From the NCBI RefSeq assembly GCF_002900975.1, contig NZ_PJON01000002.1:496001-560000 (forward strand): DNA of 64,000 nucleotides, read 5' to 3'. Source of the stretch: Tabrizicola aquatica. GTDB taxonomy: Bacteria; Pseudomonadota; Alphaproteobacteria; Rhodobacterales; Rhodobacteraceae. Position numbers and translations under genes: made by a program. Under the pieces are notes generated by a model. That model did no database searches. It had not been told where the DNA came from and saw only the letters and a program-made list of their open reading frames with translations. Shown piece by piece: positions 1 to 64,000 of the stretch. The number at the start of each line of letters is the position of its first letter. Within the stretch, counting starts at the first letter, position 1.

Positions 1-598
1 CGTCGTGGCCTTCGCCGGGCCAGTGCTTGACCGTCGCGGCGACGCCATTGGCCTGCAGGCCCGCGATATGGGCCAGGGCGTGGGCCTTGATGCGGTTGGG
101 GTCGGACCCCAGGCCGCGCGTTGCCACGATGGGCGAGCGGAAGAGGGCGTTGATATCGACAACCGGGGTGAAGGACCAGTTGACGCCGGCCGCCCGCGCC
201 TCGACCGCCATGATGCGGGCGATGGTGGTGGAGGCCTGCACGTCGTCCACGGCGGCAAGGGCGAGGGGGTTCGGCACTTCGGTCCCGAAGGGCAGGCTCA
301 TCCGGCTGCCTTCCAGGTCGGCGCTGACGAGATAGGGGATGGGGGCGGCGGCGCGCAGGGCGTCGAGCGTGTCCAGCTCGGCCCCGGCGTCGGGGCCGAA
401 GAACTTGGTGATCCCGGCGGGGGCAAGGGCGGTGATGCGCTCCACCACCTCGGGCCCGGTGCCAAAGCAGATGTGGACGAAAAGCTGGCGCACCTTGGCG
501 GCGCGGTCCATGCCCGCAAGGGTGGACCGCACCCAATCGCGCCCGGCCAGATCAAGGTTGAAGGGCGGGGCAGAGAGGATGCGGTCGATCTGGTCCAA
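1..598 (-). CDS. Glycoside hydrolase family 3 protein, N-terminal part (runs off the window)
   Basis: The first ~199 residues of a family 3 glycoside hydrolase (beta-xylosidase/beta-glucosidase type) read leftward off the window edge. The motif KHWPGEGHD near residue 190 is the GH3 signature in which Lys-His binds the sugar; RGLGSDP and WSFTPVVDIN precede it as in other GH3 barrels. The start is a TTG at 596-598, preceded by GGAG at good spacing; no ATG fits. It lies just downstream of xylA on the same strand, so a role in releasing xylose or a related sugar from oligosaccharides is likely. The substrate cannot be read from this fragment, and the catalytic Asp lies outside the window. Confidence 0.75.
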   Translation of the reverse strand, partial: MDQIDRILSAPPFNLDLAGRDWVRSTLAGMDRAAKVRQLFVHICFGTGPEVVERITALAPAGITKFFGPDAGAELDTLDALRAAAPIPYLVSADLEGSRMSLPFGTEVPNPLALAAVDDVQASTTIARIMAVEARAAGVNWSFTPVVDINALFRSPIVATRGLGSDPNRIKAHALAHIAGLQANGVAATVKHWPGEGHD

Positions 599-621
599 GG
601 TCGGCTCCTGCCGTGTAGCGT

Positions 622-720
622 GACCCCGTCCCGGGCTTGACCCGGGACCTCCCGGGCCAAAGTCGGTGGCGATTGAAACGGAGGCCCCGGGTCAAGCCCG
701 GGGCGGGGTCTTTTCTTTTG
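622..720. repeat. Long inverted repeat between GH3 gene and xylA
   Basis: Two arms of about 30 bases (622-651 and 680-710) are near-perfect reverse complements built around CCCGGGCTTGACCCGGG. The right arm is followed by TTTTCTTTT on the plus strand. It can form a strong hairpin in either strand. GC-rich palindromes of this type are dispersed in many alphaproteobacterial genomes. It may act as a transcript-end or processing element between xylA and the GH3 gene. Confidence 0.6.
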
Positions 721-723
721 CCG

Positions 724-2025
724 TCAGACGTAGCGGTTCCAGAGGTTCTCCAGCCGCTCTTGCTTGCCGGACTTGGGTTCAGGCTCCAGCTTTTCGGCGG
801 TGACGCGGGCGGCCGCTTCTTCAAGCGAGCCTTTCAGCATCGCTTGCGCCTTGGGGTCGTTCCAGCCGGCATAGCGGTCGGCCTTTGCGGCCTCCATCTC
901 GCCCGATTCCAGCAGCGCGGCGGCGCATTTCAGGGCACGGGCGCAGGTGTCCATGCCGCCGACATGGGCGAGGATCAGATCCTCGGGGTCGAGGCTTTGG
1001 CGGCGGATCTTGGCGTCAAAATTGGTGCCGCCGGTGGTGTAGCCGCCTGCCTTGAGGATTTCGTAGAAGGCCAGGGCCTTTTCGGCGTGGTTGTTCGGGA
1101 ACTGGTCGGTGTCCCAGCCGGACTGATAGTCGTTCCGGTTCATGTCGATCGACCCGAAGATCCCCAGCGCGGCGGCGGTGGCGATTTCGTGTTCGAAGCT
1201 GTGCCCTGCAAGGATGGCGTGGCCCTGTTCGATGTTGGTCTTGACCTCACCCTCAAGCCCGAAGTCCTTGAGGAAGCCATAGACCGTGGCGACGTCATAG
1301 TCGTACTGGTGCTTCGACGGTTCCTGCGGCTTGGGTTCGATCAGGATCGTGCCCTTGAAGCCGATCTTGTGCTTGTATTCGACGACCTGCTGCAGGAAGC
1401 GGCCGGCGTGGTCACGCTCGGCCTTGAGGTCGGTGTTAAGGAGCGTCTCATACCCCTCGCGCCCGCCCCAGAGGACATAGTTCTGCCCGCCCAGTCGGTG
1501 GGTGACGTCCATGTTCGCCTTCACGGTGGCGGCGGCATAGGCGTAGACATCGGGATCGGGGTTGGTCGCGGCGCCGGACATCCAGCGGCGGTGGCTGAAC
1601 ATGTTCGCCGTGCCCCAGAGGAGCTTGGCCTTGTGGCCCTGCTGCTTCTCGCCGATGTAATCCGCGATTTCATTCAGGTTCTTGAGGGATTCCGCGAAGG
1701 TGGCCCCCTCGGGGCGCATGTCGGCGTCGTGGAAGCAGTAGAACGGGACGTTCAGGATATCGAACATCTCGAAGGCCACGTCCGCCTTCAGCTTGGCCAG
1801 CGCCATGCTGTCGCCGAACCACGGTCGGTCCAGGGTCTGGCCGCCGAACGGGTCGCCACCGGGCCAGGCGAAGCTGTGCCAGTAGGCGACGGCGAAGCGC
1901 AGGTGATCTTCCATCCGCTTGCCCATGACAACTTCGTCGGGGTTGTAGTGACGGAAGGCGAATTCGTTGGTGGAGGTCGGGCCCTCGTAGCGGATGGCGG
2001 GGATACCTTTGAAGAAGTCGGTCAT
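724..2025 (-). CDS. xylA: Xylose isomerase
   Basis: XylA interconverts D-xylose and D-xylulose in the cytoplasm, the first intracellular step of the isomerase pathway. The 433-residue length is typical. Clear family motifs are visible: [12 protein letters not shown] (catalytic His, about residue 100), a metal-binding [15 protein letters not shown] block (about 230-245) and the metal/substrate segment [18 protein letters not shown] (about 295-312). The ATG overlaps the xylB stop by four bases (ATGA), which implies translational coupling with the kinase gene that precedes it in the operon. It is probably controlled by the ROK repressor at 8.2-9.5 kb through the operon promoters. Confidence 0.97.
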
Positions 2026-3458
2026 GTCAGGTCCTTGATGGCAGATTGGGCGGCGCGGAACCTTGCGTGGCCCGCGTCAAAGGCGTCCTTGAGGGAAGGA
2101 TCGGGGTCGATGGTTCTGGCGATCTGCGGCAGCGTGGCGATTTCCGCCCCCGCGCCGGTCGCGGCCATGAGGCCAAGGCGGGCAGCCCCGAAGGCGCCGC
2201 CGAAATCGCCGGCGACCGGCAGTTGCACCGGGCAATCCAGCGCCGTGGCGATCAGTTTCAGCCAGTAATCCGAGCGGGAGCCACCGCCGACGGCGAGGAG
2301 ATGCTCCAGCCGGGTGCCCGTCGCGGCCAGCGCGTCGCGGCTGTCGCGGATGGCATAGGTCACGCCCTCCAGCACGGCGCGGGTGGCGGCCTGGCGGTCT
2401 GTGGCGTGTTCAAGGCCGGTGAAGGCACCGCGCACGGTGGCGGAGTTCAGGGGCGTCCGTTCGCCGCCAAGGTAGGGCAGGAAGAGCGTCTTGCCGGGGG
2501 CTTTCAGATCGCCAAGCTCTCCCGTCAGGTGGGCGGCGTCGGTGCCAAGAAGGTTGGCATACCAGTTCAGCGCGTCGGTCGCGGCCAGGATCACGCCCAT
2601 CTGGTGCCAGGTACCCGGCAACGCGTGGCAGAAGGTGTGAACGGCGGTGGCCGGGTCGGGCTGGTAGCCGTCGTTGGCGGCAAAAAGGACGCCGGAGGTG
2701 CCTAGCGAGACGAACGCCTCGCCCGCCCGCACAACGCCAACGCCCACGCCCGAGGCCGCATTGTCGCCGCCGCCGCCGGCCACGACCACGCGCTTCGGCA
2801 GGCCCCAGCGGCTGGCCAACTCCTCACGCAGATGGCCTGAGACTTGCGAGCCTTCGACCAGACGCGGCATGTGGCTGCGGTCCAGCCCCGTTGCAGACAG
2901 CAGGTCGTCGGACCAGTCGCGCGTGCCCGTGTCCAGCCAGGAGGTGCCAGCGGCGTCGGACATTTCGCCGACATGCTCACCCGTAAGCCAAAGGCGCAGG
3001 TAATCCTTCGGCAGCAGGACCTTGGCGACCCGGTCCCAGATCCCCGGTTCGTGCTTCCTGACCCAGGCGAGCTTTGGCGCGGTGAAGCCGGGAAAGACGA
3101 TGTTGCCGGTCAGCTTGCGGAAGCGGGGGTCGGCGTCCATCGCCGCCGCTTCGGCATGGCTGCGGGTGTCGTTCCACAGGATGCAAGGGCGCAGAACCTC
3201 GTCGCCCTTGTCCAGAAGGGTGGCGCCGTGCATATGGCCGGACAGTCCGATGCCCTGCACCTGACCCAGGCCCTTTGCAGCAAGTTGGTCCAGCACGGCC
3301 TCGGCCGCGCTGATCCAGTCCGAGGGGGATTGCTCGCTCCACCCCTCATGCGGGCGCTGGACGGTCAGCGGCGCGGTGGCTTCGGCCAGGACCTGCTGGT
3401 CCTGACCGATGAGGATGCCTTTCAGGCCCGAAGTGCCAAGGTCCAGCCCGATGAACAT
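2022..3458 (-). CDS. xylB: Xylulokinase
   Basis: XylB phosphorylates D-xylulose to xylulose 5-phosphate, feeding the pentose phosphate pathway. The 478-residue protein is a FGGY-family carbohydrate kinase: the ATP-binding loop [11 protein letters not shown] at residues 4-14, the xylulokinase-specific SGHMHG (about 73-78) and ILWNDTRS (about 93-100), and a C-terminal GGGSRSDYW segment that belongs to the second ATPase domain. It starts one base after the end of the upstream ABC ATPase gene and overlaps xylA by four bases, so it is the middle of a tightly packed operon. Confidence 0.96.
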
Positions 3459-3459
3459 C

Positions 3460-4221
3460 TTACGCCGCCATCGCGGGCTTCTTGCCCAGGATGATCATGC
3501 CAAGGATGTCTTCGTCCGTGACCTCGTCCACCTTAACGGTCCCGACAAGCTGGCCGTTCTTCATCACCGAGGCCCGGTCGCACAGCTTCATCACGTTGTG
3601 GATGTCGTGTTCGATCAGGAAGATGCCCAGGCCCTGTGCCTTCAGCTCCTGGATCAGTTCGGCGACCATCTGCGTCTCGTGCGGGCCGAGGGCGGCGGTG
3701 GGTTCGTCCATGATCAGGATCTTGGCGTTGAAGTAGACGGCGCGGGCAATGGCGACCGATTGGCGCTGACCGCCCGAAAGGGCGGACACCGGGACGTTGA
3801 ACTTGCGGAAGTTCGGGTTCAGGCGGCCCATGATCTTGCGCGTCTCGGCCTCCATCTTCGATTCGTCGACGAAGCCCAGGCTGTTCACAAGCTCGCGCCC
3901 CAGGAACAGGTTGGAGGCGGCATCGAGGTTATCGGCCAGCGCAAGCGTCTGGTAGATCGTCTCGATGTTCTGGGCGCGGGCGTCGCGGGGGTTCTTGATC
4001 TCGACCTTTTCGCCGTTGATCAGGATGTCGCCGCTGTCGGCCTGATAGGCCCCGGACAGGCACTTGATCAGCGTCGACTTGCCGGCGCCGTTATGGCCCA
4101 GAAGGCCCACGACTTCGCCGGGATAAAGGTCGACCGTGACGTGATCCACGGCCTTGATGCCGCCGAACGCGATCGAGATGTCGCGAAGTTCGACAAGCGG
4201 GGTACCGGTTCTGTTCACCAT
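3460..4221 (-). CDS. Sugar (xylose) ABC transporter ATP-binding protein, single-domain
   Basis: This is the ATPase that powers sugar import with the neighbouring permease and binding proteins. It has a Walker [10 protein letters not shown] (about 37-45), signature [14 protein letters not shown] (about 142-155) and Walker [13 protein letters not shown]. The 253 residues hold only one ATPase domain, unlike the tandem ~500-residue XylG/RbsA type of E. coli; this FrcA-like single-domain form is common in alphaproteobacteria and would act as a homodimer. Context (xylB and xylA downstream, XylF-like proteins upstream) points to xylose as the substrate. Confidence 0.9.
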
Positions 4222-4234
4222 GATGATGGCCCCT

Positions 4235-5626
4235 TCACTTGATGCGTTTGCGGTAGACGATGTCCAGCCAGACGGCGAGGACGAGGGCGATGCCGATCAC
4301 GATCCGCTGGTACGAGCCATCACCGAAGCCGATCAGCACCATGCCGGTCTGCAGGCTGGTCAGGATCAGCGCGCCGATGATCGCGCCATAAATCGTGCCC
4401 ACGCCGCCGGCCAGCGAGGTGCCCCCGACGACGGCGGCGGCGATGACGTAAAGTTCGTCCAGGTTGCCCATCGCGTTGGTGGCGCTGTTCTGGCGGGCCG
4501 CGCCGATGACGGCGGCGATACCGGCCAGGCCGCCCATCAGGGTGAAGATCTTCACCGTCATGGCGCGGGTGTTGATGCCGGACAGGGTTGCCGCCTCGGG
4601 GTTGCCGCCGATGGCAAAGACATAGCGGCCAAAGCGGGTGCGGGTCATCAGGATGGTCATGAAGATGGCCACCGCAATCAGGATCAGCACCGGATAGGCA
4701 AAGCCGTGGCCGAAGCTGGCGCAGACGCCCTGATAGATCGTGTCATTGCTGGTCGCGCATTCCGGCAGCTCTTGCCCGATGCTTTCATAGTATTTCGCGA
4801 TGTTGCCGCGCGGCCAGATATAGGCGTTCACCATGGCCGTCGCGCCGATGATCACCGCGCAGACCAGGCCGATCACGAAGGTCTCGGCCCAGGCCGGGCG
4901 CAGGGCAAAGCCGTGGGTCTTGCGGGATTTGCGGCCGTTGACGAAGGCCCAGACGACAAAGACGCAGGCGATCACGGCGAAGATCCAACTGCCGGTCTTG
5001 CCCAGGGCACCGAATGACCCGCCGCCGATGAGGGAGAAGGTGTCATCCAGTGGTGCGATTGTCTTGCCGCCGGCGACCAGGAAGGCCGCACCCCGCCAGA
5101 CCAGAAGGCCGCCCAGCGTGACGATGAAGGACGGGATGGCCAGATAGGCGATCAGCACGCCCTGGAAGGCCCCGATCAGCGCGCCCATCGCGATGCCGAA
5201 GGCAACCGTGATGATCCAGATCGACGGATGGCCCAAGCCCAGCGCGGGGGTCAGATACTCGACCTGCAAGAGGCCCATGTACATGCCGACCATGCCCATG
5301 ATCGAGCCGACGGACAGGTCGATGTTGCGGGTGATGATGACCAGCACCATGCCCGTTGCCATGATCCCGATATAGGCGGTCTGGACCGACAGGTTCCACA
5401 GGTTGCGCGGGGTCAGAAAGCCGTTCGCCTCGGCCTGGCTGGCACCCAGAAGCAAGGAGGGGCGGCCCAGGACGAAGGTGGAATAGGCCTCGAAGCAGAT
5501 CCAGATCAGCAGCAATGCGCCGACCATGCCAAGCAGGCGGGGGTCAAGTTCGGTTGCGCGCAGGAAGCGGCCGACCGGCCCCTCTTCCTTCCCCTGCGCC
5601 TGGGGCTGGTGTGTTGTGTCTGTCAT
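4235..5626 (-). CDS. xylH: Sugar (xylose) ABC transporter permease
   Basis: A 463-residue inner-membrane permease of the ribose/xylose (BPD_transp_2) family. Multiple hydrophobic segments are visible, and the coupling region with [14 protein letters not shown] (about 365-378) is typical of XylH/RbsC/FrcC. The loop at about 290-325 carries two Cys and is periplasmic in prediction. The ATG at 5624-5626, giving the N-terminus MTDTTHQPQ, follows GGACGGG and is preferred over a longer in-frame extension to 5689 that lacks a ribosome binding site. It is co-oriented with xylF (163 bases upstream) and the ATPase gene (13 bases downstream). Confidence 0.92.
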
Positions 5627-5743
5627 GTCCCGTCCATGTGACTGAGGGGCGACCGCAGCACCCGGCACCAGGGTGCGGGCGGCAAGCACGGCCGTTGAAG
5701 GACGATTGGGCCCGGACGATGCGCCCCGCGGCCGATGGCAAGA

Positions 5744-5778
5744 AGGTGGGGCGCCGATCCCCGCTGGACCGGCGCCCC
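5744..5778 (-). terminator. Hairpin between xylF and the permease gene (partial terminator/attenuator)
   Basis: On the minus strand GGGGCGCCG (5778-5770) pairs with CGGCGCCCC (5756-5748), followed by the weak U-tract ACCTTCTT. It begins about 11 bases after the xylF stop. Such stem-loops after binding-protein genes commonly stabilise that message or cause partial termination, giving more binding protein than permease. Confidence 0.5.
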
Positions 5779-5789
5779 AGGGTCAGGCC

Positions 5790-6815
5790 TTATTCGCAGC
5801 CGACGACGCCAGCCATGGCGCCTTCGCAAGCCTGCTCTTTGGTGATGTGGCCCGCTTCGATCGCGATGGCAATCGTGTCCTTGGTGATCGGGGTCGGGTC
5901 CAGAAGGATCGCGTTCATTTCGATGCCCTTCTCGCCACCCGAGAACTTGGTCGCGCCCGGAACTGCGTCCAGAGCGGCCCCGTCGGCCAGAGCCGAGGCG
6001 ATCTCGCCGGCGGCCTTGCCCAGCTGACGCGCGTCCTTCCAGACCGAAACGGTCTGGGTGCCACGGGCCACACGGTTGATCGCGGCAAGGTCGCCGTCCT
6101 GGCCACCCAGCGGAACGTTCAGGCCCTGAGCGGCCAGCGCGGCAGCGGCACCACCAGCCATGCCGTCGTTCTGCGACAGAACGGCGTCAACGGCGTTGTT
6201 GTTGGCGGTCAGGATCTGCTCCATGTTCTTCTGAGCATTCTCCGGCTTCCAGCCGTCCGAGTTCGCTTCGCCGACGATCACGATGTCGCCCGAGGCAACA
6301 GCCGCGCCGATGACTTCTTCCATGCCCTGACGCAGGAAGCCGACGTTCGGGTCACCCGGGTCGCCCTTGATGATGGCATAGTTGCCCTTCGGTGCCACGG
6401 CAAAGACCGACTGGGCGATGATGCGGCCCACGCCGACGTTGTCGAAGGTCAGGTAGAAGGTGCGCTCGTCTTCGATCAGGCGGTCATAGCCAACGACCGG
6501 GATGCCTTCGGCGGCGGCTTTCTCGATGGCCGGCCCGATGGCGTCCTTGTCCCAGGCGTTGATGATCAGCGCGTCAACGCCCTGGGCGATCAGAGCGTCG
6601 ATGTCCGAGAGCTGCTTTTCGGCCGAGGACTGCGCGTCGGCCGAGACGTATTCATTGCCAGCGGCTTCGATAGCGGCCTTCATGGCGGCTTCGTCGATCT
6701 TCCAGCGCTCTTCCTGGAACTGGGCCCAGGAAACGCCGATCTTCTTGCCTTCCGCCAGCGCAGCCGACGAGAAGCCAGTCACCGCCAGAACGGCGGCGAG
6801 AATTGCGGTACGCAT
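5790..6815 (-). CDS. xylF: Periplasmic D-xylose-binding protein (first copy)
   Basis: A 341-residue periplasmic binding protein that delivers xylose to the ABC permease. The signal peptide is MRTAILAAVLAVTGFSSAALA with cleavage before EGKK. Mature-sequence motifs such as GVSWAQFQEERWKID, the mid-domain IIKGDPGDPNVGFLRQG, and QNDGMAGGAAAAL match the XylF family. The ATG at 6813-6815 follows a strong GGGAGGA site; upstream extension is not supported. It is the gene next to the permease, and is a paralogue of the gene at 6959-7990. A terminator and a shared leader block lie directly upstream. Confidence 0.94.
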   Translation of the reverse strand: MRTAILAAVLAVTGFSSAALAEGKKIGVSWAQFQEERWKIDEAAMKAAIEAAGNEYVSADAQSSAEKQLSDIDALIAQGVDALIINAWDKDAIGPAIEKAAAEGIPVVGYDRLIEDERTFYLTFDNVGVGRIIAQSVFAVAPKGNYAIIKGDPGDPNVGFLRQGMEEVIGAAVASGDIVIVGEANSDGWKPENAQKNMEQILTANNNAVDAVLSQNDGMAGGAAAALAAQGLNVPLGGQDGDLAAINRVARGTQTVSVWKDARQLGKAAGEIASALADGAALDAVPGATKFSGGEKGIEMNAILLDPTPITKDTIAIAIEAGHITKEQACEGAMAGVVGCE

Positions 6816-6894
6816 ATGTATCCTCCCTATGGATATCGGCCAGCGTTTGGCCGGACCGGCAGATTCGCCTGGACGCGCAAACGTTGACCGCAAT

Positions 6895-6910
6895 AATTTC
6901 AGTTGTCAAA
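6895..6910 (-). promoter_or_regulatory. Shared leader motif upstream of xylF (candidate promoter/operator)
   Basis: On the minus strand this reads TTTGACAACTGAAATT. The identical 16 bases recur at 8063-8078 upstream of the second binding-protein gene. TTGACA is a consensus -35 hexamer; a good -10 is not obvious. The site lies directly after the T-run of the terminator at 6911-6945 and 80 bases before the xylF start. It is a candidate target of the divergent ROK regulator. Confidence 0.55.
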
Positions 6911-6945
6911 ATAAAAAAGCAGGGGGCCCGGTTCGGGCCCCCTGC
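6911..6945 (-). terminator. Rho-independent terminator after the second xylose-binding-protein gene
   Basis: On the minus strand GCAGGGGGCCCG pairs with CGGGCCCCCTGC across a 3-base loop (6919-6945) and is followed by TTTTTTAT. It closes the transcript of the gene at 6959-7990, so xylF and the downstream operon probably need their own promoter (the motif at 6895-6910). Confidence 0.9.
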
Positions 6946-6958
6946 CTGCAGGACCGAC

Positions 6959-7990
6959 CTAGTTGCAGCCGCGCACGCCGGGCAGCGCGCCGGCGCAGGC
7001 AACCTTCTGCGAGACATGGTCCGCCTCGATCGCCAGATAGACGGTTTCCTTCGTGATTGCCGTGGGTTGCAGGAGGATCGCGTTCATCTCGATCGCCTGT
7101 TCGCCATCGTCGAATTTGACCACGTCAGGCACCCGGCTCATCGGGGTGCCGGCGGCCAGAAGGCCGGCGATGTGGCCCGCGGCCTTGCCCAGCTCCAGGT
7201 TGTTCTTCCAGACCGACACGGTCTGCAAGCCCCGCGCCACCCGGTTGATCGCGGTCGGGTCGCCGTCCTGACCGCCCAGGGCCACGTTCATGCCCTGCGC
7301 CGCCAGGGCATCGGCCACGCCGCCCGCCATGCCGTCGTTCTGCGCCAGCACGGCATCCACCGCGTTGCCGTTGTCGCGCAGAATCTCCTCCATCGCGGCC
7401 AGGGCGCCTTCGGGTTTCCAGCCGTCGACGTTGACCTCTCCCACGATCTTGATCGTGCCGCCCGCAACGGCGGCGCCGATCACCTCTTCCATCCCCTGAC
7501 GCAGGAAAACCGAGTTCGCATCCCCCGGATCACCCTTGATGATGACGTAATTGCCCTCGGGCTGGGCCTGACGGACGCTGGCGGCAATGATCCGGCCGAC
7601 GCCGACGTTGTCGAAGGTCAGGTAAAAGACGCGCGGGTCTTCGATCAGGCGGTCGTATGCGATGACCGGAATCCCTGCGGCAGCGGCCCACTCGACGGCC
7701 TGGCCCACGGCTTCCTTGTCGACCGGATGAATCACCAGAGCATCAATGCCCTCGGTAATCATGTTGTTGATGTCATCAAGCTGCTTTTCGGCCGAGCCTT
7801 CGGCATTGGTCGTGATGTACTTGTTTCCGTCCCGCTGGATGGCCGAGCGCATTGCTGCCGCATCGAATTTCCAGCGTTCCTCCTGGAAGTTGGCCCAGGA
7901 CACCCCGATCCGCAGGCCTTCGGCATAGGCTGCCGTGCCCAGGTTTGCCGCCACCAGAACGGCCGCAAGGATTGCGTTACGCACCTTCAC
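6959..7990 (-). CDS. Periplasmic xylose-type sugar-binding protein (second copy)
   Basis: A 343-residue paralogue of the adjacent XylF. It has a signal peptide (MKVRNAILAAVLVAANLGTAAYA, cut before EGLR) and shares the landmarks GVSWANFQEERWK, NKYITTNAEGSAEKQLDDI and IIKGDPGDANSVFLRQG. The start is GTG (7988-7990) with GGAGAGGAGA just upstream. It is separated from xylF by its own strong terminator, so it is transcribed as a single gene from the shared leader motif at 8060-8078. It may bind xylose with a different affinity, or another pentose; the sequence alone does not decide. No second permease or ATPase accompanies it. Confidence 0.9.
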   Translation of the reverse strand: MKVRNAILAAVLVAANLGTAAYAEGLRIGVSWANFQEERWKFDAAAMRSAIQRDGNKYITTNAEGSAEKQLDDINNMITEGIDALVIHPVDKEAVGQAVEWAAAAGIPVIAYDRLIEDPRVFYLTFDNVGVGRIIAASVRQAQPEGNYVIIKGDPGDANSVFLRQGMEEVIGAAVAGGTIKIVGEVNVDGWKPEGALAAMEEILRDNGNAVDAVLAQNDGMAGGVADALAAQGMNVALGGQDGDPTAINRVARGLQTVSVWKNNLELGKAAGHIAGLLAAGTPMSRVPDVVKFDDGEQAIEMNAILLQPTAITKETVYLAIEADHVSQKVACAGALPGVRGCN

Positions 7991-8059
7991 TCTCCTCTCC
8001 TATACCCGGCGTTCTGCCGGCCCGGCGCAAGCTGCCCGGTCTATGGGTCGGTTCGCGGC

Positions 8060-8078
8060 GACAATTTCAGTTGTCAAA
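8060..8078 (-). promoter_or_regulatory. Candidate operator/promoter for the xylose operon
   Basis: The block contains the perfect inverted repeat GACAA-N6-TTGTC (8060-8075) overlapping a consensus -35 TTGACA on the minus strand. Sixteen bases are identical to the site at 6895-6910. It lies between the second binding-protein gene and the divergently transcribed ROK regulator, the classical position for an autoregulated sugar operator. No convincing -10 hexamer could be assigned. Confidence 0.55.
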
Positions 8079-8197
8079 GAAAAGCCACTGGTGAAAGCTT
8101 GCTACGCCGCACGACGGGGGATGATTCCAGCCGTTTGCGGCAATCTTGGGGCAGGTAGCGTCGGCGAGGGCGTGACTTTAATTCGGGAACCGAAGAA

Positions 8198-9475
8198 ATG
8201 CCGCCGAAAACCATCCGTTCGGAGACCGGTGCGCACAAGGGCGTGGGGCCGCTGATCCCCCCGCTGGCCGAAACGCAGCGCCCCCTGCGCCAACAGGTCT
8301 TTGAACTGGTGCGCGCCGCCGGACTGATTCCCCGCGTGCAGGTGGCCAAGGATCTGGGGGTCAGCCCGGCCTCGGTCACCACGATCACGTCCGAACTGAT
8401 CGAGACCGGGCTGATCGAAGAGGTCGCCGCCCCCCGCGACAACGAGGCCGGGCGCGGTCGTCCGGCGGTGGCGCTGGGTGTGCGGGCTGGGGCGCATCGC
8501 GTGGCGGGGATGAAGCTGTCGGACCGCGAACATACCGCGGTGGTCGTCGATTTTGCCGGCAACCTGATCGCCGACGACGTGATCCCGCGCCGTCCGGGGC
8601 CGATGTCGGTCGCGGAAATCCTGGATGCGATCGAGACGCTGCTGGACCGGGTCTGCGCCAAGGCCGGGCTGGAGCGTGGCGCCCTGTCGGCGGTGGGGAT
8701 CGGTGTGCCGGGCTTTGTTGACAGCGCCGAGGGGATGGTGCTGTGGTCCTCGGTCCTGGCCGAGCGGTCGGTGGCCCTGGCTGCGGCGGCCGGCGCGCGG
8801 CTGGGCCTGCCGGTCACCATCGACAACGACGCGAACCTGGTCGCCCTGGCGGAACTGTGGTTCGGCGCGGGGCGCAGCCTGCCGGACTTTGCCGTGGTCA
8901 CCATCGAGCATGGCGTCGGCATGGGGTTCGTGATGAACCACCGAATCTATCGCGGCGCGCAGCGGGTGGGGATGGAATTGGGCCATACCAAGGTGCAGCT
9001 TGACGGCGCCCTGTGCCGCTGCGGGCAGCGCGGCTGTCTGGAGGCCTATATCGCAGACTATGCCCTGGCGCGCGAGGCGACGACGGCGCTGAACTGGGGG
9101 CACAAGGAAAGCCAGCCGATCAACGTGCTGCTGGAAAGTCTGTACGACCATGCCAAGGCCGGGAACGCGACGGCGAAGTCGATCTTCCGCCGCGCGGGCC
9201 GTTACCTGGCGGTGGGGCTTTCGAATGTCGTCAACCTGTTCGACCCCTCGCTGATCATCCTGTCCGGGGAGCGGATGCGGTATGACTACCTTTACGCCGC
9301 CGAGACGCTGGACGAGATGGACAATCTGGCGATCAACACCGGCCGCCCACGTCCGCCGATCGAGATCCACGCCTGGGGGGACCTCTTGTGGGCGCATGGC
9401 GCGGCGGCGCTGGCGTTGTCGGCGGTAAGTGAGGCGATCCTGGCCCCGCAAGCGCGCGAGATCGCCGCGCAGTAG
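8198..9475 (+). CDS. xylR: ROK-family transcriptional regulator of the xylose cluster (XylR-like)
   Basis: A 425-residue ROK repressor. The N-terminal winged helix-turn-helix (about 28-75; LRQQVFELVRAAGLIPRVQVAKDLGVSPASVTTITSELIE is split here as LRQQVFELVRAA and VSPASVTTITSELIE) is followed by an ASKHA sugar-binding domain. The ROK zinc motif is present as CRCGQRGCLEAY (about 272-283), with the upstream HTK ligand region. It is divergent from the binding-protein genes with the candidate operator between them. By family precedent it would repress the operon and release DNA on binding xylose. No strong ribosome binding site precedes the ATG, but the N-terminus fits the family. Confidence 0.85.
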   Translation: MPPKTIRSETGAHKGVGPLIPPLAETQRPLRQQVFELVRAAGLIPRVQVAKDLGVSPASVTTITSELIETGLIEEVAAPRDNEAGRGRPAVALGVRAGAHRVAGMKLSDREHTAVVVDFAGNLIADDVIPRRPGPMSVAEILDAIETLLDRVCAKAGLERGALSAVGIGVPGFVDSAEGMVLWSSVLAERSVALAAAAGARLGLPVTIDNDANLVALAELWFGAGRSLPDFAVVTIEHGVGMGFVMNHRIYRGAQRVGMELGHTKVQLDGALCRCGQRGCLEAYIADYALAREATTALNWGHKESQPINVLLESLYDHAKAGNATAKSIFRRAGRYLAVGLSNVVNLFDPSLIILSGERMRYDYLYAAETLDEMDNLAINTGRPRPPIEIHAWGDLLWAHGAAALALSAVSEAILAPQAREIAAQ

Positions 9476-9573
9476 CGGTTTGACCGGCCGCTCGTCGGGC
9501 ACTTCGCGCACTCCTCGCTGGGCGGCTACGACGCGTGCATGACCTGCTTGAGGAGTGTTCCCGGGCGCGGCGC

Positions 9574-10416
9574 TTACACTTCGTCGCGCAGCAGGGCGGC
9601 CAGGCCTTCGGGGTAGTCGGGATAGCGAAGGTTCACCCCAAGCTCGTCCTTGATACGGTCGTTACGGACCCGCTTTGATTCCTGATAGAACCCCAGCGCC
9701 ATGGGAGTCATCGTGGGTGCCACTGCTTCGAACGGAACGGCAGGCGGTTCGGGCATCCCCAGAAGCTGGGCGGCGTAGCCGATCACCTCTTGTGGCGGGC
9801 AGGGGTTGTCGTCGCAGACGTTGTAGGCCGCGCCGGGGTTGGGGCGGCGGATCGACGCCTCAAGCACCTGGGCGATGTCGTCGACGTGGATGCGGCTGAA
9901 CACCTGGTTCGGCTTGATGATCCGCCGCGCGGTGCCGTCGCGCACCTTCTCGAACGGGCCGCGGCCGGGGCCGTAGATGCCGGCAAGGCGGAAGATGTGG
10001 ACCGGCAGGCCGGTGGCGCGCCATTGCTCCTCGGCCAGGACGCGCTGGCGGCCGCGGTCGGATTGCGGGGTCAGCGGCGTCGCCTCGTCCACCCAGCCGC
10101 CCTGATGGTCGCCATAGACGCCGGTGGTGGACAGATAGCCGACCCATTCGGCGCGTGCAGCGGCGATGTCTGGCACCGCTTGCAGGAAGGGGTCGCCCTG
10201 CGCATCGGGCGCGGCCGAGCAGAGGATATGCGTCGCCTGCGCCAGCGCGGGGCCAAGATCGCCGGGCCAGAGGAGTGGCTCTACCCCCTCATCCCGGAAG
10301 GCCTGGGCCTTGGCGAGGTTGCGGGTGGTGCCGATGATGCGCCAGCCTTGCGGAACCAGCCGCCGGGCCAGGGCGCGGGCGGAATAGCCGTGGCCAAGGG
10401 AAAGAAGTGTCGTCAT
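9574..10416 (-). CDS. NAD-dependent epimerase/dehydratase family protein (extended SDR)
   Basis: A 280-residue Rossmann-fold protein similar to the YeeZ-type SDRs. The N-terminus MTTLLSLGHGYSARALARRL carries the nucleotide-binding Gly-rich turn (GHGYSA), and GYLSTTGVYGDHQGG resembles the catalytic Ser/Tyr region of the family. RIHVDDIAQVL and YNVCDDNPC are typical of sugar-nucleotide-like SDRs. The start at 10414-10416 is chosen because the preceding residues overlap the divergent amn region and are not conserved-looking. The substrate is unknown. The 98 bases between this gene and the ROK gene contain an 8-base inverted repeat (CACTCCTC at 9509, GAGGAGTG at 9550) and no gene. Confidence 0.75.
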   Translation of the reverse strand: MTTLLSLGHGYSARALARRLVPQGWRIIGTTRNLAKAQAFRDEGVEPLLWPGDLGPALAQATHILCSAAPDAQGDPFLQAVPDIAAARAEWVGYLSTTGVYGDHQGGWVDEATPLTPQSDRGRQRVLAEEQWRATGLPVHIFRLAGIYGPGRGPFEKVRDGTARRIIKPNQVFSRIHVDDIAQVLEASIRRPNPGAAYNVCDDNPCPPQEVIGYAAQLLGMPEPPAVPFEAVAPTMTPMALGFYQESKRVRNDRIKDELGVNLRYPDYPEGLAALLRDEV

Positions 10417-10527
10417 GTGGCGGACTATCGGGGGCGGGCCGCGCGGGTGCAAGGGGCGTCATAATGGCTTCACTTGCGAAAGCCCCGACCTTTCGGCTTA
10501 TATGGCGGATCAGTTTCAGGACCCAAG

Positions 10528-12006
10528 ATGCAGGACGATCCGATCACCTCTCTGCTTTGCCCGGCGCCGCGCGCCCATGAAAGCTTTACCGACGCCGCCG
10601 CCGCCGTGGACCTGTTGCAGGCGCTGTATGTCGATGCGACGCAGTTCCTGGTTCAGGGCTTTGGCGAAACCATCGCCAAGGGCAATCCCGGCCGCCGCAT
10701 CCGGGCCTTTTATCCCGAGTTGCGGATCACCGTGACCAGCTTCGACAAGGTCGACTCGCGCCTGTCCTTTGGCCATGTCTCCAGCCCCGGGACCTATGCG
10801 ACCACGATCACCCGGCCGGACCTGTTCCGCAACTATCTGATCCAGCAGATCGAACTTCTGGTGCAGAACCACGGCGTTCCGGTCGAGGTCGGACCCTCGG
10901 ACACGCCGATCCCGATCCACTTTGCCGTGGGCAATGCCGGGGTGGCGGTGCCGCAGGAAGGCGTGATGGATTTCAGCCTGCGCGACGTGTTCGACGTGCC
11001 GGACCTTGCCACCACCAACGACGACATCGTGAACGGCACGCTGACGCGCTATGCCGACGGTTCGGCCCCGCTGGCCCCGTTCACCGCGCAGCGGGTGGAC
11101 TACAGCCTGGCGCGGCTGGCGCATTACACCGCGACCGATCCGACGCATTTCCAGAACCATGTGCTGTTCACCAACTATCAGTTCTATGTCGATGAGTTCG
11201 AGGCCTATGCCCGCGCCATGCTGGCCGATCCGGCAAGCGGCTATACCGCTTTCGTTGCGACCGGAAACCAGGAGATCACGACGCCGGACGGTATGATCCA
11301 GTCGGTCGCGAAGATGCCGCAGATGCCGACCTATCACCTGAAACGGGCGGATGGGCAGGGGATCACGCTGGTCAACATCGGTGTCGGCCCGTCCAACGCC
11401 AAGACCGCGACCGACCATATCGCGGTGCTGCGGCCCCATGCCTGGCTGATGGTCGGGCACTGTGCCGGGCTGCGGAACAGCCAGTCGCTGGGCGATTTTG
11501 TCCTCGCCCATGCCTATCTGCGCGACGACCATGTGCTGGACGACGACCTGCCGGTCTGGGTGCCGATCCCGGCGCTGGCCGAGATCCAGATTGCGCTGGA
11601 AAAGGCGGTGGCCGAGGTTACGCAGCTGGAAGGCTATGAGCTGAAGCGCATCATGCGGACCGGCACTGTGGCGACCATCGACAACCGCAACTGGGAGTTG
11701 CGCGACCAGTCCGGCCCGGTGCGTCGCCTGTCGCAGTCCCGCGCCGTGGCGCTGGACATGGAAAGCGCGACCATCGCCGCCAACGGCTTCCGCTTCCGGG
11801 TGCCCTATGGCACGCTGTTGTGCGTCAGCGACAAGCCCCTGCATGGCGAGTTGAAGCTCCCCGGCATGGCCAGCGATTTCTACAAGACCCAGGTCAGCCG
11901 CCACCTGCAGATCGGCATCCGCGCGATGGAGCGTCTGCGCGAGACGCCGATTGCCCGGCTCCACAGCCGGAAATTGCGCAGCTTCGAGGAAACCGCCTTC
12001 CTGTGA
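10528..12006 (+). CDS. amn: AMP nucleosidase
   Basis: Amn hydrolyses AMP to adenine and ribose 5-phosphate, adjusting the adenylate pool. The 492 residues match the family length. The protein has an N-terminal regulatory domain (about 1-180) and a C-terminal nucleoside-phosphorylase-like catalytic domain; landmarks include MQSVAKMPQMPTYHL-like text at about 260-275 (TPDGMIQSVAKMP), VNIGVGPSNAKTATDH and ALDMESATIAANGFRF, the last being the purine/ribose-binding Glu-Ser segment. The ATG at 10528, giving MQDDPITSL, follows AGGACCC; a longer frame to 10474 is not needed. It is divergent from the SDR gene. Confidence 0.93.
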   Translation: MQDDPITSLLCPAPRAHESFTDAAAAVDLLQALYVDATQFLVQGFGETIAKGNPGRRIRAFYPELRITVTSFDKVDSRLSFGHVSSPGTYATTITRPDLFRNYLIQQIELLVQNHGVPVEVGPSDTPIPIHFAVGNAGVAVPQEGVMDFSLRDVFDVPDLATTNDDIVNGTLTRYADGSAPLAPFTAQRVDYSLARLAHYTATDPTHFQNHVLFTNYQFYVDEFEAYARAMLADPASGYTAFVATGNQEITTPDGMIQSVAKMPQMPTYHLKRADGQGITLVNIGVGPSNAKTATDHIAVLRPHAWLMVGHCAGLRNSQSLGDFVLAHAYLRDDHVLDDDLPVWVPIPALAEIQIALEKAVAEVTQLEGYELKRIMRTGTVATIDNRNWELRDQSGPVRRLSQSRAVALDMESATIAANGFRFRVPYGTLLCVSDKPLHGELKLPGMASDFYKTQVSRHLQIGIRAMERLRETPIARLHSRKLRSFEETAFL

Positions 12007-12170
12007 CGCGGTGAAAATCGCCGGGCCGTTCCGGTTTTCGCCGTTCAGGGGTTGATTTTGGGCCGGAAACTGTGTGTTTGGGCCGTGGCCTCGCTTGGGG
12101 ATGGGCCGCCTGCCGCTGGTGGGCGCAGTCATGCCGATTACATGCGCAAATAACAACGAAGGATGATCAG

Positions 12171-12458
12171 ATGTCCAAACCGATGACCAAGACCCAGCTC
12201 GTCGCCGCCGTGGCCGAAGCCATGGGCAGCGACAAGAAAACCGCTGGTGCCGCTCTGGACGCCGTTGCGTCGGTTGTCGCCCGGGAAGTCGCCGCTGGGG
12301 GTGCCGTGACCCTGCCGGGTCTGGGCAAGGTTGCCTGCAAGGCCCGCCCCGAGCGTCAGGTCCGCAACCCCGCCACGGGCGAGACGATGACCAAGCCGGC
12401 CGACAAGCAGGTCAAGTTCGCCATCGCCAAGGCGCTGAAGGACGTGGTCAACGGCTGA
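12171..12458 (+). CDS. hup: HU-family DNA-binding protein
   Basis: A 95-residue histone-like protein that bends and compacts DNA as a dimer. The N-terminal helices (MTKTQLVAAVAEAMGSDKK) and the beta-arm region (GLGKVACKARPERQVRNPATGE) are standard for HU/IHF; the RNPATGE loop at about 64-70 carries the Pro that intercalates into DNA. The ATG has a GAAGGA site ten bases upstream. Overall shorter and more divergent than the main alphaproteobacterial HupB, so this may be an accessory HU. A terminator follows. Confidence 0.92.
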   Translation: MSKPMTKTQLVAAVAEAMGSDKKTAGAALDAVASVVAREVAAGGAVTLPGLGKVACKARPERQVRNPATGETMTKPADKQVKFAIAKALKDVVNG

Positions 12459-12486
12459 CCCTGTCGCCACGACCGCAGATGTGAGA

Positions 12487-12512
12487 GGGTCGTCCAAGGG
12501 ACGGCCCTTTTT
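12487..12512 (+). terminator. Rho-independent terminator after hup
   Basis: GGGTCGTCC pairs with GGACGGCCC over an AAG loop (one G-U pair), followed by TTTTTC, about 29 bases after the hup stop. Confidence 0.9.
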
Positions 12513-12527
12513 CGTTGGGAGGCGACC

Positions 12528-12887
12528 ATGGCCCGCGTCACCGGCATCGGCGGCATCTTCTTTCGCGCCCGCGACCCGCAGGCGCTGGCCGACTGGTATC
12601 AGCGCCACCTTGGCATCACCCAGCCCGACACGACGGTCTGGATGCAAGAGGCCGGGCCGACGGTCTTTTCCCCGTTCCGGGCCGACAGCGACTATTTCGC
12701 GGCCGACAAGCAATGGATGCTGAACCTGCGCGTCGATGACCTGCCGGGGCTGATCCTGCGCTTGCGGGCCGAGGGGATCGCCGTCGAGACCCGCGCCGAC
12801 TGGGACGGCGACGGGAGCTACGGCTGGTTTGCCCGCATCCATGATCCCGAAGGCACCTCGATCGAGCTGTGGCAGCCGCCGGCTTGA
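12528..12887 (+). CDS. VOC-family (glyoxalase/bleomycin-resistance fold) protein
   Basis: A 119-residue vicinal oxygen chelate protein. The N-terminal GIGGIFFRARDPQALADWY and the C-terminal IHDPEGTSIELWQPP (with the metal-ligand Glu) are the two halves of the betaalphabetabetabeta fold. The start has GGGAGGCGACC upstream. Family members include glyoxalases, dioxygenases and antibiotic-binding proteins; nothing here fixes the substrate. It is followed after 31 bases by a drug/metabolite exporter gene on the same strand, so the two may be co-transcribed. Confidence 0.8.
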   Translation: MARVTGIGGIFFRARDPQALADWYQRHLGITQPDTTVWMQEAGPTVFSPFRADSDYFAADKQWMLNLRVDDLPGLILRLRAEGIAVETRADWDGDGSYGWFARIHDPEGTSIELWQPPA

Positions 12888-12918
12888 CCTTTCCTGTCGC
12901 CAGGGGCACCACCGCGCG

Positions 12919-13788
12919 ATGGACGTTCGCGCGCTTCTTCTGGGCACGGCCTTTGCGGCCATGTGGTCCTCGGCCTTCGCCACGGCGCGGGTGATCGTGG
13001 CCCATGCGCCGCCTTTGGCCTCGCTGTCGCTGCGCTTTCTGATCTCGGGCCTGTTGGCAGTGCTGGTCGCCCGCGCGCTGGGGCAAAGCTGGCGGCTGGC
13101 CCCGGCGCAGGCACGGGCGGTGATCCTGTTCGGCCTGTGTCAGAACGCGCTGTATCTGGGCCTGAACTTTGTCGCGATGCAGTGGGTCGAGGCGTCGCTG
13201 GCCGCGATCATCGCCGCGTCGATGCCGCTGATCGCCGCGACCCTGTCCTGGCTGGTGTTCCGCGAGCGGGTGCCGGCGCTGGGCGTCGCGGGGTTGGTGG
13301 CCGGGTTTGTCGGCGTCGGGCTGATCATGGGCACGCGATTGACGTCGGGTGCCGATCCCCTGGGGGTCGCGCTGTGCATCCTGGGCGCGCTGGCGCTGGC
13401 GGTGGCGACGCTGACGGTGCGCAATGCCTCGGCCGGGGGGAACCTGCTGATGGTCGTGGGGCTGCAGATGCTGGTCGGCGCGGGGACGCTGGGCCTGGTC
13501 TCGGCCGCGACCGAAGTGCTGGAGGTGCGGGTGACACCGGCGTTTCTGGCGGCATTCGCCTATCAGATCCTGGTGCCCGGCCTGGCGGCCACGCTGATCT
13601 GGTTCGCGCTGGTGGGCCGGATCGGCAGCACCAGGGCCTCGACCTTCCACTTCCTGAACCCGTTCTTCGGCGTGGCCATCGCGGCCGCCCTTCTGGGCGA
13701 GGCGATCCGGCCGCTGGATGCGGTCGGGGTCGCCATCACCATGGGCGGCATCCTGGCGGTGCAGCTGTCGCGCCGACCGCCAGGCTGA
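12919..13788 (+). CDS. EamA-family (DMT) inner-membrane transporter
   Basis: A 289-residue membrane protein with ten predicted transmembrane segments arranged as two EamA repeats (about 6-135 and 150-285). Typical features are the N-terminal MWSSAFATARV, the repeat-1 end motif MQWVEASLAAIIAASMPLIAAT split here as EASLAAIIAASMPL, and repeat-2 FHFLNPFFGVAIAAALLGE. Such proteins export metabolites or amino-acid-like compounds; the substrate is unknown. The ATG at 12919 is chosen because it starts at the first membrane segment; a longer frame would overlap the VOC gene. Confidence 0.85.
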   Translation: MDVRALLLGTAFAAMWSSAFATARVIVAHAPPLASLSLRFLISGLLAVLVARALGQSWRLAPAQARAVILFGLCQNALYLGLNFVAMQWVEASLAAIIAASMPLIAATLSWLVFRERVPALGVAGLVAGFVGVGLIMGTRLTSGADPLGVALCILGALALAVATLTVRNASAGGNLLMVVGLQMLVGAGTLGLVSAATEVLEVRVTPAFLAAFAYQILVPGLAATLIWFALVGRIGSTRASTFHFLNPFFGVAIAAALLGEAIRPLDAVGVAITMGGILAVQLSRRPPG

Positions 13789-13792
13789 AGCC

Positions 13793-14413
13793 TTACGCCG
13801 CGCGCAGGCTTTCCATCCGCCGGGCGTCCTCGGCCCGGATCTTCTGGCTGGCCGGCCGCGCCTTGCAGCGGTCCACCCAGTCGCGGATCAGTGGGTCGTC
13901 GGGTGTGCCATCCGGGAACCAGGCATAGGGCCCGTGCAGCAGGATATCCGCCGCGCTGAACTGCGCGCCCATGATCCACGGCCCCTTTTCCAGCGCCGCG
14001 TGCAGGCGGGCAACTGCGGTCTTGTGGTCCCGGATCGCCGCCGTCATCCAGGGGTGCGAGACGCCCGCACCCTCCATGATGAAAGCGGGTTCCAGAACGC
14101 CCTGATACCAGGCCATCCACATGGCAAAGACGCCCCAGTCGGGCGTGCCCACGGGCGGGGCCATGCCGCTGTCGGGGAACAGGCTGGTCAGGTGCAGGAT
14201 GATCGCGCCGCGTTCGGTGATGACCTTGCCGTCATGCACCAGCGCGGGAACCTTGCCCTCGGGATGCGGGTTCGCCGGGTCGCGCCCGCCCGAGCCGTCC
14301 ATCCGGGGGATGGTCACGACGCGAACGTCGATCCAGTCCTGGATGCCCATCTCCTCGATCAGCGACAGGATCGCGATCGAGCGGCTTTCGGGGGAATGAT
14401 ACAGGGTAAGCAT
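13793..14413 (-). CDS. Glutathione S-transferase family protein
   Basis: A 206-residue cytosolic GST. The thioredoxin-like N-terminal domain (MLTLYHSPESRSIAILSLIEE) carries the Ser that usually activates glutathione, and GKVPALVHDGKVITERGAIILHL holds the cis-Pro and the Glu/Arg region (GKVPALV, ITERGAI) of the G site. The helical C-terminal domain follows from about residue 90. AAGGAG precedes the ATG. It is divergent from a WYL-type regulator 68 bases away, which may control it. It ends four bases from the convergent exporter gene. Confidence 0.88.
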   Translation of the reverse strand: MLTLYHSPESRSIAILSLIEEMGIQDWIDVRVVTIPRMDGSGGRDPANPHPEGKVPALVHDGKVITERGAIILHLTSLFPDSGMAPPVGTPDWGVFAMWMAWYQGVLEPAFIMEGAGVSHPWMTAAIRDHKTAVARLHAALEKGPWIMGAQFSAADILLHGPYAWFPDGTPDDPLIRDWVDRCKARPASQKIRAEDARRMESLRAA

Positions 14414-14481
14414 GTCTTTCTCCTTGCATGTCGATGGGGGCAGACTAACCTTCCCCTCCTGCCAGAACCTGTCAGGATCAG

Positions 14482-15177
14482 ATGCCCAAGTCCGACCGCC
14501 TGTTCCGTCTGTTGAACGCCTTCCGGCTGCTGCCCCAGCCGGTGACGGCGGCGCGGCTGGCCGAGGAGACGGGGGTGTCGGAGCGCACGCTGTATCGCGA
14601 CATTCAGGCCCTGCGGGCGGCCGGCGCGCTGATCGATGGCGAGGCCGGGGCTGGCTACACCCTGACCGAGGACCCCGCCCTGCCGCCGCAGATGTTCACC
14701 AGGCTGGAGGTCGAGGCGCTGGTGCTGGGTCTGGCCGAGGTCAAGATGGCCGGCGATCCCGCGCTGGCCAAGGCGGCGGCGCAGGCGCAGGCCAAGATCA
14801 TCGCCACCCTGCCCGACCGGGTGCAGCGCCAGGCGATCCACGCGGTCACCCAGACCTACCGCTTCGAGCGCCGCGCGCCATTGCCGCCGCATATGCAAAC
14901 CCTGCGCGAGGCCGCGTGGGAAGAGCGGGCGCTGGACCTGGCCTACCGCGACCTGAACGGCCAAGTCACCCAGCGCCGGATCTGGCCGCTGGGCACCGTC
15001 TTTCTGGACCGAGAGGTGCAATGCCTGGCCTTCTGCTGCCTGCGGCAGGACTTCCGGCGGTTCAAGGTCCACCAGATGCAGAACTTGCGGCTGACAGCCG
15101 AAAGCTTTCGCCCCCGCCGCGTGCCGCTGTTGCGTCAGTTCATCGACCAGCTGCGCGGCGAGCGCGGGCCGGCCTGA
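14482..15177 (+). CDS. YafY-type transcriptional regulator (HTH_11 plus WYL domain)
   Basis: A 231-residue regulator. The N-terminal winged helix (about 5-60, with VTAARLAEETGVSERTLYRD) is a DeoR-like HTH_11; residues about 135-205 form a WYL domain (RIWPLGTVFLDREVQCLAFC), a module that senses small ligands, often nucleotides or metabolites. It is divergent from the GST gene and so may regulate it. It is the last gene before the thiamine-transport operon but is separated from it by the TPP riboswitch. Confidence 0.85.
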   Translation: MPKSDRLFRLLNAFRLLPQPVTAARLAEETGVSERTLYRDIQALRAAGALIDGEAGAGYTLTEDPALPPQMFTRLEVEALVLGLAEVKMAGDPALAKAAAQAQAKIIATLPDRVQRQAIHAVTQTYRFERRAPLPPHMQTLREAAWEERALDLAYRDLNGQVTQRRIWPLGTVFLDREVQCLAFCCLRQDFRRFKVHQMQNLRLTAESFRPRRVPLLRQFIDQLRGERGPA

Positions 15178-15238
15178 GCAGGACCAGCAGGCAATGCAGG
15201 CCCCTTGCGCCTTTGCCACAAACCCCTATGTTCCACCT

Positions 15239-15320
15239 CACCTCGGGGAGCCCTGACCGGCTGAGATGCGCAAGCGAACCCGTCGAACCTGAACCGGATC
15301 ATACCGGCGGAGGGAAGGTG
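15239..15320 (+). ncRNA. TPP riboswitch (THI element)
   Basis: All conserved THI-box elements are present in order: CACCTCGGGGAGCCC, GGCTGAGATG (15260-15269), ACCCGTCGAACCTGAACCGG-like core (ACCC at 15278, GAACCTGA at 15285) and GGAGGGAAGGTG at the 3' side. P1 forms from CACCT (15239-15243) with AGGTG (15316-15320). It lies 47 bases before the thiB start and should turn off the thiamine importer when thiamine pyrophosphate is abundant. No intrinsic terminator was seen between it and thiB, so control of translation start is more likely than termination. Confidence 0.95.
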
Positions 15321-15367
15321 CATGGGTTCTCCATCCCCGACCATTCCGTCGCACCATGGAGAAAACG

Positions 15368-16351
15368 ATGCAAAAACAACTCCTTGCTGCGGGCCTGTTG
15401 ACCATCGCCACCCCGGCGCTGGCCGAAACCCCCGTGCTGACTGTGCTGACCTATGACAGCTTTACCTCGGAATGGGGCCCCGGCCCGGCGATCGAGGCGG
15501 CGTTCGAGGCAACCTGCGCCTGCGACTTGCAATTCGTGCCGGCTGGCGACGGTGCCGCGCTGCTGGCGCGCATCCAGCTGGAAGGGGCTGCGTCCGAGGC
15601 GGATGTCGTGCTTGGCCTGGACACGAGCCTGACCGCCGCCGCGACCGCCACGCAACTTTTCGCGCCGCACGGGAAAACGCCGGCGACGACCCTGCCGGTG
15701 GAGTTTGCCGACCCCAACTTCCTGCCCTTCGACTGGGGCTGGTTCGCCTTTGTCCATGACAAGACCAAGCTGGCGGAACCCCCGAAAAGCTTTGAGGCGC
15801 TTGCCGCCTCGGACCTGAAGATCGTGATCCAGGACCCCCGGTCGTCGACCCCCGGCCTGGGTCTGCTGATGTGGGTCAAGGCCGCCTATGGCGACCGCGC
15901 GCCCGAGATCTGGCAGGGGCTGGCCGACAATATCGTCACCGTCACCCCCGGCTGGTCCGAAGCCTATGGCCTGTTCCTGGAGGGTGAGGCGGACATGGTC
16001 CTGTCCTATACCACCAGCCCGGCCTATCACCTGATTGCCGAAAGCGACGACACCAAGGCTGCGGCGCTGTTCGACGAGGGCCATTACATGCAGATCGAGG
16101 TGGCTGGAAAGCTGGCCGCGACCGACCAGCCGGCACTTGCGGACCAGTTCCTGGATTTCATGCTGACCGATGCCTTCCAGTCGGTGATTCCGCAAACCAA
16201 CTGGATGTATCCTGCCGTCACCCCGGCGGGCGGCCTGCCCGAAGGATTTGACGCCTTCCGCCCGGCCAAGTCGCTGTTGCTGACGCCGGACGAAGCTTTG
16301 GCTGCCCGCGACGCGGCACTGGCCGAATGGCAAGCTGCGCTGGCGAAATGA
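15368..16351 (+). CDS. thiB: Thiamine ABC transporter substrate-binding protein
   Basis: ThiB captures thiamine (and its phosphates) in the periplasm. The 327-residue protein has a signal peptide, MQKQLLAAGLLTIATPALA, cut before ETPVL. LTVLTYDSFTSEWGPGPAIE is the usual ThiB N-terminus, with VLGLDTSLTAAA and PFDWGWFAFVHD as further family landmarks. The ATG at 15368 is preferred over 15356 because GGAGA lies at correct spacing only for it. It is preceded by a TPP riboswitch and followed by permease and ATPase genes, which fixes the assignment. Confidence 0.95.
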   Translation: MQKQLLAAGLLTIATPALAETPVLTVLTYDSFTSEWGPGPAIEAAFEATCACDLQFVPAGDGAALLARIQLEGAASEADVVLGLDTSLTAAATATQLFAPHGKTPATTLPVEFADPNFLPFDWGWFAFVHDKTKLAEPPKSFEALAASDLKIVIQDPRSSTPGLGLLMWVKAAYGDRAPEIWQGLADNIVTVTPGWSEAYGLFLEGEADMVLSYTTSPAYHLIAESDDTKAAALFDEGHYMQIEVAGKLAATDQPALADQFLDFMLTDAFQSVIPQTNWMYPAVTPAGGLPEGFDAFRPAKSLLLTPDEALAARDAALAEWQAALAK

Positions 16352-16364
16352 GGGGGCTGGCCGC

Positions 16365-17912
16365 GTGAACCGGGCAGAGCGCCAGACGCGGGGCTTGCCG
16401 GCCCGGCTGCTGGCGCTGCTTCTGCTGGCGCTGGTCCTGGCGCCGATGGCGGCGGTCGGCTGGCGCGGGGCGGGGATTGCGCTGGGCCCGGCAGATTGGG
16501 CGGTGATCCGGTTCTCGGTCACACAAGCCGTTCTTTCGGCGGGTTTCTCCACGGTGCTTGCCATCCCGGTGGCCCGCGCCCTGGCCCGCAGGCGCTTTGC
16601 GGGGCGGGGCGCCCTTGTCACCCTGATGGGCGCGCCTTTTCTGCTGCCCGCCGTCGTCGCCGTCCTGGGACTGCTGGCGGTGTTCGGCCGGTCCGGGGTG
16701 CTGAACCAGGGGCTGCTGGCGGTCGGCCTGCCGCCGATCTCGATCTATGGGCTGCACGGCGTCGTGCTGGCGCATGTGTTCCTGAACCTGCCCCTTGCCA
16801 CGCGGATGATCCTGCAAGGCTGGCTTGCCCTGCCGGCCGAGCGTATCCGCCTGGCCCGCTCGCTGGGTTTCACCCCGAATGAGACGTTCCGCCACCTGGA
16901 ATGGCCCATGCTGCGCGAGGTGCTGCCGGGCGTGGCACTGGTGATTCTGGTGATCTGCCTGACCAGCTTTGCCGTGGTGCTGACGCTGGGTGGCGGGCCA
17001 TCGGCGACCACCATCGAGCTGGCGATCTATCAGGCCGTTCGGTTCGAGTTCGACCTGGCCCGCGCCGCCGGGTTGGCGGGGGTGCAGGTGGCGCTTTGCG
17101 CGGTGGCGGCGCTGGTGGCCTGGGTGATGGTGCGGCCGGCCGGATTCGGCGCTGGCCTGGACCGTGACCTGGCGCTGGCCCGGCCGGGTGGGTGGCGGTG
17201 GGGGCTGGACGGTCTGGCCCTGATCCTGGCGGCTGCGTTCCTGGTTCTTCCGCTGGGGGCTGTCGTCCTGCGCGGGGTGCCGGGGCTGGCGGACCTGCCG
17301 GCCTCGGTCCTGCCGGCGGCGGGGCGGTCGGTGCTGGTGGCGCTGGTCTCGGCCGCGCTGGCGACATCGGCGGCGCTGGTGCTGGCCCTGGCGGCGGCCC
17401 GGCGGCCCGCGCCGGGGATCGAGGCGGCGGCAACCCTGCCGCTGGCCACCTCGGGGTTGGTGCTGGGAACGGGGCTGTTCCTGTTGATCCAGCCCTTTGC
17501 CCCGCCGATGCGGCTGGCCTTGCCAGTGACGATCCTGGTCAACACGGCGCTCTCGCTGCCCTATCTGTACCGCATCCTGCTGCCGCAGACCCGCGCCCTT
17601 GCCGCGGATTACGGGCGGCTGGCCGACAGTCTGGCCCTGACAGGCTGGGCGCGGTTGCGCTGGCTGGTCCTGCCGCGTCTGGCCCGGCCGTTGGGTTTTG
17701 GCGCGGGGATCGCGGCGGCCCTGTCGATGGGCGACCTTGGCGCAATCGCCTTGTTCGCGGGGGAACGGCAAGCAACCCTGCCGCTTGTCGTCAGCCAGTT
17801 GACCGGGGCATACCGGTTGGAGGCGGCGGCCTCGGCCTCGCTTTTGCTGGTGGTGCTGTCCTTTGCCCTGTTCTGGGCCTGTGATGCTTGGGGGCGTCGT
17901 GCTGGAGCTTGA
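16365..17912 (+). CDS. thiP: Thiamine ABC transporter permease
   Basis: A 515-residue inner-membrane protein with two fused permease halves, each with about six membrane segments and a coupling loop (LARSLGFTPNETFRHLEWPML in half one; LADSLALTGWARLRWLVLPRL in half two, quoted in part). This double-domain form is normal for ThiP. The start is GTG at 16365, with AGGGGG upstream, 13 bases after thiB. Its 3' end overlaps the thiQ start region, indicating coupled translation. Confidence 0.93.
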   Translation: MNRAERQTRGLPARLLALLLLALVLAPMAAVGWRGAGIALGPADWAVIRFSVTQAVLSAGFSTVLAIPVARALARRRFAGRGALVTLMGAPFLLPAVVAVLGLLAVFGRSGVLNQGLLAVGLPPISIYGLHGVVLAHVFLNLPLATRMILQGWLALPAERIRLARSLGFTPNETFRHLEWPMLREVLPGVALVILVICLTSFAVVLTLGGGPSATTIELAIYQAVRFEFDLARAAGLAGVQVALCAVAALVAWVMVRPAGFGAGLDRDLALARPGGWRWGLDGLALILAAAFLVLPLGAVVLRGVPGLADLPASVLPAAGRSVLVALVSAALATSAALVLALAAARRPAPGIEAAATLPLATSGLVLGTGLFLLIQPFAPPMRLALPVTILVNTALSLPYLYRILLPQTRALAADYGRLADSLALTGWARLRWLVLPRLARPLGFGAGIAAALSMGDLGAIALFAGERQATLPLVVSQLTGAYRLEAAASASLLLVVLSFALFWACDAWGRRAGA

Positions 17913-18597
17913 CCATCTGACTCTGGTGCAGGGCGGCTTCCACCTGACCGCCCACTGGACCGCTGCGGCAGGAGAGCGGATTGCCGTGATGGGGCCATCG
18001 GGGTCGGGCAAATCCACGCTGCTGTCGGCCATGGCCGGTTTTCTGGCGCCCCAGGCCGGGGCGATTCGCTGGGCGGGGCAGGATCTTGCGGGGCAGGAGC
18101 CCGGCGCGCGGCCGGTGACGATCCTGTTCCAGGACCAGAACCTGTTCCCGCACCTGACCCTGGCGCAGAACCTGAGCCTGGGGCTGCGGCCTGACCTGCG
18201 GCTATCGGCCGAGCAGCGCCTTCAGGTTGATCGGGCGCTGGAGCGGGTGGAACTGGCCGGGATGGGCGCGCGGCGGCCGGCGCAGCTGTCGGGTGGGCAG
18301 GCCAGCCGGGCCGCACTGGCGCGGGCGCTGCTGCGGGCGCGGCCGATCCTGCTGCTGGACGAACCCTTTGCCGCCCTTGGCCCGGCGCTGCGGCGCGAGA
18401 TGTTGGCCCTGGTCGACGAGGTTGCAGCCAGCACCGGCGCGCTGGTGATTCTGGTCACGCATGACCCCGACGATGTCCGCACGTTTGCCAGCCGGACCGC
18501 CTTTATCGCCGATGGGGTAGTGCAATCCCCGCTGCCGACGGCTGCCCTGCTGGACGACCCGCCGCCCGCCCTGCAGGACTATCTTGGGCGCAAATGA
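17899..18597 (+). CDS. thiQ: Thiamine ABC transporter ATP-binding protein
   Basis: ThiQ is the ATPase of the thiamine importer. Walker A GPSGSGKST, signature LSGGQASRAALARAL and Walker B ILLLDEPFAALG are all present in 232 residues. The GTG at 17899 gives MLELDHLTL, matching the usual ThiQ N-terminus, and has GGGGG four bases upstream; an ATG at 17884 is an alternative. It overlaps thiP by 14 bases. A strong terminator starts at its stop codon. Confidence 0.92.
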   Translation: MLELDHLTLVQGGFHLTAHWTAAAGERIAVMGPSGSGKSTLLSAMAGFLAPQAGAIRWAGQDLAGQEPGARPVTILFQDQNLFPHLTLAQNLSLGLRPDLRLSAEQRLQVDRALERVELAGMGARRPAQLSGGQASRAALARALLRARPILLLDEPFAALGPALRREMLALVDEVAASTGALVILVTHDPDDVRTFASRTAFIADGVVQSPLPTAALLDDPPPALQDYLGRK

Positions 18598-18625
18598 AAA
18601 GCCCCGCCACGGGGGCGGGGCTTTC
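18597..18625. terminator. Bidirectional terminator between thiQ and petC
   Basis: AAAAGCCCCGCC and GGGCGGGGCTTTC form a perfect stem with a short loop. A-tract and T-tract flank it, so it can end thiBPQ on the plus strand and petABC on the minus strand. Confidence 0.92.
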
Positions 18626-18647
18626 GATTCGTTTGGCAGTCTGCCGA

Positions 18648-19439
18648 TCAGGCGTGCTGCTTCTTGCCCTTGATGCCTGCCCAAAGCCGCTTGTTGGTCA
18701 GGTACAGCAGCGTCGACAGGATGATCAGGAAGATCACGCTGACAAAGCCGGCCTGCTTGCGGTCCATCAGCTTGGGCTCGGCCGTCCACATCAGGAAGGC
18801 GGACACATCCTCGGCCATGTGATGCACGGTGGCGGGGTGGCCGTCGGCATAGGTCACCTGGTCATCGGACAGCGGCGGGGCCATCGCGATCCAGCCGCCC
18901 GGGAAGGCGGTGTTCGCATAGAAGAAGGACCCGAACTCTTCCTTCTCTTCGCCGGTATAGCCGGTGAGGATCGAGTAGATGTATTCCGGTCCGCCCATGC
19001 CCTTGAACAGCTGGTTCATCCCCGTGCCGTAAGGCCCGTGGAAGCCAGCGCGGGCCTTGGCCATCATCGACAGGTCCGGTGCGCCGGCGTTGTTGTTGGC
19101 CGGGAAGTTGTCGGTCGGCAGGCCCTCACGGTCCTCGCCGGTTTCCTTGTCGGTCACGGTGAACTGCGTCGCATAGGCGCGCACCTGGTCTTCGGGCAGG
19201 CCGGGGCCGCCCTCGTCCGACAGGGTGCGCAGCGGGACGTATTTCAGACCGTGGCAGCCCGAGCAGACCTCGGTATAGACCTGAAGGCCGCGCTGCAGCT
19301 GGAACTGGTCGAACTTGCCGAACGGACCTTCGTGGGCAAAGTCGATGTCCTCGATATGCCCTTCTTCCCCGGCAGCGAGGGCAAGCCCCGCCGTCAGGAC
19401 CAGTGCCGAAGCGGCGGTGAGTGCGATTTTCCTGAACAT
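18648..19439 (-). CDS. petC: Cytochrome c1 of the bc1 complex
   Basis: The 263-residue membrane-anchored c-type cytochrome passes electrons from the Rieske protein to soluble cytochrome c. It has a signal peptide ([22 protein letters not shown]), the haem-binding CSGCH at about residue 57, an axial-Met region, and a single C-terminal membrane anchor ([17 protein letters not shown]). An AAGGA site precedes the ATG at 19437-19439; a longer frame extending into petB is only a shadow. It is the last gene of the petABC operon. Confidence 0.96.
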
Positions 19440-19453
19440 GCTCAGTTCCTTTC

Positions 19454-20791
19454 TCACTCGGCCGCGACGGTTTTGGTGCCGCCGACGTTCGGCGCGTAGT
19501 GCGCGTTGAAGTCTTCCTCGATCGTGGCCGGCTGAGGCAGCGGCTTTTCGATCACGCCCAAGAGCGGCAGGATCACCAGGAAGTAGGCGAACCAGTAGGC
19601 CGAGGCGATCAGCGAGATCGTGGCATAGGGCTCGTCCGCCGGCATGGCGCCGCACCACATCAGGACGATGAAGTCGACGACCAGCAGGGCGAACCACCAC
19701 TTGAACATCGGGCGATAGCGGCCCGACCGCACCGAGGAAGTGTCCAGCCAGGGCGCCAGCGCCATGACCGCGATAGCCCCGAACATCGCCAGAACGCCGA
19801 AGAACTTGGCGTCGATGATGCCGAAGGACAGCCACTCGGCCGCGATCACGATCCAGACGTCGGCCGTAAAGGCACGCAGGATCGCGTAGAACGGCAGGAA
19901 GTACCATTCCGGGACGATGTGCGCGGGCGTCGAAAGCGGGTTCGCCTCGATATAGTTGTCGGGGTGGCCCAGGTAGTTCGGCATGAAGCCGACGATGGCG
20001 AAGAACACCGCCAGGATCACGGCCAGCGCGAACAGGTCCTTGATCACGAAGTAGGGCCAGAACGGCACGGTGTCACGCTCGGCCTCTTCCTTGGAGCCGC
20101 GGCGGACTTCAACCCCGGTCGGGTTGTTGTTGCCGGTGGTGTGGAAGGCCCAGATATGCACCGCGACAAGGGCCGCGATGACGAAGGGCAGCAGATAGTG
20201 CAGCGAGAAGAAGCGGTTCAGCGTGGCGTTGTCCACCGCCGGGCCGCCCAGCAGCCAGGTCTGGATCGGTTCGCCAATGCCCGGGATCGCGCCGAAGAGG
20301 CCGGTGATCACGGTTGCACCCCAGAAGGACATCTGACCCCAGGGCAGAACATAGCCCATGAAGGCGGTGCCCATCATCAGAAGGTAGATCAGCATGCCGA
20401 TGATCCAGGTGATCTCGCGCGGGGCCTTGTAGGACCCGTAGTAGAGACCACGGAAGATGTGCAGGTAGACCGCGAAGAAGAACAGCGAGGCGCCGTTCAT
20501 GTGCAGGTAGCGGATGAAGTAGCCGCCGTTCACGTTGCGCATGATATGCTCGATCGACGCGAAGGCGTAGTCGACATGCGGGGTGTAGTGCATCACCAGG
20601 ATGATGCCGGTGACGATCTGCAACGCAAGGCAGAAGGTCAGGACGATGCCCCAGATCCACATCCAGTTCAGGTTCTTGGGCGTGGGGATCATGATGGTGT
20701 CGTACAGCAGCCCCACGATGGGCAGCCGCTTGTGCAGCCAGCGCTGGCCCGAGGTCTTGGGCTCGTAATGGTCGTGCGGAATTCCGGCCAT
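19454..20791 (-). CDS. petB: Cytochrome b of the bc1 complex
   Basis: A 445-residue integral membrane subunit with two b haems and the quinol-oxidising (Qo) and quinone-reducing (Qi) sites. Visible landmarks are [10 protein letters not shown] near the N-terminus, [17 protein letters not shown] (Qo helix), and the essential PEWY motif in [16 protein letters not shown]. Haem-ligand His residues occur in [11 protein letters not shown] and [20 protein letters not shown] helices. The length equals that of Rhodobacter FbcB. It starts 12 bases after petA and ends 14 bases before petC. Confidence 0.97.
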
Positions 20792-20803
20792 GTCTAAAGA
20801 TCC

Positions 20804-21382
20804 TTACCCGAGCTTGATCGTGGTTTCGTCGAAGAAGGCGGCGACGGGAACGTCAAGGTTCCGGGGCGCCGGTCCTTTGCGGATGCGACCCGCCGTATCG
20901 TAGTGCGAGCCGTGGCAGGGGCAGAACCAGCCGCCGAACTCACCGGCGCCATCGCCCAGCGGAACGCAGCCCAGGTGCGTGCAGACGCCCATCATCACCA
21001 GCCACTCGCCGGCTTCGTCCAGCGTGCGGTTCACGTCCGAGGCATCGGCCCCCGGCTTGTTCGCGTTCTGCGCCTGCGCGTCGATGATCGTCGGATCGGT
21101 CAGCTCGGTCGCCCGGGCGGCTTCGATCTCTTCCGCGGTGCGGCGGCGGATGAACACCGGCTTGCCCAGCCATTTCACCGTCAGCTGCGTCCCCTGCTCG
21201 ACCGCCGAGACGTCGACCAGGATCGAGGCCAGCGCCTGCACGTCGGCCGAAGGGTTCATCTGGTTGACCAGCGGCCAGACGGCGGCACCCGTGGCCACCG
21301 CGCCGGCACCAGCCGTTGCGTAGTACAGGAAATCCCGCCGAGTGCCTTGGCCGGTGCCTGCGTGATCGTCTGCGTGGGACAC
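20804..21382 (-). CDS. petA: Rieske iron-sulfur protein of the bc1 complex
   Basis: The 192-residue [2Fe-2S] subunit. Cluster ligands lie in CTHLGCVP and CPCHGSHYD, and the disulfide Cys are included in these boxes. The N-terminus [22 protein letters not shown] contains a twin-arginine export motif (TRRDFLY) ahead of the membrane anchor. The start is GTG at 21380-21382 with GGGGAGA upstream, giving a near-identical N-terminus to Rhodobacter FbcF; an ATG at 21448 would add an unrelated 22-residue extension. It is the first gene of petABC; the promoter must lie in 21383-21561, where no hexamers stood out. Confidence 0.96.
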
Positions 21383-21561
21383 GAGATCTTCTCCCCTTTC
21401 AGGCCGGTGATGCCGACCCATATGACGTGAGGGGCAATGGTAACCCATGCCCCGACGAGGGCGTATCTAGCCAAGGCTTTCGCACTCGTCCAGCGGACAA
21501 AGGCGCGCAGGCGGCGTATTCTGTGGGCTGCGGGCCTTGTTGTTGCGTGTTGGACGCGGGA

Positions 21562-22170
21562 TCAGGGCGCGGGGTGGGTGGCCACCATCGCGGGCCGGGC
21601 CGCAAAGTCGCGCCACCAGGCCGCCAGCGCGGGGTGATCGCGCGCCCAGTCGCGCTCGGCATGGCGCAGGTCCAGGTAGCCCAGCGCGCAGCCCAGGGCG
21701 ATGTGGCCCATGTCCAGCGGACCGACAAGGTTGCTCATCCAGCGGTCCTCGACCGCGGCCAGGGCGCGGGCGATCTTCTGCCACTGCGCCTCGACCCATT
21801 CAGAGGAGCGGCTGGCCTCGGGGCGGACGTGCACCTCGTACCGCATGAGGACCGCGGCCTCGGCGATGCCGTCGCCGGTCGCTTCGATGACAAGGGTGTC
21901 CCAAAGATGCGGCGAGGCGGGATAAAGGCCCGCGTGCAGAAGGTCGTCCAGGTAGCGGGTGATGACCCGGCTGTCGTAAAGGGTCGGGCCGTCGGGCCGC
22001 TCCAGCGCGGGGATCTTGCCCAGGGGGTTGCGGTCCACCGGCAGCGTGCCGGGGTCCAGCGGGCTGCCCGAGGCGGGGACCAGCGTGACCCGGTCGGTGG
22101 CCCCGGCTTCGTGGAGGAGGACCGTCACCTTCCGAACGAAGGGCGACAGGGGGGCGTGGTAGAGCTTCAT
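21562..22170 (-). CDS. Glutathione S-transferase family protein (second)
   Basis: A 202-residue GST. The N-terminal thioredoxin-like fold starts MKLYHAPLSPFVRKVTVLL (Ser/Phe in the catalytic loop), with NPLGKIPALERPDG and LYDSRVITRYL as the glutathione-binding segments. The C-terminal all-helical domain has WMSNLVGPLDMGHIALGCAL. It resembles the bacterial stringent-starvation-like/GST clade more than the GST at 13.8 kb. It overlaps the small gene upstream by four bases (ATGA), so the two are co-translated. Confidence 0.88.
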   Translation of the reverse strand: MKLYHAPLSPFVRKVTVLLHEAGATDRVTLVPASGSPLDPGTLPVDRNPLGKIPALERPDGPTLYDSRVITRYLDDLLHAGLYPASPHLWDTLVIEATGDGIAEAAVLMRYEVHVRPEASRSSEWVEAQWQKIARALAAVEDRWMSNLVGPLDMGHIALGCALGYLDLRHAERDWARDHPALAAWWRDFAARPAMVATHPAP

Positions 22171-22472
22171 TCCCCGGTCCCCCGCAAACGCAGGCGGGCG
22201 ATCAGGCCGGCGTCAATCTCGTAGCTGCGGCCCCGGAAGCGGATCACCCGGCGAGTGCGGGCGGCAAGGTTGGTCTGGCGATCCTCGGCCCGGTCGGCGG
22301 GGCGGTGGACGGCCAGCCCCTCATCCATCGCATCCAGCGCGTCCTCGGCCCGCTGGTCGGTGCGGCCGGGGTGGGTGGCCGCGCGGACCCAGCGGGTCAC
22401 GGCCCAGGTAGTCGTCGCGACCAGGCCGAAGCGGACGGCGAGGGGGATCAGGGGGGCAAGGGGCAGGGGCAT
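22167..22472 (-). CDS. Hypothetical small membrane protein
   Basis: A 101-residue protein I do not recognise. It begins with a hydrophobic stretch (MPLPLAPLIPLAVRFGLVA) that could be one membrane segment or an uncleaved signal, followed by a polar, Arg-rich region with RVIRFRGRSYEIDAGLIARL near the end. Its stop overlaps the start of the GST gene by four bases, which supports it being translated. Function unknown. Confidence 0.6.
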   Translation of the reverse strand: MPLPLAPLIPLAVRFGLVATTTWAVTRWVRAATHPGRTDQRAEDALDAMDEGLAVHRPADRAEDRQTNLAARTRRVIRFRGRSYEIDAGLIARLRLRGTGE

Positions 22473-22744
22473 GGGAACCTCCGGGCTGCTGGGGGACTGT
22501 AGGGCCGGAGGGGGTGGAGTGTAAACTGGCCCGTGATGTGTCCACGGTGGACCGAACGGGGATTTCTTTTGGTTTCAGGTGCTTGAGCGTGGGCAGTAAC
22601 GGAAAATTAACGGCTGGTCGAGGGCCGCGCGCGACGATTTCGGCGCGCAAGCGGGGCGGGTCTCGGGACATTGGGCGCGGGGGGGTGAACCGCTGGGCCG
22701 CTTTCCGCCCCCCGGGGGAGAGAGCAGGCTGACACGAACCGGGG

Positions 22745-23465
22745 GGCTGGCGGAGGATAGGTGGTCAGGTTTGCCCCGTTACCTGGCACAGGCCGACCTT
22801 GGGTGAGGCGGGACCCAGGCTTTGACCGGTGCTGACGCAAACCGGGCAGGCGGGACGCGATAAGTTGGTCATGACCTGACCCGTTCCCGAGGCACAGTTC
22901 GCGCTTGAGTTCGGCGGAGCCTGTGCTTGGGGGCGGGGTGGTGGCTGACGGGAGCCAGCGAGGCTTGGGGAAGGAAGGTCGGTTCATGCCTGACCCGTTA
23001 CCCGGACACGGTCCGCGCTTGCGTGCGGCGAGGTTTGTGTTTGGGGGCCGGGGCGGTGGTGGCTGACGGGAACCGGAGAGGCTGAGAAGGAAGGTTGGTC
23101 TGGTCTGACCCTTTCCCAAGGCAAAGTTCGCGCGTGGGTGCAGCGGCGCTTGTGCTTGGGGCCGAGGCGGCTGGGAGAGGAAGGGTGGTTTTTGCCTGAC
23201 CCGTTTTGCAAGGCACAGTCTGCGCGTGGGTGCGTCATGGCCTTTGCTTTTGGGCCGGGCAGGGGGATGACTTGAGCCGGGTAGGCCGGAAGAGGAAGGG
23301 TGGTCCTGGCTTGACCCGGTGCCCAAGGCGCAGTTCGCGCGCGGGTGCAGCGGGGCCTGTGCCTGGAGGCCGGGCGCGGGCTGACCGGGGCCGGGGGGCA
23401 GAAACAAGGCAATCCGGCGCGGGCCTGACCAGTTCCAGGTCGAAGTCCGCGTCTTGTTACGGCGA
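22745..23465. repeat. Degenerate ~114-bp tandem repeat array, non-coding
   Basis: Seven occurrences of an anchor like CCTGACCCGTT lie at about 22772, 22876, 22990, 23105, 23196, 23311 and 23425, i.e. spacings of 104, 114, 115, 91, 115 and 114 bases. Each unit continues with AGGCACAGTTCGCGC, then a GC-rich loop, CCTGTGCTTGGGG, GGCTGACGGGAACCGG and AGGAAGGTTGGT. In several units AGGCACAG can pair with CTGTGCTT, and in one unit both arms differ but still pair (AGGCGCAG/CTGTGCCT). The 115- and 91-base periods shift the frame, so it is not a protein repeat. The flanks 22473-22744 and 23466-23552 hold no gene. Confidence 0.75.
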
Positions 23466-23552
23466 GGCCACGGCTTAGGGCCGGGGCCGCCCGTGGCGCC
23501 CGCGCCGCGACCTGGGGCGCGGCCGTCCTGCACAATCTCAACGGGGGCGGGC

Positions 23553-24023
23553 TCAACGGGGGCGGGTCAGCCAGTCGTTGACCGCGCGGGCCATCGCTTC
23601 CGGGCGCCGGCCGCTGGTGTAATAGCTGGTGAAGGGGACAACCTCGGGCGGGTCGCGCAGGTCCAGCTCCATCCGGTAGGTGGTGCCGTCGCCGTCGGTG
23701 CTGACCCCGACGCGCGCCTGGTCCAGCCGATCCAGCGCGTGCGTCGCAATGGTCAGGCCCAGGACCGAGCGGCGGGTTCGGGTCACGGTGCCGGTGCTGC
23801 GGTCGAAGGTCAGGCGCACCCGCTGCACCATCAGCGCCCCGATCAGGACCGGCACGCCGACACCGACCAGAAGCATCATTGCCCCGCCGAACCCCTCACC
23901 CGAGGCAAGGAGCGCCATGCCGCCAAAGGCAAAGACCAGCGCCATGACGATCATCAGGATGCCGATCAGCCAGGGCTGGTCCTCGATCATCAGACTCTGG
24001 TCAGTGTCGTGGATGATCTTCAT
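23553..24023 (-). CDS. Hypothetical membrane protein with two transmembrane segments
   Basis: A 156-residue protein without a recognised family. After a short N-terminus (MKIIHDTDQSLMIED) there are two membrane helices (about 18-40 and 44-66: PWLIGILMIVMALVFAFGG and GAMMLLVGVGVPVLIGALMV), then a beta-rich soluble domain (RVRLTFDRSTGTVTRTRRSV...TYRMELDL) that looks like the photosystem-assembly/bacterial-PH type folds seen after paired helices. Its start overlaps the stop of the upstream paiB-like gene by four bases. Function unknown. Confidence 0.65.
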   Translation of the reverse strand: MKIIHDTDQSLMIEDQPWLIGILMIVMALVFAFGGMALLASGEGFGGAMMLLVGVGVPVLIGALMVQRVRLTFDRSTGTVTRTRRSVLGLTIATHALDRLDQARVGVSTDGDGTTYRMELDLRDPPEVVPFTSYYTSGRRPEAMARAVNDWLTRPR

Positions 24024-24640
24024 GGCAAGTCCCGCATCAGAGCGGCGATCTCTTGCGCGGTGGCATTGCCCTTGGACAGGGCCTCGGCGGCGCGGGCGCG
24101 GACCTCGGCCGGTTTGTTCTGGTTCAGCTTCCAGGTGCCTTCGACCGAGGTCACATGAAAGCGGAAGGGCAGGATCATCCGCATCATCCGTGGCATCGCG
24201 CCTTCGGTCATCTTGGCGCTGGTCCAGGGGCGCTTGTCGGTGATTCGGGATTCATGCTCGGCCGACAGGGCATCGACATGGGGGCGCAGGGCGTCCTCGG
24301 GCAGCGGTTCCAGCGTGCCGCGCAGGTGGACGGCGACGTAGTTCCAGGTCGGGACATGGTCGGGCACCTGGTCATGCGGGCCGTACCAGTCGGGCGAGAT
24401 ATAGGCGTCAGGCCCCGAGACGGCGAGGAGGGCGGGGGCGGGAAGGCCGGTGCGGGCGATGGGATTCGAGCGGGCCAGATGCAGGTCGGCAAAGCTGGCG
24501 TCGGCGTTCAGGAGGAACGGGATATGGGCGGCAAGCGGGCCGTCGGCGCCGTTCACGGAAAGCAGGCCAAAGCCCCGGGCGCGGGCGAAGGCCAGGTTCT
24601 TGTCGCGCGGGTCCTGACGGAAGGCGGGATTGGGGTGCAT
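24020..24640 (-). CDS. FMN-binding negative transcriptional regulator (PaiB family)
   Basis: A 206-residue flavin-reductase-like split-barrel protein of the PaiB family. Typical text includes MHPNPAFR at the N-terminus, GFGLLSVNGADGPLAAHIPFLL, HLARSNP, and YISPDWYG followed by VPTWNYVAVHLRGTL. PaiB of Bacillus was described as a negative regulator of sporulation and protease genes; most proteobacterial members are uncharacterised and may be FMN/haem-utilisation enzymes. The gene is upstream of, and overlaps, the unknown membrane gene. Confidence 0.85.
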   Translation of the reverse strand: MHPNPAFRQDPRDKNLAFARARGFGLLSVNGADGPLAAHIPFLLNADASFADLHLARSNPIARTGLPAPALLAVSGPDAYISPDWYGPHDQVPDHVPTWNYVAVHLRGTLEPLPEDALRPHVDALSAEHESRITDKRPWTSAKMTEGAMPRMMRMILPFRFHVTSVEGTWKLNQNKPAEVRARAAEALSKGNATAQEIAALMRDLP

Positions 24641-24803
24641 GTGATTCTTTCGGCCGCGTCTGAGTGCAGGTCAAAACCCTTCGCGCGGTTTTGCAAATCT
24701 TTTTGAAAGGATTTGGGGACGGGCGAGGCTGCTCCTCGTGCGACGTCGTCTTGTCGTCGCGGGACAGCGAGGCGTGACGCCGTCATCGACGAGCGGCGGC
24801 CAA

Positions 24804-24835
24804 GGAAAAGGCCGCCGAGGTTTCCCTGGGCGGCC
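24804..24835 (-). terminator. Terminator after rpmJ
   Basis: On the minus strand GGCCGCCCAGG pairs with CCTCGGCGGCC across a GAAA tetraloop (24835-24810), followed by TTTTCC. It begins about 25 bases after the L36 stop. Confidence 0.9.
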
Positions 24836-24860
24836 CGTTAGTCCATCTGCCGGAAGCGGC

Positions 24861-24986
24861 TTAGCCCTGGCGGGCCTTGTAGCGCTTCTGCGTCTTGTTG
24901 ATCACATAGACGCGGCCTTTGCGGCGCACGACCTGGCAATCGCGATGACGCGTCTTCAGCGAGCGGAGCGAGTTTGCAACCTTCAT
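24861..24986 (-). CDS. rpmJ: 50S ribosomal protein L36
   Basis: A 41-residue ribosomal protein, [20 protein letters not shown]... ending [11 protein letters not shown]. This is the type-B (zinc-ligand-poor) L36: only one Cys is left where zinc-binding forms have three Cys and a His. AGGAG precedes the ATG at the right spacing, and a terminator follows. It stands alone here, as the type-B gene usually does outside the main ribosomal operons. Confidence 0.95.
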
Positions 24987-25052
24987 CAGGCTTCTCCTGT
25001 CGCGGCGCGTCTGCGCCGATTGAAAACAACGTGCCCCTTGCGGAGCGGTGAA

Positions 25053-25127
25053 TGGTGGGCGGTACTGGGATCGAACCAGTGGCCACTACGATGTCAACGT
25101 AGTGCTCTACCGCTGAGCTAACCGCCC
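25053..25127 (-). tRNA. tRNA-Val (anticodon GAC)
   Basis: The minus strand folds into a full cloverleaf: acceptor GGGCGGT/ACCGCCC, D-arm GCTC...GAGC, anticodon stem CTACG/CGTAG with loop TTGACAT (GAC), T-arm with GGTTCGATCC, and an encoded CCA end. Confidence 0.96.
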
Positions 25128-25289
25128 ACTTTCCCTGTTCGGCCGCCTTGGTCCCCTTCGGTGAAACGAAAAGGACGCGGGGCGATCCGCGTCGGTCGGG
25201 GGGTCTATACTGACAAGTGCGGGGGCCTGCAAGGGGTTTTGGCTTTCAGGATAATGGGGCTATATCGAAGGGGAACGGAAGGACAGCCC

Positions 25290-26162
25290 TTGCCCGAGAT
25301 TGCCACCCAGACCACCGAGGCCTTCGTGCTGCATCGCCCCGTCCGGGTGGCCGGGCCGGTGATCTTCGCCTCGCCGCATTCGGGGCGGGATTACCCGAAA
25401 AGCTTTCTGGCCCAGGCGCTGCTGGATGCGGCGGCGATCCGGTCGTCCGAGGATGCCTTTGTGGACGAGCTGTTCGATTGCGCGCCGGGTCTGGGGGCGC
25501 CGCTTCTGGCGGCGCGGGTGCCGCGGGCCTATCTGGACCTGAACCGGGCGGCCGATGAACTGGACCCGGCGGTGATCGAGGGGATCAACCGGGTGCCGCA
25601 CAATCCCCGGGTTGCGTCGGGCCTGGGGGTGATTCCCCGCGTGGTGGCCGGGGGGCGGGCGATCTATCGCGGCAAGCTGCCCCTGGCCGAGGCGGAAGCG
25701 CGGTTGCGGCGGTACTGGCATCCCTATCACCAGGCGCTGGCGGCGCTGGTCGAGGAGACGCGGGCGGTCCATGGTCAGGCGGTGCTGATCGACTGCCACT
25801 CGATGCCGCACGAGGCGATCGAGGCGCATACCCGGCCGGGCCACAACCGGCCCGAAGTGGTGCTGGGAGACCGCTATGGCGTGGCGGCGGGGCGCGAGGT
25901 GATGGAGCGGATCGAGGCGGCCTTTGCCGGGGCGGGACTGCGGGTGGGGCGGAATGCTCCGTTCGCGGGGGCCTATGTGGCGCAGGCCTATGGCCGGCCG
26001 TCGCGCGGGGTGCATGTGGTGCAGGTCGAGATTGATCGGGCGCTGTACATGGACGAGGTGCGGGTCGAGCCGCTGGCGGGGTTCGAGGCGTTCCGCAGCC
26101 TGATTGCCGGTGTGGTGGCCGAACTGGTGCGGCCGTCTGGCGTGGCGCTGGCGGCGGAGTGA
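25290..26162 (+). CDS. N-formylglutamate amidohydrolase family protein
   Basis: A 290-residue FGase-family (HutG-like) zinc amidohydrolase. Characteristic segments are IFASPHSGRDYP (about 22-33; metal/substrate His), EDAFVDELFDCAPGLGAPLL, RAYLDLNRAADELDP, and the catalytic IDCHSMPHE (about 168-176). The start is a TTG at 25290 with GGAAGGA upstream, giving MPEIATQTTEAF, the normal N-terminus of Rhodobacteraceae members; longer frames run into the tRNA region. It may take part in histidine degradation or N-formyl amino-acid turnover, but no hut genes are nearby. Confidence 0.88.
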   Translation: MPEIATQTTEAFVLHRPVRVAGPVIFASPHSGRDYPKSFLAQALLDAAAIRSSEDAFVDELFDCAPGLGAPLLAARVPRAYLDLNRAADELDPAVIEGINRVPHNPRVASGLGVIPRVVAGGRAIYRGKLPLAEAEARLRRYWHPYHQALAALVEETRAVHGQAVLIDCHSMPHEAIEAHTRPGHNRPEVVLGDRYGVAAGREVMERIEAAFAGAGLRVGRNAPFAGAYVAQAYGRPSRGVHVVQVEIDRALYMDEVRVEPLAGFEAFRSLIAGVVAELVRPSGVALAAE

Positions 26163-26189
26163 AGATTTTTCTGCGAAAAATCAGGTGAC

Positions 26190-27446
26190 TTACCGCAGCG
26201 CGCGGCCCTTGATGATTGCCTCGGCGCCGAACTTGGCGCGAATCGCGTCGGTGGCGCGTTCGGCGGCGGCGCGGCGGGTGGCGCCGGGGTCCAGGAGGTC
26301 CTGGGAGAGGTCGGCCTGATCCTCGGGGGCAAGGTCGGAGATGCCGACACCGATCAGGCGGAAGGGGCCGCTGGTGCCGGCATGGTCGAAGAGGTCGCGC
26401 GCGGCGCGGTAGATGCGGTCGGTCAGCTGCGTGGGATCGGTCAGCGCGTGGCGGCGGGTGACCAGCTGGAAATCCTTGCGCTTCAGTTTCAGCGTCACCG
26501 TACGCCCCGCCAGCCGCTTGGCCTTGGCGCGGTCGGCGACCTGCTCGGACAGCCGCCAGAGATGGCCGTCGAGAAGGTCGGGATCCGAAGTATCCTCGAA
26601 GAAGGTGGTTTCCTTGGAGATCGACTTCGGCCGCTCGTCGCGTTGTACGCGCCGCGTGTCGAGGCCGCGGGCAAGGTGCCAGAGGCGGTCGCCCATGCTG
26701 CCAAACCGCGCGCCGAGGTCGGCGCGGTCCCAGCGCAGAAGATCGGCGATGGCGCGGATGCCGGCCTGTTCCAGCGCGGTCTGGGTTGCCTGGCCTACGC
26801 CCCAGATGATGCGGACCGGCTTTGGGCGCAGGAAGGCCTCGGTCTCGGCCTTGCCGATCACGGAAAAGCCGCGCGGTTTGTCGAGGTCGGAGGCGATCTT
26901 GGCCAGGAACTTGTTGTGCGACAGGCCGATGGAGCCGGTGAGGCCCAGCTCATCCTCCATCCGCTTGGTCAGGCGGGCCAGGAGGACGGCGGGCGCAGCG
27001 CCGTGCAGGCGGGCGGTGCCGGTCAGGTCGAGGAAGGCCTCGTCCAGAGACAGGGGTTCGATGGCGGGGGTCAACTCCTCCATCATCGCGCGGATGGCGC
27101 GGGAGGCTTCGGTGTAGGCGGCGAAGCGGGGCTTCACCACCACCGCCTCGGGGCAGAGTTTAAGGGCCTGAAACATCGGCATGGCCGAGCGGACGCCCTT
27201 GATCCGGGCGATGTAGCAGCAGGTGGAGACGACGCCGCGCTGCCCGCCGCCGACGATGACGGGCTGGTCGCGCAGGCTGGGGTTGTCGCGTTTCTCGACC
27301 GAGGCATAGAAGGCGTCGCAGTCCATGTGGGCGATGGAAAGCTGCGTCAGTTCCGTATGGCTGACCATCCGGGGCGAGCGGCAGGCCGGGCAGCGCGGGG
27401 CTGCGCTTTCGATCACGGTCAGGCAGTCGCGGCAGAGGCTGGGCAT
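26190..27446 (-). CDS. dinB: DNA polymerase IV with N-terminal zinc finger
   Basis: A 418-residue Y-family error-prone polymerase for lesion bypass. The catalytic carboxylates are in MDCDAFYASVEKRD (about 41-54) and PLSLDEAFLDLTG (about 130-142), and the little-finger domain (about 270-380) contains SKETTFFED. The first 25 residues hold two CxxC pairs (CRDC, CPAC), a zinc-ribbon extension seen in many alphaproteobacterial DinB proteins. It is convergent with the FGase gene, 27 bases apart. No LexA box was recognised upstream. Confidence 0.94.
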   Translation of the reverse strand: MPSLCRDCLTVIESAAPRCPACRSPRMVSHTELTQLSIAHMDCDAFYASVEKRDNPSLRDQPVIVGGGQRGVVSTCCYIARIKGVRSAMPMFQALKLCPEAVVVKPRFAAYTEASRAIRAMMEELTPAIEPLSLDEAFLDLTGTARLHGAAPAVLLARLTKRMEDELGLTGSIGLSHNKFLAKIASDLDKPRGFSVIGKAETEAFLRPKPVRIIWGVGQATQTALEQAGIRAIADLLRWDRADLGARFGSMGDRLWHLARGLDTRRVQRDERPKSISKETTFFEDTSDPDLLDGHLWRLSEQVADRAKAKRLAGRTVTLKLKRKDFQLVTRRHALTDPTQLTDRIYRAARDLFDHAGTSGPFRLIGVGISDLAPEDQADLSQDLLDPGATRRAAAERATDAIRAKFGAEAIIKGRALR

Positions 27447-27526
27447 GGCGCAAGGCTAACATGCCGTGCGGGGGCTTGGGGAGATGGGAACCGCGGGGCC
27501 TGGATAGGACGCGCACGATGGGCGCA

Positions 27527-27558
27527 GAAAAATGCCCGCCCCGGCGACCGGGGCGGGC
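27527..27558 (-). terminator. Terminator after the terC gene
   Basis: GCCCGCCCCGG (minus) pairs with CCGGGGCGGGC over a 3-base loop (27558-27534) and is followed by ATTTTTC. It begins about 25 bases after the stop of the TerC gene. Confidence 0.92.
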
Positions 27559-27582
27559 GTCAGTTTCACCGGACGGGCGGTC

Positions 27583-28602
27583 TTAATCGGCCGCCTTCAC
27601 CTCGGCATGGCCGTCATCGTCGCCCCGGGTTTTCCACAGCGAGTAGACGATCCCCGCCGCGATGATGCCGATGGTGATGGCCAGCGACAGGTAGGGGTCG
27701 AACTTGCCGAAGAAGTAGCTGTAGAAGCCCTTCAACCCGATGAAGATCAGCACCACGGCCAGCGCATATTTCAGGTAGTGGAAGCGGTGCACCAGCGCGG
27801 CCAGCGCGAAATACAGCGCGCGCAGGCCCAGGATCGCCATGATGTTCGCCGTGTAGACGATGAAGGTGTCGGTGGTGATCAGGAAGATCGCCGGGACCGA
27901 GTCGACGGCGAAGATCAGGTCGGCGACGTTGATCACGATCAGCGCCACCAGCAGCGGCGTGGCGAACAGGACCAGCTTGCCGGTCACCGGATGCGGCTGG
28001 CGGACGAAGAACTTTTGTCCGTGCAAGTCCTTGGTCACGTTCATGTATTTCGCCGTCAGCTTGACGACGGGGTTCTTCGACACATCGGTATCGCCTTCGG
28101 GAACCACCAGCATCTTGATGCCGGTGAAGGCGAGGAAGGCGGCAAAGACCAGCGTGACCCAGCCATAGTTCGAGATCAGCTCGGCCCCGATCGCGATCAT
28201 GATGCCGCGCAGGATGATGACACCGATGATGCCCCAGACCAGCGCGCGATACTGGTATTTCCGCGGAATCGCGAAGTAGCCGAAGATCAGCGAGATGACG
28301 AAGACGTTGTCGATCGAGAGAACCTTCTCGATGATGTAGCCTTGGAAATAGCTGGCGACCGGGTTGGTGCCGTCGCTTGTCACAATCGTGCCGTTCGACC
28401 AGGCCCACCAGATGTAACCACCAAACAAAATCGCGATGAAAATGTAGAAAGCGGACAGCTTCAGGCTTTCGGCGACGCCAAGCTCGTGGTCGTCCCTGTG
28501 CAGGACGCCCAGGTCGAAGATCATCAGCGTGATGACGATCGCCAGGAACAGAAGCCAAAGCCAAAGCGGCTTGGCCAGGAACGTCAGGAAGAGGAATTCC
28601 AT
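27583..28602 (-). CDS. TerC-family integral membrane protein
   Basis: A 339-residue protein with about nine membrane helices. The TerC core has acidic residues within helices, e.g. FDLGVLHR, LSIDNVFVISLIFGYFAIP (about 97-115) and NVADLIFAVDSVPAIFLITT (about 218-237), which form the conserved metal-binding pore. Related proteins (Alx, MeeF, YceF) export manganese or metallate co-secreted proteins. No yybP-ykoY riboswitch could be recognised in the 294-base gap 28603-28896 that separates it from divergent aroC; that gap holds no gene. Confidence 0.9.
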   Translation of the reverse strand: MEFLFLTFLAKPLWLWLLFLAIVITLMIFDLGVLHRDDHELGVAESLKLSAFYIFIAILFGGYIWWAWSNGTIVTSDGTNPVASYFQGYIIEKVLSIDNVFVISLIFGYFAIPRKYQYRALVWGIIGVIILRGIMIAIGAELISNYGWVTLVFAAFLAFTGIKMLVVPEGDTDVSKNPVVKLTAKYMNVTKDLHGQKFFVRQPHPVTGKLVLFATPLLVALIVINVADLIFAVDSVPAIFLITTDTFIVYTANIMAILGLRALYFALAALVHRFHYLKYALAVVLIFIGLKGFYSYFFGKFDPYLSLAITIGIIAAGIVYSLWKTRGDDDGHAEVKAAD

Positions 28603-28896
28603 CCCCGTTTACCTCTCATGATGCGTCGAGAGGTCAGCCTTTTCAGGGGCAGAGTGCCGGGCATGACATCGAGCGCGATTTCTCGATGCGGTCCGACATC
28701 ACGACAGGCGTCGTCAGAGGGGCCCGGCCCGCAGGGGCATTAAGTGGGCCAGGGGTGCGACAATTCAACCCCTCGCGCGCCGGTTTTTTCACGGAACCGT
28801 GACCAACGGGCGCGGGTCGGCCGATTTCCCCGGCCGTAAGGGCTTGTCGCCCGGGCGGCGCGGCCTGTATGCCGGTCGCCAAGCGAGGATATGCGC

Positions 28897-29997
28897 ATGA
28901 GCCTGAACACTTTCGGTCACCTTTTCCGCGTCACCACCTGGGGCGAAAGCCACGGGCCGGCCATCGGCTGCACGGTGGATGGCTGCCCGCCCGGCGTCAG
29001 CCTGAGCGAGGCGGACCTCCAGCCCTGGCTGGACAAGCGGAAGCCCGGGCAGAACAAGTTCACCACCCAGCGGAAAGAGCCGGACGAGGTGCGCATCCTG
29101 TCGGGCGTGTTCGAGGGCAGGACCACGGGCACACCGATCCAGTTGATGATCGAGAATACCGACCAGCGGTCCAAGGACTATGGCGAGATCGCCAGCGCGT
29201 TCCGGCCGGGTCATGCCGACATCACCTATCACCAGAAATACGGGCTGCGGGACTATCGCGGGGGTGGTCGGTCCAGTGCGCGCGAGACCGCGTCGCGGGT
29301 CGCGGCGGGCGGCGTGGCGCGGGCGGCCCTGGCGGCGCTGGTGCCGGGGCTGCGGATCACCGGCTATATGGTGCAGATGGGGGTGAAGGGGATTGATCGG
29401 GCGCGGTTCGATGCGGCCGAGATCGAACGCAATCCGTTCTGGGTGCCGGATGCCGTGGCTGCGGTCGAGTGGGCCGAGTATCTGGACGCGCTGCGGTTGT
29501 CCCACAACTCGGTCGGGGCGGTGATCGAGGTGGTGGCCGAGGGGGTTCCGGCCGGTCTGGGCGCGCCGCTGTATGGCAAGCTGGACAGCGACCTTGCGGC
29601 GGCGATGATGTCGATCAATGCCGTGAAGGGGGTCGAGATCGGTGAGGGCATGGCCTCGGCCAGCCTGACCGGGGTCGAGAATGCGGACGAGATCCGCATG
29701 GGGCCGGAGGGGCCGGAGTATCTGTCGAACCATGCGGGGGGGATTCTGGGCGGGATTTCCACGGGCCAGCCGGTGGTCTGCCGGTTTGCGGTGAAGCCGA
29801 CGTCGTCGATCCTGACGCCCCGGCAGACGGTGACCCAAGCGGGGACCGAGGTGGACCTGGTGACCAAGGGCCGGCACGACCCCTGCGTCGGCATCCGCGC
29901 GGTGCCGGTGGGCGAGGCGATGATGGCCTGCGTGATCCTGGACCATCTCCTGCTGGACCGTGGCCAGACCGGCGGGGTGCGTGGGCTGATCGGCTGA
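28897..29997 (+). CDS. aroC: Chorismate synthase
   Basis: AroC converts 5-enolpyruvylshikimate 3-phosphate to chorismate, the last common step in aromatic amino-acid synthesis, using reduced FMN. In 366 residues the three family signatures are clear: [14 protein letters not shown] (about 16-29), [19 protein letters not shown] (about 121-139) and the C-terminal [17 protein letters not shown]. The ATG at 28897 has GAGGA at eight bases; an in-frame ATG six bases earlier is too close to it. It overlaps the next gene by one base. Confidence 0.97.
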
Positions 29998-30584
29998 TGG
30001 TTCGCTGGGGCAAGGTTGAGGTTCCGGAGCTGGAGCAGATCCCGCTGGTTCCCGGAACCAAGGCTCCGGTTTCGGGGCACGGCTTGCTTGCCTTCGGCAC
30101 CACCCTTCACCGCCCGACCGGTCTGCGCCTGACCGCCTATCAAAGCGATTATAACGATCGCGGACGGTGGCAGGAATTCTACCTGACCCCGCCACCCGGC
30201 GAGGACTGGCGGGTTGAGGTCATTGTCAGCACCCCGGTCTCGCTAAGGTCGCGCATCATCGACCACTTTGGGCTAACCGTGGGAGAGGTCTTGCCGCGCC
30301 AGACCGAACGCGATCTGGCGCGCCAGTTGTTGCGGAGCGAAGGCGAGACGCATGAATGCGCGACGGCGATGCCTGCTTATGGCGATCCCCCGGCGCGGTG
30401 GACCGCCGAACGGCGGGATGCAGCGGTGCTGATGCTGTTCTGGGCCATGGAATGTTACCTGGGCGACCGCTTTCACGGCGATCCCGCCGGGCCATTTCCA
30501 TCGACGCTTATCTTTGCGCCGACGGGCGTGCCGGAAGAGCTGCACGGCACATTCCGCCATCCGGTGTGGCGGCCCGGTCAGTAA
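29997..30584 (+). CDS. Hypothetical protein downstream of aroC
   Basis: A 195-residue protein with no family I recognise. It is translated as a continuation of aroC: its ATG shares one base with the aroC TGA. The sequence is soluble, with scattered Trp, and includes TAYQSDYNDRGRWQEFYLTP in the middle and LMLFWAMECYLGDRF in the C-terminal third; a stretch of alternating polar/hydrophobic residues (WRVEVIVSTPVSL) suggests beta strands. It converges on the aldolase gene with a seven-base overlap. Function unknown. Confidence 0.6.
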   Translation: MVRWGKVEVPELEQIPLVPGTKAPVSGHGLLAFGTTLHRPTGLRLTAYQSDYNDRGRWQEFYLTPPPGEDWRVEVIVSTPVSLRSRIIDHFGLTVGEVLPRQTERDLARQLLRSEGETHECATAMPAYGDPPARWTAERRDAAVLMLFWAMECYLGDRFHGDPAGPFPSTLIFAPTGVPEELHGTFRHPVWRPGQ

Positions 30585-31378
30585 CCGCTCGACGCGCCGT
30601 CGCCGGCCTGCCCCGTCAACTTGCGGAACCCGGCCACGGCCGCTGCGGCACCCGCAGCCAGAAAACGCGAGTCGCCGCCGACAGTCGTCATCCTGAAGCC
30701 CCAGCCGATGGCGCGCTGGGCATAGTCGGGCGTGCCGCAATGCAGGGCGGCGATGATCCCGCGCGCGGTGCAGGCCTCGGCGATGCGGCGGATGGCGGCG
30801 ATCATCTCGGGCTCTTGCCGGTCCATGCCGAAGGGCAGGTTGCCCTGGCTGACCGACTGGGTCAGGTCCGCCGGGCCGACATAGATCCCGTCAAGGCCCG
30901 GCGTGGCGACGATGGCGTCCAGGTTCGCCAGCGCCTCGGCGGTTTCGATCATGGCGAAGGCCAGGAGGCGGGTGTTGGCCTGGGTGGCATAGTCCGGTCC
31001 ATGGGCAAAGACCGCGCGCGTCGGGCCGAAGCTGCGCACGCCCTGCGGCGGATAGCGCATGTAGCTGACGAAACGGGCCGCGTCCTCGGCCGTGTTGACC
31101 ATGGGGCAGACCACCCCATCCGCCCCGGCATCCAGCGCCTTCATCACATGGGCGGGGTCAAGCCACGGCACGCGGGCCAGCAGCGTCGCCCCGCTGGCGC
31201 GCATGGCTTGCAGCATCGGCAACAGGTCCGTGTAATCCAGCGCGCCGTGCTGCATGTCCACGGTCAGGCTGTCAAAGCCTTGGGCGGCCATGATCTCGGC
31301 CACGAAGGGGTTCCCGATGGAACACCAGCCGTTCAGCGTGGGCTGGCCCTGGTCCCAAAGGCTGCGAAGGCGGGTCAT
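30578..31378 (-). CDS. HpcH/HpaI-family aldolase (4-hydroxy-2-oxoheptanedioate aldolase type)
   Basis: A 266-residue class II aldolase/citrate lyase family enzyme that cleaves or forms 4-hydroxy-2-oxo acids to pyruvate and an aldehyde. Landmarks: GWCSIGNPFVAEIMA, FDSLTVDMQHGALDY (Asp-His substrate site), MIETAEALANLDAI (metal-binding Glu of the E-x-x-x-A motif) and GIYVGPADLTQS (metal-binding Asp). The natural substrate is unknown. Next upstream is the DUF4202 gene only four bases away but transcribed in the same direction behind it, so this gene is first in the pair. Confidence 0.9.
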   Translation of the reverse strand: MTRLRSLWDQGQPTLNGWCSIGNPFVAEIMAAQGFDSLTVDMQHGALDYTDLLPMLQAMRASGATLLARVPWLDPAHVMKALDAGADGVVCPMVNTAEDAARFVSYMRYPPQGVRSFGPTRAVFAHGPDYATQANTRLLAFAMIETAEALANLDAIVATPGLDGIYVGPADLTQSVSQGNLPFGMDRQEPEMIAAIRRIAEACTARGIIAALHCGTPDYAQRAIGWGFRMTTVGGDSRFLAAGAAAAVAGFRKLTGQAGDGASSGY

Positions 31379-31382
31379 GCGG

Positions 31383-31934
31383 TCACTCCGGCTGGAAGGC
31401 GGCGGCGAGGGGGGCGGGCAGGGCGAATTCGGCCAGCACCCGGGCGCGACCCGGGGCGGACATCTTGCGGGCGGTCTTGCGGACGATGTCCTGCACCGCG
31501 TCAGGGTCGTGCTTCGCCGCGAAATCGGCGAAATACCAGCGCAGGAACACCAGGCAGATCACATCCTCCAGCGCCTGCACCTCGGCGTCGCGCTTCAGCC
31601 CCTCTTTCCGCAGAAGGACGCCGACGCGGGCACAGTCGTCGGGCCCATAGCCCGCGTGTTCCATGATGTCGGCCACCCGTTCGGCATGGCGGCGGGCCTG
31701 TTCGCGGCGCCAGGCAAGGTAGCCCTCTTTCCCTTCGGGATAGTCCGAGCGCGGCAGGCGCCAGCGTTCGACATGCTGGCCGCGCGCGGCGATTTGCAGG
31801 ACTTCGGAGGCATCGGCGACGACGCGGGCCAGTTCCTGCGACATGCGAAGCCCGTATTCCAGCGCCTGTCCCTTGGGGTCGGCGGCGTTTGCCTCGTCGA
31901 TCGCGGCCAAGGCCTGTTTCAGATCGCCTGCCAT
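31383..31934 (-). CDS. DUF4202 family protein
   Basis: A 183-residue cytoplasmic protein of the DUF4202 family, recognised from WRLPRSDYPEGKEGYLAWRR and the following RHAERVADIMEHAGYGPDDCARV block, with a conserved His reminiscent of HD-type domains (LEDVICLVFLRWYF). Function is not established. The start at 31932-31934 (MAGDLKQAL) follows AGAGGGGG; the longer in-frame extension would run through the tRNA-Thr gene and is false. It lies four bases upstream of the aldolase gene on the minus strand, so it may be translated with it. Confidence 0.85.
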   Translation of the reverse strand: MAGDLKQALAAIDEANAADPKGQALEYGLRMSQELARVVADASEVLQIAARGQHVERWRLPRSDYPEGKEGYLAWRREQARRHAERVADIMEHAGYGPDDCARVGVLLRKEGLKRDAEVQALEDVICLVFLRWYFADFAAKHDPDAVQDIVRKTARKMSAPGRARVLAEFALPAPLAAAFQPE

Positions 31935-32014
31935 CCTGCGCCCCCTCTTGTTCCGGGACCAAGTCTTGCACCATCGGGGGCGCAGCGGAAAGGGGGGAGG
32001 GGCAGGCGGAAGAA

Positions 32015-32090
32015 TGGTGCCGGTGAAGGGACTCGAACCCCCGACCCCATCATTACGAATGACGTGCTCTACCAGCTGAGCTACACCGGC
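32015..32090 (-). tRNA. tRNA-Thr (anticodon CGT)
   Basis: The minus strand gives a complete cloverleaf: acceptor GCCGGTG/CACCGGC, D-arm GCTC...GAGC, anticodon stem CGTCA/TGATG with loop TTCGTAA (CGT), T-arm GTCGGGGGTTCGAGTCC, and encoded CCA. Confidence 0.96.
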
Positions 32091-32153
32091 ATTCTTCCGT
32101 GGCGCGGCTCTTAGCATCCGGGGCGGGGACTGTGTAGCCCCAATTTGCAGCCG

Positions 32154-33614
32154 TCAGGTGGCGCGGCGCGCAATCTCGTCCAGGGGCGGCTGCGGTTCGG
32201 GCGGTTCGGGGGGCGGAAGGGCCTCGGGTTCCGGGGCGGGGCGCGGTTCGATCAGGGGCAGAAGCTCGGCCAGCGCCGGAGAGGTGGCCGCCGTCGCCGG
32301 AGGTTCGCGCCAGGAGAGCGTGTCGAAGCTGCCGCAGTTGTCGCAGACCGGCTGCCAGCCGTCATGGATCGCGTGGCACTTGTCGCAGACCCATTGCGGA
32401 CCGCGCGGGGCGGCGATGGCCTTGGCGACCAGATCGCGGACCACGCTGTCCTCGGCGCCCTCACCACGGCTGATCGCTGCCAGAATGGCCAGCGACCGCT
32501 GGGTCGGGTGGCGGGTCGGCACATCGTCCAGCGCGCGGCGGGCGGCGGGGAAATCCTCGGCCGCGACCAGAAGCTCGGCCAGGAGCATCTTGGTCTCGTC
32601 ATGGTCAGGCTGGACGGTGGTCAGGGTGCGGAAGCGTTTCAGGCGGGCCTGCGCGTCCTCATCCGGGACGATCTCGGCGAAGGCGGCGGCGAGGTCGGGG
32701 TGGGGCAGCACCTCCCACGCCTTTTTCAGGACGCGGGTGGCATGCTTGGCGTCGCCCTTGGCGATATAGCCGCGCGCGGCCATGGCGGCGGCGGGGATCA
32801 GGTCGGGGGATAGGCGGTTCGCCTCGATCGCGGCTTCGCGCGCTTCGATGCTGGCGTCCTCGTCCATCACGGTGCGGGCCTGTTGCAGAGCGAGGACGGC
32901 ATCGCGGCGGCGGTAGACATCCTTGGGCAGAGCGCCGGCCTTGAGCTTGGCGCCAAGGGTTTGCCGCGCGCCGGACCAGTCGCCCGCGTCGGATTGCAGT
33001 TTCAGCAGGATGTCCTGAGTTTCGGCATGGCGCGGGCGCAGTTGGAACGCCTTTTCCGCCAGTTTCAGCGCCACTTCGCGGTCGCCTTCGGCCAGCTTCT
33101 TCTGCATCAGGCCGCGAATGCCGACAAAGCGGGTGGCGTCGTCCTTGAGAAGGGTCTTGTACGCCTCGGTCGCCTGCTTGCGGTCGCCCGACGCCTCGGC
33201 CGCCTGGGCGATGAGGAGGGTGGTGATCTCGGGCTTGTGCAGCAGGCGTTCGGCGGTCTGGGCGCGGGAGAGGGCCTGGCGCGGCTCGCCGGAAGCAAGG
33301 GCAAGCATCGCCTCGGACAGGGCGCGATAGCCTTTGCGTTCGCGGTTGCGGTCGAAATAGCGCGAGATGGCGGTCTCATCGCCGTTCAGGAAGCGGATGA
33401 TTGCGCCCAGAAGGCCGAGGACCTTGAGGGTCAGCCAGACGGCAAGCAACAGGACGATGCCCAGGACGACGGCCTGGACCGGGCCGATGGTGAACTCCCA
33501 TCCGGCGACCGTGATGCGCATGGCGCCGCCGGTTTCGGCAAGCATCCCGGCACCCAGGGCCAGGGCGGCGACGGCGGCGACGAAGAGGACGACCTTGGTC
33601 AGCGACCACAGCAT
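32154..33614 (-). CDS. hemY: HemY-type TPR membrane protein
   Basis: A 486-residue inner-membrane protein of the proteobacterial HemY (COG3898) type, not the Bacillus protoporphyrinogen oxidase of the same name. Two N-terminal membrane segments (about 5-25 and 45-70) are followed by tetratricopeptide helices from about residue 90 (e.g. LASGEPRQALSRAQTAERLL). Near the C-terminus two CxxC pairs (CDKCHAIHDGWQPVCDNCG) form a zinc ribbon like that of LapB. It overlaps the mitofilin gene by one base. It probably helps haem-synthesis enzymes or envelope assembly; the precise role is unknown. Confidence 0.88.
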   Translation of the reverse strand: MLWSLTKVVLFVAAVAALALGAGMLAETGGAMRITVAGWEFTIGPVQAVVLGIVLLLAVWLTLKVLGLLGAIIRFLNGDETAISRYFDRNRERKGYRALSEAMLALASGEPRQALSRAQTAERLLHKPEITTLLIAQAAEASGDRKQATEAYKTLLKDDATRFVGIRGLMQKKLAEGDREVALKLAEKAFQLRPRHAETQDILLKLQSDAGDWSGARQTLGAKLKAGALPKDVYRRRDAVLALQQARTVMDEDASIEAREAAIEANRLSPDLIPAAAMAARGYIAKGDAKHATRVLKKAWEVLPHPDLAAAFAEIVPDEDAQARLKRFRTLTTVQPDHDETKMLLAELLVAAEDFPAARRALDDVPTRHPTQRSLAILAAISRGEGAEDSVVRDLVAKAIAAPRGPQWVCDKCHAIHDGWQPVCDNCGSFDTLSWREPPATAATSPALAELLPLIEPRPAPEPEALPPPEPPEPQPPLDEIARRAT

Positions 33615-34777
33615 CAGTTGCCCTCCAGCGCGGCGGTGACGGCAAGGCGGGCCTGGGCCCGGGCGATCCAGTCGGCGAAGGGGGCGCGGATCGGGTCTTG
33701 CAGGGCCTGAACCTCGGCCAGGGCGTCGGCAAGGCGGCCTTCCGACAAGGCGAATTCGGCGCGCGAGAGGATGGCGTCGGGGTCGGTGCCTTCGCGCGGG
33801 GTCAGGGAGCGCGCGCCGGTCTGGGCGGCGAAGAAGTCGGTCAGTCGTGCGCCCCAGCCGTCCTCGGTCGCGCTGGCGCGGGCCAGTTGCAGGGCCTGCC
33901 GGGCGGCTTCGGGGAAGTCGGATTGCAGGGATTCCAGCGTGGGCACGCCGGCGGCATGGGGGGCGAGTGTGGCGGTCAGGTCGGGATCATCCAGCGCGTC
34001 GAGTTCGGCCTGGAAGCCAGCGCCGGTGGCCACGGCATCGCGAAGGCGGTCCAGGCCGGCGGCGCGGGTCGCTTCGGCGGCGGCAGCGGCGGCTTCCTCG
34101 GCGCGGCGGGTGGCTGCTGCCTCGGCCTCGGCCAGGCGGGCAAGGGCGGCGTCAACCTCGGCCTGGTCGGCGGCGGGGGGCTGGGCGGCGAGGCGCTGTT
34201 CCAGGTCCGCAAGCCGCGAGGCGAGGGCGGCGGTGGAGGCGGTGCCGTCCTGGGGCAGCGTCTCGATCGCGGCGAGGCGGTCGTCCAGGGCGTCCAGCCG
34301 GGCGGTGTCGGGCTGCGCGGCCGGGGTGGATTCCAGCGTGGCCAGGCGGGTGGAGAGGGCGTCCAGATCGCCGCGCAGGGTGGCAAGGGCGGCGGCCTGG
34401 TCCTGGTCGGCCTGGGCCAGGGGGGCAAGGTCCACCACGGGGGCGGGGGATGCGAGGTTCAGAAGGTTGTAATGCGATACGGCAAAGCCACCGGCAGCGG
34501 CAAGGGCACCACCCAGAAGCGGGCCGAAGATGCCAAGGCCACGGCGGCGGGGCGGGGTTGGCGGTCGTGGCGGGACGGAGGGTGGCACGATCTCGGCCGC
34601 CAGCGCATCGGTGGGCAGGGGGGCGGAGCCATCAGGGCTGGCGGGCGGCGCGTCCGGGGCTGGTTCAGGGGGCAGGGCGTCCGAGGCCAGCCCGTCCTGC
34701 GCAGCGGCGGAACCGGGCGCGGGGCTTTCGGGGATCTCGACCTGGGTCTCGGTCAAGGGGTCCTTGCGTCTTGCCAT
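33614..34777 (-). CDS. Mitofilin/COG4223-family membrane protein
   Basis: A 387-residue protein with a Pro/Ala-rich cytoplasmic N-terminus (about 1-75), one membrane segment (GIFGPLLGGALAAAGGFAVSH, quoted in part) and a long periplasmic coiled coil rich in Ala, Glu, Arg and Leu (about 110-250), ending in a mitofilin-like helical domain. The alphaproteobacterial homologue of mitochondrial Mic60 sits in exactly this position between hemD and hemY and shapes intracytoplasmic membranes in Rhodobacter. The ATG at 34775 (MARRKDPL) is preferred over an upstream in-frame start. Confidence 0.85.
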   Translation of the reverse strand: MARRKDPLTETQVEIPESPAPGSAAAQDGLASDALPPEPAPDAPPASPDGSAPLPTDALAAEIVPPSVPPRPPTPPRRRGLGIFGPLLGGALAAAGGFAVSHYNLLNLASPAPVVDLAPLAQADQDQAAALATLRGDLDALSTRLATLESTPAAQPDTARLDALDDRLAAIETLPQDGTASTAALASRLADLEQRLAAQPPAADQAEVDAALARLAEAEAAATRRAEEAAAAAAEATRAAGLDRLRDAVATGAGFQAELDALDDPDLTATLAPHAAGVPTLESLQSDFPEAARQALQLARASATEDGWGARLTDFFAAQTGARSLTPREGTDPDAILSRAEFALSEGRLADALAEVQALQDPIRAPFADWIARAQARLAVTAALEGN

Positions 34778-34831
34778 GGCTTTGGCCCTTTCACCGTTCT
34801 TCTTCCACCTAAGCACTCACCGCCCGGGCGT

Positions 34832-35563
34832 TCAAGGCGGGGGGGCTGTGGCAATCAGGTTGCCCACCGCTTCCAGCATCGCATCGGCGTCCGGTCGCCG
34901 GGCCACGGTTGCCGCGCCCTGCGGCCAGACCTGAGCCGTCGCCGCGCTGATCGCGACGATGCGCAGGTCGGCCAGCGTCGGGCTTGGCAGTGCGGCCAGC
35001 AGCAAATCCGCGCTGCGGGGCGAGAAAAGCGGCACGATCACAACGCCGGGCCGTCGGAGGAGTTCCGCCGCCTGGGGCGACAGGGGCTGCGGCGACTGGC
35101 GGTAGACGATGGCGGACTGGGTCGGATGGCCGGCACGGGTCAACCGCTGTGCCACGTCGCCGCGCTGGTCCTCGCCGCGCAGGTGAAGAAGCGGGCCGGA
35201 CGGCGGATCTGCCAGGATTGCGGCGATTAGGGATTCGGCATCGCCATCGGCGGCGCGGGTCTGAAAGCCTGCGGCTTGCGCCTCGCGCGCGGTGCGGGCG
35301 CCGACGCACCAGGCCAGGCGGGGCAGTCGGGCGCGCCAGGGCAAGGACGCCCTGACACCGTGCAGCGAAGTGAAGATGACCGCCGCAAAGGGGCCGGGGG
35401 GGGGCAGGTCGGGGGACAGATAGTCTGGCCGCATCAGGGGCGACAGGACGGGCCGCAGGCTGTCGCCGAAGCGGTCGTGCAGGGCGGTGGCAAAGGCGCG
35501 CGACTGGTCGTCGGGCCGCGTCAGCAGCACGGGCACCGGGTCTGGACTGGATTGTGTGGCCAT
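34832..35563 (-). CDS. hemD: Uroporphyrinogen-III synthase
   Basis: HemD closes and inverts ring D of hydroxymethylbilane to form uroporphyrinogen III, the precursor of haem, sirohaem and cobalamin. The 243-residue protein has the expected two-lobed pattern of weakly conserved alternating strands and helices: [17 protein letters not shown] at the start, [13 protein letters not shown] and the C-terminal [10 protein letters not shown], equivalent to the Ser/Thr-rich phosphate-like site. It is first in hemD-mitofilin-hemY and divergent from tsaD with 44 bases between. Confidence 0.88.
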
Positions 35564-35607
35564 GCCCAAGGTGTTACCTGCCATCCACCCCTGAAGCAAC
35601 GGCGGCC

Positions 35608-36690
35608 ATGGACCGGACCCTGACCCTCCTCGGTATCGAATCAAGCTGCGACGACACCGCGGCGGCGGTCGTGCGCGCCGGTGGGGGGGCCAAGATCCTG
35701 TCGTCGGTCGTGCTGGGACAGACGGCGTTGCATGCGGATTTCGGCGGCGTGGTCCCAGAGATTGCTGCCCGCGCCCATGCCGAGCGGCTGGACGGTGTGG
35801 TGGAAGAGGCGCTGGCGCAGGCCGGTCTTGGGTTGGCCGAGGTTGACGGGATCGCCGTGACTGCGGGGCCGGGGCTGATCGGCGGGGTTCTGTCGGGCGT
35901 GATGCTGGCACGGGGGCTGGCGGCGGCGACGGGCAAGCCCCTGGTCGCGGTGAACCACCTTGCGGGCCATGCGCTGACGCCCCGGCTGACCGACGGGATC
36001 GCCTTTCCCTACCTGATGCTGCTGGTGTCGGGCGGGCATTGCCAGTTCCTGGCGGTCGAGGGGGTGGACCGGTTCCGGCGTCTGGGCGGCACCATCGACG
36101 ATGCCCCGGGCGAGGCGTTCGACAAGACGGCCAAGCTGCTGGCCCTGCCCCAGCCCGGCGGCCCGGCGGTCGAGGCCGAGGCGGCGTTGGGCGATGCGAA
36201 ACGCTTTGCCTTTCCGCGTCCGCTCTTGGACCGCGAGGGCTGCGACATGTCCTTTTCGGGGCTGAAAACCGCGCTCTTGCGGGCCCGGGATGCACTGGTG
36301 GCGGAAAAGGGCGGGATCACCGTGCAGGACCGCCGCGACCTGTGCGCCGGGTTCCAGGCGGCGGTGGCGGATGTGCTGGCGATCAAGACCGCCCGCGCGC
36401 TGGAGTTGTGCGGGATGCGGCCCACGGCGCTGTGCGTGGCGGGGGGCGTGGCGGCGAACCAGATGATCCGCGCGCGGCTGGTTGCGGTGGCCGAGCGTGC
36501 CGGGGTGCCGTTCCTGGCGCCGCCGTTGCGGCTTTGCACCGACAATGCGGCGATGATCGCCTGGGCGGGGATCGAGCGGCTGCGGGCGGGGTTGGAGACG
36601 CCTCCCGATTTTGCCGCCCGGCCGCGCTGGCCGCTGGACGACCGGGCGCCGGCGCTGCTGGGATCGGGGAAGAAGGGGGCCAAGGCGTGA
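35608..36690 (+). CDS. tsaD: tRNA N6-threonylcarbamoyladenosine transferase subunit
   Basis: TsaD transfers the threonylcarbamoyl group to A37 of tRNAs reading ANN codons. The 360-residue ASKHA-fold protein has [13 protein letters not shown] (about 8-20), the metal-binding His pair in VNHLAGHAL (about 114-122), and [12 protein letters not shown], all diagnostic. [12 protein letters not shown] is the nucleotide-binding loop. The ATG at 35608 (MDRTLTLLG) is the family start. It overlaps gpsA by four bases. Confidence 0.97.
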
Positions 36691-37655
36691 TCGGGATCGT
36701 CGGAGCGGGCGCGTTCGGCACGGCGCTGGCGGTGGCGCTGGCCAGGGGCGGGCGCGAGGTCCGGCTTTGGGCGCGAGATCCGGCGCAGGTGCGCGCGATG
36801 CAGGACACGCGCCGGAACGAGGCCGCGCTGCCGGGGGTGGATTTGCCGGGGGCCGTGTCGGTCCACCAGGAGATTGCCGAGGTGGTCGGCGGTCAGGCGC
36901 TGCTGCTGGCGGTGCCGATGCAGGCTTTGGGTGCGCTCTTGGACCAATGGCCGCAGATCGACGCGCGCCAGCCGCTGGTCGCCTGCTGCAAGGGCGTGGA
37001 CCTGACGACGCTGCGCGGGCCGGTGGCGGTGATCGAGGGCCGTCGGTCAGGCGCGCAGGCGGCGATCCTGACCGGGCCAAGCTTTGCCGCCGATATCGCC
37101 AAGGGCTTGCCCACCGCGCTGACCTTGGCAGCGACGGATGGGGCAGCGACGGATGGGGTGGCGTTGCAAGAGTTGCTCTCGACCCCGACGCTGCGGCTGT
37201 ACCGGACCGGGGATGTCATCGGGGCGGAACTGGGGGGCGCGCTGAAGAACGTGGTGGCGATTGCCGCCGGCACGGTGATCGGCGCTGGGCTGGGCGACAG
37301 CGCCCGGGCGGCGCTGATGACGCGCGGCTATGCCGAGATGGTGCGGCTGGCCACCGCGCTGGGCGCGCGGGCCGAGACCTTGGCGGGCCTGTCGGGCTTT
37401 GGCGATCTGGTGCTGACCTGCACCTCGTCCCAGTCGCGGAACTTTCGCTTCGGTCACGCGCTGGGGCGGGCCGAGGGTTTTGATCCCCGCGTCACGGTCG
37501 AGGGCGTGGCCACCGCCCGCGCCGTGGTGGCGCTGGCGCAGGGCCTTGGGATCGACATGCCGGTGACCGCGATGGTCGATGCCCTTGCCAGCGGCCGGAC
37601 CTCTTTGAAAGATGCCATCGGCCAGCTGATGAGCCGGCCCCTGAAACAGGAATGA
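36687..37655 (+). CDS. gpsA: NAD(P)H-dependent glycerol-3-phosphate dehydrogenase
   Basis: GpsA makes sn-glycerol 3-phosphate for phospholipid synthesis. The 322-residue protein starts at a GTG inside the tsaD stop (GTGA), giving [15 protein letters not shown] with the Rossmann GxGxxG. Further signatures are [12 protein letters not shown] (catalytic Lys, about 180), [14 protein letters not shown] and SRNFRFG. At 37128-37157 a perfect 15-bp tandem duplication adds AATDG twice in a surface loop (about 148-157). It is followed by yciI with a four-base overlap. Confidence 0.96.
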
Positions 37656-37930
37656 CCATGCGCTACGCCCTGATCTGTCTGGACAAACCCAACGCCCTGC
37701 AAACCCGCGTGGAAAACCGCGCCGCGCATCTGGAGTATATCCAGGCGACCGGCGTGGTCGAGCAGGCCGGCCCCTTCATCGACGCGGCGGGGCAGATGTG
37801 CGGCAGCCTTTTGATCCTGGGCGTCGGGTCCAAGGCCGAGGCCGAGGCCTGGGCGGCGAATGACCCCTATGCCAAGGCGGGGCTGTTCCAGTCGGTGATG
37901 ATCCAGGAATGGAAGCGGGTGATCGGATGA
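37652..37930 (+). CDS. YciI-like protein
   Basis: A 92-residue YCII-domain protein (ferredoxin-like fold). Family features are MRYALICLDKPNALQTR at the N-terminus, LEYIQATGVVEQAGPFID, GSLLILGVGSKAEAEAWAANDPYAKAGLF, with the His/Asp pair (His28-like RAAHLEY; NDPY) that forms the putative active site. Some YciI proteins are hydrolytic dehalogenases of aromatic compounds; most are unassigned. It overlaps gpsA and the EVE-domain gene by four bases on each side, forming a tightly coupled operon. Confidence 0.9.
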   Translation: MTMRYALICLDKPNALQTRVENRAAHLEYIQATGVVEQAGPFIDAAGQMCGSLLILGVGSKAEAEAWAANDPYAKAGLFQSVMIQEWKRVIG

Positions 37931-38346
37931 GCTTCTGGTTGTTCAAGTCCGAGCCGGACGTCTGGGGCTGGGACCACCAGGTTGCCAAGGGCGACGAGGG
38001 CGAAGAGTGGCATGGCGTGCGCAACTATCAGGCGCGCAACAACATGCGGGCGATGCAGATTGGCGACCGGGGGTTCTTCTACCACTCGAACATCGGGAAA
38101 GAGATCGTCGGCATTGTGGAGGTCTGCCGCGAAAGCAGCCCCGACAGCACGACCGATGACCCGCGCTGGGACTGCGTCTGGATCAAGGCGGTAAAGCCCC
38201 TGAAACGGGCGATCAGCCTGGAAGAGGCCAAGGTGACCCCCGGGCTGGAGAAGATGGTGCTGGTGAACAACACCCGCCTTTCGGTCCAGCCGGTCAGCGC
38301 CGAGGAATGGGAGATCATCTGCCGGCTGGGCGAGGTAGAGCCCTAG
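37927..38346 (+). CDS. EVE-domain protein
   Basis: A 139-residue EVE (PUA-like) protein. FWLFKSEPDVWGWDHQ (about 3-18) and EWHGVRNYQARNNMRAMQIGD (quoted over its length in part) with FFYHSN are the diagnostic hydrophobic cage segments that in this superfamily recognise modified bases in DNA or RNA. In alphaproteobacteria it is usually a free-standing housekeeping gene of unknown target, as here, last in tsaD-gpsA-yciI-EVE. The ATG at 37927 overlaps the yciI stop (ATGA). Confidence 0.93.
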   Translation: MSFWLFKSEPDVWGWDHQVAKGDEGEEWHGVRNYQARNNMRAMQIGDRGFFYHSNIGKEIVGIVEVCRESSPDSTTDDPRWDCVWIKAVKPLKRAISLEEAKVTPGLEKMVLVNNTRLSVQPVSAEEWEIICRLGEVEP

Positions 38347-38349
38347 GGC

Positions 38350-38571
38350 CTAGCCGCGAATCGGCGGGGTGATCTCGCCCGGGGGTGGGTTGATCGGGTC
38401 TTGCGCCGGGATCGGGCGGGGGTCTGGCATTGGGTCGGGAAAGCTGTCCGGCGGCGGATCGTCGCCGGGGACTGGCAGGTCGGGGCCGGGATCGGGCAGG
38501 TCCGGGTTCGGGGTGCCGGGCTGCGAGCCGGGTTGGATGTCGGGTTGATCGCCCGGGTCTTGGCGTCCCAT
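38350..38571 (-). CDS. Small proline/aspartate-rich protein in GSR island
   Basis: A 73-residue, highly acidic and Pro-rich protein (DPGPDLPVPGDDPPPDSF) without Cys or hydrophobic core, hence probably disordered. The ORF is believable because AGGAG sits at good spacing and a palindromic GGAAC-N16-GGTT element (38600-38629) begins 26 bases upstream of the expected transcript start. Gene function is unknown; its promoter places it in the general stress regulon. It converges on the EVE gene. Confidence 0.65.
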   Translation of the reverse strand: MGRQDPGDQPDIQPGSQPGTPNPDLPDPGPDLPVPGDDPPPDSFPDPMPDPRPIPAQDPINPPPGEITPPIRG

Positions 38572-38598
38572 CGGATGCTCCTGTCGCTGGGGTGAGGG

Positions 38599-38630
38599 GG
38601 GAACAACCGGCGCGGGCGCCGGTTGTTCCC
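38599..38630. promoter_or_regulatory. Perfect palindrome carrying EcfG-type promoters in both directions
   Basis: Fifteen-base arms GGGAACAACCGGCGC and GCGCCGGTTGTTCCC flank a GG spacer. Each strand therefore reads GGAAC-N16-GGTT. The minus-strand reading fits the Pro-rich gene (start 38571). The same DNA can also fold as a terminator-like hairpin for the PRC-barrel gene that ends at 38642, but no T-run follows. Confidence 0.7.
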
Positions 38631-38641
38631 GCCTTGCGGTC

Positions 38642-38938
38642 CTAGTCGTGGTGTTCCGGCAGGTCCTTCAACTGGTCCTTGGTCCAGGCGGTGACGCCAT
38701 GCACCTGCCCGGACTGGTCGCGCATCATGTCGAGTTGGTCGAGCGCCAGTTGCACCCGTTTCGAGCCGATCCCCAGGAAACCGCCCACGTCGATCACCAC
38801 CCGCATCGAAGCGGCGCTGTGGTGGACGTGGTCGATCGTACCCAGCTTGTTGTCGTCGTGGTCATAGACCGGCGCGCCGACCAGGATCTCGTCGGTCAGC
38901 TCGGCCGGGGTCAGCGGGACGTGGCTTGAGTGGTCCAT
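38642..38938 (-). CDS. PRC-barrel domain protein
   Basis: A 98-residue cytoplasmic protein with a single PRC-barrel: ELTDEILVGAPVYDHDDNKLG, then VVIDVGGFLGIGSKRVQLAL, closing with WTKDQLKDLPEHHD. The same VDVGGFLGIG block occurs in the larger PRC protein at 58.7 kb. PRC-barrels are small beta-barrels found in ribosome maturation factor RimM, photosynthetic reaction-centre H subunit and many stress proteins. GGAGG precedes the ATG; a GGAAC-N17-CGTT promoter lies at 38964-38989. Confidence 0.85.
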   Translation of the reverse strand: MDHSSHVPLTPAELTDEILVGAPVYDHDDNKLGTIDHVHHSAASMRVVIDVGGFLGIGSKRVQLALDQLDMMRDQSGQVHGVTAWTKDQLKDLPEHHD

Positions 38939-38963
38939 TCTGTCCTCCTTTTTCAGCTTGGGA

Positions 38964-38989
38964 AACGCGGGCGGGACCGCGCCGGTTCC
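38964..38989 (-). promoter_or_regulatory. EcfG-type promoter for PRC-barrel gene
   Basis: Minus strand: GGAAC (38989-38985), 17-base spacer, CGTT (38967-38964). The gene starts 26 bases further on. Confidence 0.8.
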
Positions 38990-39001
38990 GGGGTCGGGCC
39001 G

Positions 39002-39027
39002 GGAACAACGGCGGCCAAGCGGAAGTT
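39002..39027 (+). promoter_or_regulatory. EcfG-type promoter for small membrane protein gene
   Basis: GGAAC (39002-39006), 17-base spacer, AGTT (39024-39027), 41 bases before the ATG at 39068. It is divergent from the promoter at 38964-38989. Confidence 0.7.
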
Positions 39028-39067
39028 GACCGACACCGTTGATCCCCGCCGCAAGGGACCCCCGCCG

Positions 39068-39313
39068 ATGAAACCGCAGCCCAGCCTTCCCCGCCTTTTG
39101 CGCTTTATGCTGAAGCACTTTGGCAATGGCGCGGTGTTGGGGCTGGTCCTGGGTGAGGGCCTGCTGTGGTGGGATGTGCTGGGCCTGCGCCAACTGGTCG
39201 TGCTGGCCGAGGCTGGCGCGTTCCTGACGGCGGCGTTCTTCGCCTATGCGGCGATGCTGTTCGGCACCGTCGCGATGTGCGTCGCTGTGATGAACCTGGG
39301 CGAGAGGGACTAG
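39068..39313 (+). CDS. Small membrane protein in GSR island
   Basis: An 81-residue protein with two likely membrane helices (about 20-42 and 44-74; AVLGLVLGEGLLWWDVLGL and VVLAEAGAFLTAAFFAYAAML, quoted in part). Not recognised. A stress-type promoter precedes it. Its stop overlaps the convergent DUF3008 gene by four bases. Confidence 0.6.
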   Translation: MKPQPSLPRLLRFMLKHFGNGAVLGLVLGEGLLWWDVLGLRQLVVLAEAGAFLTAAFFAYAAMLFGTVAMCVAVMNLGERD

Positions 39314-39492
39314 TCCTTCTTCTCGGGCAGGTTCTTGCGCTTGGTCGCGGCGAGATCCTCAAGCTCTTTTTCGGACATGCTGTCGACCATCTGGCGCGAG
39401 GCGCCTTTCAGGTCCTGCTTCTCGGCTTCGCCGCGTTTGGCGGCAAGGGCAGCGCCGGCGGCCTTTTGCTGGGCTTTGGACTTGGCGGGCAT
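39310..39492 (-). CDS. DUF3008 family small protein
   Basis: A 60-residue, highly charged helical protein (MPAKSKAQQKAAGAALAAKR...LEDLAATKRKNLPEKK). The N-terminus PAKSKAQQKAAGAALAAKRG is diagnostic of DUF3008, a short stress-associated family found widely in alphaproteobacteria. GAAAGGA precedes the ATG. It is the third gene of a minus-strand unit with the LLM oxidoreductase and a 57-residue protein that starts at the promoter 40702-40727. Confidence 0.85.
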   Translation of the reverse strand: MPAKSKAQQKAAGAALAAKRGEAEKQDLKGASRQMVDSMSEKELEDLAATKRKNLPEKKD

Positions 39493-39521
39493 GTGGGTTC
39501 CTTTCGGATTAGTGGGTCGGG

Positions 39522-40502
39522 TCAGTGGGCGGCGGTGGCGGCGGGGTCGCGCAGCTGGGGCAGGACGCGGGCGCCGAAGGTGTCGATGAACGCCTCCTGG
39601 TTGCGGGTGACGCAATGCAGGTGGACCGTGTCGGCCAGGGCGGCCAGGGCGGCGATCCGGTCGCGGTGCCAGCCCAGGTCGGACGAGATGTCGATGCGTT
39701 TGCGCAGCGCCTGGGGCGTGACCAGTTGGGCGACCTGGTCGAAATCCGCGGGACGGCGCAGGTCCCAGGCGACCTCGCCGCCGACGATGGCGGGGGCCCA
39801 TTGGTCCATCGCGCCGGCCAGCGCGGCGTCATCGGTTTCGTCCCAGGCCAATGCGTGCTGGATGTGGATTGGCTTGCCCTCACCCCCCGCGTTGCGGAAG
39901 GCGGTGACGACGCGGGCGACGGAGTCGAAGTCGCCGCCCACTGTCAGCAGGCCATCGGCCCAGCCCGCCACCAGCGCCGCCGTTTCCGGCGAGACCGCCG
40001 CGCCGAACAGCGGCACGGGGGTTGCGGGGCGCGAGTAGAGCCGGGCCTCGACCAGGGTGATGCGGCCGCGGTGGGTGACGGTTTCCCCGGCCAGAAGCGC
40101 GCGGATCAGCAGGGCACATTCCTGCAGCCGGGCGTTGCGTTCGGCCTTTTCGGGCCAGTGCTGGCCCAGGATCGCCTCGTTGATCGCCTCGCCGCTGCCA
40201 AGGGCCAGCCAGACGCGGCCGGGGAACATCTCGCCCAGGGTGGCGGCGGCCTGGGCGATGATCGCGGGGTGGTAGCGATAGCCGGGGGCCGAGATCAGGC
40301 CGATGGGAAAGCGCGTTGCTTGCAGGGCGGCCCCGATCCAGGACCAGGCAAAGCCGGACTGGCCTTGCCGCTCGCTCCACGGGTGGAAGTGGTCCGAGGA
40401 TTTGGCGGCGGCAAAGCCTGCGGCCTCGGCCTGCTGCACCAGCCGGAGCAGATGCGACGGCGCGAACTGTTCATGCGAGGCGTGAAAGCCGATCCGGCTC
40501 AT
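39522..40502 (-). CDS. LLM-class FMN-dependent oxidoreductase (TIGR03885-like)
   Basis: A 326-residue flavin-dependent oxidoreductase of the luciferase-like monooxygenase superfamily (TIM barrel). IGFHASHEQFAPSHLLRLV at the start, KSSDHFHPWSERQGQSGFAW (about 38-57) and LALGSGEAINE (about 105-115) match the TIGR03885/F420-glucose-6-phosphate-dehydrogenase-like group. Substrate unknown; in the GSR context it may detoxify oxidised metabolites. It overlaps the tiny gene upstream by four bases (ATGA) and precedes the DUF3008 gene by 29 bases. Confidence 0.85.
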   Translation of the reverse strand: MSRIGFHASHEQFAPSHLLRLVQQAEAAGFAAAKSSDHFHPWSERQGQSGFAWSWIGAALQATRFPIGLISAPGYRYHPAIIAQAAATLGEMFPGRVWLALGSGEAINEAILGQHWPEKAERNARLQECALLIRALLAGETVTHRGRITLVEARLYSRPATPVPLFGAAVSPETAALVAGWADGLLTVGGDFDSVARVVTAFRNAGGEGKPIHIQHALAWDETDDAALAGAMDQWAPAIVGGEVAWDLRRPADFDQVAQLVTPQALRKRIDISSDLGWHRDRIAALAALADTVHLHCVTRNQEAFIDTFGARVLPQLRDPAATAAH

Positions 40503-40672
40503 GCCTTGGGGTCCTTGGCCTTGGTGGTATCGGCAGGGGGAACGACCTTGGCGGGGTTTGCCACGTTGAACTCCTCGGGCCGATGGGGCGAGCCTTCGTG
40601 GTCGTCCTGGGCATTCTGGCGGTCCAAGGGCGGGGTGCGCTTTTCGGCGGCTGGCTTGGGTTCGTTGGGCAT
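40499..40672 (-). CDS. 57-residue hypothetical protein, first gene of an EcfG-type operon
   Basis: A short, hydrophilic, Pro-rich protein (MPNEPKPAAEKRTPPLDRQN at its start; VPPADTTKAKDPKA at its end), predicted disordered. Its TGA overlaps the LLM oxidoreductase ATG (ATGA), AGGA lies upstream, and a GGAAC-N17-GGTT promoter is 30 bases before the ATG, so it is very probably translated although short. No function can be assigned. Confidence 0.7.
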   Translation of the reverse strand: MPNEPKPAAEKRTPPLDRQNAQDDHEGSPHRPEEFNVANPAKVVPPADTTKAKDPKA

Positions 40673-40701
40673 GGGCGCGGTCCTGATCGTTGCGCCGGGT
40701 C

Positions 40702-40727
40702 AACCGGAAGGCGCGCGGAAAGGTTCC
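40702..40727 (-). promoter_or_regulatory. EcfG-type promoter for the 57-aa/LLM/DUF3008 operon
   Basis: Minus strand: GGAAC (40727-40723), 17-base spacer, GGTT (40705-40702). Its -35 is part of the palindrome GTTCCCGCGGGAAC shared with the opposite promoter. Confidence 0.85.
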
Positions 40728-40731
40728 CGCG

Positions 40732-40756
40732 GGAACATCGCGGCGGCGGGATGGTT
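40732..40756 (+). promoter_or_regulatory. EcfG-type promoter for the 24-residue membrane peptide gene
   Basis: GGAAC (40732-40736), 16-base spacer, GGTT (40753-40756), 48 bases before the ATG at 40804. Back-to-back with 40702-40727. Confidence 0.85.
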
Positions 40757-40803
40757 GGGGTGTTGTGGCGGGGAGTGTCCGTCGCCGGAACCCGGAGGTT
40801 GCC

Positions 40804-40878
40804 ATGAACGGTATCATCTATCTTGTCGGCCTGGTGGTCGTGGTCCTGGCCGTGCTGTCGTTCTTCGGCCTGAGCTGA
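40804..40878 (+). CDS. 24-residue hydrophobic membrane peptide
   Basis: MNGIIYLVGLVVVVLAVLSF then FGLS: almost the whole peptide is one membrane helix with no charged residue. CCGGAGG precedes the ATG and a textbook EcfG-type promoter lies upstream, so this is a dedicated gene rather than a chance frame. Its stop abuts the stop of the convergent glycosylase gene. It may be a membrane stress peptide of the kind that modulates a larger membrane complex, or a toxin-like peptide; no antitoxin RNA was identified. Confidence 0.7.
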   Translation: MNGIIYLVGLVVVVLAVLSFFGLS

Positions 40879-41418
40879 CTAGGGGAACGGCCGGCTAAGC
40901 CCCCGCGCGCCGGCCAGACCAAAGCGCCAGGGCAGGTCAGCGGCGCGGGTGATGCCGATGCGGGGGCCGGTCAGCAGGTCTGGTTCCTGACCGGCTGGTG
41001 TCAGGTGGAACTCGCCCCCGTCGAAGGGCTTGCCGCTGTCCAGCAGCGAAAGGCCAAGCGCCTGGCCGATCCGGCCGGGGCCGGCCGCAAGGAGCGGGCT
41101 GGTTTCCGGCAATCCGCGCCGCAGGGCCATGGTGGGGGTGCCAATCTCGGGGCACAGGGCGCGGATCAGGACAGCCTCGCCAGGGCGGCCGACGACGTTC
41201 AGGCACAGGTGCAGGCCGTAGGACAGGTAGACGTAGACCGTGCCGGGCGGGCCGAACATGGCGGCGTTGCGGGCGGTCCGGCCGCGAAAGCTGTGCGAGG
41301 CAGGGTCGTCGCGGCCATAGGCCTCGGTTTCCAGGATGGTGCCGCCGGTTCCGCGCACCACCAGGCGGGCGCCGACCAGGGCGCGGGCTAGGTCGGTGAT
41401 GTCACGGTCGAAGGTCAT
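40879..41418 (-). CDS. DNA-3-methyladenine glycosylase (AAG/MPG family)
   Basis: A 179-residue base-excision repair enzyme that removes 3-methyladenine and other alkylated purines. Recognised from ETEAYGRDDPASHSFRGRTARNAAMFGPPGTVYVYLSYG (split here as ETEAYGRDDPASHSFRGRT and MFGPPGTVYVYLSYGLH), including the catalytic Glu and the intercalating Tyr region, and LLAAGPGRIGQAL. No EcfG-type promoter was found directly upstream on its strand; it lies inside the stress island and fits with the DNA-repair genes further on. Confidence 0.92.
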   Translation of the reverse strand: MTFDRDITDLARALVGARLVVRGTGGTILETEAYGRDDPASHSFRGRTARNAAMFGPPGTVYVYLSYGLHLCLNVVGRPGEAVLIRALCPEIGTPTMALRRGLPETSPLLAAGPGRIGQALGLSLLDSGKPFDGGEFHLTPAGQEPDLLTGPRIGITRAADLPWRFGLAGARGLSRPFP

Positions 41419-41443
41419 GGAACTGTGGGTGGCGTGGTGGGTT
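41419..41443 (+). promoter_or_regulatory. EcfG-type promoter for the 88-residue protein gene
   Basis: GGAAC (41419-41423), 16-base spacer, GGTT (41440-41443), 29 bases before the ATG at 41472; a second GGAAC at 41454 has no matching -10. Confidence 0.7.
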
Positions 41444-41471
41444 GGGATGCAAAGGAACAGGGAGGCGGGCG

Positions 41472-41738
41472 ATGAATACGGACACCGGACATATGGGGCA
41501 GGGCGCGTTGGAAGGGCGGCTGCTGGCGCATCGTCGCCTGCTGGCGCTGATCCTGCAATCGCTGCCCGACCCCCGGCGCGAGGCGCTGCACGACTGGCTG
41601 GTCGGCCGCTCTATCCTGCATGACGGGCAAGAGGACCCCGGCGCCGTCCCGACCGAGGCCAATGCGATCGCTCTGGCCGTGGCGGACGAATACCGGCTGC
41701 TGGCGGACATGCTGGGAAACAGCGGTCCGGTCAGTTGA
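41472..41738 (+). CDS. Hypothetical 88-residue protein in GSR island
   Basis: A soluble alpha-helical protein with no recognised family: EGRLLAHRRLLALILQSL, ALHDWLVGRSILHDGQEDPG and EANAIALAVADEYRLLADML. GGGAGG precedes the ATG, and an EcfG-type promoter precedes that. Its stop overlaps by eight bases the stop of the convergent receiver/sigma-2-like gene, making it a candidate partner or antisense influence on that gene. Function unknown. Confidence 0.65.
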   Translation: MNTDTGHMGQGALEGRLLAHRRLLALILQSLPDPRREALHDWLVGRSILHDGQEDPGAVPTEANAIALAVADEYRLLADMLGNSGPVS

Positions 41739-42300
41739 ACAGGTGATGCGCCCGGGCGGCCAGGGCCTTTTCCATCAACTGGTGCAGCCAGCCCGCCAGC
41801 GAGGTCACGCCAGAGAGGTCGGTTTCTTCCTGCAGGGCCAGAAGTAGCGTCGCCTCGACCAGGCGGTCGGCGGCCAGCGGGTCCGAGACCATGAGGCGGG
41901 CGGAAACGCGCAAACGGGGTAGCACCTCGTCCACCGTGGTGTCGTAGCGGTCCAGCGTCATCTCGGCCATGTCCACCGCCTCCAGCGCGGAGCAGGGTTT
42001 GCCCAGGCGGGGAACCTCGGCAAAGCGGGCGGGGATCTGGGCCATGTCGATGCCCGAGTAAAAGACAAACGGCACGCGGGCGCGCATCAGGTTGTCGGCC
42101 AGCCGAAACACCTGTTGTCCACGCAGGTTGACGTCCAGAACGGCCAGATCGGCGCCGAAGGCATGACATTCGGCCGCTTCCAGGGTTGGGAAGGGGCCAA
42201 GGATGTCGGCTTTGGCGCTGCGGAAATGGTCTGCGAGCATCCAGGCGCTGAGGTGATCGTCTTCAGCGATCAGAATTCGTTTGCCGACCAGTTGCCGCAT
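41731..42300 (-). CDS. Receiver-domain protein with C-terminal sigma-2-like region
   Basis: A 189-residue protein. Residues 1-118 are a CheY-like receiver: acidic pair D14/D15, phospho-acceptor D56 (LAVLDVNLRG), S82 (FYSG) and K101 (LGKPCS). Residues 127-158 align without a gap to residues 9-40 of the EcfG sigma factor encoded at 53.5 kb, with 12 of 32 identical (e.g. P, LR, AR, D-LV, TLL-A), and WLHQLM matches WLFTIM further on. Classical PhyR has sigma-like domains first and the receiver last; here the order is reversed and only a sigma-2 equivalent is present. Inference: a sigma-mimic that titrates NepR when phosphorylated. No EcfG-type promoter was found upstream. Confidence 0.8.
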   Translation of the reverse strand: MRQLVGKRILIAEDDHLSAWMLADHFRSAKADILGPFPTLEAAECHAFGADLAVLDVNLRGQQVFRLADNLMRARVPFVFYSGIDMAQIPARFAEVPRLGKPCSALEAVDMAEMTLDRYDTTVDEVLPRLRVSARLMVSDPLAADRLVEATLLLALQEETDLSGVTSLAGWLHQLMEKALAARAHHLFN

Positions 42301-42512
42301 GTGACCTGCCCATTCCTGACGGTGCCAGACACCCTGGCTAACGGTGCCCGGAGTGGCCGGGCCTTGTGTGCAAATATGTGGATGAAATGTGAGTCCCCGC
42401 AACCCATTGGCGGAAAAACTGCCGATTTCTTGGGATTTCGGCAGAAGTTGGCCGATTGCCGGGCGTCAGCGCAGACCGTCCTGCGCGCAAGGTGCCGCGA
42501 AATTCGGCATCG

Positions 42513-42538
42513 GGAACAATAGACCGCCGGCCCGGGTT
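42513..42538 (+). promoter_or_regulatory. EcfG-type promoter for katE
   Basis: GGAAC (42513-42517), 17-base spacer, GGTT (42535-42538), 33 bases before the catalase ATG. The remaining gap 42301-42512 shows a 7-base inverted repeat (CTGCCGA / TCGGCAG near 42419-42445) and no gene. Confidence 0.85.
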
Positions 42539-42570
42539 TGAACAGACTCACCCCGTTGCCAGGAGTCGAC

Positions 42571-44673
<2,103 letters not shown>

Positions 44674-44679
44674 CCGCAG

Positions 44680-44704
44680 GGAACAATCGTCCTGCCCGCG
44701 CATT
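44680..44704 (+). promoter_or_regulatory. Weak EcfG-type promoter candidate for treZ
   Basis: GGAAC (44680-44684), 16-base spacer, CATT (44701-44704). The -10 deviates from NGTT; a CATT -10 at the same spacing occurs before the sigma factor gene. 36 bases before the ATG. Confidence 0.4.
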
Positions 44705-44739
44705 GACAATGGCAAGGTCAGCACGGGGGCAGAAGGATC

Positions 44740-46560
44740 ATGGACGACCGTTCAGGGGGCGATTGGACCGGGGCGCAGGTGCATCTGTTGGCGCGAACCG
44801 CAGGGGCAGAGTTCTGGGGTGTGCGACCAACCGGGCCGAACGAATGGAGTTTTGCGCTTTGGGCCCCGTCCTGTCCCGAAATCATGCTGGAGCTGGAGGG
44901 CGCGACCCTGCCGATGCAGCGGGGTGAGGATGGCGTCCATCGGCTGCGGGCGCGGGCACCCGAGGGGGCGGTCTATCGGTTCCGCGCCGGCGATCTGCGC
45001 TTTGCCGATCCTGCGTCGGTCCACCAATGGGGCGGGGTCGAGGGTCATTCCGTGCTGCGCGACCTGCGGCGGCTGGCGGATCGGTCCGCGCGACGTGTTC
45101 CAACGCCATTTGCGCGTCAGGTCATTGCCGAGGTTCATGTCGGTAGCTTCACCCCCGCCGGCACCTTCGCCGCCGCTGCCCGTGCGCCCGAGTTGCGCCG
45201 GTTGGCCGACCTGGGCGTCACCGCGATCGAGCTGATGCCGCTGGGCCAGTTCCCCGGCACGCGCGGCTGGGGCTATGACAGCGTGCTGCCCTATGCGCCG
45301 CAGGACAGCTATGGCGGCCCCGAGGATCTGGCCGGGCTGATCGACACCGCGCATGGCTTGGGTCTGTCGGTCTATCTGGACGTCGTGTTCAACCATTTCG
45401 GCCCGAAGGGGAATGTGCTGAGCAAGATCTGCCCCGAATTCTTTCGCGACGAGGAAAACGATTGGGGCCAGAAGATCGACTACACGCGCCCCGCGGTGCG
45501 CGCCTTCTTTCTGGACTGCGCACGGCACTGGCTGCGGGACTATCACTTTGACGGACTGCGCTTCGACGCGATCCACGAGATGGAGGATTTGTCCGCGCCA
45601 CCCATCGAGGAAGAGCTGCCGCGGACGTTGCGGGCCGAATTCCCCCACGTGCATCTGGTGGCCGAGGATTGCCGGAACGGCACCGCGCTGTATGAGCCGG
45701 CGCAAGGGTTGTACGATGCCAACTGGGACGACGACTATCACCACGCGCTGCATGTCCTGCTGACGGGTGAAAGCTTTGGCTATTACGCTGACTACACCCC
45801 GCAGCCGTTGCAGGATCTGGCGTTGGCCCTGCGTGATGGGCAGGCGATGCAGGGCCAGGTCCGCCCGGACGGCTGCACCGCCAAGGGACAACCGTCGGCC
45901 CATCTGCCCGCCAGTGCCTTCGTGAACTTCAACCTGAACCACGACCATGCCGGCAACCGGCCCCGGGGCGAGCGGCTGGTCAGCCTTGTGGGATCTGCGC
46001 GCGCGCAGGTGGCGCACGCGCTGTTGCTGACCGCGCCCTATGTGCCACTTCTGTTCATGGGCGAGGAATGTGGCTCTCGCGCGCCGTTTCCGTGGTTCGG
46101 CGACTATGGCGGCAGCGCGGCGCAGAAGATGCTGGAGGGGAGGCGCGAGCAGTTCGGCGATCTGCCGGGCGGTGGACGCGACATGCTGGACCCGTTCGAT
46201 CCGGCGACGGCCGGGCTGGCCCATCCCTATGCCGAGGCTGCGCCCGACCAGGACAGTTGGCTGAACCTGACGCAGCACCTGCTGGACCTGCGGCGGCGGG
46301 TCTTGCTGCCGTTGTTCGATTCGGGTCGGGCTGCCGCGACGCGGGTGGCGGTGATCGGCCCGCAGGCCCTGACCGTCGACTGGGTCTTTCACGCCGGTTG
46401 CCTGCGCGCGGTCGCCGGGTTCGGGGGCGCCGGGTTCGGGGCCGCCGGGACGAAGCCGGCAACGGCGGGCCCGGCCGGTGCTTCGCAGCCCCTGTGCCAG
46501 ATCGGGGATGGGGATGGCCCCTGGTTCAGGCTGTGGCTGACCGAGGCCGCGCCGTCATAG
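44740..46560 (+). CDS. treZ: Malto-oligosyltrehalose trehalohydrolase
   Basis: TreZ releases trehalose from the maltooligosyl-trehalose end. The 606-residue GH13 protein has an N-terminal beta-sandwich (about 20-100), then the barrel with HVGSFTPAGTF, GWGYDSVLPYAPQDSYGGPEDL, YLDVVFNHFGP, the nucleophile in FDGLRFDAIHEM (about 268-279), acid/base Glu in LVAEDCRNG, and NFNLNHDHAGNRPRG. Its partner TreY is not in this window, so trehalose would need a distant treY or another source. Its last six bases overlap the convergent kinase gene. Trehalose is a stress protectant, consistent with the island. Confidence 0.92.
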   Translation: MDDRSGGDWTGAQVHLLARTAGAEFWGVRPTGPNEWSFALWAPSCPEIMLELEGATLPMQRGEDGVHRLRARAPEGAVYRFRAGDLRFADPASVHQWGGVEGHSVLRDLRRLADRSARRVPTPFARQVIAEVHVGSFTPAGTFAAAARAPELRRLADLGVTAIELMPLGQFPGTRGWGYDSVLPYAPQDSYGGPEDLAGLIDTAHGLGLSVYLDVVFNHFGPKGNVLSKICPEFFRDEENDWGQKIDYTRPAVRAFFLDCARHWLRDYHFDGLRFDAIHEMEDLSAPPIEEELPRTLRAEFPHVHLVAEDCRNGTALYEPAQGLYDANWDDDYHHALHVLLTGESFGYYADYTPQPLQDLALALRDGQAMQGQVRPDGCTAKGQPSAHLPASAFVNFNLNHDHAGNRPRGERLVSLVGSARAQVAHALLLTAPYVPLLFMGEECGSRAPFPWFGDYGGSAAQKMLEGRREQFGDLPGGGRDMLDPFDPATAGLAHPYAEAAPDQDSWLNLTQHLLDLRRRVLLPLFDSGRAAATRVAVIGPQALTVDWVFHAGCLRAVAGFGGAGFGAAGTKPATAGPAGASQPLCQIGDGDGPWFRLWLTEAAPS

Positions 46561-47940
46561 CACCTGTTCCCGCACGGCGGCCATCGGTGCGGTGATGTCG
46601 CATTCCGCGCCATCTGGCTGCAGACGCAGGTCGACCTCGCCCTGCAATTCCGCCGCCAGCACGTCCAGGATGAGGACCGAGCCAAAGCCCTTGTGCTGTG
46701 TTCGGGCAACCGGTGGGCCGCCGCTTTCGCGCCAGTGCAGGACGAAGGTCTCGACCGGGGTTGCGTTCACGCTCCAGGTCACACGCACCTGACCGTCCGG
46801 CAGCGACAGCGCGCCGTATTTCAGCGCGTTCGTCGCCAGTTCGTGCAGGCCCAGGGTCAGAGCGACCGCCGCGCGCGACGAGAAACGCAGGTTGGGTCCG
46901 TCCTGGGTGATCTGGCCTTGCGGGAAGGGTGACAAAACGGCGGCGACCACGGCCTGAAGGTCCACCCCCTCGCTGGTGTCGCGGGTGATCAGGTCCTGCG
47001 CCCGGCCCAGGGCCAGGATGCGCTTTTCAAACGACTCATAGGCCGCGGTCCGCTCGCTGCCCAGCGTCTGGCGGGCAATGGCCTGGACGGTGGACAGGAT
47101 GTTCTTCACGCGATGCTTCATCTCGCCGACCAGCAGGCGATGCAGACGCTCCACGTCGTGGCTGGCGGTGCCGTCGCGGGCGATATGGGCTGCGCCGATG
47201 ATCTGGCCCTGGGGGTCAAGGACCGGCGATACCGCCAGCGACACATGCACGACGCTGCCATCCTTGCGCCAGCGGACCACGTTGCGCGAGGGTTGCCGCT
47301 GCCCGCGCAGCACAAGGTCAAGCGCGGTGCGATCCTCGTCGGGGCGGCGGGAAAGCATCCAGACGGGCTGGCCCAGCACCTCGTCGGCGTCGTAGCCATA
47401 CAGCCGCCGCGCCCCACCGTTCCAGCTGACGATGCGCAGATCCCGGTCCACCGACAGGATCGCATCATCGGCCGAGGCCACGATGGCGGCAAAGCGGCCG
47501 GGATCGTCCAGCCCGTCAGACGCGGGGGAAGGGGTCATTATGATCAGGATCCCGCGCAGCAGGTCGTCGGGACAGCGCAGGGGCACGGCCAAGACATCGT
47601 GCGGCGATCCGCCCAACAGCAGGGCACGCGCCCCACGCTGAGTGGGATCGGTTTGCACGGCCTGCACCAGCGACTGCAACGCCTGCAACTGGGGCATGTC
47701 ACGCAGCCGCAGCCGCCCAAGGTCGCGGTGCGAGGCGCCGTCCACCAGACGCTTCCAGGCCGCATTCCATAAAAGGACATGCTCGGGTCCGGCAAGCAGC
47801 AGCATCGGCGCATCGCTGGCCAGAATGGTGCTGAAGGCCGCCGCAAGGCAGGGCGGCCACTCCTCTCGGGGTCCAAGCGCCGTTGTCGACCAATCCACGT
47901 CCGGGATCAGCCGCCGTACCCCCACATCTGTCGCCGTCAC
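46555..47940 (-). CDS. HWE-family sensor histidine kinase with PAS domains
   Basis: A 461-residue soluble kinase: two PAS-like sensor regions (about 25-140 and 150-260; DAILSVDRDLRIVSWNGGARRLYGYDADEVLG, quoted over two pieces DAILSVDRDLRIV and LYGYDADEVLG), then the HWE transmitter. The phosphorylated His is H276 in EMKHRVKN; HELATNALKYGAL is the N-box and LHWRESGGPPV contains the WxE that names the family. HWE kinases are the usual inputs to PhyR-NepR-EcfG. An EcfG-type promoter lies at 48010-48034 and nepR-like is the next gene upstream on the same strand. Confidence 0.92.
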   Translation of the reverse strand: MTATDVGVRRLIPDVDWSTTALGPREEWPPCLAAAFSTILASDAPMLLLAGPEHVLLWNAAWKRLVDGASHRDLGRLRLRDMPQLQALQSLVQAVQTDPTQRGARALLLGGSPHDVLAVPLRCPDDLLRGILIIMTPSPASDGLDDPGRFAAIVASADDAILSVDRDLRIVSWNGGARRLYGYDADEVLGQPVWMLSRRPDEDRTALDLVLRGQRQPSRNVVRWRKDGSVVHVSLAVSPVLDPQGQIIGAAHIARDGTASHDVERLHRLLVGEMKHRVKNILSTVQAIARQTLGSERTAAYESFEKRILALGRAQDLITRDTSEGVDLQAVVAAVLSPFPQGQITQDGPNLRFSSRAAVALTLGLHELATNALKYGALSLPDGQVRVTWSVNATPVETFVLHWRESGGPPVARTQHKGFGSVLILDVLAAELQGEVDLRLQPDGAECDITAPMAAVREQVL

Positions 47941-48009
47941 GCCCGCCCCCGAAAAATCGTGCTAATGCCGGGCGCCAGCCATCAACAGAAAGCGCCCCCA
48001 TCGGGTGTC

Positions 48010-48034
48010 AACCGGCAGATCACGAAATTGTTCC
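48010..48034 (-). promoter_or_regulatory. EcfG-type promoter for the HWE kinase gene
   Basis: Minus strand: GGAAC (48034-48030), 16-base spacer, GGTT (48013-48010), 70 bases before the kinase ATG and just after the nepR-like stop. It suggests feedback of the stress sigma factor on its own sensor. Confidence 0.8.
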
Positions 48035-48055
48035 CGGAAATCGTGCGGGGGGCAG

Positions 48056-48223
48056 TTATTCGCCCTTGGCCGACCGGGCGCGGGCCAGTGCCTCTTGCAG
48101 TTGCAGGCTAAGTTCGCGGAGGCGGTCACTGACCGGCTGCTGGCGGATTTCGTCGACCAGTTGCTGCAGCGTGGCCGACATCTCGCCATCCAGAACACCC
48201 AGCGGGCCCTTGCCGTCTTCCAT
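48056..48223 (-). CDS. nepR: NepR-like anti-sigma factor (55 residues)
   Basis: A short ORF with GGGGAG at good spacing. The core LQQLVDEIRQQPVSDRLREL matches the two-helix NepR pattern of the form L..LYDEI..EPVPDRF.DLL, followed by a Gln/Ala-rich helix. NepR binds EcfG and blocks it until phosphorylated PhyR takes NepR away. Its neighbours (HWE kinase downstream, EcfG 5 kb away, sigma-2-like receiver 6 kb away) are the other members of this system. Short length and a Ser instead of the usual Pro in the PVPDR motif lower certainty. Confidence 0.7.
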   Translation of the reverse strand: MEDGKGPLGVLDGEMSATLQQLVDEIRQQPVSDRLRELSLQLQEALARARSAKGE

Positions 48224-48343
48224 CTTCACTCCCCCGCAAGGTGGGAGGACCGCAGTTTCTGACCCTCCAGTTTATCGATACGCGGCTTCACGCCGAATGG
48301 ATCACCTGAGCCGGTCAGTTTCCGGTGCCGGGGCATTCCTCGG

Positions 48344-48369
48344 GGAACAATGCCCCGCGCGGCACGGTT
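48344..48369 (+). promoter_or_regulatory. EcfG-type promoter for the large RGG/SDD repeat protein
   Basis: GGAAC (48344-48348), 17-base spacer, GGTT (48366-48369), 28 bases before the ATG at 48397. The spacer and flanks resemble the katE promoter. 48224-48343 holds no gene. Confidence 0.85.
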
Positions 48370-48396
48370 CAACTGCCTCCAAGAGGGAGGAACCGC

Positions 48397-50310
48397 ATGG
48401 CCCGCACGACCACATCCAGTCCACAATCCTCCACCCCGTCGGACGGCGAAACGGGGGATAAATCCACCACGACCGAGAGCAAATCCCAGGGACGCGCCGA
48501 CCAGGGCAAGGCGCAAGGCATGCCTGCCGGTGGCAGCGAAGGCTCGCAGTCCCAGGGCGGCCAGCCGCAGGATCCGCTGCGCCTTTTGCGCAGCCAGCGC
48601 GAGACGGTGCGCCAGCTTCTGGACCGCGGGGTCCAGGCTGAAGCGCAGTCCACCACCCGTCTGGCGGAAGCCTGGGAATTGCTGACCCGGATGCAGGGCC
48701 GCATCGACGACACCGTCTTTGCGCTGGGCGAAGCGGGCGGCGGGCAGGGGCAGACCTCGGAGCGCAGCCTCGCCGAAGGCGCGTTGCAGATGGATTGTGT
48801 CGCTCTCCTGTTGCGCCCGTCGCCGTCGATGGGCCGAGAGATCGAACGTGCCCGGCTTGGCCTGGCATCGCGTTGGGCGAAGGAACTTTTCCAGCGCGCC
48901 GAGGCGGTCGAAGGGCCGTTTCTGGCGAAGGCCAGGGCCGAGGGCATCAAGCCGGACAGCCTGGGACGGCAGTTGGCTGCCTGCAAGACCGCGTGGGAGG
49001 CAAACCCCCACGCTCGACAGCCGCGCTTGCGGCATTTCATGGCAATCGAGGAGGATAGAATGCCAAGAAACTCAAACACCCCCGAACGTGACGACCGTGG
49101 TCGGTTCATGAGTGACGATGAGCGTGGCGGCGGTGGCAGCCGTGGCCGCAGCTCTGGCTCTGGCTCTGGCCGTTATGACTATGATGACCGGGGCGGCAGC
49201 TCCAGCCGGGGTCGCAGCTCCAGCCGGTACGAGGACGATGACCGGCGGTCGTCGCGCGGCCGCAATGACGACGACGACCGGGGTTGGTTCGGAGACAGCC
49301 AGGGCCACGCCGAAGCGGCCCGCCTGGGCTGGGAACGCCGCAGGGCTTATGACGACCGCGACGGTGGCCGCAGCTCGCGCAGCGGGAGCGGCCGTGGCTC
49401 GGACGACCGTGAGCGTGATGAGTATGGCCGGTTCATGAGTGACGACGACCGCCGAGGTTCGTCGCGCGGCGGTAGCAGCCGGGGTGGGCGTAACGGCTCG
49501 GACGACCGGGAGTTGGACGAATACGGCCGGTTCATGAGTGACGACGACGACCGCCGGGGTTCTTCGCGCGGCGGTAGCAGCGCCCGTGGCCGTGGCTCGG
49601 ACGACCGTGAGCGGGACGAGTATGGGCGGTTCATGAGTGACGACGACGACCGCCGGGGTTCTTCGCGCGGCGGTGGCAGCGCCCGTGGCCGTGGCTCGGA
49701 CGACCGTGAACGGGATGAATATGGCCGCTTCGTCAGTGACGACGACGACCGCCGGGGTTCTTCGCGCGGCGGTAGCAGCGCCCGTGGCCGTGGCTCGGAC
49801 GACCGTGAGCGGGATGAATATGGCCGCTTCGTCAGTGACGACGACGACCGCCGGGGTTCTTCGCGCGGCGGCAGCAGCGCCCGTGGCCGTGGCTCGGACG
49901 ACCGTGAACGGGATGAATATGGCCGCTTCGTCAGTGACGACGACGACCGTCGCGGCTCGTCGCGCGGCGGCAGCAGCGCCCGGGGCCGTGGCTCGGACGA
50001 CCGTGAACGGGATGAATATGGCCGCTTCGTCAGTGACGACGACGACCGCCGGGGTTCTTCGCGCGGCGGCAGCAGCGCCCGGGGCCGTGGCTCGGACGAC
50101 CGTGAACGGGATGAATATGGCCGCTTCGTCAGTGACGACGACGACCGCCGGGGTTCGTCGCGCGGCGGTGGCGGTGGTCGGGGCGATGACCGCAACCAGG
50201 GTGGCTGGTTCGGTGACCGCGAAGGTCATGCCGAAGCGGCCCGCCGTGGCTGGGAACGTCGCGACGACGACGACCGGCGCGGCAGCTCGCGATCGTCGTC
50301 GCGCCGCTAA
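48397..50310 (+). CDS. Low-complexity repeat protein with KGG-like segments; possible two-part gene
   Basis: A 637-residue protein. Residues 1-60 are Ser/Thr/Gln-rich, 65-220 form a helical domain (RLLRSQRETVRQLLDRGVQ...; not recognised), and 222-637 are Arg/Ser/Gly/Asp-rich. The tail holds eight 33-residue repeats of GSDDRERDEYGRFVSDDDDR-RGSSRGGSSARGR (99 bp in DNA) and two copies of a WFGD-x-GHAEAARxGWERR segment like the KGG-repeat stress proteins. An in-frame ATG at 49060 has its own AGGAGGATAGA site, so the repeat part could also be made alone. Charged, disordered, probably nucleic-acid-binding; driven by an EcfG-type promoter. Confidence 0.75.
   Translation: MARTTTSSPQSSTPSDGETGDKSTTTESKSQGRADQGKAQGMPAGGSEGSQSQGGQPQDPLRLLRSQRETVRQLLDRGVQAEAQSTTRLAEAWELLTRMQGRIDDTVFALGEAGGGQGQTSERSLAEGALQMDCVALLLRPSPSMGREIERARLGLASRWAKELFQRAEAVEGPFLAKARAEGIKPDSLGRQLAACKTAWEANPHARQPRLRHFMAIEEDRMPRNSNTPERDDRGRFMSDDERGGGGSRGRSSGSGSGRYDYDDRGGSSSRGRSSSRYEDDDRRSSRGRNDDDDRGWFGDSQGHAEAARLGWERRRAYDDRDGGRSSRSGSGRGSDDRERDEYGRFMSDDDRRGSSRGGSSRGGRNGSDDRELDEYGRFMSDDDDRRGSSRGGSSARGRGSDDRERDEYGRFMSDDDDRRGSSRGGGSARGRGSDDRERDEYGRFVSDDDDRRGSSRGGSSARGRGSDDRERDEYGRFVSDDDDRRGSSRGGSSARGRGSDDRERDEYGRFVSDDDDRRGSSRGGSSARGRGSDDRERDEYGRFVSDDDDRRGSSRGGSSARGRGSDDRERDEYGRFVSDDDDRRGSSRGGGGGRGDDRNQGGWFGDREGHAEAARRGWERRDDDDRRGSSRSSSRR
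49396..50169 (+). repeat. 99-bp coding tandem repeat (7 full units plus a partial eighth)
   Basis: Units start every 99 bases at 49396, 49495, 49594, 49693, 49792, 49891, 49990 and 50089. Units 4-8 are nearly identical at DNA level, indicating recent duplication; units 1-3 carry Met in place of Val and other changes. All keep the reading frame. It is not a CRISPR array. Confidence 0.95.
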
Positions 50311-50324
50311 GGCGATCAACCTTG

Positions 50325-50362
50325 CCGGGCCGCCGCACTCGGGTGGCGGCCCGGTTTCTTTT
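50325..50362 (+). terminator. Terminator after the repeat-protein gene
   Basis: CCGGGCCGCC pairs with GGCGGCCCGG (50325-50354), followed by TTTCTTTT. Confidence 0.9.
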
Positions 50363-50381
50363 GACCGGACGGGAAATCATA

Positions 50382-50888
50382 ATGGAACAGATGCGCGAGA
50401 CTTACATCGGCTGGCTGCGCGATGCCCATGCCATGGAGGAACAGGCCCTGACCATGATGCAGGGGATGGTCAACCGGCTGGAGCACTATCCCCAACTGCG
50501 GGCGCGGATCGAGCAGCACATCGCCGAGACCGAGGGCCAGGAAAGCGAGTTGCGGCGGCTGCTGGACGGCTATGGCGAGTCTGCCTCCATGGTGAAGGAC
50601 GCCATGGGCAAGCTGACGGCCGTGGGCCAGGCGATGAGCGGGATGTTCGCCTCGGACGAGGTGGTGAAGGGTTCGCTGGCGAGCTACACCTTCGAGCATA
50701 TGGAGATCGCATCCTACCGCATTCTGATCGCGGCGGCGGGGCTGCTCAGCGATACCCAGGCCGTCGAGGTGTTCCGGCGCTGTCTGGCCGAGGAAGAGGC
50801 GATGGCGGATTGGCTGGCCAACCACTCGGGCGAGATTACCCGCCAGTTCCTGACCCGCAAGGAAATGGACATGCCGGCCGGCCGCTAA
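50382..50888 (+). CDS. Ferritin-like DUF892 (YciE/YciF) family protein
   Basis: A 168-residue four-helix-bundle protein: YIGWLRDAHAMEEQALTMM, LRARIEQHIAETEGQESEL, GSLASYTFEHMEIASYRILI and CLAEEEAMADWLANH carry the regularly spaced Glu/His of a ferritin-like metal site. Members are induced by stress in enterobacteria and may protect against oxidative damage. The ATG at 50382 (MEQMRETYIG) comes 20 bases after the terminator of the preceding gene; a read-through or a promoter within 50311-50381 must express it. Confidence 0.85.
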   Translation: MEQMRETYIGWLRDAHAMEEQALTMMQGMVNRLEHYPQLRARIEQHIAETEGQESELRRLLDGYGESASMVKDAMGKLTAVGQAMSGMFASDEVVKGSLASYTFEHMEIASYRILIAAAGLLSDTQAVEVFRRCLAEEEAMADWLANHSGEITRQFLTRKEMDMPAGR

Positions 50889-50912
50889 GGCTGCGCGCGT
50901 TGGCCAAAGGAG

Positions 50913-50950
50913 ACGGCCCGGCCCCTGAAGGGTGCCGGGCCGTTTTGTTG
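50913..50950 (+). terminator. Terminator after the DUF892 gene
   Basis: ACGGCCCGG pairs with CCGGGCCGT across a 13-base loop (50913-50943), then TTTGTTG. Confidence 0.9.
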
Positions 50951-50962
50951 TGTGGGCGTAGT

Positions 50963-51313
50963 CTACGGAACCGGGGTGGCCGCAGGGGCCGCCGGGTCGG
51001 TGGTCGTGCCCGTTCCGGTGGTCGCTTCGGTGCCGGTGCCGGCCGTGGTGCCGCCAGTCGCGGTGCCGGTATCGGCGGTGCCGGCCGTGCCGGAGGTTGC
51101 CGCTGGTTCGCCCGCCCCGTCGGCTGCGGGTTCGGCTGCGGTCGTAGCCGGGTCGGGGGTCCGGTCAAAGCTGACCGCAAGGATCACCACGATGATGGCC
51201 GCCAGTACGGCAAACACCAGCCACATGCTGGTCTGCCGGGTGCGGACGCCAGTGGGGCGACCGGCGTCGGTCCGGCCCGTGGTGCCATCATGAGGGGGTG
51301 GAGGGTTATGCAT
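50963..51313 (-). CDS. Single-pass membrane protein with Thr/Ala/Gly-rich tail
   Basis: A 116-residue protein: short cytosolic Pro/Arg-rich start (MHNPPPPHDGTTGRTD), one membrane helix (MWLVFAVLAAIIVVILAVSF, about 36-55) and a low-complexity periplasmic tail of Thr/Ala/Gly (TGTATGGTTAGTGTEATTG, quoted in part). AAGGA precedes the ATG. An EcfG-type promoter at 51354-51378 drives it. The tail composition resembles the insert of the PRC-barrel protein at 58.7 kb. Function unknown. Confidence 0.75.
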   Translation of the reverse strand: MHNPPPPHDGTTGRTDAGRPTGVRTRQTSMWLVFAVLAAIIVVILAVSFDRTPDPATTAAEPAADGAGEPAATSGTAGTADTGTATGGTTAGTGTEATTGTGTTTDPAAPAATPVP

Positions 51314-51353
51314 GCCTGGTCCTTTCGCGTTGCAGGGACGGTCACGCCCCCAC

Positions 51354-51378
51354 AACCCGCCAGCGGCAGCATTGTTCC
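51354..51378 (-). promoter_or_regulatory. EcfG-type promoter for the membrane-tail protein
   Basis: Minus strand: GGAAC (51378-51374), 16-base spacer, GGTT (51357-51354), located right behind the SDR gene stop and 41 bases before the ATG at 51313. Confidence 0.85.
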
Positions 51379-51396
51379 GGCTTCCCCACCAGCGCC

Positions 51397-52254
51397 CTAG
51401 AGCAGCGGCTTCCCGCCGGTCACGGCGATGGTCGCGCCCGAGACATAGCTGGACATGGGTTCCGCCAGCATCACATAGGCCGAGGCCAGTTCCACCGGCT
51501 GGGCCGGGCGCTTCATCGGATAGTCCTCGCCAAAATGCGCGACCTTCTCGGCGGGCATCGAGGCGGGGATCAACGGGGTCCAGACCGGACCGGGCGCGAC
51601 GCAGTTCACCCGGATCCCGCGTTCGGCCAGCATCTGCGCCAGCCCGGCGGTAAAGTTCTGGATCGCGCCCTTCGTCGTGGCATAGGCCAGAAGCGAGGGG
51701 TTCGGCTTGTCGGCATTGATCGAGGTCGTGTTGATGACCGAGCTGCCCGGCCGCATGCTGGGCACCGCCGCCTTTACCAGGTGGAAGATCGCGTGGATGT
51801 TCACGGCAAAGGTCTTGTCCCATTCTTGGGCAGTCAGATCCTCAAGCTTTTCGCAAACGGTCTGGTGGGCGGCATTGTTGACCAGGATGTCGATGCGGCC
51901 CCATTCCTGCACCGTCCGTTCGATCACCATGCGGCAAGCGTCGGGGTCGGACAGGTCGGCCTCCAGCTTCAGGCAGCTTTGGCCGGCGTTCTCGACCATG
52001 CGGGCGGTGTCGGCGGCGTCCTCGGTCTCCGACAGGTAGCACAGCGCGATGTCCGCGCCTTCACGGGCGTAGGCGATGGCGACGGCCCGGCCGATGCCGC
52101 TGTCGGCCCCGGTGATCAGGGCGACCTTGCCTTGCAGCCGACCCGCTCCGCGCCACGAGGTCTCGCCATGGTCGGGGCGGGGCTGCATGGGGATGAAGCT
52201 GCCGGGAAGCTCTTGCGTCTGCGGGGGAAACGGGGGTTTGGGATAGTCGGTCAT
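51397..52254 (-). CDS. Short-chain dehydrogenase/reductase (YhdG/GSP39-like)
   Basis: A 285-residue classical-type SDR with a N-terminal extension of ~40 residues (MTDYPKPPFPPQTQELPGSF). Cofactor loop ALITGADSGIGRAVAIA, NNAAH, active-site Ser region INTTSINADKPNPSLLAYATTKGA (Tyr/Lys in YATTK) and the closing CVAPGPVWTPLIP. This long-N-terminus group (E. coli YghA, Bacillus general stress protein 39) is a stress-induced aldehyde/ketone reductase family. It is co-transcribed with the 55-residue gene just upstream from the promoter 52459-52483. Confidence 0.9.
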   Translation of the reverse strand: MTDYPKPPFPPQTQELPGSFIPMQPRPDHGETSWRGAGRLQGKVALITGADSGIGRAVAIAYAREGADIALCYLSETEDAADTARMVENAGQSCLKLEADLSDPDACRMVIERTVQEWGRIDILVNNAAHQTVCEKLEDLTAQEWDKTFAVNIHAIFHLVKAAVPSMRPGSSVINTTSINADKPNPSLLAYATTKGAIQNFTAGLAQMLAERGIRVNCVAPGPVWTPLIPASMPAEKVAHFGEDYPMKRPAQPVELASAYVMLAEPMSSYVSGATIAVTGGKPLL

Positions 52255-52255
52255 G

Positions 52256-52423
52256 TCAGTCCTCCTGCGGCGATCCGCCGGGCTGCTTGCGGTTGGTGTC
52301 CGGGCGGTGGTCAGGGTCCACGCGGTGCTGGCCGGCCGGGTCGATCTGTTGCTGACGCTGGTCGATCACGTTCGGCGCGGGACGGCGCAGGTCCTCGTTC
52401 TTCGGGATGTCGGTCTTGGTCAT
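52256..52423 (-). CDS. 55-residue hydrophilic protein upstream of the SDR gene
   Basis: MTKTDIPKNEDLRRPAPNVI then a Gln/Asp/His/Pro-rich stretch ending PGGSPQED: a small, probably disordered protein. GGAGG precedes the ATG and the stop lies one base before the SDR start, so it is translated as the first cistron of that operon. Not recognised. Confidence 0.75.
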   Translation of the reverse strand: MTKTDIPKNEDLRRPAPNVIDQRQQQIDPAGQHRVDPDHRPDTNRKQPGGSPQED

Positions 52424-52458
52424 TCGGGTCAGCCTCCTTCGGGCGGGTTGGAGCGACC

Positions 52459-52483
52459 AACCCTGCGTCTGGGGCTTTGTTCC
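52459..52483 (-). promoter_or_regulatory. EcfG-type promoter for the 55-aa/SDR operon
   Basis: Minus strand: GGAAC (52483-52479), 16-base spacer, GGTT (52462-52459). Confidence 0.85.
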
Positions 52484-52495
52484 CGGGGGCGGCGC

Positions 52496-52520
52496 GGAAC
52501 AAACCCGCCCCTTGCCTGTT
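52496..52520 (+). promoter_or_regulatory. EcfG-type promoter for the DUF2934 gene
   Basis: GGAAC (52496-52500), 16-base spacer, TGTT (52517-52520), 30 bases before the ATG at 52550. Divergent from 52459-52483. Confidence 0.7.
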
Positions 52521-52549
52521 GCCGGCTTTCGTAGCGAACGGAGGATCAG

Positions 52550-52813
52550 ATGACGCAGAACCAGGAAGCCCGCATCCGCCAGCGGGCCTATGAGATCTGG
52601 CTGGACGAGGGCGCGCCAGCGGGCCGGGCCGAGGCGAATTGGCTGCAGGCGCAGGCCGAGCTGGACCGTGAGGACGAAGGTCCCCTGTGGCAGGCCGGCG
52701 CCGAAGGGGCCGAAAGCGACCCGGAAACCGGCGCGGGGCTGGCGGCCATCGGAAGCGGCAGCATTGCCGCCGCGCCGGGCATGGGCGAGAGCCGCCGCAA
52801 GCGCCGCGCCTGA
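52550..52813 (+). CDS. DUF2934 family protein
   Basis: An 87-residue protein; residues 6-42 (EARIRQRAYEIWLDEGAPAG followed by RAEANWLQAQAEL) form the helical DUF2934 motif, a short domain often found in stress-island proteins of alphaproteobacteria. The tail is Gly/Ala-rich and ends in a basic RRKRRA. GGAGG precedes the ATG. A second DUF2934 gene lies at 60.2 kb. Function is unknown. Confidence 0.88.
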   Translation: MTQNQEARIRQRAYEIWLDEGAPAGRAEANWLQAQAELDREDEGPLWQAGAEGAESDPETGAGLAAIGSGSIAAAPGMGESRRKRRA

Positions 52814-52821
52814 TCGACGGA

Positions 52822-52858
52822 AAACGGCCCCGCGCGGGGGGTGCGCGGGGCCGTTCAC
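52822..52858. terminator. Bidirectional terminator between DUF2934 and DUF892 genes
   Basis: ACGGCCCCGCGC pairs with GCGCGGGGCCGT (52824-52854). On the minus strand it is followed by TTTT, so it primarily ends the DUF892 gene; on the plus strand the T-run is weak. Confidence 0.85.
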
Positions 52859-52902
52859 CTTCATGCCCGTCGGGGGGAGCGCCCAGGCCGGGCCGAAGTC
52901 CG

Positions 52903-53400
52903 TCAGGCTGCCTGCAACGCCGCCTGGTTGACCGAGCTGTCCGCCAGATCGGTCAGGGCCTTATCGGTCGCGCCCTCTTCCTGCAGGGTGGCGTCCAGCA
53001 GCTTGACGGCATCGCCCATGTCCAGAAGCTCGGCCCAGCGGACCAGGGTGCCGTAGCGGGCGATCTCGTAATGCTCGACCGCCTGGGCGGCGGCGACAAG
53101 GCTGGCATCCAGTGCCGGGCTGCCGGCAAAGGATTCCAGCGCCTCTTCGCCTTCCTCGATGATCCCGTCGATGGCCGGGCAGGTCTTGCCGCGCGCGGGC
53201 TTGCCCATGATCTCGAACACCTGCTGCAGGCGCTCGACCTGGACCTGGGTTTCTTCCTGGTGCTTCTCGAAGGCAGCCTTCAGGTCGGGCGACTGGGCGC
53301 CGCGGGCCATCTTGGGCAGGGCGCGCAGGATCTTGCGTTCGGCGTAGTAGATGTCCTTCAGGGTTTCGTGAAACAGCTTTTCCAGATTCTGCGACTTCAT
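52903..53400 (-). CDS. Ferritin-like DUF892 (YciF) family protein, second copy
   Basis: A 165-residue YciE/YciF-type four-helix protein. NLEKLFHETLKDIYYAERKIL at the N-terminus (from residue 5), KHQEETQVQVERLQQVFEIM, the AIDGIIEEGEE loop and AVEHYEIARYGTLVRWAE carry the di-metal Glu and His residues. It is more canonical than the copy at 50.4 kb. A GGAAC-N16-CGTT promoter lies 43 bases upstream. It sits immediately downstream of the EcfG sigma gene, on the same strand. Confidence 0.92.
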   Translation of the reverse strand: MKSQNLEKLFHETLKDIYYAERKILRALPKMARGAQSPDLKAAFEKHQEETQVQVERLQQVFEIMGKPARGKTCPAIDGIIEEGEEALESFAGSPALDASLVAAAQAVEHYEIARYGTLVRWAELLDMGDAVKLLDATLQEEGATDKALTDLADSSVNQAALQAA

Positions 53401-53442
53401 GATGGTCTCCTTGCGGGTTCGAATGGATCAATCGGGGAAGGC

Positions 53443-53467
53443 AACGCCCCAGCGGGTGATTTGTTCC
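53443..53467 (-). promoter_or_regulatory. EcfG-type promoter for the second DUF892 gene
   Basis: Minus strand: GGAAC (53467-53463), 16-base spacer, CGTT (53446-53443), located between the sigma-factor stop and the DUF892 start. Confidence 0.85.
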
Positions 53468-53490
53468 CCGGCCGACCCGCCCGGTGGCGG

Positions 53491-53964
53491 TCAGACCTCT
53501 TCGCCCAACGCGGTGCGCAACTGGCGGCGGCCGCGGTTGATCCGGCTTTTGATCGTGCCGATGTCGCAGCCCAGGATTTCGGCGGCGGACAGGTAGCTTT
53601 CGCCAGTGACCAGCACCAGGACAATGGCCTCGCGGTAGGGTTGCGGCAGGTCCAGAAGGGCGGCCTCCACCTCTTTGCCGCGCATGTGCCAGTATTGCAC
53701 CGGCTGGCTGATCGGGACCGAGGAGGCGCAATCCTCGGCCCCCGGTCGTTCGCGCGCCAGCTTGATGCACTGGCTGTAGAACCGGTTGCGCATGATGGTG
53801 AAAAGCCAGGCCCGCATGTTGGTGCCGGGGGTGTAGGAGTCCACCTTCTCGATGGCGCGCAGAAGCGTGTCCTGTACCAGATCGTCCGGGTCGCCGGACC
53901 GACCGCAGAGCGACCGCGCGAACAGACGTAGCGCGGGGATGTAACTCAGAATGTCATCCGACAT
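53491..53964 (-). CDS. ecfG: EcfG-type (group ECF15) RNA polymerase sigma factor
   Basis: A 157-residue ECF sigma factor. Region 2 (about 8-68) contains IPALRLFARSLC, DPDDLVQDTLLRAI and NMRAWLFTIMRN, the last two typical of EcfG; region 4 (about 98-150) has LPQPYREAIVLVLVTGESY and GCDIGTIKSRINRGRRQL. It would direct RNA polymerase to GGAAC-N16/17-NGTT promoters, many of which surround it, and be held by the NepR-like protein. The ATG at 53962-53964 is chosen to match family N-termini. A weak promoter candidate lies at 54020-54044. Confidence 0.9.
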   Translation of the reverse strand: MSDDILSYIPALRLFARSLCGRSGDPDDLVQDTLLRAIEKVDSYTPGTNMRAWLFTIMRNRFYSQCIKLARERPGAEDCASSVPISQPVQYWHMRGKEVEAALLDLPQPYREAIVLVLVTGESYLSAAEILGCDIGTIKSRINRGRRQLRTALGEEV

Positions 53965-54019
53965 ATGGAATTGCCCTTGGGTTGTCTTGGCGGCAGCTTT
54001 TTTCCCGCTTTGGAAAGGC

Positions 54020-54044
54020 AATGCTTGGGACGGGGGGCAGTTCC
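54020..54044 (-). promoter_or_regulatory. Weak EcfG-type promoter candidate for the sigma-factor gene
   Basis: Minus strand: GGAAC (54044-54040), 16-base spacer, CATT (54023-54020). The -10 departs from NGTT in the same way as the treZ candidate. Autoregulation of ecfG is known in other species. Confidence 0.4.
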
Positions 54045-54119
54045 GGCGCGGTGCGGTCATTTCTGCCGACCGGCGAAGCGTCGCCGACATCCGCCGGTCA
54101 ACCGGCAAGTCCCGGCCAT

Positions 54120-54145
54120 GGAACCTTCGCCCCGCTTGAAGGGTT
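54120..54145 (+). promoter_or_regulatory. EcfG-type promoter for ku-ligD
   Basis: GGAAC (54120-54124), 17-base spacer, GGTT (54142-54145), 24 bases before the first Ku ATG. A GGAAC at 54152 has no -10. Confidence 0.85.
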
Positions 54146-54168
54146 GGAACGGGAACGGAGGGCAAGAA

Positions 54169-54999
54169 ATGGCACCGCGCGCGAACTGGAAGGGCCGGAT
54201 GGTGGTGGGCGAGGTCGGCTGCGGCGTCGGGCTTTACACCGCTGCTTCCACCTCGGACCGGATCGCGTTCCACACGATCAACCGGGCGACCGGCAACCGC
54301 GTCCAGCGCCGGTTTGTCGACAGCGAAACCGGCAAGCCCGTCCCGCGTGAGGATGAGGTGAAGGGATACGAGGTCGACGAGGGCGACCATATCCTGCTGG
54401 AGGACGAGGACCTGGCCGCCGCCGTGCCCGAAAGCGACAAGACGCTGCGGCTGGACCGGTTCATCGACTGCGACGACGTGGACACGCTGTTCTTCGACCG
54501 ACCCTATTACCTTGCGCCCAGCGATCCCGCGTCGGTCGAGGTCTTTGCGCTGATCCGCGAGGGGATGGCCGCCCGCAGCGTGGCGGCGCTGGCGCGGACG
54601 GTGCTGTTCCGCCGGGTGCGGACGCTTCTGATCCGGCCGCAGGGTCTGGGGCTGGTGGCCAGCACCCTGCAATTCGACCACGAGGTGAAAGTCCCCGCCG
54701 AAATCTTTGCCGATATCCCCGACATCCGCATCGAAGGCGAGATGCTGGACCTGGCCGCCCATATCATCGGCACCAAGCGCGGCAGTTTCGATCCGGCCGA
54801 GTTCGACGACCGCTACGAGGCGGCGCTTGCCGACCTGGTCAAGGCCAAGCTGGAAGGCCGCAAGATCCAGAAGCCCAAGGCCCGGCGCGAGGACCGCGTG
54901 GTGGACCTGATGACCGCGCTGCGCGAAAGCGCGGGGGCGGTGTCAAAGCCGCGCAAGGCCGGCGCCAAGAAGCCCGCCCCGCGCCGGAAGGCCGGCTGA
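54169..54999 (+). CDS. ku: Non-homologous end-joining protein Ku (first copy)
   Basis: A 276-residue bacterial Ku that forms a homodimeric ring on DNA ends and recruits LigD. It opens MAPRANWKGRMVVGEVGCGV; FHTINRATGNRVQRRFVD and EVKGYEVDEGDHILLEDEDL (about 45-85) are Ku core motifs. The C-terminal 30 residues are Lys/Arg/Ala-rich, the usual DNA-end-binding tail. GGAG is upstream of the ATG, and the stop is one base from ligD. A second Ku is encoded downstream on the other strand. Confidence 0.95.
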   Translation: MAPRANWKGRMVVGEVGCGVGLYTAASTSDRIAFHTINRATGNRVQRRFVDSETGKPVPREDEVKGYEVDEGDHILLEDEDLAAAVPESDKTLRLDRFIDCDDVDTLFFDRPYYLAPSDPASVEVFALIREGMAARSVAALARTVLFRRVRTLLIRPQGLGLVASTLQFDHEVKVPAEIFADIPDIRIEGEMLDLAAHIIGTKRGSFDPAEFDDRYEAALADLVKAKLEGRKIQKPKARREDRVVDLMTALRESAGAVSKPRKAGAKKPAPRRKAG

Positions 55000-55000
55000 G

Positions 55001-57445
55001 ATGGCGCTGGAGACCTATCGCCGCAAGCGCGACTTTCAGGCCACCCCGGAACCGGCGGGCAAAGTGGCGGCGGCACCGGGCAACAGCTTTGTCATCCAGA
55101 AACACGCGGCCCGCCGCTTGCACTATGACCTGCGGCTGGAGATGGACGGGGTCCTGAAAAGCTGGGCTGTGACGCGCGGCCCCAGTCTTGTGCCGGGCGA
55201 AAAGCGGCTGGCGGTGCATGTCGAGGACCACCCGCTGGACTATGGCGATTTCGAAGGCACGATCCCGAAGGGCCAGTATGGCGGCGGCACGGTGATCGTC
55301 TGGGACCGGGGCACCTGGAGCCCCGTCGCGGACCCGGACAGGGGCTATGCCAAGGGGCACCTGGAGTTCGAGCTGAACGGTGAGAAACTGCAAGGCCGCT
55401 GGCATCTGGTGCGGATCAAGGGCAAGCCCGGCGAAAAGCGCGAGAATTGGCTGCTGATCAAGGGCGAGGATGACTTTGCCCGGACCGAGGACGCGCCGGA
55501 TATCCTGGAGGAGATGCCGCTGTCGGTTAAGACCGGCCGCGATCTGGCCGAGGTGGCAAAAGGGGTGGCCGCGAAGGCCCCGAAAGCCACCAAGGCTAAG
55601 ACCGCGAAGCCGCGCAAGCGCCAGGCCGTGGTCGATCTGCCGGATTTCGTGCCGCCCATGCTGGCAACCCTGGTCGCGGCGACGCCGAAAGATGAGCGTT
55701 GGCTCCACGAGATCAAGTTCGACGGCTATCGCCTTCAGGCGCGCATCGACGGCGGCAAGGCCCGGTTGCTGACCCGTAGCGGGCTGGACTGGACGGACCG
55801 GCTGGCCCCGATTGCCGATGCGCTGGGCGGGCTGGCCGATCAGGCGCTGATCGATGGCGAGATGGTGGTGGAGACCGGCGCGGGGGCCACCGATTTCTCG
55901 GCCTTGCAAGCGGACCTGTCGGAAGGGCGCGGTGACCGGCTGGTGTTCTATGCCTTCGACCTGATGCACCTGGATGGCGAGGACCTGCGCAAGCTGCCGC
56001 TGACCGACCGCAAGGCCCGGCTGCAACCTCTGTTGAACGGCGCATCGCCCAGTCTGCGCTATAGCGAGCATTTCGAGGATGGGGGCGAGATCGTCCTGCG
56101 CCACGCCTGCCGGTTGGGGTTGGAGGGTGTCGTCTCGAAGCTGCGCGACAGTGCCTATCGCTCGGGCCGGGGGCGCAGTTGGGTGAAGTCGAAATGCTCG
56201 GCCCGGCAGGAATTCGTGGTGGCGGGTTATGTGCCGTCCTCGGTTTCCGGCAGCGCCATCGGCTCGCTTGTGCTGGGGGTGTTCCAGGACGGCGCGTTGC
56301 ACCATGTCGGGCGGGTCGGGACCGGGTTCAGCAACCAGACCGCGCGGCAGTTGTTTGCCCGCCTTCAGCCGTTGGAGACGCGCGATAGCCCCTTTGCCCA
56401 GCGACTGACGGGCGAAGAGGCGCGGGGCGTGCGCCATGTCCGGCCCGAACTGGTGGCCGAGGTCGAGTTTCGCGCCTGGACGGCCGATGGCCACCTGCGG
56501 CACGCGTCCTTCCGGGGCTTGCGCGAGGACAAGCCCGCGGCCGAGGTGGTGCGCGAAGCCGCCCCCACGGCCAAGCCCGCGCCCGAGCCGAAGCGCCGGG
56601 TGACGCTGACCCATCCCGACCGGGTCTATTGGCCCGATGTGGGTCTGACCAAAGCCGGCCTTGCCGACCACTATGCCGAGGTCTGGTCCCTGATCGCCCC
56701 GCATGTCACCGGCCGCCCATTGGCGCTGGTGCGGTGTCCGGACGGGATCGGCGGCCAGCAGTTCTTTCAGAAACATGCCTGGAAGGGGATGAACCCGAAC
56801 ATCCTGACTCCGGAAGACCCCGGCGACCCGGGCGAGGGGCTTATCGCGATTGCCGATCTGGATGGGCTGCTTGGACTGGTCCAGTCGGCGGCGCTTGAGA
56901 TCCATCCCTGGGGCTCGACCCTGACGGATATCGAGCGGCCGGACCGGATCGTCATCGACCTCGACCCTGGCGATGGTGTCGGCTGGGACGCGATGATAGA
57001 AGCTGCGCAAGAGGTGCGCGAACGTGTGGAGCAGGCGGGGCTGGCGGCGTTCCTGAAAACCTCGGGCGGGAAGGGGCTGCATGTGGTCGCCCCATTGACG
57101 CCAAAGGCCGAGTGGCCGGTGGTCAAGGCCTGGTGCCAGGCTTTGGCCAAGTCGATGGCGGCGGACCAGCCCGACCGCTATGTCGCGACGATCACCAAGG
57201 CAAAGCGCAAGGGGAAGATCCTGGTCGACTACCTGCGCAACCAGCGCGGCGCGACGGCGGTTGCGCCCTGGTCCACGCGGGCCCGGACCGGTGCGGCCGT
57301 GTCCACCCCCATCGCGTGGGAGGAGTTGGGCCCCGCCATCGGACCCGCGCATTTCACGGTGCAGAACCTGCCCGCCCGACTGGCGGCGGGTGCGGACCCC
57401 TGGACCGATTTCTTCGCCGCGGCCAAGCCCTTGCGGAAAGCCTAG
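55001..57445 (+). CDS. ligD: ATP-dependent DNA ligase D (phosphoesterase-ligase-polymerase)
   Basis: An 814-residue NHEJ ligase with the three modules in the order PE-ligase-polymerase. PE: residues about 30-160 with HAARRLHYDLRLEMDGVLKS. Ligase: nucleotidyl-transfer Lys239 in EIKFDGYRLQ, then the OB-fold region up to ~500. Polymerase (primase-like): about 530-810 with VTLTHPDRVYWPDVGLTK, FQKHAWKGMN and VIDLDPGDGVGW (metal Asp pair). It shares a stress promoter and transcript with ku, giving a complete two-gene end-joining system; its end overlaps the second Ku gene by four bases. Confidence 0.97.
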   Translation: MALETYRRKRDFQATPEPAGKVAAAPGNSFVIQKHAARRLHYDLRLEMDGVLKSWAVTRGPSLVPGEKRLAVHVEDHPLDYGDFEGTIPKGQYGGGTVIVWDRGTWSPVADPDRGYAKGHLEFELNGEKLQGRWHLVRIKGKPGEKRENWLLIKGEDDFARTEDAPDILEEMPLSVKTGRDLAEVAKGVAAKAPKATKAKTAKPRKRQAVVDLPDFVPPMLATLVAATPKDERWLHEIKFDGYRLQARIDGGKARLLTRSGLDWTDRLAPIADALGGLADQALIDGEMVVETGAGATDFSALQADLSEGRGDRLVFYAFDLMHLDGEDLRKLPLTDRKARLQPLLNGASPSLRYSEHFEDGGEIVLRHACRLGLEGVVSKLRDSAYRSGRGRSWVKSKCSARQEFVVAGYVPSSVSGSAIGSLVLGVFQDGALHHVGRVGTGFSNQTARQLFARLQPLETRDSPFAQRLTGEEARGVRHVRPELVAEVEFRAWTADGHLRHASFRGLREDKPAAEVVREAAPTAKPAPEPKRRVTLTHPDRVYWPDVGLTKAGLADHYAEVWSLIAPHVTGRPLALVRCPDGIGGQQFFQKHAWKGMNPNILTPEDPGDPGEGLIAIADLDGLLGLVQSAALEIHPWGSTLTDIERPDRIVIDLDPGDGVGWDAMIEAAQEVRERVEQAGLAAFLKTSGGKGLHVVAPLTPKAEWPVVKAWCQALAKSMAADQPDRYVATITKAKRKGKILVDYLRNQRGATAVAPWSTRARTGAAVSTPIAWEELGPAIGPAHFTVQNLPARLAAGADPWTDFFAAAKPLRKA

Positions 57446-58236
57446 CGCCCCTTCTCGGCTGCGATGCTGCGCTTCAGCGCGTCCATGATGCTGACCACAT
57501 TGTCCGGCCGGTCCTTCTTGGCGGCGGTCTTTCTCGCTGGCTTTCGTCCCTTGCGTTTGGCCTCGATGATGTCCACCAGCCGCTCTTGCACCGGGTCGGC
57601 CACGAAGTCCTGCGTCCAGTCATCCTTGCGGGCCGTGATCAGCTTTTCGACCAGCTTGAGGAGATCGCCGTCCACCGGCTTGTTCTCCAGCCGCGCGAAA
57701 TACTCGCGCTCGGGCCGCACCTCGTCGCCATAACGCAAGGTCCACAGGACGATGCCCTTGCCGCGAGGGCGCAGCATGACCGCCCGCTCGCGCCGATACA
57801 GGACCAGCCGGGCAATCCCGGCCATGTCGGTTTCCCGCATCGCTTCGCGGATCACGGCGAAAGCCTCTTCCCCGACGGTGTCTTTCGGCATCAGGAAATG
57901 CGGCTTGTCGTACCAGATCCAGCCGATGGACCCTGCGGGAACAAAGCGTTCGATGTCGATGGTGCGGGTACTTTCCAGGGCGACGGCCTCGATCTCGTCA
58001 TCCTCAAGCAGAATGTGATCGTCCTCGCCGCGGGGATAGCCCTTGGCCTCGTCCTCTTCCGTGACGGGCTTTCCGGTGACGGCGTCGACATATTGCTGCA
58101 CGACACGATTGCCCGTGGCCCGGTTCAGGGTGTGAAAGCGCAGGCGATCACCTTCGCCCGTGGCAGGGGTCATCGCGACCGGGCAGGTCACAAGCGACAG
58201 CTTCAGATACCCTTTCCAGAACGTCCGCGGTGCCAT
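57442..58236 (-). CDS. Non-homologous end-joining protein Ku (second copy)
   Basis: A 264-residue Ku paralogue. MAPRTFWKGYLKLSLVTCPV is the commonest alphaproteobacterial Ku start, with RFHTLNRATGNRVVQQYVD, KGYPRGEDDHILLEDDEI and a basic KAKRKGRKPARKTAAKKD-like tail (EAKRKGRKPARKTAAKKD). It differs from the first copy in the tail and DNA-ring sequence, so heterodimers or condition-specific use are possible. The ATG at 58234-58236 is preferred over an extension that would cover the promoter 58256-58280. Convergent with ligD. Confidence 0.94.
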   Translation of the reverse strand: MAPRTFWKGYLKLSLVTCPVAMTPATGEGDRLRFHTLNRATGNRVVQQYVDAVTGKPVTEEDEAKGYPRGEDDHILLEDDEIEAVALESTRTIDIERFVPAGSIGWIWYDKPHFLMPKDTVGEEAFAVIREAMRETDMAGIARLVLYRRERAVMLRPRGKGIVLWTLRYGDEVRPEREYFARLENKPVDGDLLKLVEKLITARKDDWTQDFVADPVQERLVDIIEAKRKGRKPARKTAAKKDRPDNVVSIMDALKRSIAAEKGR

Positions 58237-58255
58237 GGTGCCCCCTTTCAGCGGC

Positions 58256-58280
58256 AACGCCCGCACCGGACGGCGGTTCC
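58256..58280 (-). promoter_or_regulatory. EcfG-type promoter for the second ku gene
   Basis: Minus strand: GGAAC (58280-58276), 16-base spacer, CGTT (58259-58256), 20 bases before the ATG. Confidence 0.85.
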
Positions 58281-58302
58281 CCGCACGGGCCTGCGGGGCA
58301 AG

Positions 58303-58327
58303 GGAACATATGCCGCAGCTTCCGGTT
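58303..58327 (+). promoter_or_regulatory. EcfG-type promoter for the Gln/Gly repeat protein
   Basis: GGAAC (58303-58307), 16-base spacer, GGTT (58324-58327), 46 bases before the ATG at 58373. Divergent from 58256-58280. Confidence 0.85.
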
Positions 58328-58372
58328 GATTTCGCACAGGCCGGGTATCGGCATGTCAGGAGGAGACGACCA

Positions 58373-58663
58373 ATGGCAAACCAGAACGAACAGGACAAGA
58401 ACCGGCAGGGCCAGCAAGGCCAGCAGCACGACCCGAACCAGCGTCAGGGCGGCCAGCAGTCGGGCCAGCAGGGCACCCAAGGTGGCCAGCAGGGCGGGCA
58501 GCACGGCGGTCAGGGCCAGCAGTCGGGTCAACAGGGCGGCATGGGCCAGCAAGGCGGCCAGCGCAGCGGGGAAGGCCAGCAGTCCGGTCAGCAGCCGGGC
58601 CAGAAGGGCCAGCAAGGCGGGCAGGCCGGCCAGGGTGGCCAGGCCGGGCAACGCCGCGAGTAA
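58373..58663 (+). CDS. Gln/Gly-rich low-complexity protein
   Basis: A 96-residue protein of almost only Gln and Gly with some Ser/Arg/Asn (QQGGQQSGQQ-type motifs, e.g. GGQQSGQQGTQGGQQGG), no hydrophobic core. AGGAGGAG precedes the ATG at good spacing, and a strong stress promoter lies upstream; a terminator follows. Such prion-like, hydration-type sequences occur in stress proteins of several bacteria. No function is known. Confidence 0.75.
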   Translation: MANQNEQDKNRQGQQGQQHDPNQRQGGQQSGQQGTQGGQQGGQHGGQGQQSGQQGGMGQQGGQRSGEGQQSGQQPGQKGQQGGQAGQGGQAGQRRE

Positions 58664-58674
58664 CGAAGCGACAG

Positions 58675-58699
58675 GCGCGGGCATAGCTCGCGCCTTTTT
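58675..58699 (+). terminator. Terminator after the Gln/Gly-rich gene
   Basis: GGCGCGGGC and GCTCGCGCC form a stem (one bulge) over a short loop, followed by TTTTT. Confidence 0.85.
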
Positions 58700-58738
58700 C
58701 CAACGCCCGCAGTGCGCGGCAGCTTTCAGAGGTGATGC

Positions 58739-59683
58739 ATGAAACGATTGATTCTGACCACGGCCCTGGTGGCGGCTTTCCTGCCGTCCGCAACACTTGC
58801 CCAGACCGCCGATCCGTCCGTGACAACGCCCGAGATGACGGTGCCCGAGGGCTTTCAGCGCCAGGACATGATGCTTTCGGCGGACGATCTGATCGGCCAG
58901 ACCGTCTATGACGTGACCGGCGAGGCGATCGGCGACGTCAATGACCTCGTGTTCTCGATGGAAGAAGGCACCGCTGCGACTGGCAGCACTGGAATGGACG
59001 AGGCGGTCGCCACACCGGATACCTCGGCGGCAGCTGGATCGGGCGCGACGGGAACCGACGCGACCACTTCGGGCACGACGGAAAGCGCGGGGGATACCTC
59101 GGGTGCGGCGGCCGGAGATGGCGTCACCACCAGCGAGGAAGCGGCCACCGACAACGACGGCGCCGCGGCGACGGGCGATACGGCCACGGCCCCGACGGTC
59201 GGCGAGGGCGATGTCGGCCTGGGCAATGCCACCACGGGCGGCACCGCCACGGGCGAGGCGGCTGTGGGTGACTCGGCTGCCGAAGGCACAGACGCGACGG
59301 CAGCAGATGGTTCCATGAGCAGCGGCACCGACGGCACCGCCGCAACTGATGGCGCTGCCGCAACCGACGATGCGGTGTCGACCGATGGCACCATGCCGGC
59401 CGAGGGTTCCAACGCGACAGCGACGGGCGAGGCCGCCGCCAGCGGGCAGGCCGAGACGATCGGCGAGGTTTCGCATGTCGTGCTGGATATCGGCGGGTTC
59501 CTGGGGATCGGCGCGCATAGCGTGGCCGTTCCGGTCAGCGATCTGGCGATCTATCGCAGCGACAGCGATACGCGGATCTACCTGCCCTGGACGCGCGAGC
59601 AGCTGGAGGCTGTTCCCGCGTACAACGAAGGCGACCCGTCGACCTACGGCACCAGCACCCTTCCCCCCACCGGCAACAACTGA
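58739..59683 (+). CDS. Exported PRC-barrel protein interrupted by a low-complexity insert
   Basis: A 314-residue protein with signal peptide MKRLILTTALVAAFLPSATLA. The first half of a PRC-barrel is at about 47-76 (DDLIGQTVYDVTGEAIGDVN), the second at about 240-275 (GEVSHVVLDIGGFLGIGAHS, then AVPVSDLAIY). About 160 residues of Ala/Thr/Gly/Asp/Ser between them replace the usual short turn. The C-terminus (LPWTREQLEAVPAY) is like that of the 98-residue PRC protein at 38.6 kb. Periplasmic. No clear EcfG promoter was found in 58700-58738; it may be expressed by read-through from 58303. Confidence 0.85.
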   Translation: MKRLILTTALVAAFLPSATLAQTADPSVTTPEMTVPEGFQRQDMMLSADDLIGQTVYDVTGEAIGDVNDLVFSMEEGTAATGSTGMDEAVATPDTSAAAGSGATGTDATTSGTTESAGDTSGAAAGDGVTTSEEAATDNDGAAATGDTATAPTVGEGDVGLGNATTGGTATGEAAVGDSAAEGTDATAADGSMSSGTDGTAATDGAAATDDAVSTDGTMPAEGSNATATGEAAASGQAETIGEVSHVVLDIGGFLGIGAHSVAVPVSDLAIYRSDSDTRIYLPWTREQLEAVPAYNEGDPSTYGTSTLPPTGNN

Positions 59684-59700
59684 CCGGGACGGCAACCAGT

Positions 59701-59726
59701 CGAACCCGGCCGACAGGCCGGGTTCG
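59701..59726 (+). terminator. Perfect hairpin after the PRC-barrel gene
   Basis: CGAACCCGGCC and GGCCGGGTTCG with a GACA loop; no T-run follows, so it may stabilise rather than end the transcript into the next small gene. Confidence 0.6.
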
Positions 59727-59748
59727 CGCTTATCGGAAAGGCAGCACA

Positions 59749-59943
59749 ATGGACCCCAAGGACACGGACGCGCAAGAACGCGTGAAATTGCAGGCTCAGA
59801 CCCGCAAGATGCAGGAGGCGGCGAAGAAGCACCCGCCCTCGACCATGCCAGGCAACCGCGAGCCGAACGCGGGCGGCGTTAACCGCGAGAAGGGCGACCG
59901 CAAGGCCCGGACGAACGACCGGGCCACCAACGGCGGCGAATAA
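59749..59943 (+). CDS. 64-residue charged hypothetical protein
   Basis: A hydrophilic protein with a helical first half (DAQERVKLQAQTRKMQEAAKK) and a Gly/Asn/Arg-rich tail (NAGGVNREKGDRKARTNDRA). GGAAAGG lies upstream. It follows the PRC-barrel gene by 65 bases on the same strand. Not recognised. Confidence 0.6.
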   Translation: MDPKDTDAQERVKLQAQTRKMQEAAKKHPPSTMPGNREPNAGGVNREKGDRKARTNDRATNGGE

Positions 59944-59944
59944 G

Positions 59945-60151
59945 TCAGGGCTGGGCGGGGGGCGTGGCCGTGTTCGGCGCGGCCCCTGGATCGGATGGCT
60001 GTTCCAGGCCGGGGCTATCACCCTGCGCCGCCTCTTCGAACTGCCAGTAGATGATCAGGCCCACGCCGAACAGCACGACAAGCGCCATGCCAAGCAGCGG
60101 GACGATGTGCCGGCGCTTCTGCTTTTCAAGGTTGGTCTGTGGTGCGGACAT
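59945..60151 (-). CDS. Small single-pass membrane protein
   Basis: A 68-residue protein: basic N-terminus (NLEKQKRRHIVP), one membrane helix (VPLLGMALVVLFGVGLIIYW, about 17-36), then an acidic, Pro-rich periplasmic tail. AAGGGG precedes the ATG. Similar in layout to the membrane-tail protein at 51.0 kb. A GGAAC-N16-CGTT promoter lies 29 bases upstream. Not recognised. Confidence 0.75.
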   Translation of the reverse strand: MSAPQTNLEKQKRRHIVPLLGMALVVLFGVGLIIYWQFEEAAQGDSPGLEQPSDPGAAPNTATPPAQP

Positions 60152-60179
60152 GGTTTTTCCCCTTGTTTCAAGGAAGGAA

Positions 60180-60204
60180 AACGTGCCGATCCCCGCAAGG
60201 TTCC
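60180..60204 (-). promoter_or_regulatory. EcfG-type promoter for the small membrane protein
   Basis: Minus strand: GGAAC (60204-60200), 16-base spacer, CGTT (60183-60180), placed five bases after the DUF2934 stop. Confidence 0.85.
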
Positions 60205-60208
60205 CAGC

Positions 60209-60406
60209 CTAGGGCTCATCCTGGACCGGGTCGGCGCCATCGCGCAGGGCAGCAACCTGGTCCGGGTCCAGGCCATAGGCGTCCTTCGCGGCCAGTTCCG
60301 CCTGGGCCTGCTGCCAGTGTTCCGCCTCCTTGCCGGCCGGGCGGCCCGCCGCTTCCCAAATCTCGTAGGCGCGGATCTGGATGCGTTCGATTTCGCTCTG
60401 TTCCAT
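60209..60406 (-). CDS. DUF2934 family protein, second copy
   Basis: A 65-residue protein almost entirely made of the DUF2934 motif: MEQSEIERIQIRAYEIWEAA, then GRPAGKEAEHWQQAQAEL. It is shorter than the copy at 52.5 kb, which shares RAYEIW and the W-QAQAEL element. AAGG precedes the ATG. A promoter of the stress type lies at 60436-60461. Confidence 0.88.
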   Translation of the reverse strand: MEQSEIERIQIRAYEIWEAAGRPAGKEAEHWQQAQAELAAKDAYGLDPDQVAALRDGADPVQDEP

Positions 60407-60435
60407 TGGCTGGCCTTTCGCTTGTTTGGGGAATG

Positions 60436-60461
60436 AACACGGACCGGGCCGGGAAAGTTCC
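60436..60461 (-). promoter_or_regulatory. EcfG-type promoter for the second DUF2934 gene
   Basis: Minus strand: GGAAC (60461-60457), 17-base spacer, TGTT (60439-60436). Its -35 forms the palindrome GTTCCGCGGAAC with the opposite promoter. Confidence 0.7.
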
Positions 60462-60463
60462 GC

Positions 60464-60489
60464 GGAACCGTGCCCTTGCGGGCCGAGTT
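60464..60489 (+). promoter_or_regulatory. EcfG-type promoter for the DUF421 gene
   Basis: GGAAC (60464-60468), 17-base spacer, AGTT (60486-60489), 19 bases before the ATG at 60509. Confidence 0.7.
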
Positions 60490-60508
60490 GCCGTGCCGGG
60501 GGTGCCTG

Positions 60509-61192
60509 ATGGATCAGATTGTGCCGTTCGACCTGGGCCGCCTGCTGCTGGCCGACCTGCCGCCCCTCTTTTTGGCCGAGGTGGGGCTGCGTGTCGCGAT
60601 CATCCTCGCCTGGACCATGTTGCTGCTGCGTTGGGTGGGTGGCCGCAGCATCGCGCAGATGTCGGTGGTCGAGTTTCTGCTGGTCATCGCCTTGGGCTCG
60701 GCCGTGGGCGATCCGCTGTTCCAGCCCGAAATCCCGCTTTTGCCGGCGATGCTGGTGATCCTGCTGGTCGTGCTGTTTGACAAGGCGGTGGACCGGGTCC
60801 TAAGCCGCTGGCGCAAGGCCAAGCGCATCGTGGATGGCATCCCGGTCGAGATGGTGCGCGATGGTGTCATCCTGGGCGACGGGCTGTCCGCCCGCGACCA
60901 CGGCCCGACCGAGGTGATGGAAAAGCTGCGCCTTGAGGGCATCCGCAACCTGGGCCAGGTCGAGCGGGCCTATCTGGAGCCGTCGGGTCAGCTGTCCGTG
61001 TTCCGGCGGAAACCGGCGCAGCCCGGCCTGCGCATCGTGCCGCCGGTAGAACTGTCCCAGCTTGAACCTTCAGCCGTGGGAAGCCCGACCTGCTGTGTCG
61101 ATTGCGGGAGCATCGCCACCGCACCGGCCGGCACCTGCGCGCTGTGCGGGGGATCCACATGGACCCGACCCCGGCTGGACACAGATGAATGA
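60509..61192 (+). CDS. DUF421 (YetF-like) membrane protein with C-terminal zinc ribbon
   Basis: A 227-residue protein: three membrane helices (about 22-42, 47-66 and 70-90), the DUF421 cytoplasmic domain with WVGGRSIAQMSVVEFLLVIALG and ILGDGLSARDHGPTEVMEKLRLEGI (split: VIALGSAVGDP, LRLEGIRNLGQVERAYLEP), and a last 35 residues with CCVDCGS and CALCGG, which is an added CxxC-CxxC zinc-ribbon not usual for the family. YetF-type proteins affect spore/membrane stress resistance in Bacillus, but the activity is unknown. Stress promoter upstream. Confidence 0.85.
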   Translation: MDQIVPFDLGRLLLADLPPLFLAEVGLRVAIILAWTMLLLRWVGGRSIAQMSVVEFLLVIALGSAVGDPLFQPEIPLLPAMLVILLVVLFDKAVDRVLSRWRKAKRIVDGIPVEMVRDGVILGDGLSARDHGPTEVMEKLRLEGIRNLGQVERAYLEPSGQLSVFRRKPAQPGLRIVPPVELSQLEPSAVGSPTCCVDCGSIATAPAGTCALCGGSTWTRPRLDTDE

Positions 61193-61349
61193 AAAAGAAT
61201 GGAGGGCCCCGCACCCCTACGGGACCCTCCATCCACCCACGCGCACACCCCAAGCACCGCACGTGATCTGTATAAGGGTCCCGGGCGTACTGCCCTGACA
61301 AGACGGTTGTCGCCCGAATCTCCGGCCTGGGGCAAGCGGAAGCTAGGAA
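61193..61349 (-). ncRNA. Candidate small RNA, about 150 nt
   Basis: A stand-alone transcription unit can be read on the minus strand: TTGTCA (-35) and, after 17 bases, TAAGAC (-10, 61361-61356), a predicted start near 61349, and a terminator (TGGAGGGTCCC/GGGGCCCTCCA at 61231-61200 followed by TTCTTTTTC). Inside, GCCCCAGGC can pair with GCTTGGGGT near the ends of the internal domain, CGGGC with GCCCG, and GACAA-CCGTC-TTGTC forms a small hairpin. No ORF fits. The long, bulged rod is similar in plan to 6S RNA, but the identity is not established. Confidence 0.55.
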
Positions 61350-61383
61350 GAATTCGTCTTAAATCCGCACCATGCGCATGACA

Positions 61384-61410
61384 AAGGCCCGCGCAGGGCG
61401 CGGGCCTTCA
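61384..61410 (-). terminator. Terminator after the DUF2853 gene
   Basis: AAGGCCCGCGC and GCGCGGGCCTT (three-base loop), followed on the minus strand by TGTC; the stem's last T's overlap the -35 of the small RNA candidate. Confidence 0.88.
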
Positions 61411-61427
61411 GGTCGGCACAGGGCCGA

Positions 61428-61769
61428 TCACTTGTAGGCGGTTTCCTTGCCGAAATGCTTGACCAGAAGATAATAGAACACGGCGCGGAACTTGTTGCGC
61501 TCGGATTTGCCATAAGTCTCGACGGCGGCGTTGATGCCGTCCATCAGCGCCGGGCCGTCCTTCAGCCCCAGCTTCTTGACCAGGAAATTCGCCTTGATCC
61601 GCTCCAGCTCGTCCTTGTCCGAGGCGGCGACGGTCTGGGCGTCGTTGTCATAGATCGACGGGCCGCAGCCGATGGTGACCTTGGTCAACAGCGCCATGTC
61701 GGGCGTCATGTTGCACTTGGTTTTCAGATCTTCCGCGTATTTTGCGATCAGGTCGTCGCGCTTGCCCAT
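61428..61769 (-). CDS. DUF2853 family protein
   Basis: A 113-residue cytoplasmic helical protein of the DUF2853 family, seen in MGKRDDLIAKYAEDLKTKCN, IGCGPSIYDNDAQTVAASDK and KFRAVFYYLLVKHFGKETAY at the end. A crystal structure exists for a Sulfitobacter/Silicibacter-type member in the literature as I recall, but function is not established. It is transcribed in the same direction as ahcY, 133 bases downstream of it, with a strong terminator of its own. Confidence 0.88.
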   Translation of the reverse strand: MGKRDDLIAKYAEDLKTKCNMTPDMALLTKVTIGCGPSIYDNDAQTVAASDKDELERIKANFLVKKLGLKDGPALMDGINAAVETYGKSERNKFRAVFYYLLVKHFGKETAYK

Positions 61770-61902
61770 GCTTGTCCCTCGTTCCGTTTCTACCCGTCTG
61801 CCATTGTGGCAACACTGTGGCAGCTTACGGAAAGTCGGCCAAACGGCAACGGGAAAGATCGGGCAGGTTTCCCCGCAGGCCGGGCCTGCGGGGAAGGCTG
61901 GA

Positions 61903-63285
61903 TCAGTAGCGGTAATGGTCCGACTTGAACGGGCCTTCGGGCTTTACCCCGATATAGGCGGCCTGGTCGGGCTTCAGCTCGGTCAGTTTCACGCCGATCT
62001 TCTTCAGGTGCAGGCGGGCAACCTTTTCGTCCAGCGCCTTCGGCAGGATATAGACGCCGGGGGCATAGTCCTTGCCCTTGGTCCACAGCTCGATCTGCGC
62101 CAGAACCTGGTTGGTGAAGCTGGCCGACATGACGAAGGACGGGTGGCCGGTGGCATTGCCCAGGTTGAGCAGACGGCCTTCGGACAACAGGATGATCCGG
62201 TTGCCCGAGGGCATCTCGATCAGGTCGACCTGTTCCTTGATGTTCGTCCACTTGTGGTTGCGCAGGGCAGCGACCTGGATTTCGTTGTCGAAGTGGCCGA
62301 TGTTGCCGACGATGGCCATGTCCTTCATCGCGCGCATATGCTCGATGCGGATCACGTCCTTGTTGCCGGTGGTGGTGATGAAGATGTCGGCCGAAGCGAC
62401 CTCATCCTCCAGCAGCGTGACCTCATAGCCGTCCATCGCGGCCTGCAGCGCGCAGATCGGATCGACCTCGGTGACCTTGACGCGGGCACCCGCGCCCCGC
62501 AGGGACGCGGCAGAACCCTTGCCCACGTCGCCATAGCCGCAGACCACGGCGACCTTGCCGGCCATCATCGTGTCGGTGGCGCGGCGGATGCCGTCAACCA
62601 GCGATTCCTTGCAGCCGTACTTGTTGTCGAATTTCGACTTGGTGACGCTGTCGTTCACGTTGATCGCCGGGAACGGCAGCTGGCCGTTCTTGTGCAACTC
62701 GTACAGACGATGCACGCCGGTGGTCGTTTCCTCGGTCACGCCCTGAATCGCGGCCTTGGTCTTGGTGAAGAAACCGGGGGTCTCCTTCATCCGCTTGGCG
62801 ATCTGCTTCTTGATCACCTCTTCTTCCTCGGACTGCGGGACGGGGATGATATCCTCGCCAGCTTCGGCGCGGGCGCCAAGCAGGACATAGAGGGTCGCGT
62901 CGCCGCCATCGTCCAGGATCATGTTCGCGCCTTCGGGGAACATGAACGAACGGTCAAGGTAATCCCAATGCTCGGTCAGGGTCTGGCCCTTCACGGCAAA
63001 GACCGGGATGCCACCGGCGGCAATCGCGGCGGCGGCGTGGTCCTGAGTCGAGAAGATGTTGCACGACGCCCAGCGCACATCCGCGCCCAGGGCTTTCAGC
63101 GTCTCGATCAGAACGGCGGTCTGGATCGTCATGTGCAAGGAGCCGACGATGCGCGCGCCCTTCAGCGGCTGCGAGGCCCCGAACTCCTCACGGCAGGCCA
63201 TCAGGCCCGGCATCTCGGTCTCGGCGATGGTCAGTTCCTTGCGGCCGAATTCGGCGAGCGAGATATCCTTGACGATGTAATCCAT
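61903..63285 (-). CDS. ahcY: Adenosylhomocysteinase (SAH hydrolase)
   Basis: AhcY hydrolyses S-adenosylhomocysteine to adenosine and homocysteine, relieving product inhibition of methyltransferases. The 460 residues include [13 protein letters not shown] (about 96-108), the NAD-binding [20 protein letters not shown] (about 231-250), [13 protein letters not shown] with the catalytic Asp/Lys, and the C-terminal KSDHYRY. The 460-residue length with the 40-residue insert around 150-190 is typical of alphaproteobacteria. An imperfect inverted repeat upstream (63342-63376) may be its operator. Confidence 0.97.
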
Positions 63286-63341
63286 GGCGTGCTGCGTTTC
63301 CTGTCATCCGGTTCTGGCGCGGCCATAGCAAATGCGGGGCC

Positions 63342-63376
63342 TTAAGACAACGTGGCCCACTTGGCCTACTTGTCAA
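63342..63376 (-). promoter_or_regulatory. Candidate operator/promoter of ahcY
   Basis: GACAA (63346-63350) and TTGTC (63370-63374) flank GGCC and GGCC (63354-63357, 63363-63366), giving an imperfect palindrome with the centre at 63360. On the minus strand TTGACA (63376-63371) could be a -35; no good -10 was identified. The gap 63286-63420 otherwise holds nothing recognised, and no SAM/SAH riboswitch motif was seen. Confidence 0.4.
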
Positions 63377-63420
63377 ATGCCGCGGTTCGTGAAGACTGCC
63401 CGCGTCCGACGAGAGAGCCG

Positions 63421-64000
63421 ATGCCCGATCCGCAACGCCACGACACCGCAGTCGCCTTCTGCTGCGACAGCAATTACTTTCACCTCGCGCTTTTCACTAT
63501 CTGGCAGCTGGTTCACCACAACCCGCAGCGGCGCTTCGATTTCGTGATCTCGACCCAGGACGATCTGGTCGTGCCCGACTGGGCCCGGTCGCTGGATGTC
63601 GTGCTGCACCGGGCCGGGACCCTGCCGGAAGCGACCGAAGTCGCGCGCTACATCGGCTCGGTGGCGCCGCTCTACCGGATCATGCTGGCGCGCGAATTGC
63701 AAAGCCGATACCGGCGCATCCTGTATCTGGACTGTGACATGTTCGTCGAAGGCGGCGATATCAACCGGCTGCTTGAGGTAGACCTTGGGCCGCATCCGCT
63801 GGGTGCCGTGCTGGACGCCCCCTTCATGTACGAACGCAATCATCTGGCGCGCGAGTTTCTGAAGCTGGGCCTGCCGGCGGCCCCCTATGCCAATACCGGC
63901 ATGCAGGTGATCGACACCCGGGCCTATTGCGAGCAGGACCTTGAGAAGCGGTCCTTCGACGTCTGCAAGACGCATCCTCAGGCCATCTTCTTCACCGAGC
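63421..64000 (+). CDS. Family 8 glycosyltransferase, N-terminal part (runs off the window)
   Basis: The first 193 residues of a GT8 (LgtC/galactosyltransferase-like) enzyme that uses an activated sugar nucleotide. AVAFCCDSNYFHLALFTIWQL is the start of the nucleotide-binding fold, RILYLDCDMFVEGGDI contains the DxD metal-binding motif (about residues 103-105), and ANTGMQVIDT is the substrate loop. GAGAGAG precedes the ATG. GT8 enzymes build lipopolysaccharide core or glycogenin-like primers; which one cannot be decided from this fragment. Divergent from ahcY. Confidence 0.88.
   Translation, partial: MPDPQRHDTAVAFCCDSNYFHLALFTIWQLVHHNPQRRFDFVISTQDDLVVPDWARSLDVVLHRAGTLPEATEVARYIGSVAPLYRIMLARELQSRYRRILYLDCDMFVEGGDINRLLEVDLGPHPLGAVLDAPFMYERNHLAREFLKLGLPAAPYANTGMQVIDTRAYCEQDLEKRSFDVCKTHPQAIFFTE

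Follow-up and report, generated by a model that had tools for sequence, protein, structure and literature searches.

A 189-residue protein with a receiver domain followed by a sigma-2 domain is encoded in the window, the 64,000-nucleotide stretch of Tabrizicola aquatica DNA analysed here. The protein (P0001, referred to as revPhyR) belongs to a family of receiver-first proteins in which the residues of phosphorylation are conserved, the motifs of EcfG sigma factors are changed, and the genes repeatedly lie near a gene for a small NepR-like protein and an EcfG gene. We lean towards reading the family as response regulators whose output is a sigma-2 mimic: once phosphorylated, the protein would capture the accessory NepR-like protein by the sigma-2 domain alone and so free the accessory EcfG. 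The features of the module in the window are presented in Table 1.

Table 1. Features of the receiver-first module in the window, with the evidence for each
Feature	Position	Strand	Basis
Receiver-first sigma-2 protein revPhyR (P0001)	41731..42300	-	189 aa; ORF/translation, homologs
Receiver domain, SdrG-type, residues about 1-115	41956..42300	-	Asp14, Asp56, Ser82, Lys101; NCBIfam PRK13435 subfamilies (below cut-off), family profile, conservation
Sigma-2-like core, residues 125-176	41773..41928	-	PhyR_sigma2 match (below cut-off), hhalign to EcfG, fold
PAS-HWE histidine kinase, possible phosphodonor	46555..47940	-	Pfam HWE_HK 73 bits, PAS; start as listed
EcfG-type promoter match upstream of the HWE kinase, roughly 70 bp from its listed start	48010..48034	-	GGAAC-N15-18-SGTT
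Divergent NepR-like anti-sigma gene (putative), 55 aa	48056..48223	-	NepR-like profile seeded with it; set vs canonical NepR hhalign 94.65%
Accessory EcfG sigma factor	53491..53967	-	Pfam Sigma70_r2, PhyR_sigma2, Sigma70_r4_2

Domain order and receiver

In PhyR the sigma-like module comes first and the receiver last (PMC3892343). The initial annotation had described the protein of the window as a reversed and half-sized PhyR; both traits were borne out, with the receiver at about residues 1-115, the sigma-2 domain at 125-176 and only about 13 residues after the sigma-2 match. Pfam detected only PhyR_sigma2 in P0001 (residues 125-176, 20.7 bits, E 4e-4, curated cut-off 27) and not the receiver, which NCBIfam receiver models matched at a best E of 7e-6, below their cut-offs. 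Members other than P0001 were gathered by colinear match to the receiver-then-sigma-2 order; across 18 members, Pfam found PhyR_sigma2 in 12 and Response_reg in nine at E<=0.001 (17 and 14 at E<=1); seven families were matched and no sigma-4 model among them at E<=1. Against the NCBIfam PhyR model P0001 scored 14.3 bits, short of the cut-off of 240 bits.

The receiver is complete, as had been claimed for P0001, and remains so in most of the 42 members: 41 retain Asp14, 40 Asp56, 41 Ser/Thr82 and 40 Lys101. The changed residues are found in L046, L081 and L099 (Asp14, Asp56 or Ser/Thr82) and in L041 and L045 (Lys101), so that phosphorylation may not be universal. These five members would suit a reversed switch with the same partners, in which the NepR-like protein is bound as long as the regulator is unphosphorylated and is let go on phosphorylation, or a binding independent of phosphorylation; in the two-PhyR system of Rubellimicrobium, NepR binding by one of the pair is uncoupled from activation (PMC12148442). 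The retention of Asp56 and of Lys101, each in all but two members, suggests however that phosphorylation matters, and we consider either variant distinctly unlikely.

Concerning its affinities, the best solved relatives of the family receiver are 2lpm, which we take to be Sma0114, and SdrG (5ieb), which both score 85 bits; PhyR-type chains reach 40-47 bits. Most rows of the family alignment read PFVF-[FY]-[ST], presumably a spelling of the FAT GUY motif. By sequence the receiver thus falls in the FAT GUY type, but it is not a single-domain protein, as it carries a C-terminal sigma-2 domain; SdrG and Sma0114, nearest by sequence among the solved chains, are themselves without one. SdrG has been counted in the FAT GUY family (PMC5898713).

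The sigma-2 domain

The gapless alignment on which the initial annotation rested, residues 127-158 of revPhyR against residues 9-40 of the EcfG of the window with 12 of 32 identities, was reproduced. The best ungapped score between the two proteins is 65, a value that none of 1000 shuffles reached (mean 27, maximum 49). BLASTP extends the alignment to 61 residues with 17 identities and no gap (E 1e-6 as a single comparison), and runs past WLHQLM/WLFTIM, whose likeness had also been pointed out. The profile-profile comparison proposed at that stage gave hhalign values of 98.4% with the accessory EcfG, 97.4% with canonical EcfG and 95.3% with PhyR. Based on the shuffles, BLASTP and hhalign, the homology to the sigma-2 domain of EcfG holds. 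EcfG (ECF15) sigma-2 is the nearest relative by profile; the family differs from it by the absence of sigma-4, by altered motifs and by the fusion behind a receiver.

Among PDB sequences, the C-terminal profile matched only the sigma factor of 5uxx (RpoE-NepR complex) at E<=0.01, with an E of 3e-4. The C-terminal model (pLDDT 79.9) has three helices, and ECF sigma factors head its Foldseek and VIA rows, which include 5uxx and the PhyR-NepR structure 3t0y. As the Foldseek E-values are weak (0.1 at best, with no row out of 31 reaching 0.001) and the VIA Z-scores (up to 10.8) lie within the chance range for helical bundles, the fold search supports the assignment without proving it. The domain is thus placed in sigma-2 by sequence and by fold, the latter with weak E-values; a full-length single-sequence model, with a mean pLDDT of 51, was set aside. 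The C-terminal domain is short and its partner putative, as would be expected of a mere structural tail or dimer helix on a phosphate-sink receiver. We hold this to be very unlikely, given that in the family alignment the domain is conserved above the linker that precedes it, that it aligns with EcfG over 61 residues without a gap, and that the family is associated with the NepR-like gene.

EcfG proteins mostly have DDLVQ[DE]T where the receiver-first family has DRLVExTL (of the 42 members, 39 have the Arg and 40 the Glu); PhyR is likewise altered at this site. The GTN..RAWLFTIMRN stretch of EcfG is mostly lost, with WL..L[ML] retained. The family accordingly lacks what characterises EcfG sigma factors, namely sigma-2 together with sigma-4, DDLVQ and GTN..RAWLFTIMRN. 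In the Carideicomes member L099 (1544-2116), WMFTIM nearly matches the WLFTIM of EcfG, which has diverged in the others.

A review describes the regions of PhyR that match the contacts of sigma factors with the promoter and core RNA polymerase as apparently degenerated, which would block transcription initiation (PMC8103513), and by analogy the sigma-2 domain of the family is probably degenerated in the same manner. This bears on whether the protein could function within a split sigma factor and provide RNA polymerase with sigma-2 in a phosphorylation-controlled way, as RsoA provides it for SigO. The fold is that of sigma-2, and in SigO-RsoA sigma-2 is likewise found on a separate protein, one which works in transcription (PMC8103513). 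The family differs from RsoA in its altered motifs and its receiver; the exchange of the second acid of DDLVQ for Arg and the loss of most of GTN..RAWLFTIMRN argue against such a function, as does the state of the matching regions in PhyR, and we regard it as most improbable.

Distribution of the family

After removal of copies, 42 distinct members were obtained among the matches listed, with thresholds of >150 bits and >140 of the 191 model positions. Before this removal, a contig scan with one pattern had given full-length relatives at 25 or more genome loci, among them loci of Tabrizicola, Gemmobacter, Aquibium, Mesorhizobium and Carideicomes. Members on plasmids are found in Mesorhizobium, Shinella, Ensifer, Martelella, Paracoccus, Roseivivax and Ketogulonicigenium; 11 of 308 matching plasmid records were examined, giving ten family members and the R. 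phaseoli match H20, which was rejected as a single-domain receiver. Among the matches listed, Tabrizicola soli (78%) is the closest named species, and one metagenome genome reaches 85%.

Across 385 evenly drawn alphaproteobacterial genomes, with at most eight candidates scored per genome, 12 had a match at E<=1e-30 and four of these, own genome included, a match spanning both domains; the family is therefore rare and patchy. Within the genus, eight of 32 genomes (own included) carry both the protein and the NepR-like gene and the other 24 carry neither (Fisher p 1e-7, with relatedness and profile seeding ignored).

The NepR-like gene

The co-located 55-residue protein is called NepR-like with reserve. 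Alone it had no Pfam match at E<=0.1; in the set of 17 such proteins, PF18557 (Pfam NepR) was matched by four at E<=1 (best 2.9e-4) and an NCBIfam scan gave nothing relevant. The next matches of the NepR-like profile are the canonical NepRs: of 30 canonical loci, 26 gave a match at E<=0.5, although one of these, L125, is visibly in a wrong frame. The PxPDR..L core is common to the co-located protein, NepR and the NepR paralogues of Sphingomonas (NepR2) and Methylobacterium; the set differs from NepR in its weak Pfam match and at one helix position, aromatic in 25 of 26 canonical rows and non-aromatic in 16 of 17 rows of the set. We equate this position with Tyr36 of Sphingomonas NepR, which together with L32 matters for the function of that protein (PMC6599016).

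A NepR-like gene (E<0.01) is present in the examined flanking DNA of 32 of the 42 members, 16 of which were profile seeds and 16 not, and lies less than 500 bp away in 16 members; distances were measured from stop to stop between open frames and so run low, and the L073 match counted among the 16 has a weak E of 6e-3, with a stronger candidate 1.1 kb off. The seeds were taken from loci later counted: the NepR-like protein of the window alone (E<0.05) finds one at 16 of the 42 loci, and the profile seeded with those finds 16 more. Considering the 33 members with at least 5 kb of flank on both sides, 26 have a NepR-like gene and 18 an EcfG. Outside family loci the profile matched only canonical phyR loci (14 at E<0.01).

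In 61 whole genomes the profile gave ten matches, nine of them near a receiver-first protein: eight are found in the eight carrier genomes of the genus, within 6 kb, and one beside the G105 member. The tenth, in G028, sits between EcfG-strength and PhyR-strength matches and was therefore judged to be a canonical NepR. Seven of the nine genomes had given rows to the profile (G009 and the non-genus G105 had not); since seven of the eight genus carriers are seeds, this search mainly adds that no such match occurs in the 24 genomes of the genus that lack the protein. For the ten members with no NepR-like gene in the examined flanking DNA, whole-genome search at E<=0.05 found none in three genomes and a match somewhere in the other seven.

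Proposed mechanism

That the protein is an EcfG mimic aimed at NepR, as the initial annotation had it, is supported by the gene association (NepR-like gene in 32 and EcfG, at E<=1e-10 to the EcfG of the window, in 20 of the 42 members). Counting against it, no EcfG was seen in the examined flanking DNA of the remaining 22, and in the window the revPhyR, NepR-like and EcfG genes do not form an operon and lie 5.6 and 11 kb apart. All eight carriers of the genus have, on the same contig and 1.7 to 38 kb away, an EcfG-strength PhyR_sigma2 match which is not linked to phyR.

We infer the kinase, the binding and the direction of switching. HWE kinases, such as that at 46555-47940, would phosphorylate Asp56; near the four plasmid members examined, all five proteins scanned have HWE_HK, and three also contain CheB and CheR parts. 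Phosphorylation may then expose or reorient the C-terminal sigma-2 domain, which, as the gene association also suggests, would bind the NepR-like protein, perhaps through the conserved second half of the latter (EPVPDRLxxLAxxLQxAL). The accessory EcfG would thereby be released and transcribe the stress island. The absence of sigma-4, which in PhyR belongs to the sigma-like module, counts against such a capture; if the model is true, capture of NepR may need sigma-2 only.

The window holds 18 matches to the EcfG-type promoter (GGAAC-N15-18-SGTT) where 3.1 are expected, and is therefore largely a general-stress island; the pattern search found none before the revPhyR gene. Across the family, such a promoter precedes ten of the 42 genes, compared with 838 of 8400 random windows of the same loci (binomial p 0.007).

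Relation to the classical PhyR switch

The window contains no classical PhyR, as had been stated: the sole NCBIfam PhyR match over the cut-off in the own genome is at 684372-685139 of contig C5 (352 bits). This classical phyR lies about 146 kb from the revPhyR gene on the same contig, beside an ecfG and a nepR, and revPhyR is thus not the sole candidate anti-anti-sigma factor of the genome. The initial annotation had named a classical phyR that fully accounts for the control of EcfG as a finding that would tell against its proposal; the gene exists, but does not by itself explain the second set of genes. A third EcfG-like gene of the genome is found on another contig (C6:143287-143754 of G000).

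A PhyR-strength PhyR_sigma2 match (E<1e-20) is also present in all eight genus carriers, which leaves classical control as an alternative for the accessory EcfG. The protein may, moreover, act on the classical switch itself, its sigma-2 domain competing with PhyR or EcfG for the canonical NepR or docking on PhyR-interacting kinases, as an additional SdrG-like element of the relay: the receiver is SdrG-like and SdrG provides input to the Pak-SdrG-PhyT-PhyR relay (PMC5898713), and the NepR paralogues of Sphingomonas and Methylobacterium bind PhyR (PMC6599016, PMC4814048). We give this some weight but think it unlikely, as the genes have for neighbours a divergent NepR-like gene and an EcfG other than the phyR-linked one, and as the classical switch can dispense with the protein (11 of the 24 genus genomes without it have a PhyR-strength match). 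On the capture reading, the module would stand beside the classical PhyR-NepR-EcfG switch, perhaps with cross-talk.

Origin of the family

The family shares with PhyR a receiver combined with an EcfG-like sigma-2, the stress-gene setting, nearby NepR-like and EcfG genes and the changed DDLVQ site. It differs in the reversed order, the lack of sigma-4, a receiver nearer to single-domain regulators, and its place beside accessory instead of canonical NepR and EcfG genes. The permutation of PhyR put forward in the initial annotation is disfavoured, since the receiver is SdrG-type by score and the sigma-2 profile is nearer to EcfG than to PhyR. In the sigma-2 tree (61 columns) the family forms one clade (100/99) and PhyR another (100/99) among the EcfGs; a circular permutation is disfavoured on the receiver, while the AU test on sigma-2 leaves a joint clade with PhyR unrejected (p 0.404). 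The receiver tree is biased, as its single-domain rows were chosen by similarity to P0001, and the family label needs four changes on it, so that a single origin of the receiver is unsupported.

On the receiver evidence, a new fusion is favoured over a permutation of PhyR. More broadly, and tentatively, a little short of an even chance in our estimate, the family may be a separately evolved sigma-mimic switch parallel to PhyR: an SdrG-type receiver would have gained the C-terminal sigma-2 of an EcfG and would run a private module (divergent NepR, accessory EcfG and HWE kinases) that moves with stress islands, whether these are chromosomal or on large plasmids. If so, response regulators may have come to mimic sigma factors on more than one occasion. 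In the open-licence literature searched, as far as its accessible text goes, no description of a receiver-first sigma-2 protein was found.

Half of the completed alphaproteobacterial genomes have at least two EcfG genes, and as of 2013 the extra copies were not satisfactorily explained (PMC3892343). A co-located NepR-like protein and a receiver-first sigma mimic offer a testable answer for some of them. The same paper states that R. etli EcfG2 has neither a response regulator nor an anti-sigma gene nearby (PMC3892343), and in the 40 kb around this gene (PF00052, p42f) we found single-domain receivers, no receiver-first protein and no NepR-like gene; the module therefore does not explain all extra EcfGs.

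Other contents of the window

According to Pfam, the window also encodes a catalase, DUF892 proteins and an alpha-amylase family protein. Beside the accessory EcfG, two + strand ORFs (53965-57445) are presumably Ku and LigD DNA-repair genes, which they resemble. Two opposed and overlapping EcfG-type promoter matches form a palindrome at 38600-38629. A further match, at 48344-48369, goes with a + strand ORF rich in DRERDEYGRF repeats, in which a 99-bp tandem repeat of 7.9 copies extends from 49390 to 50169.
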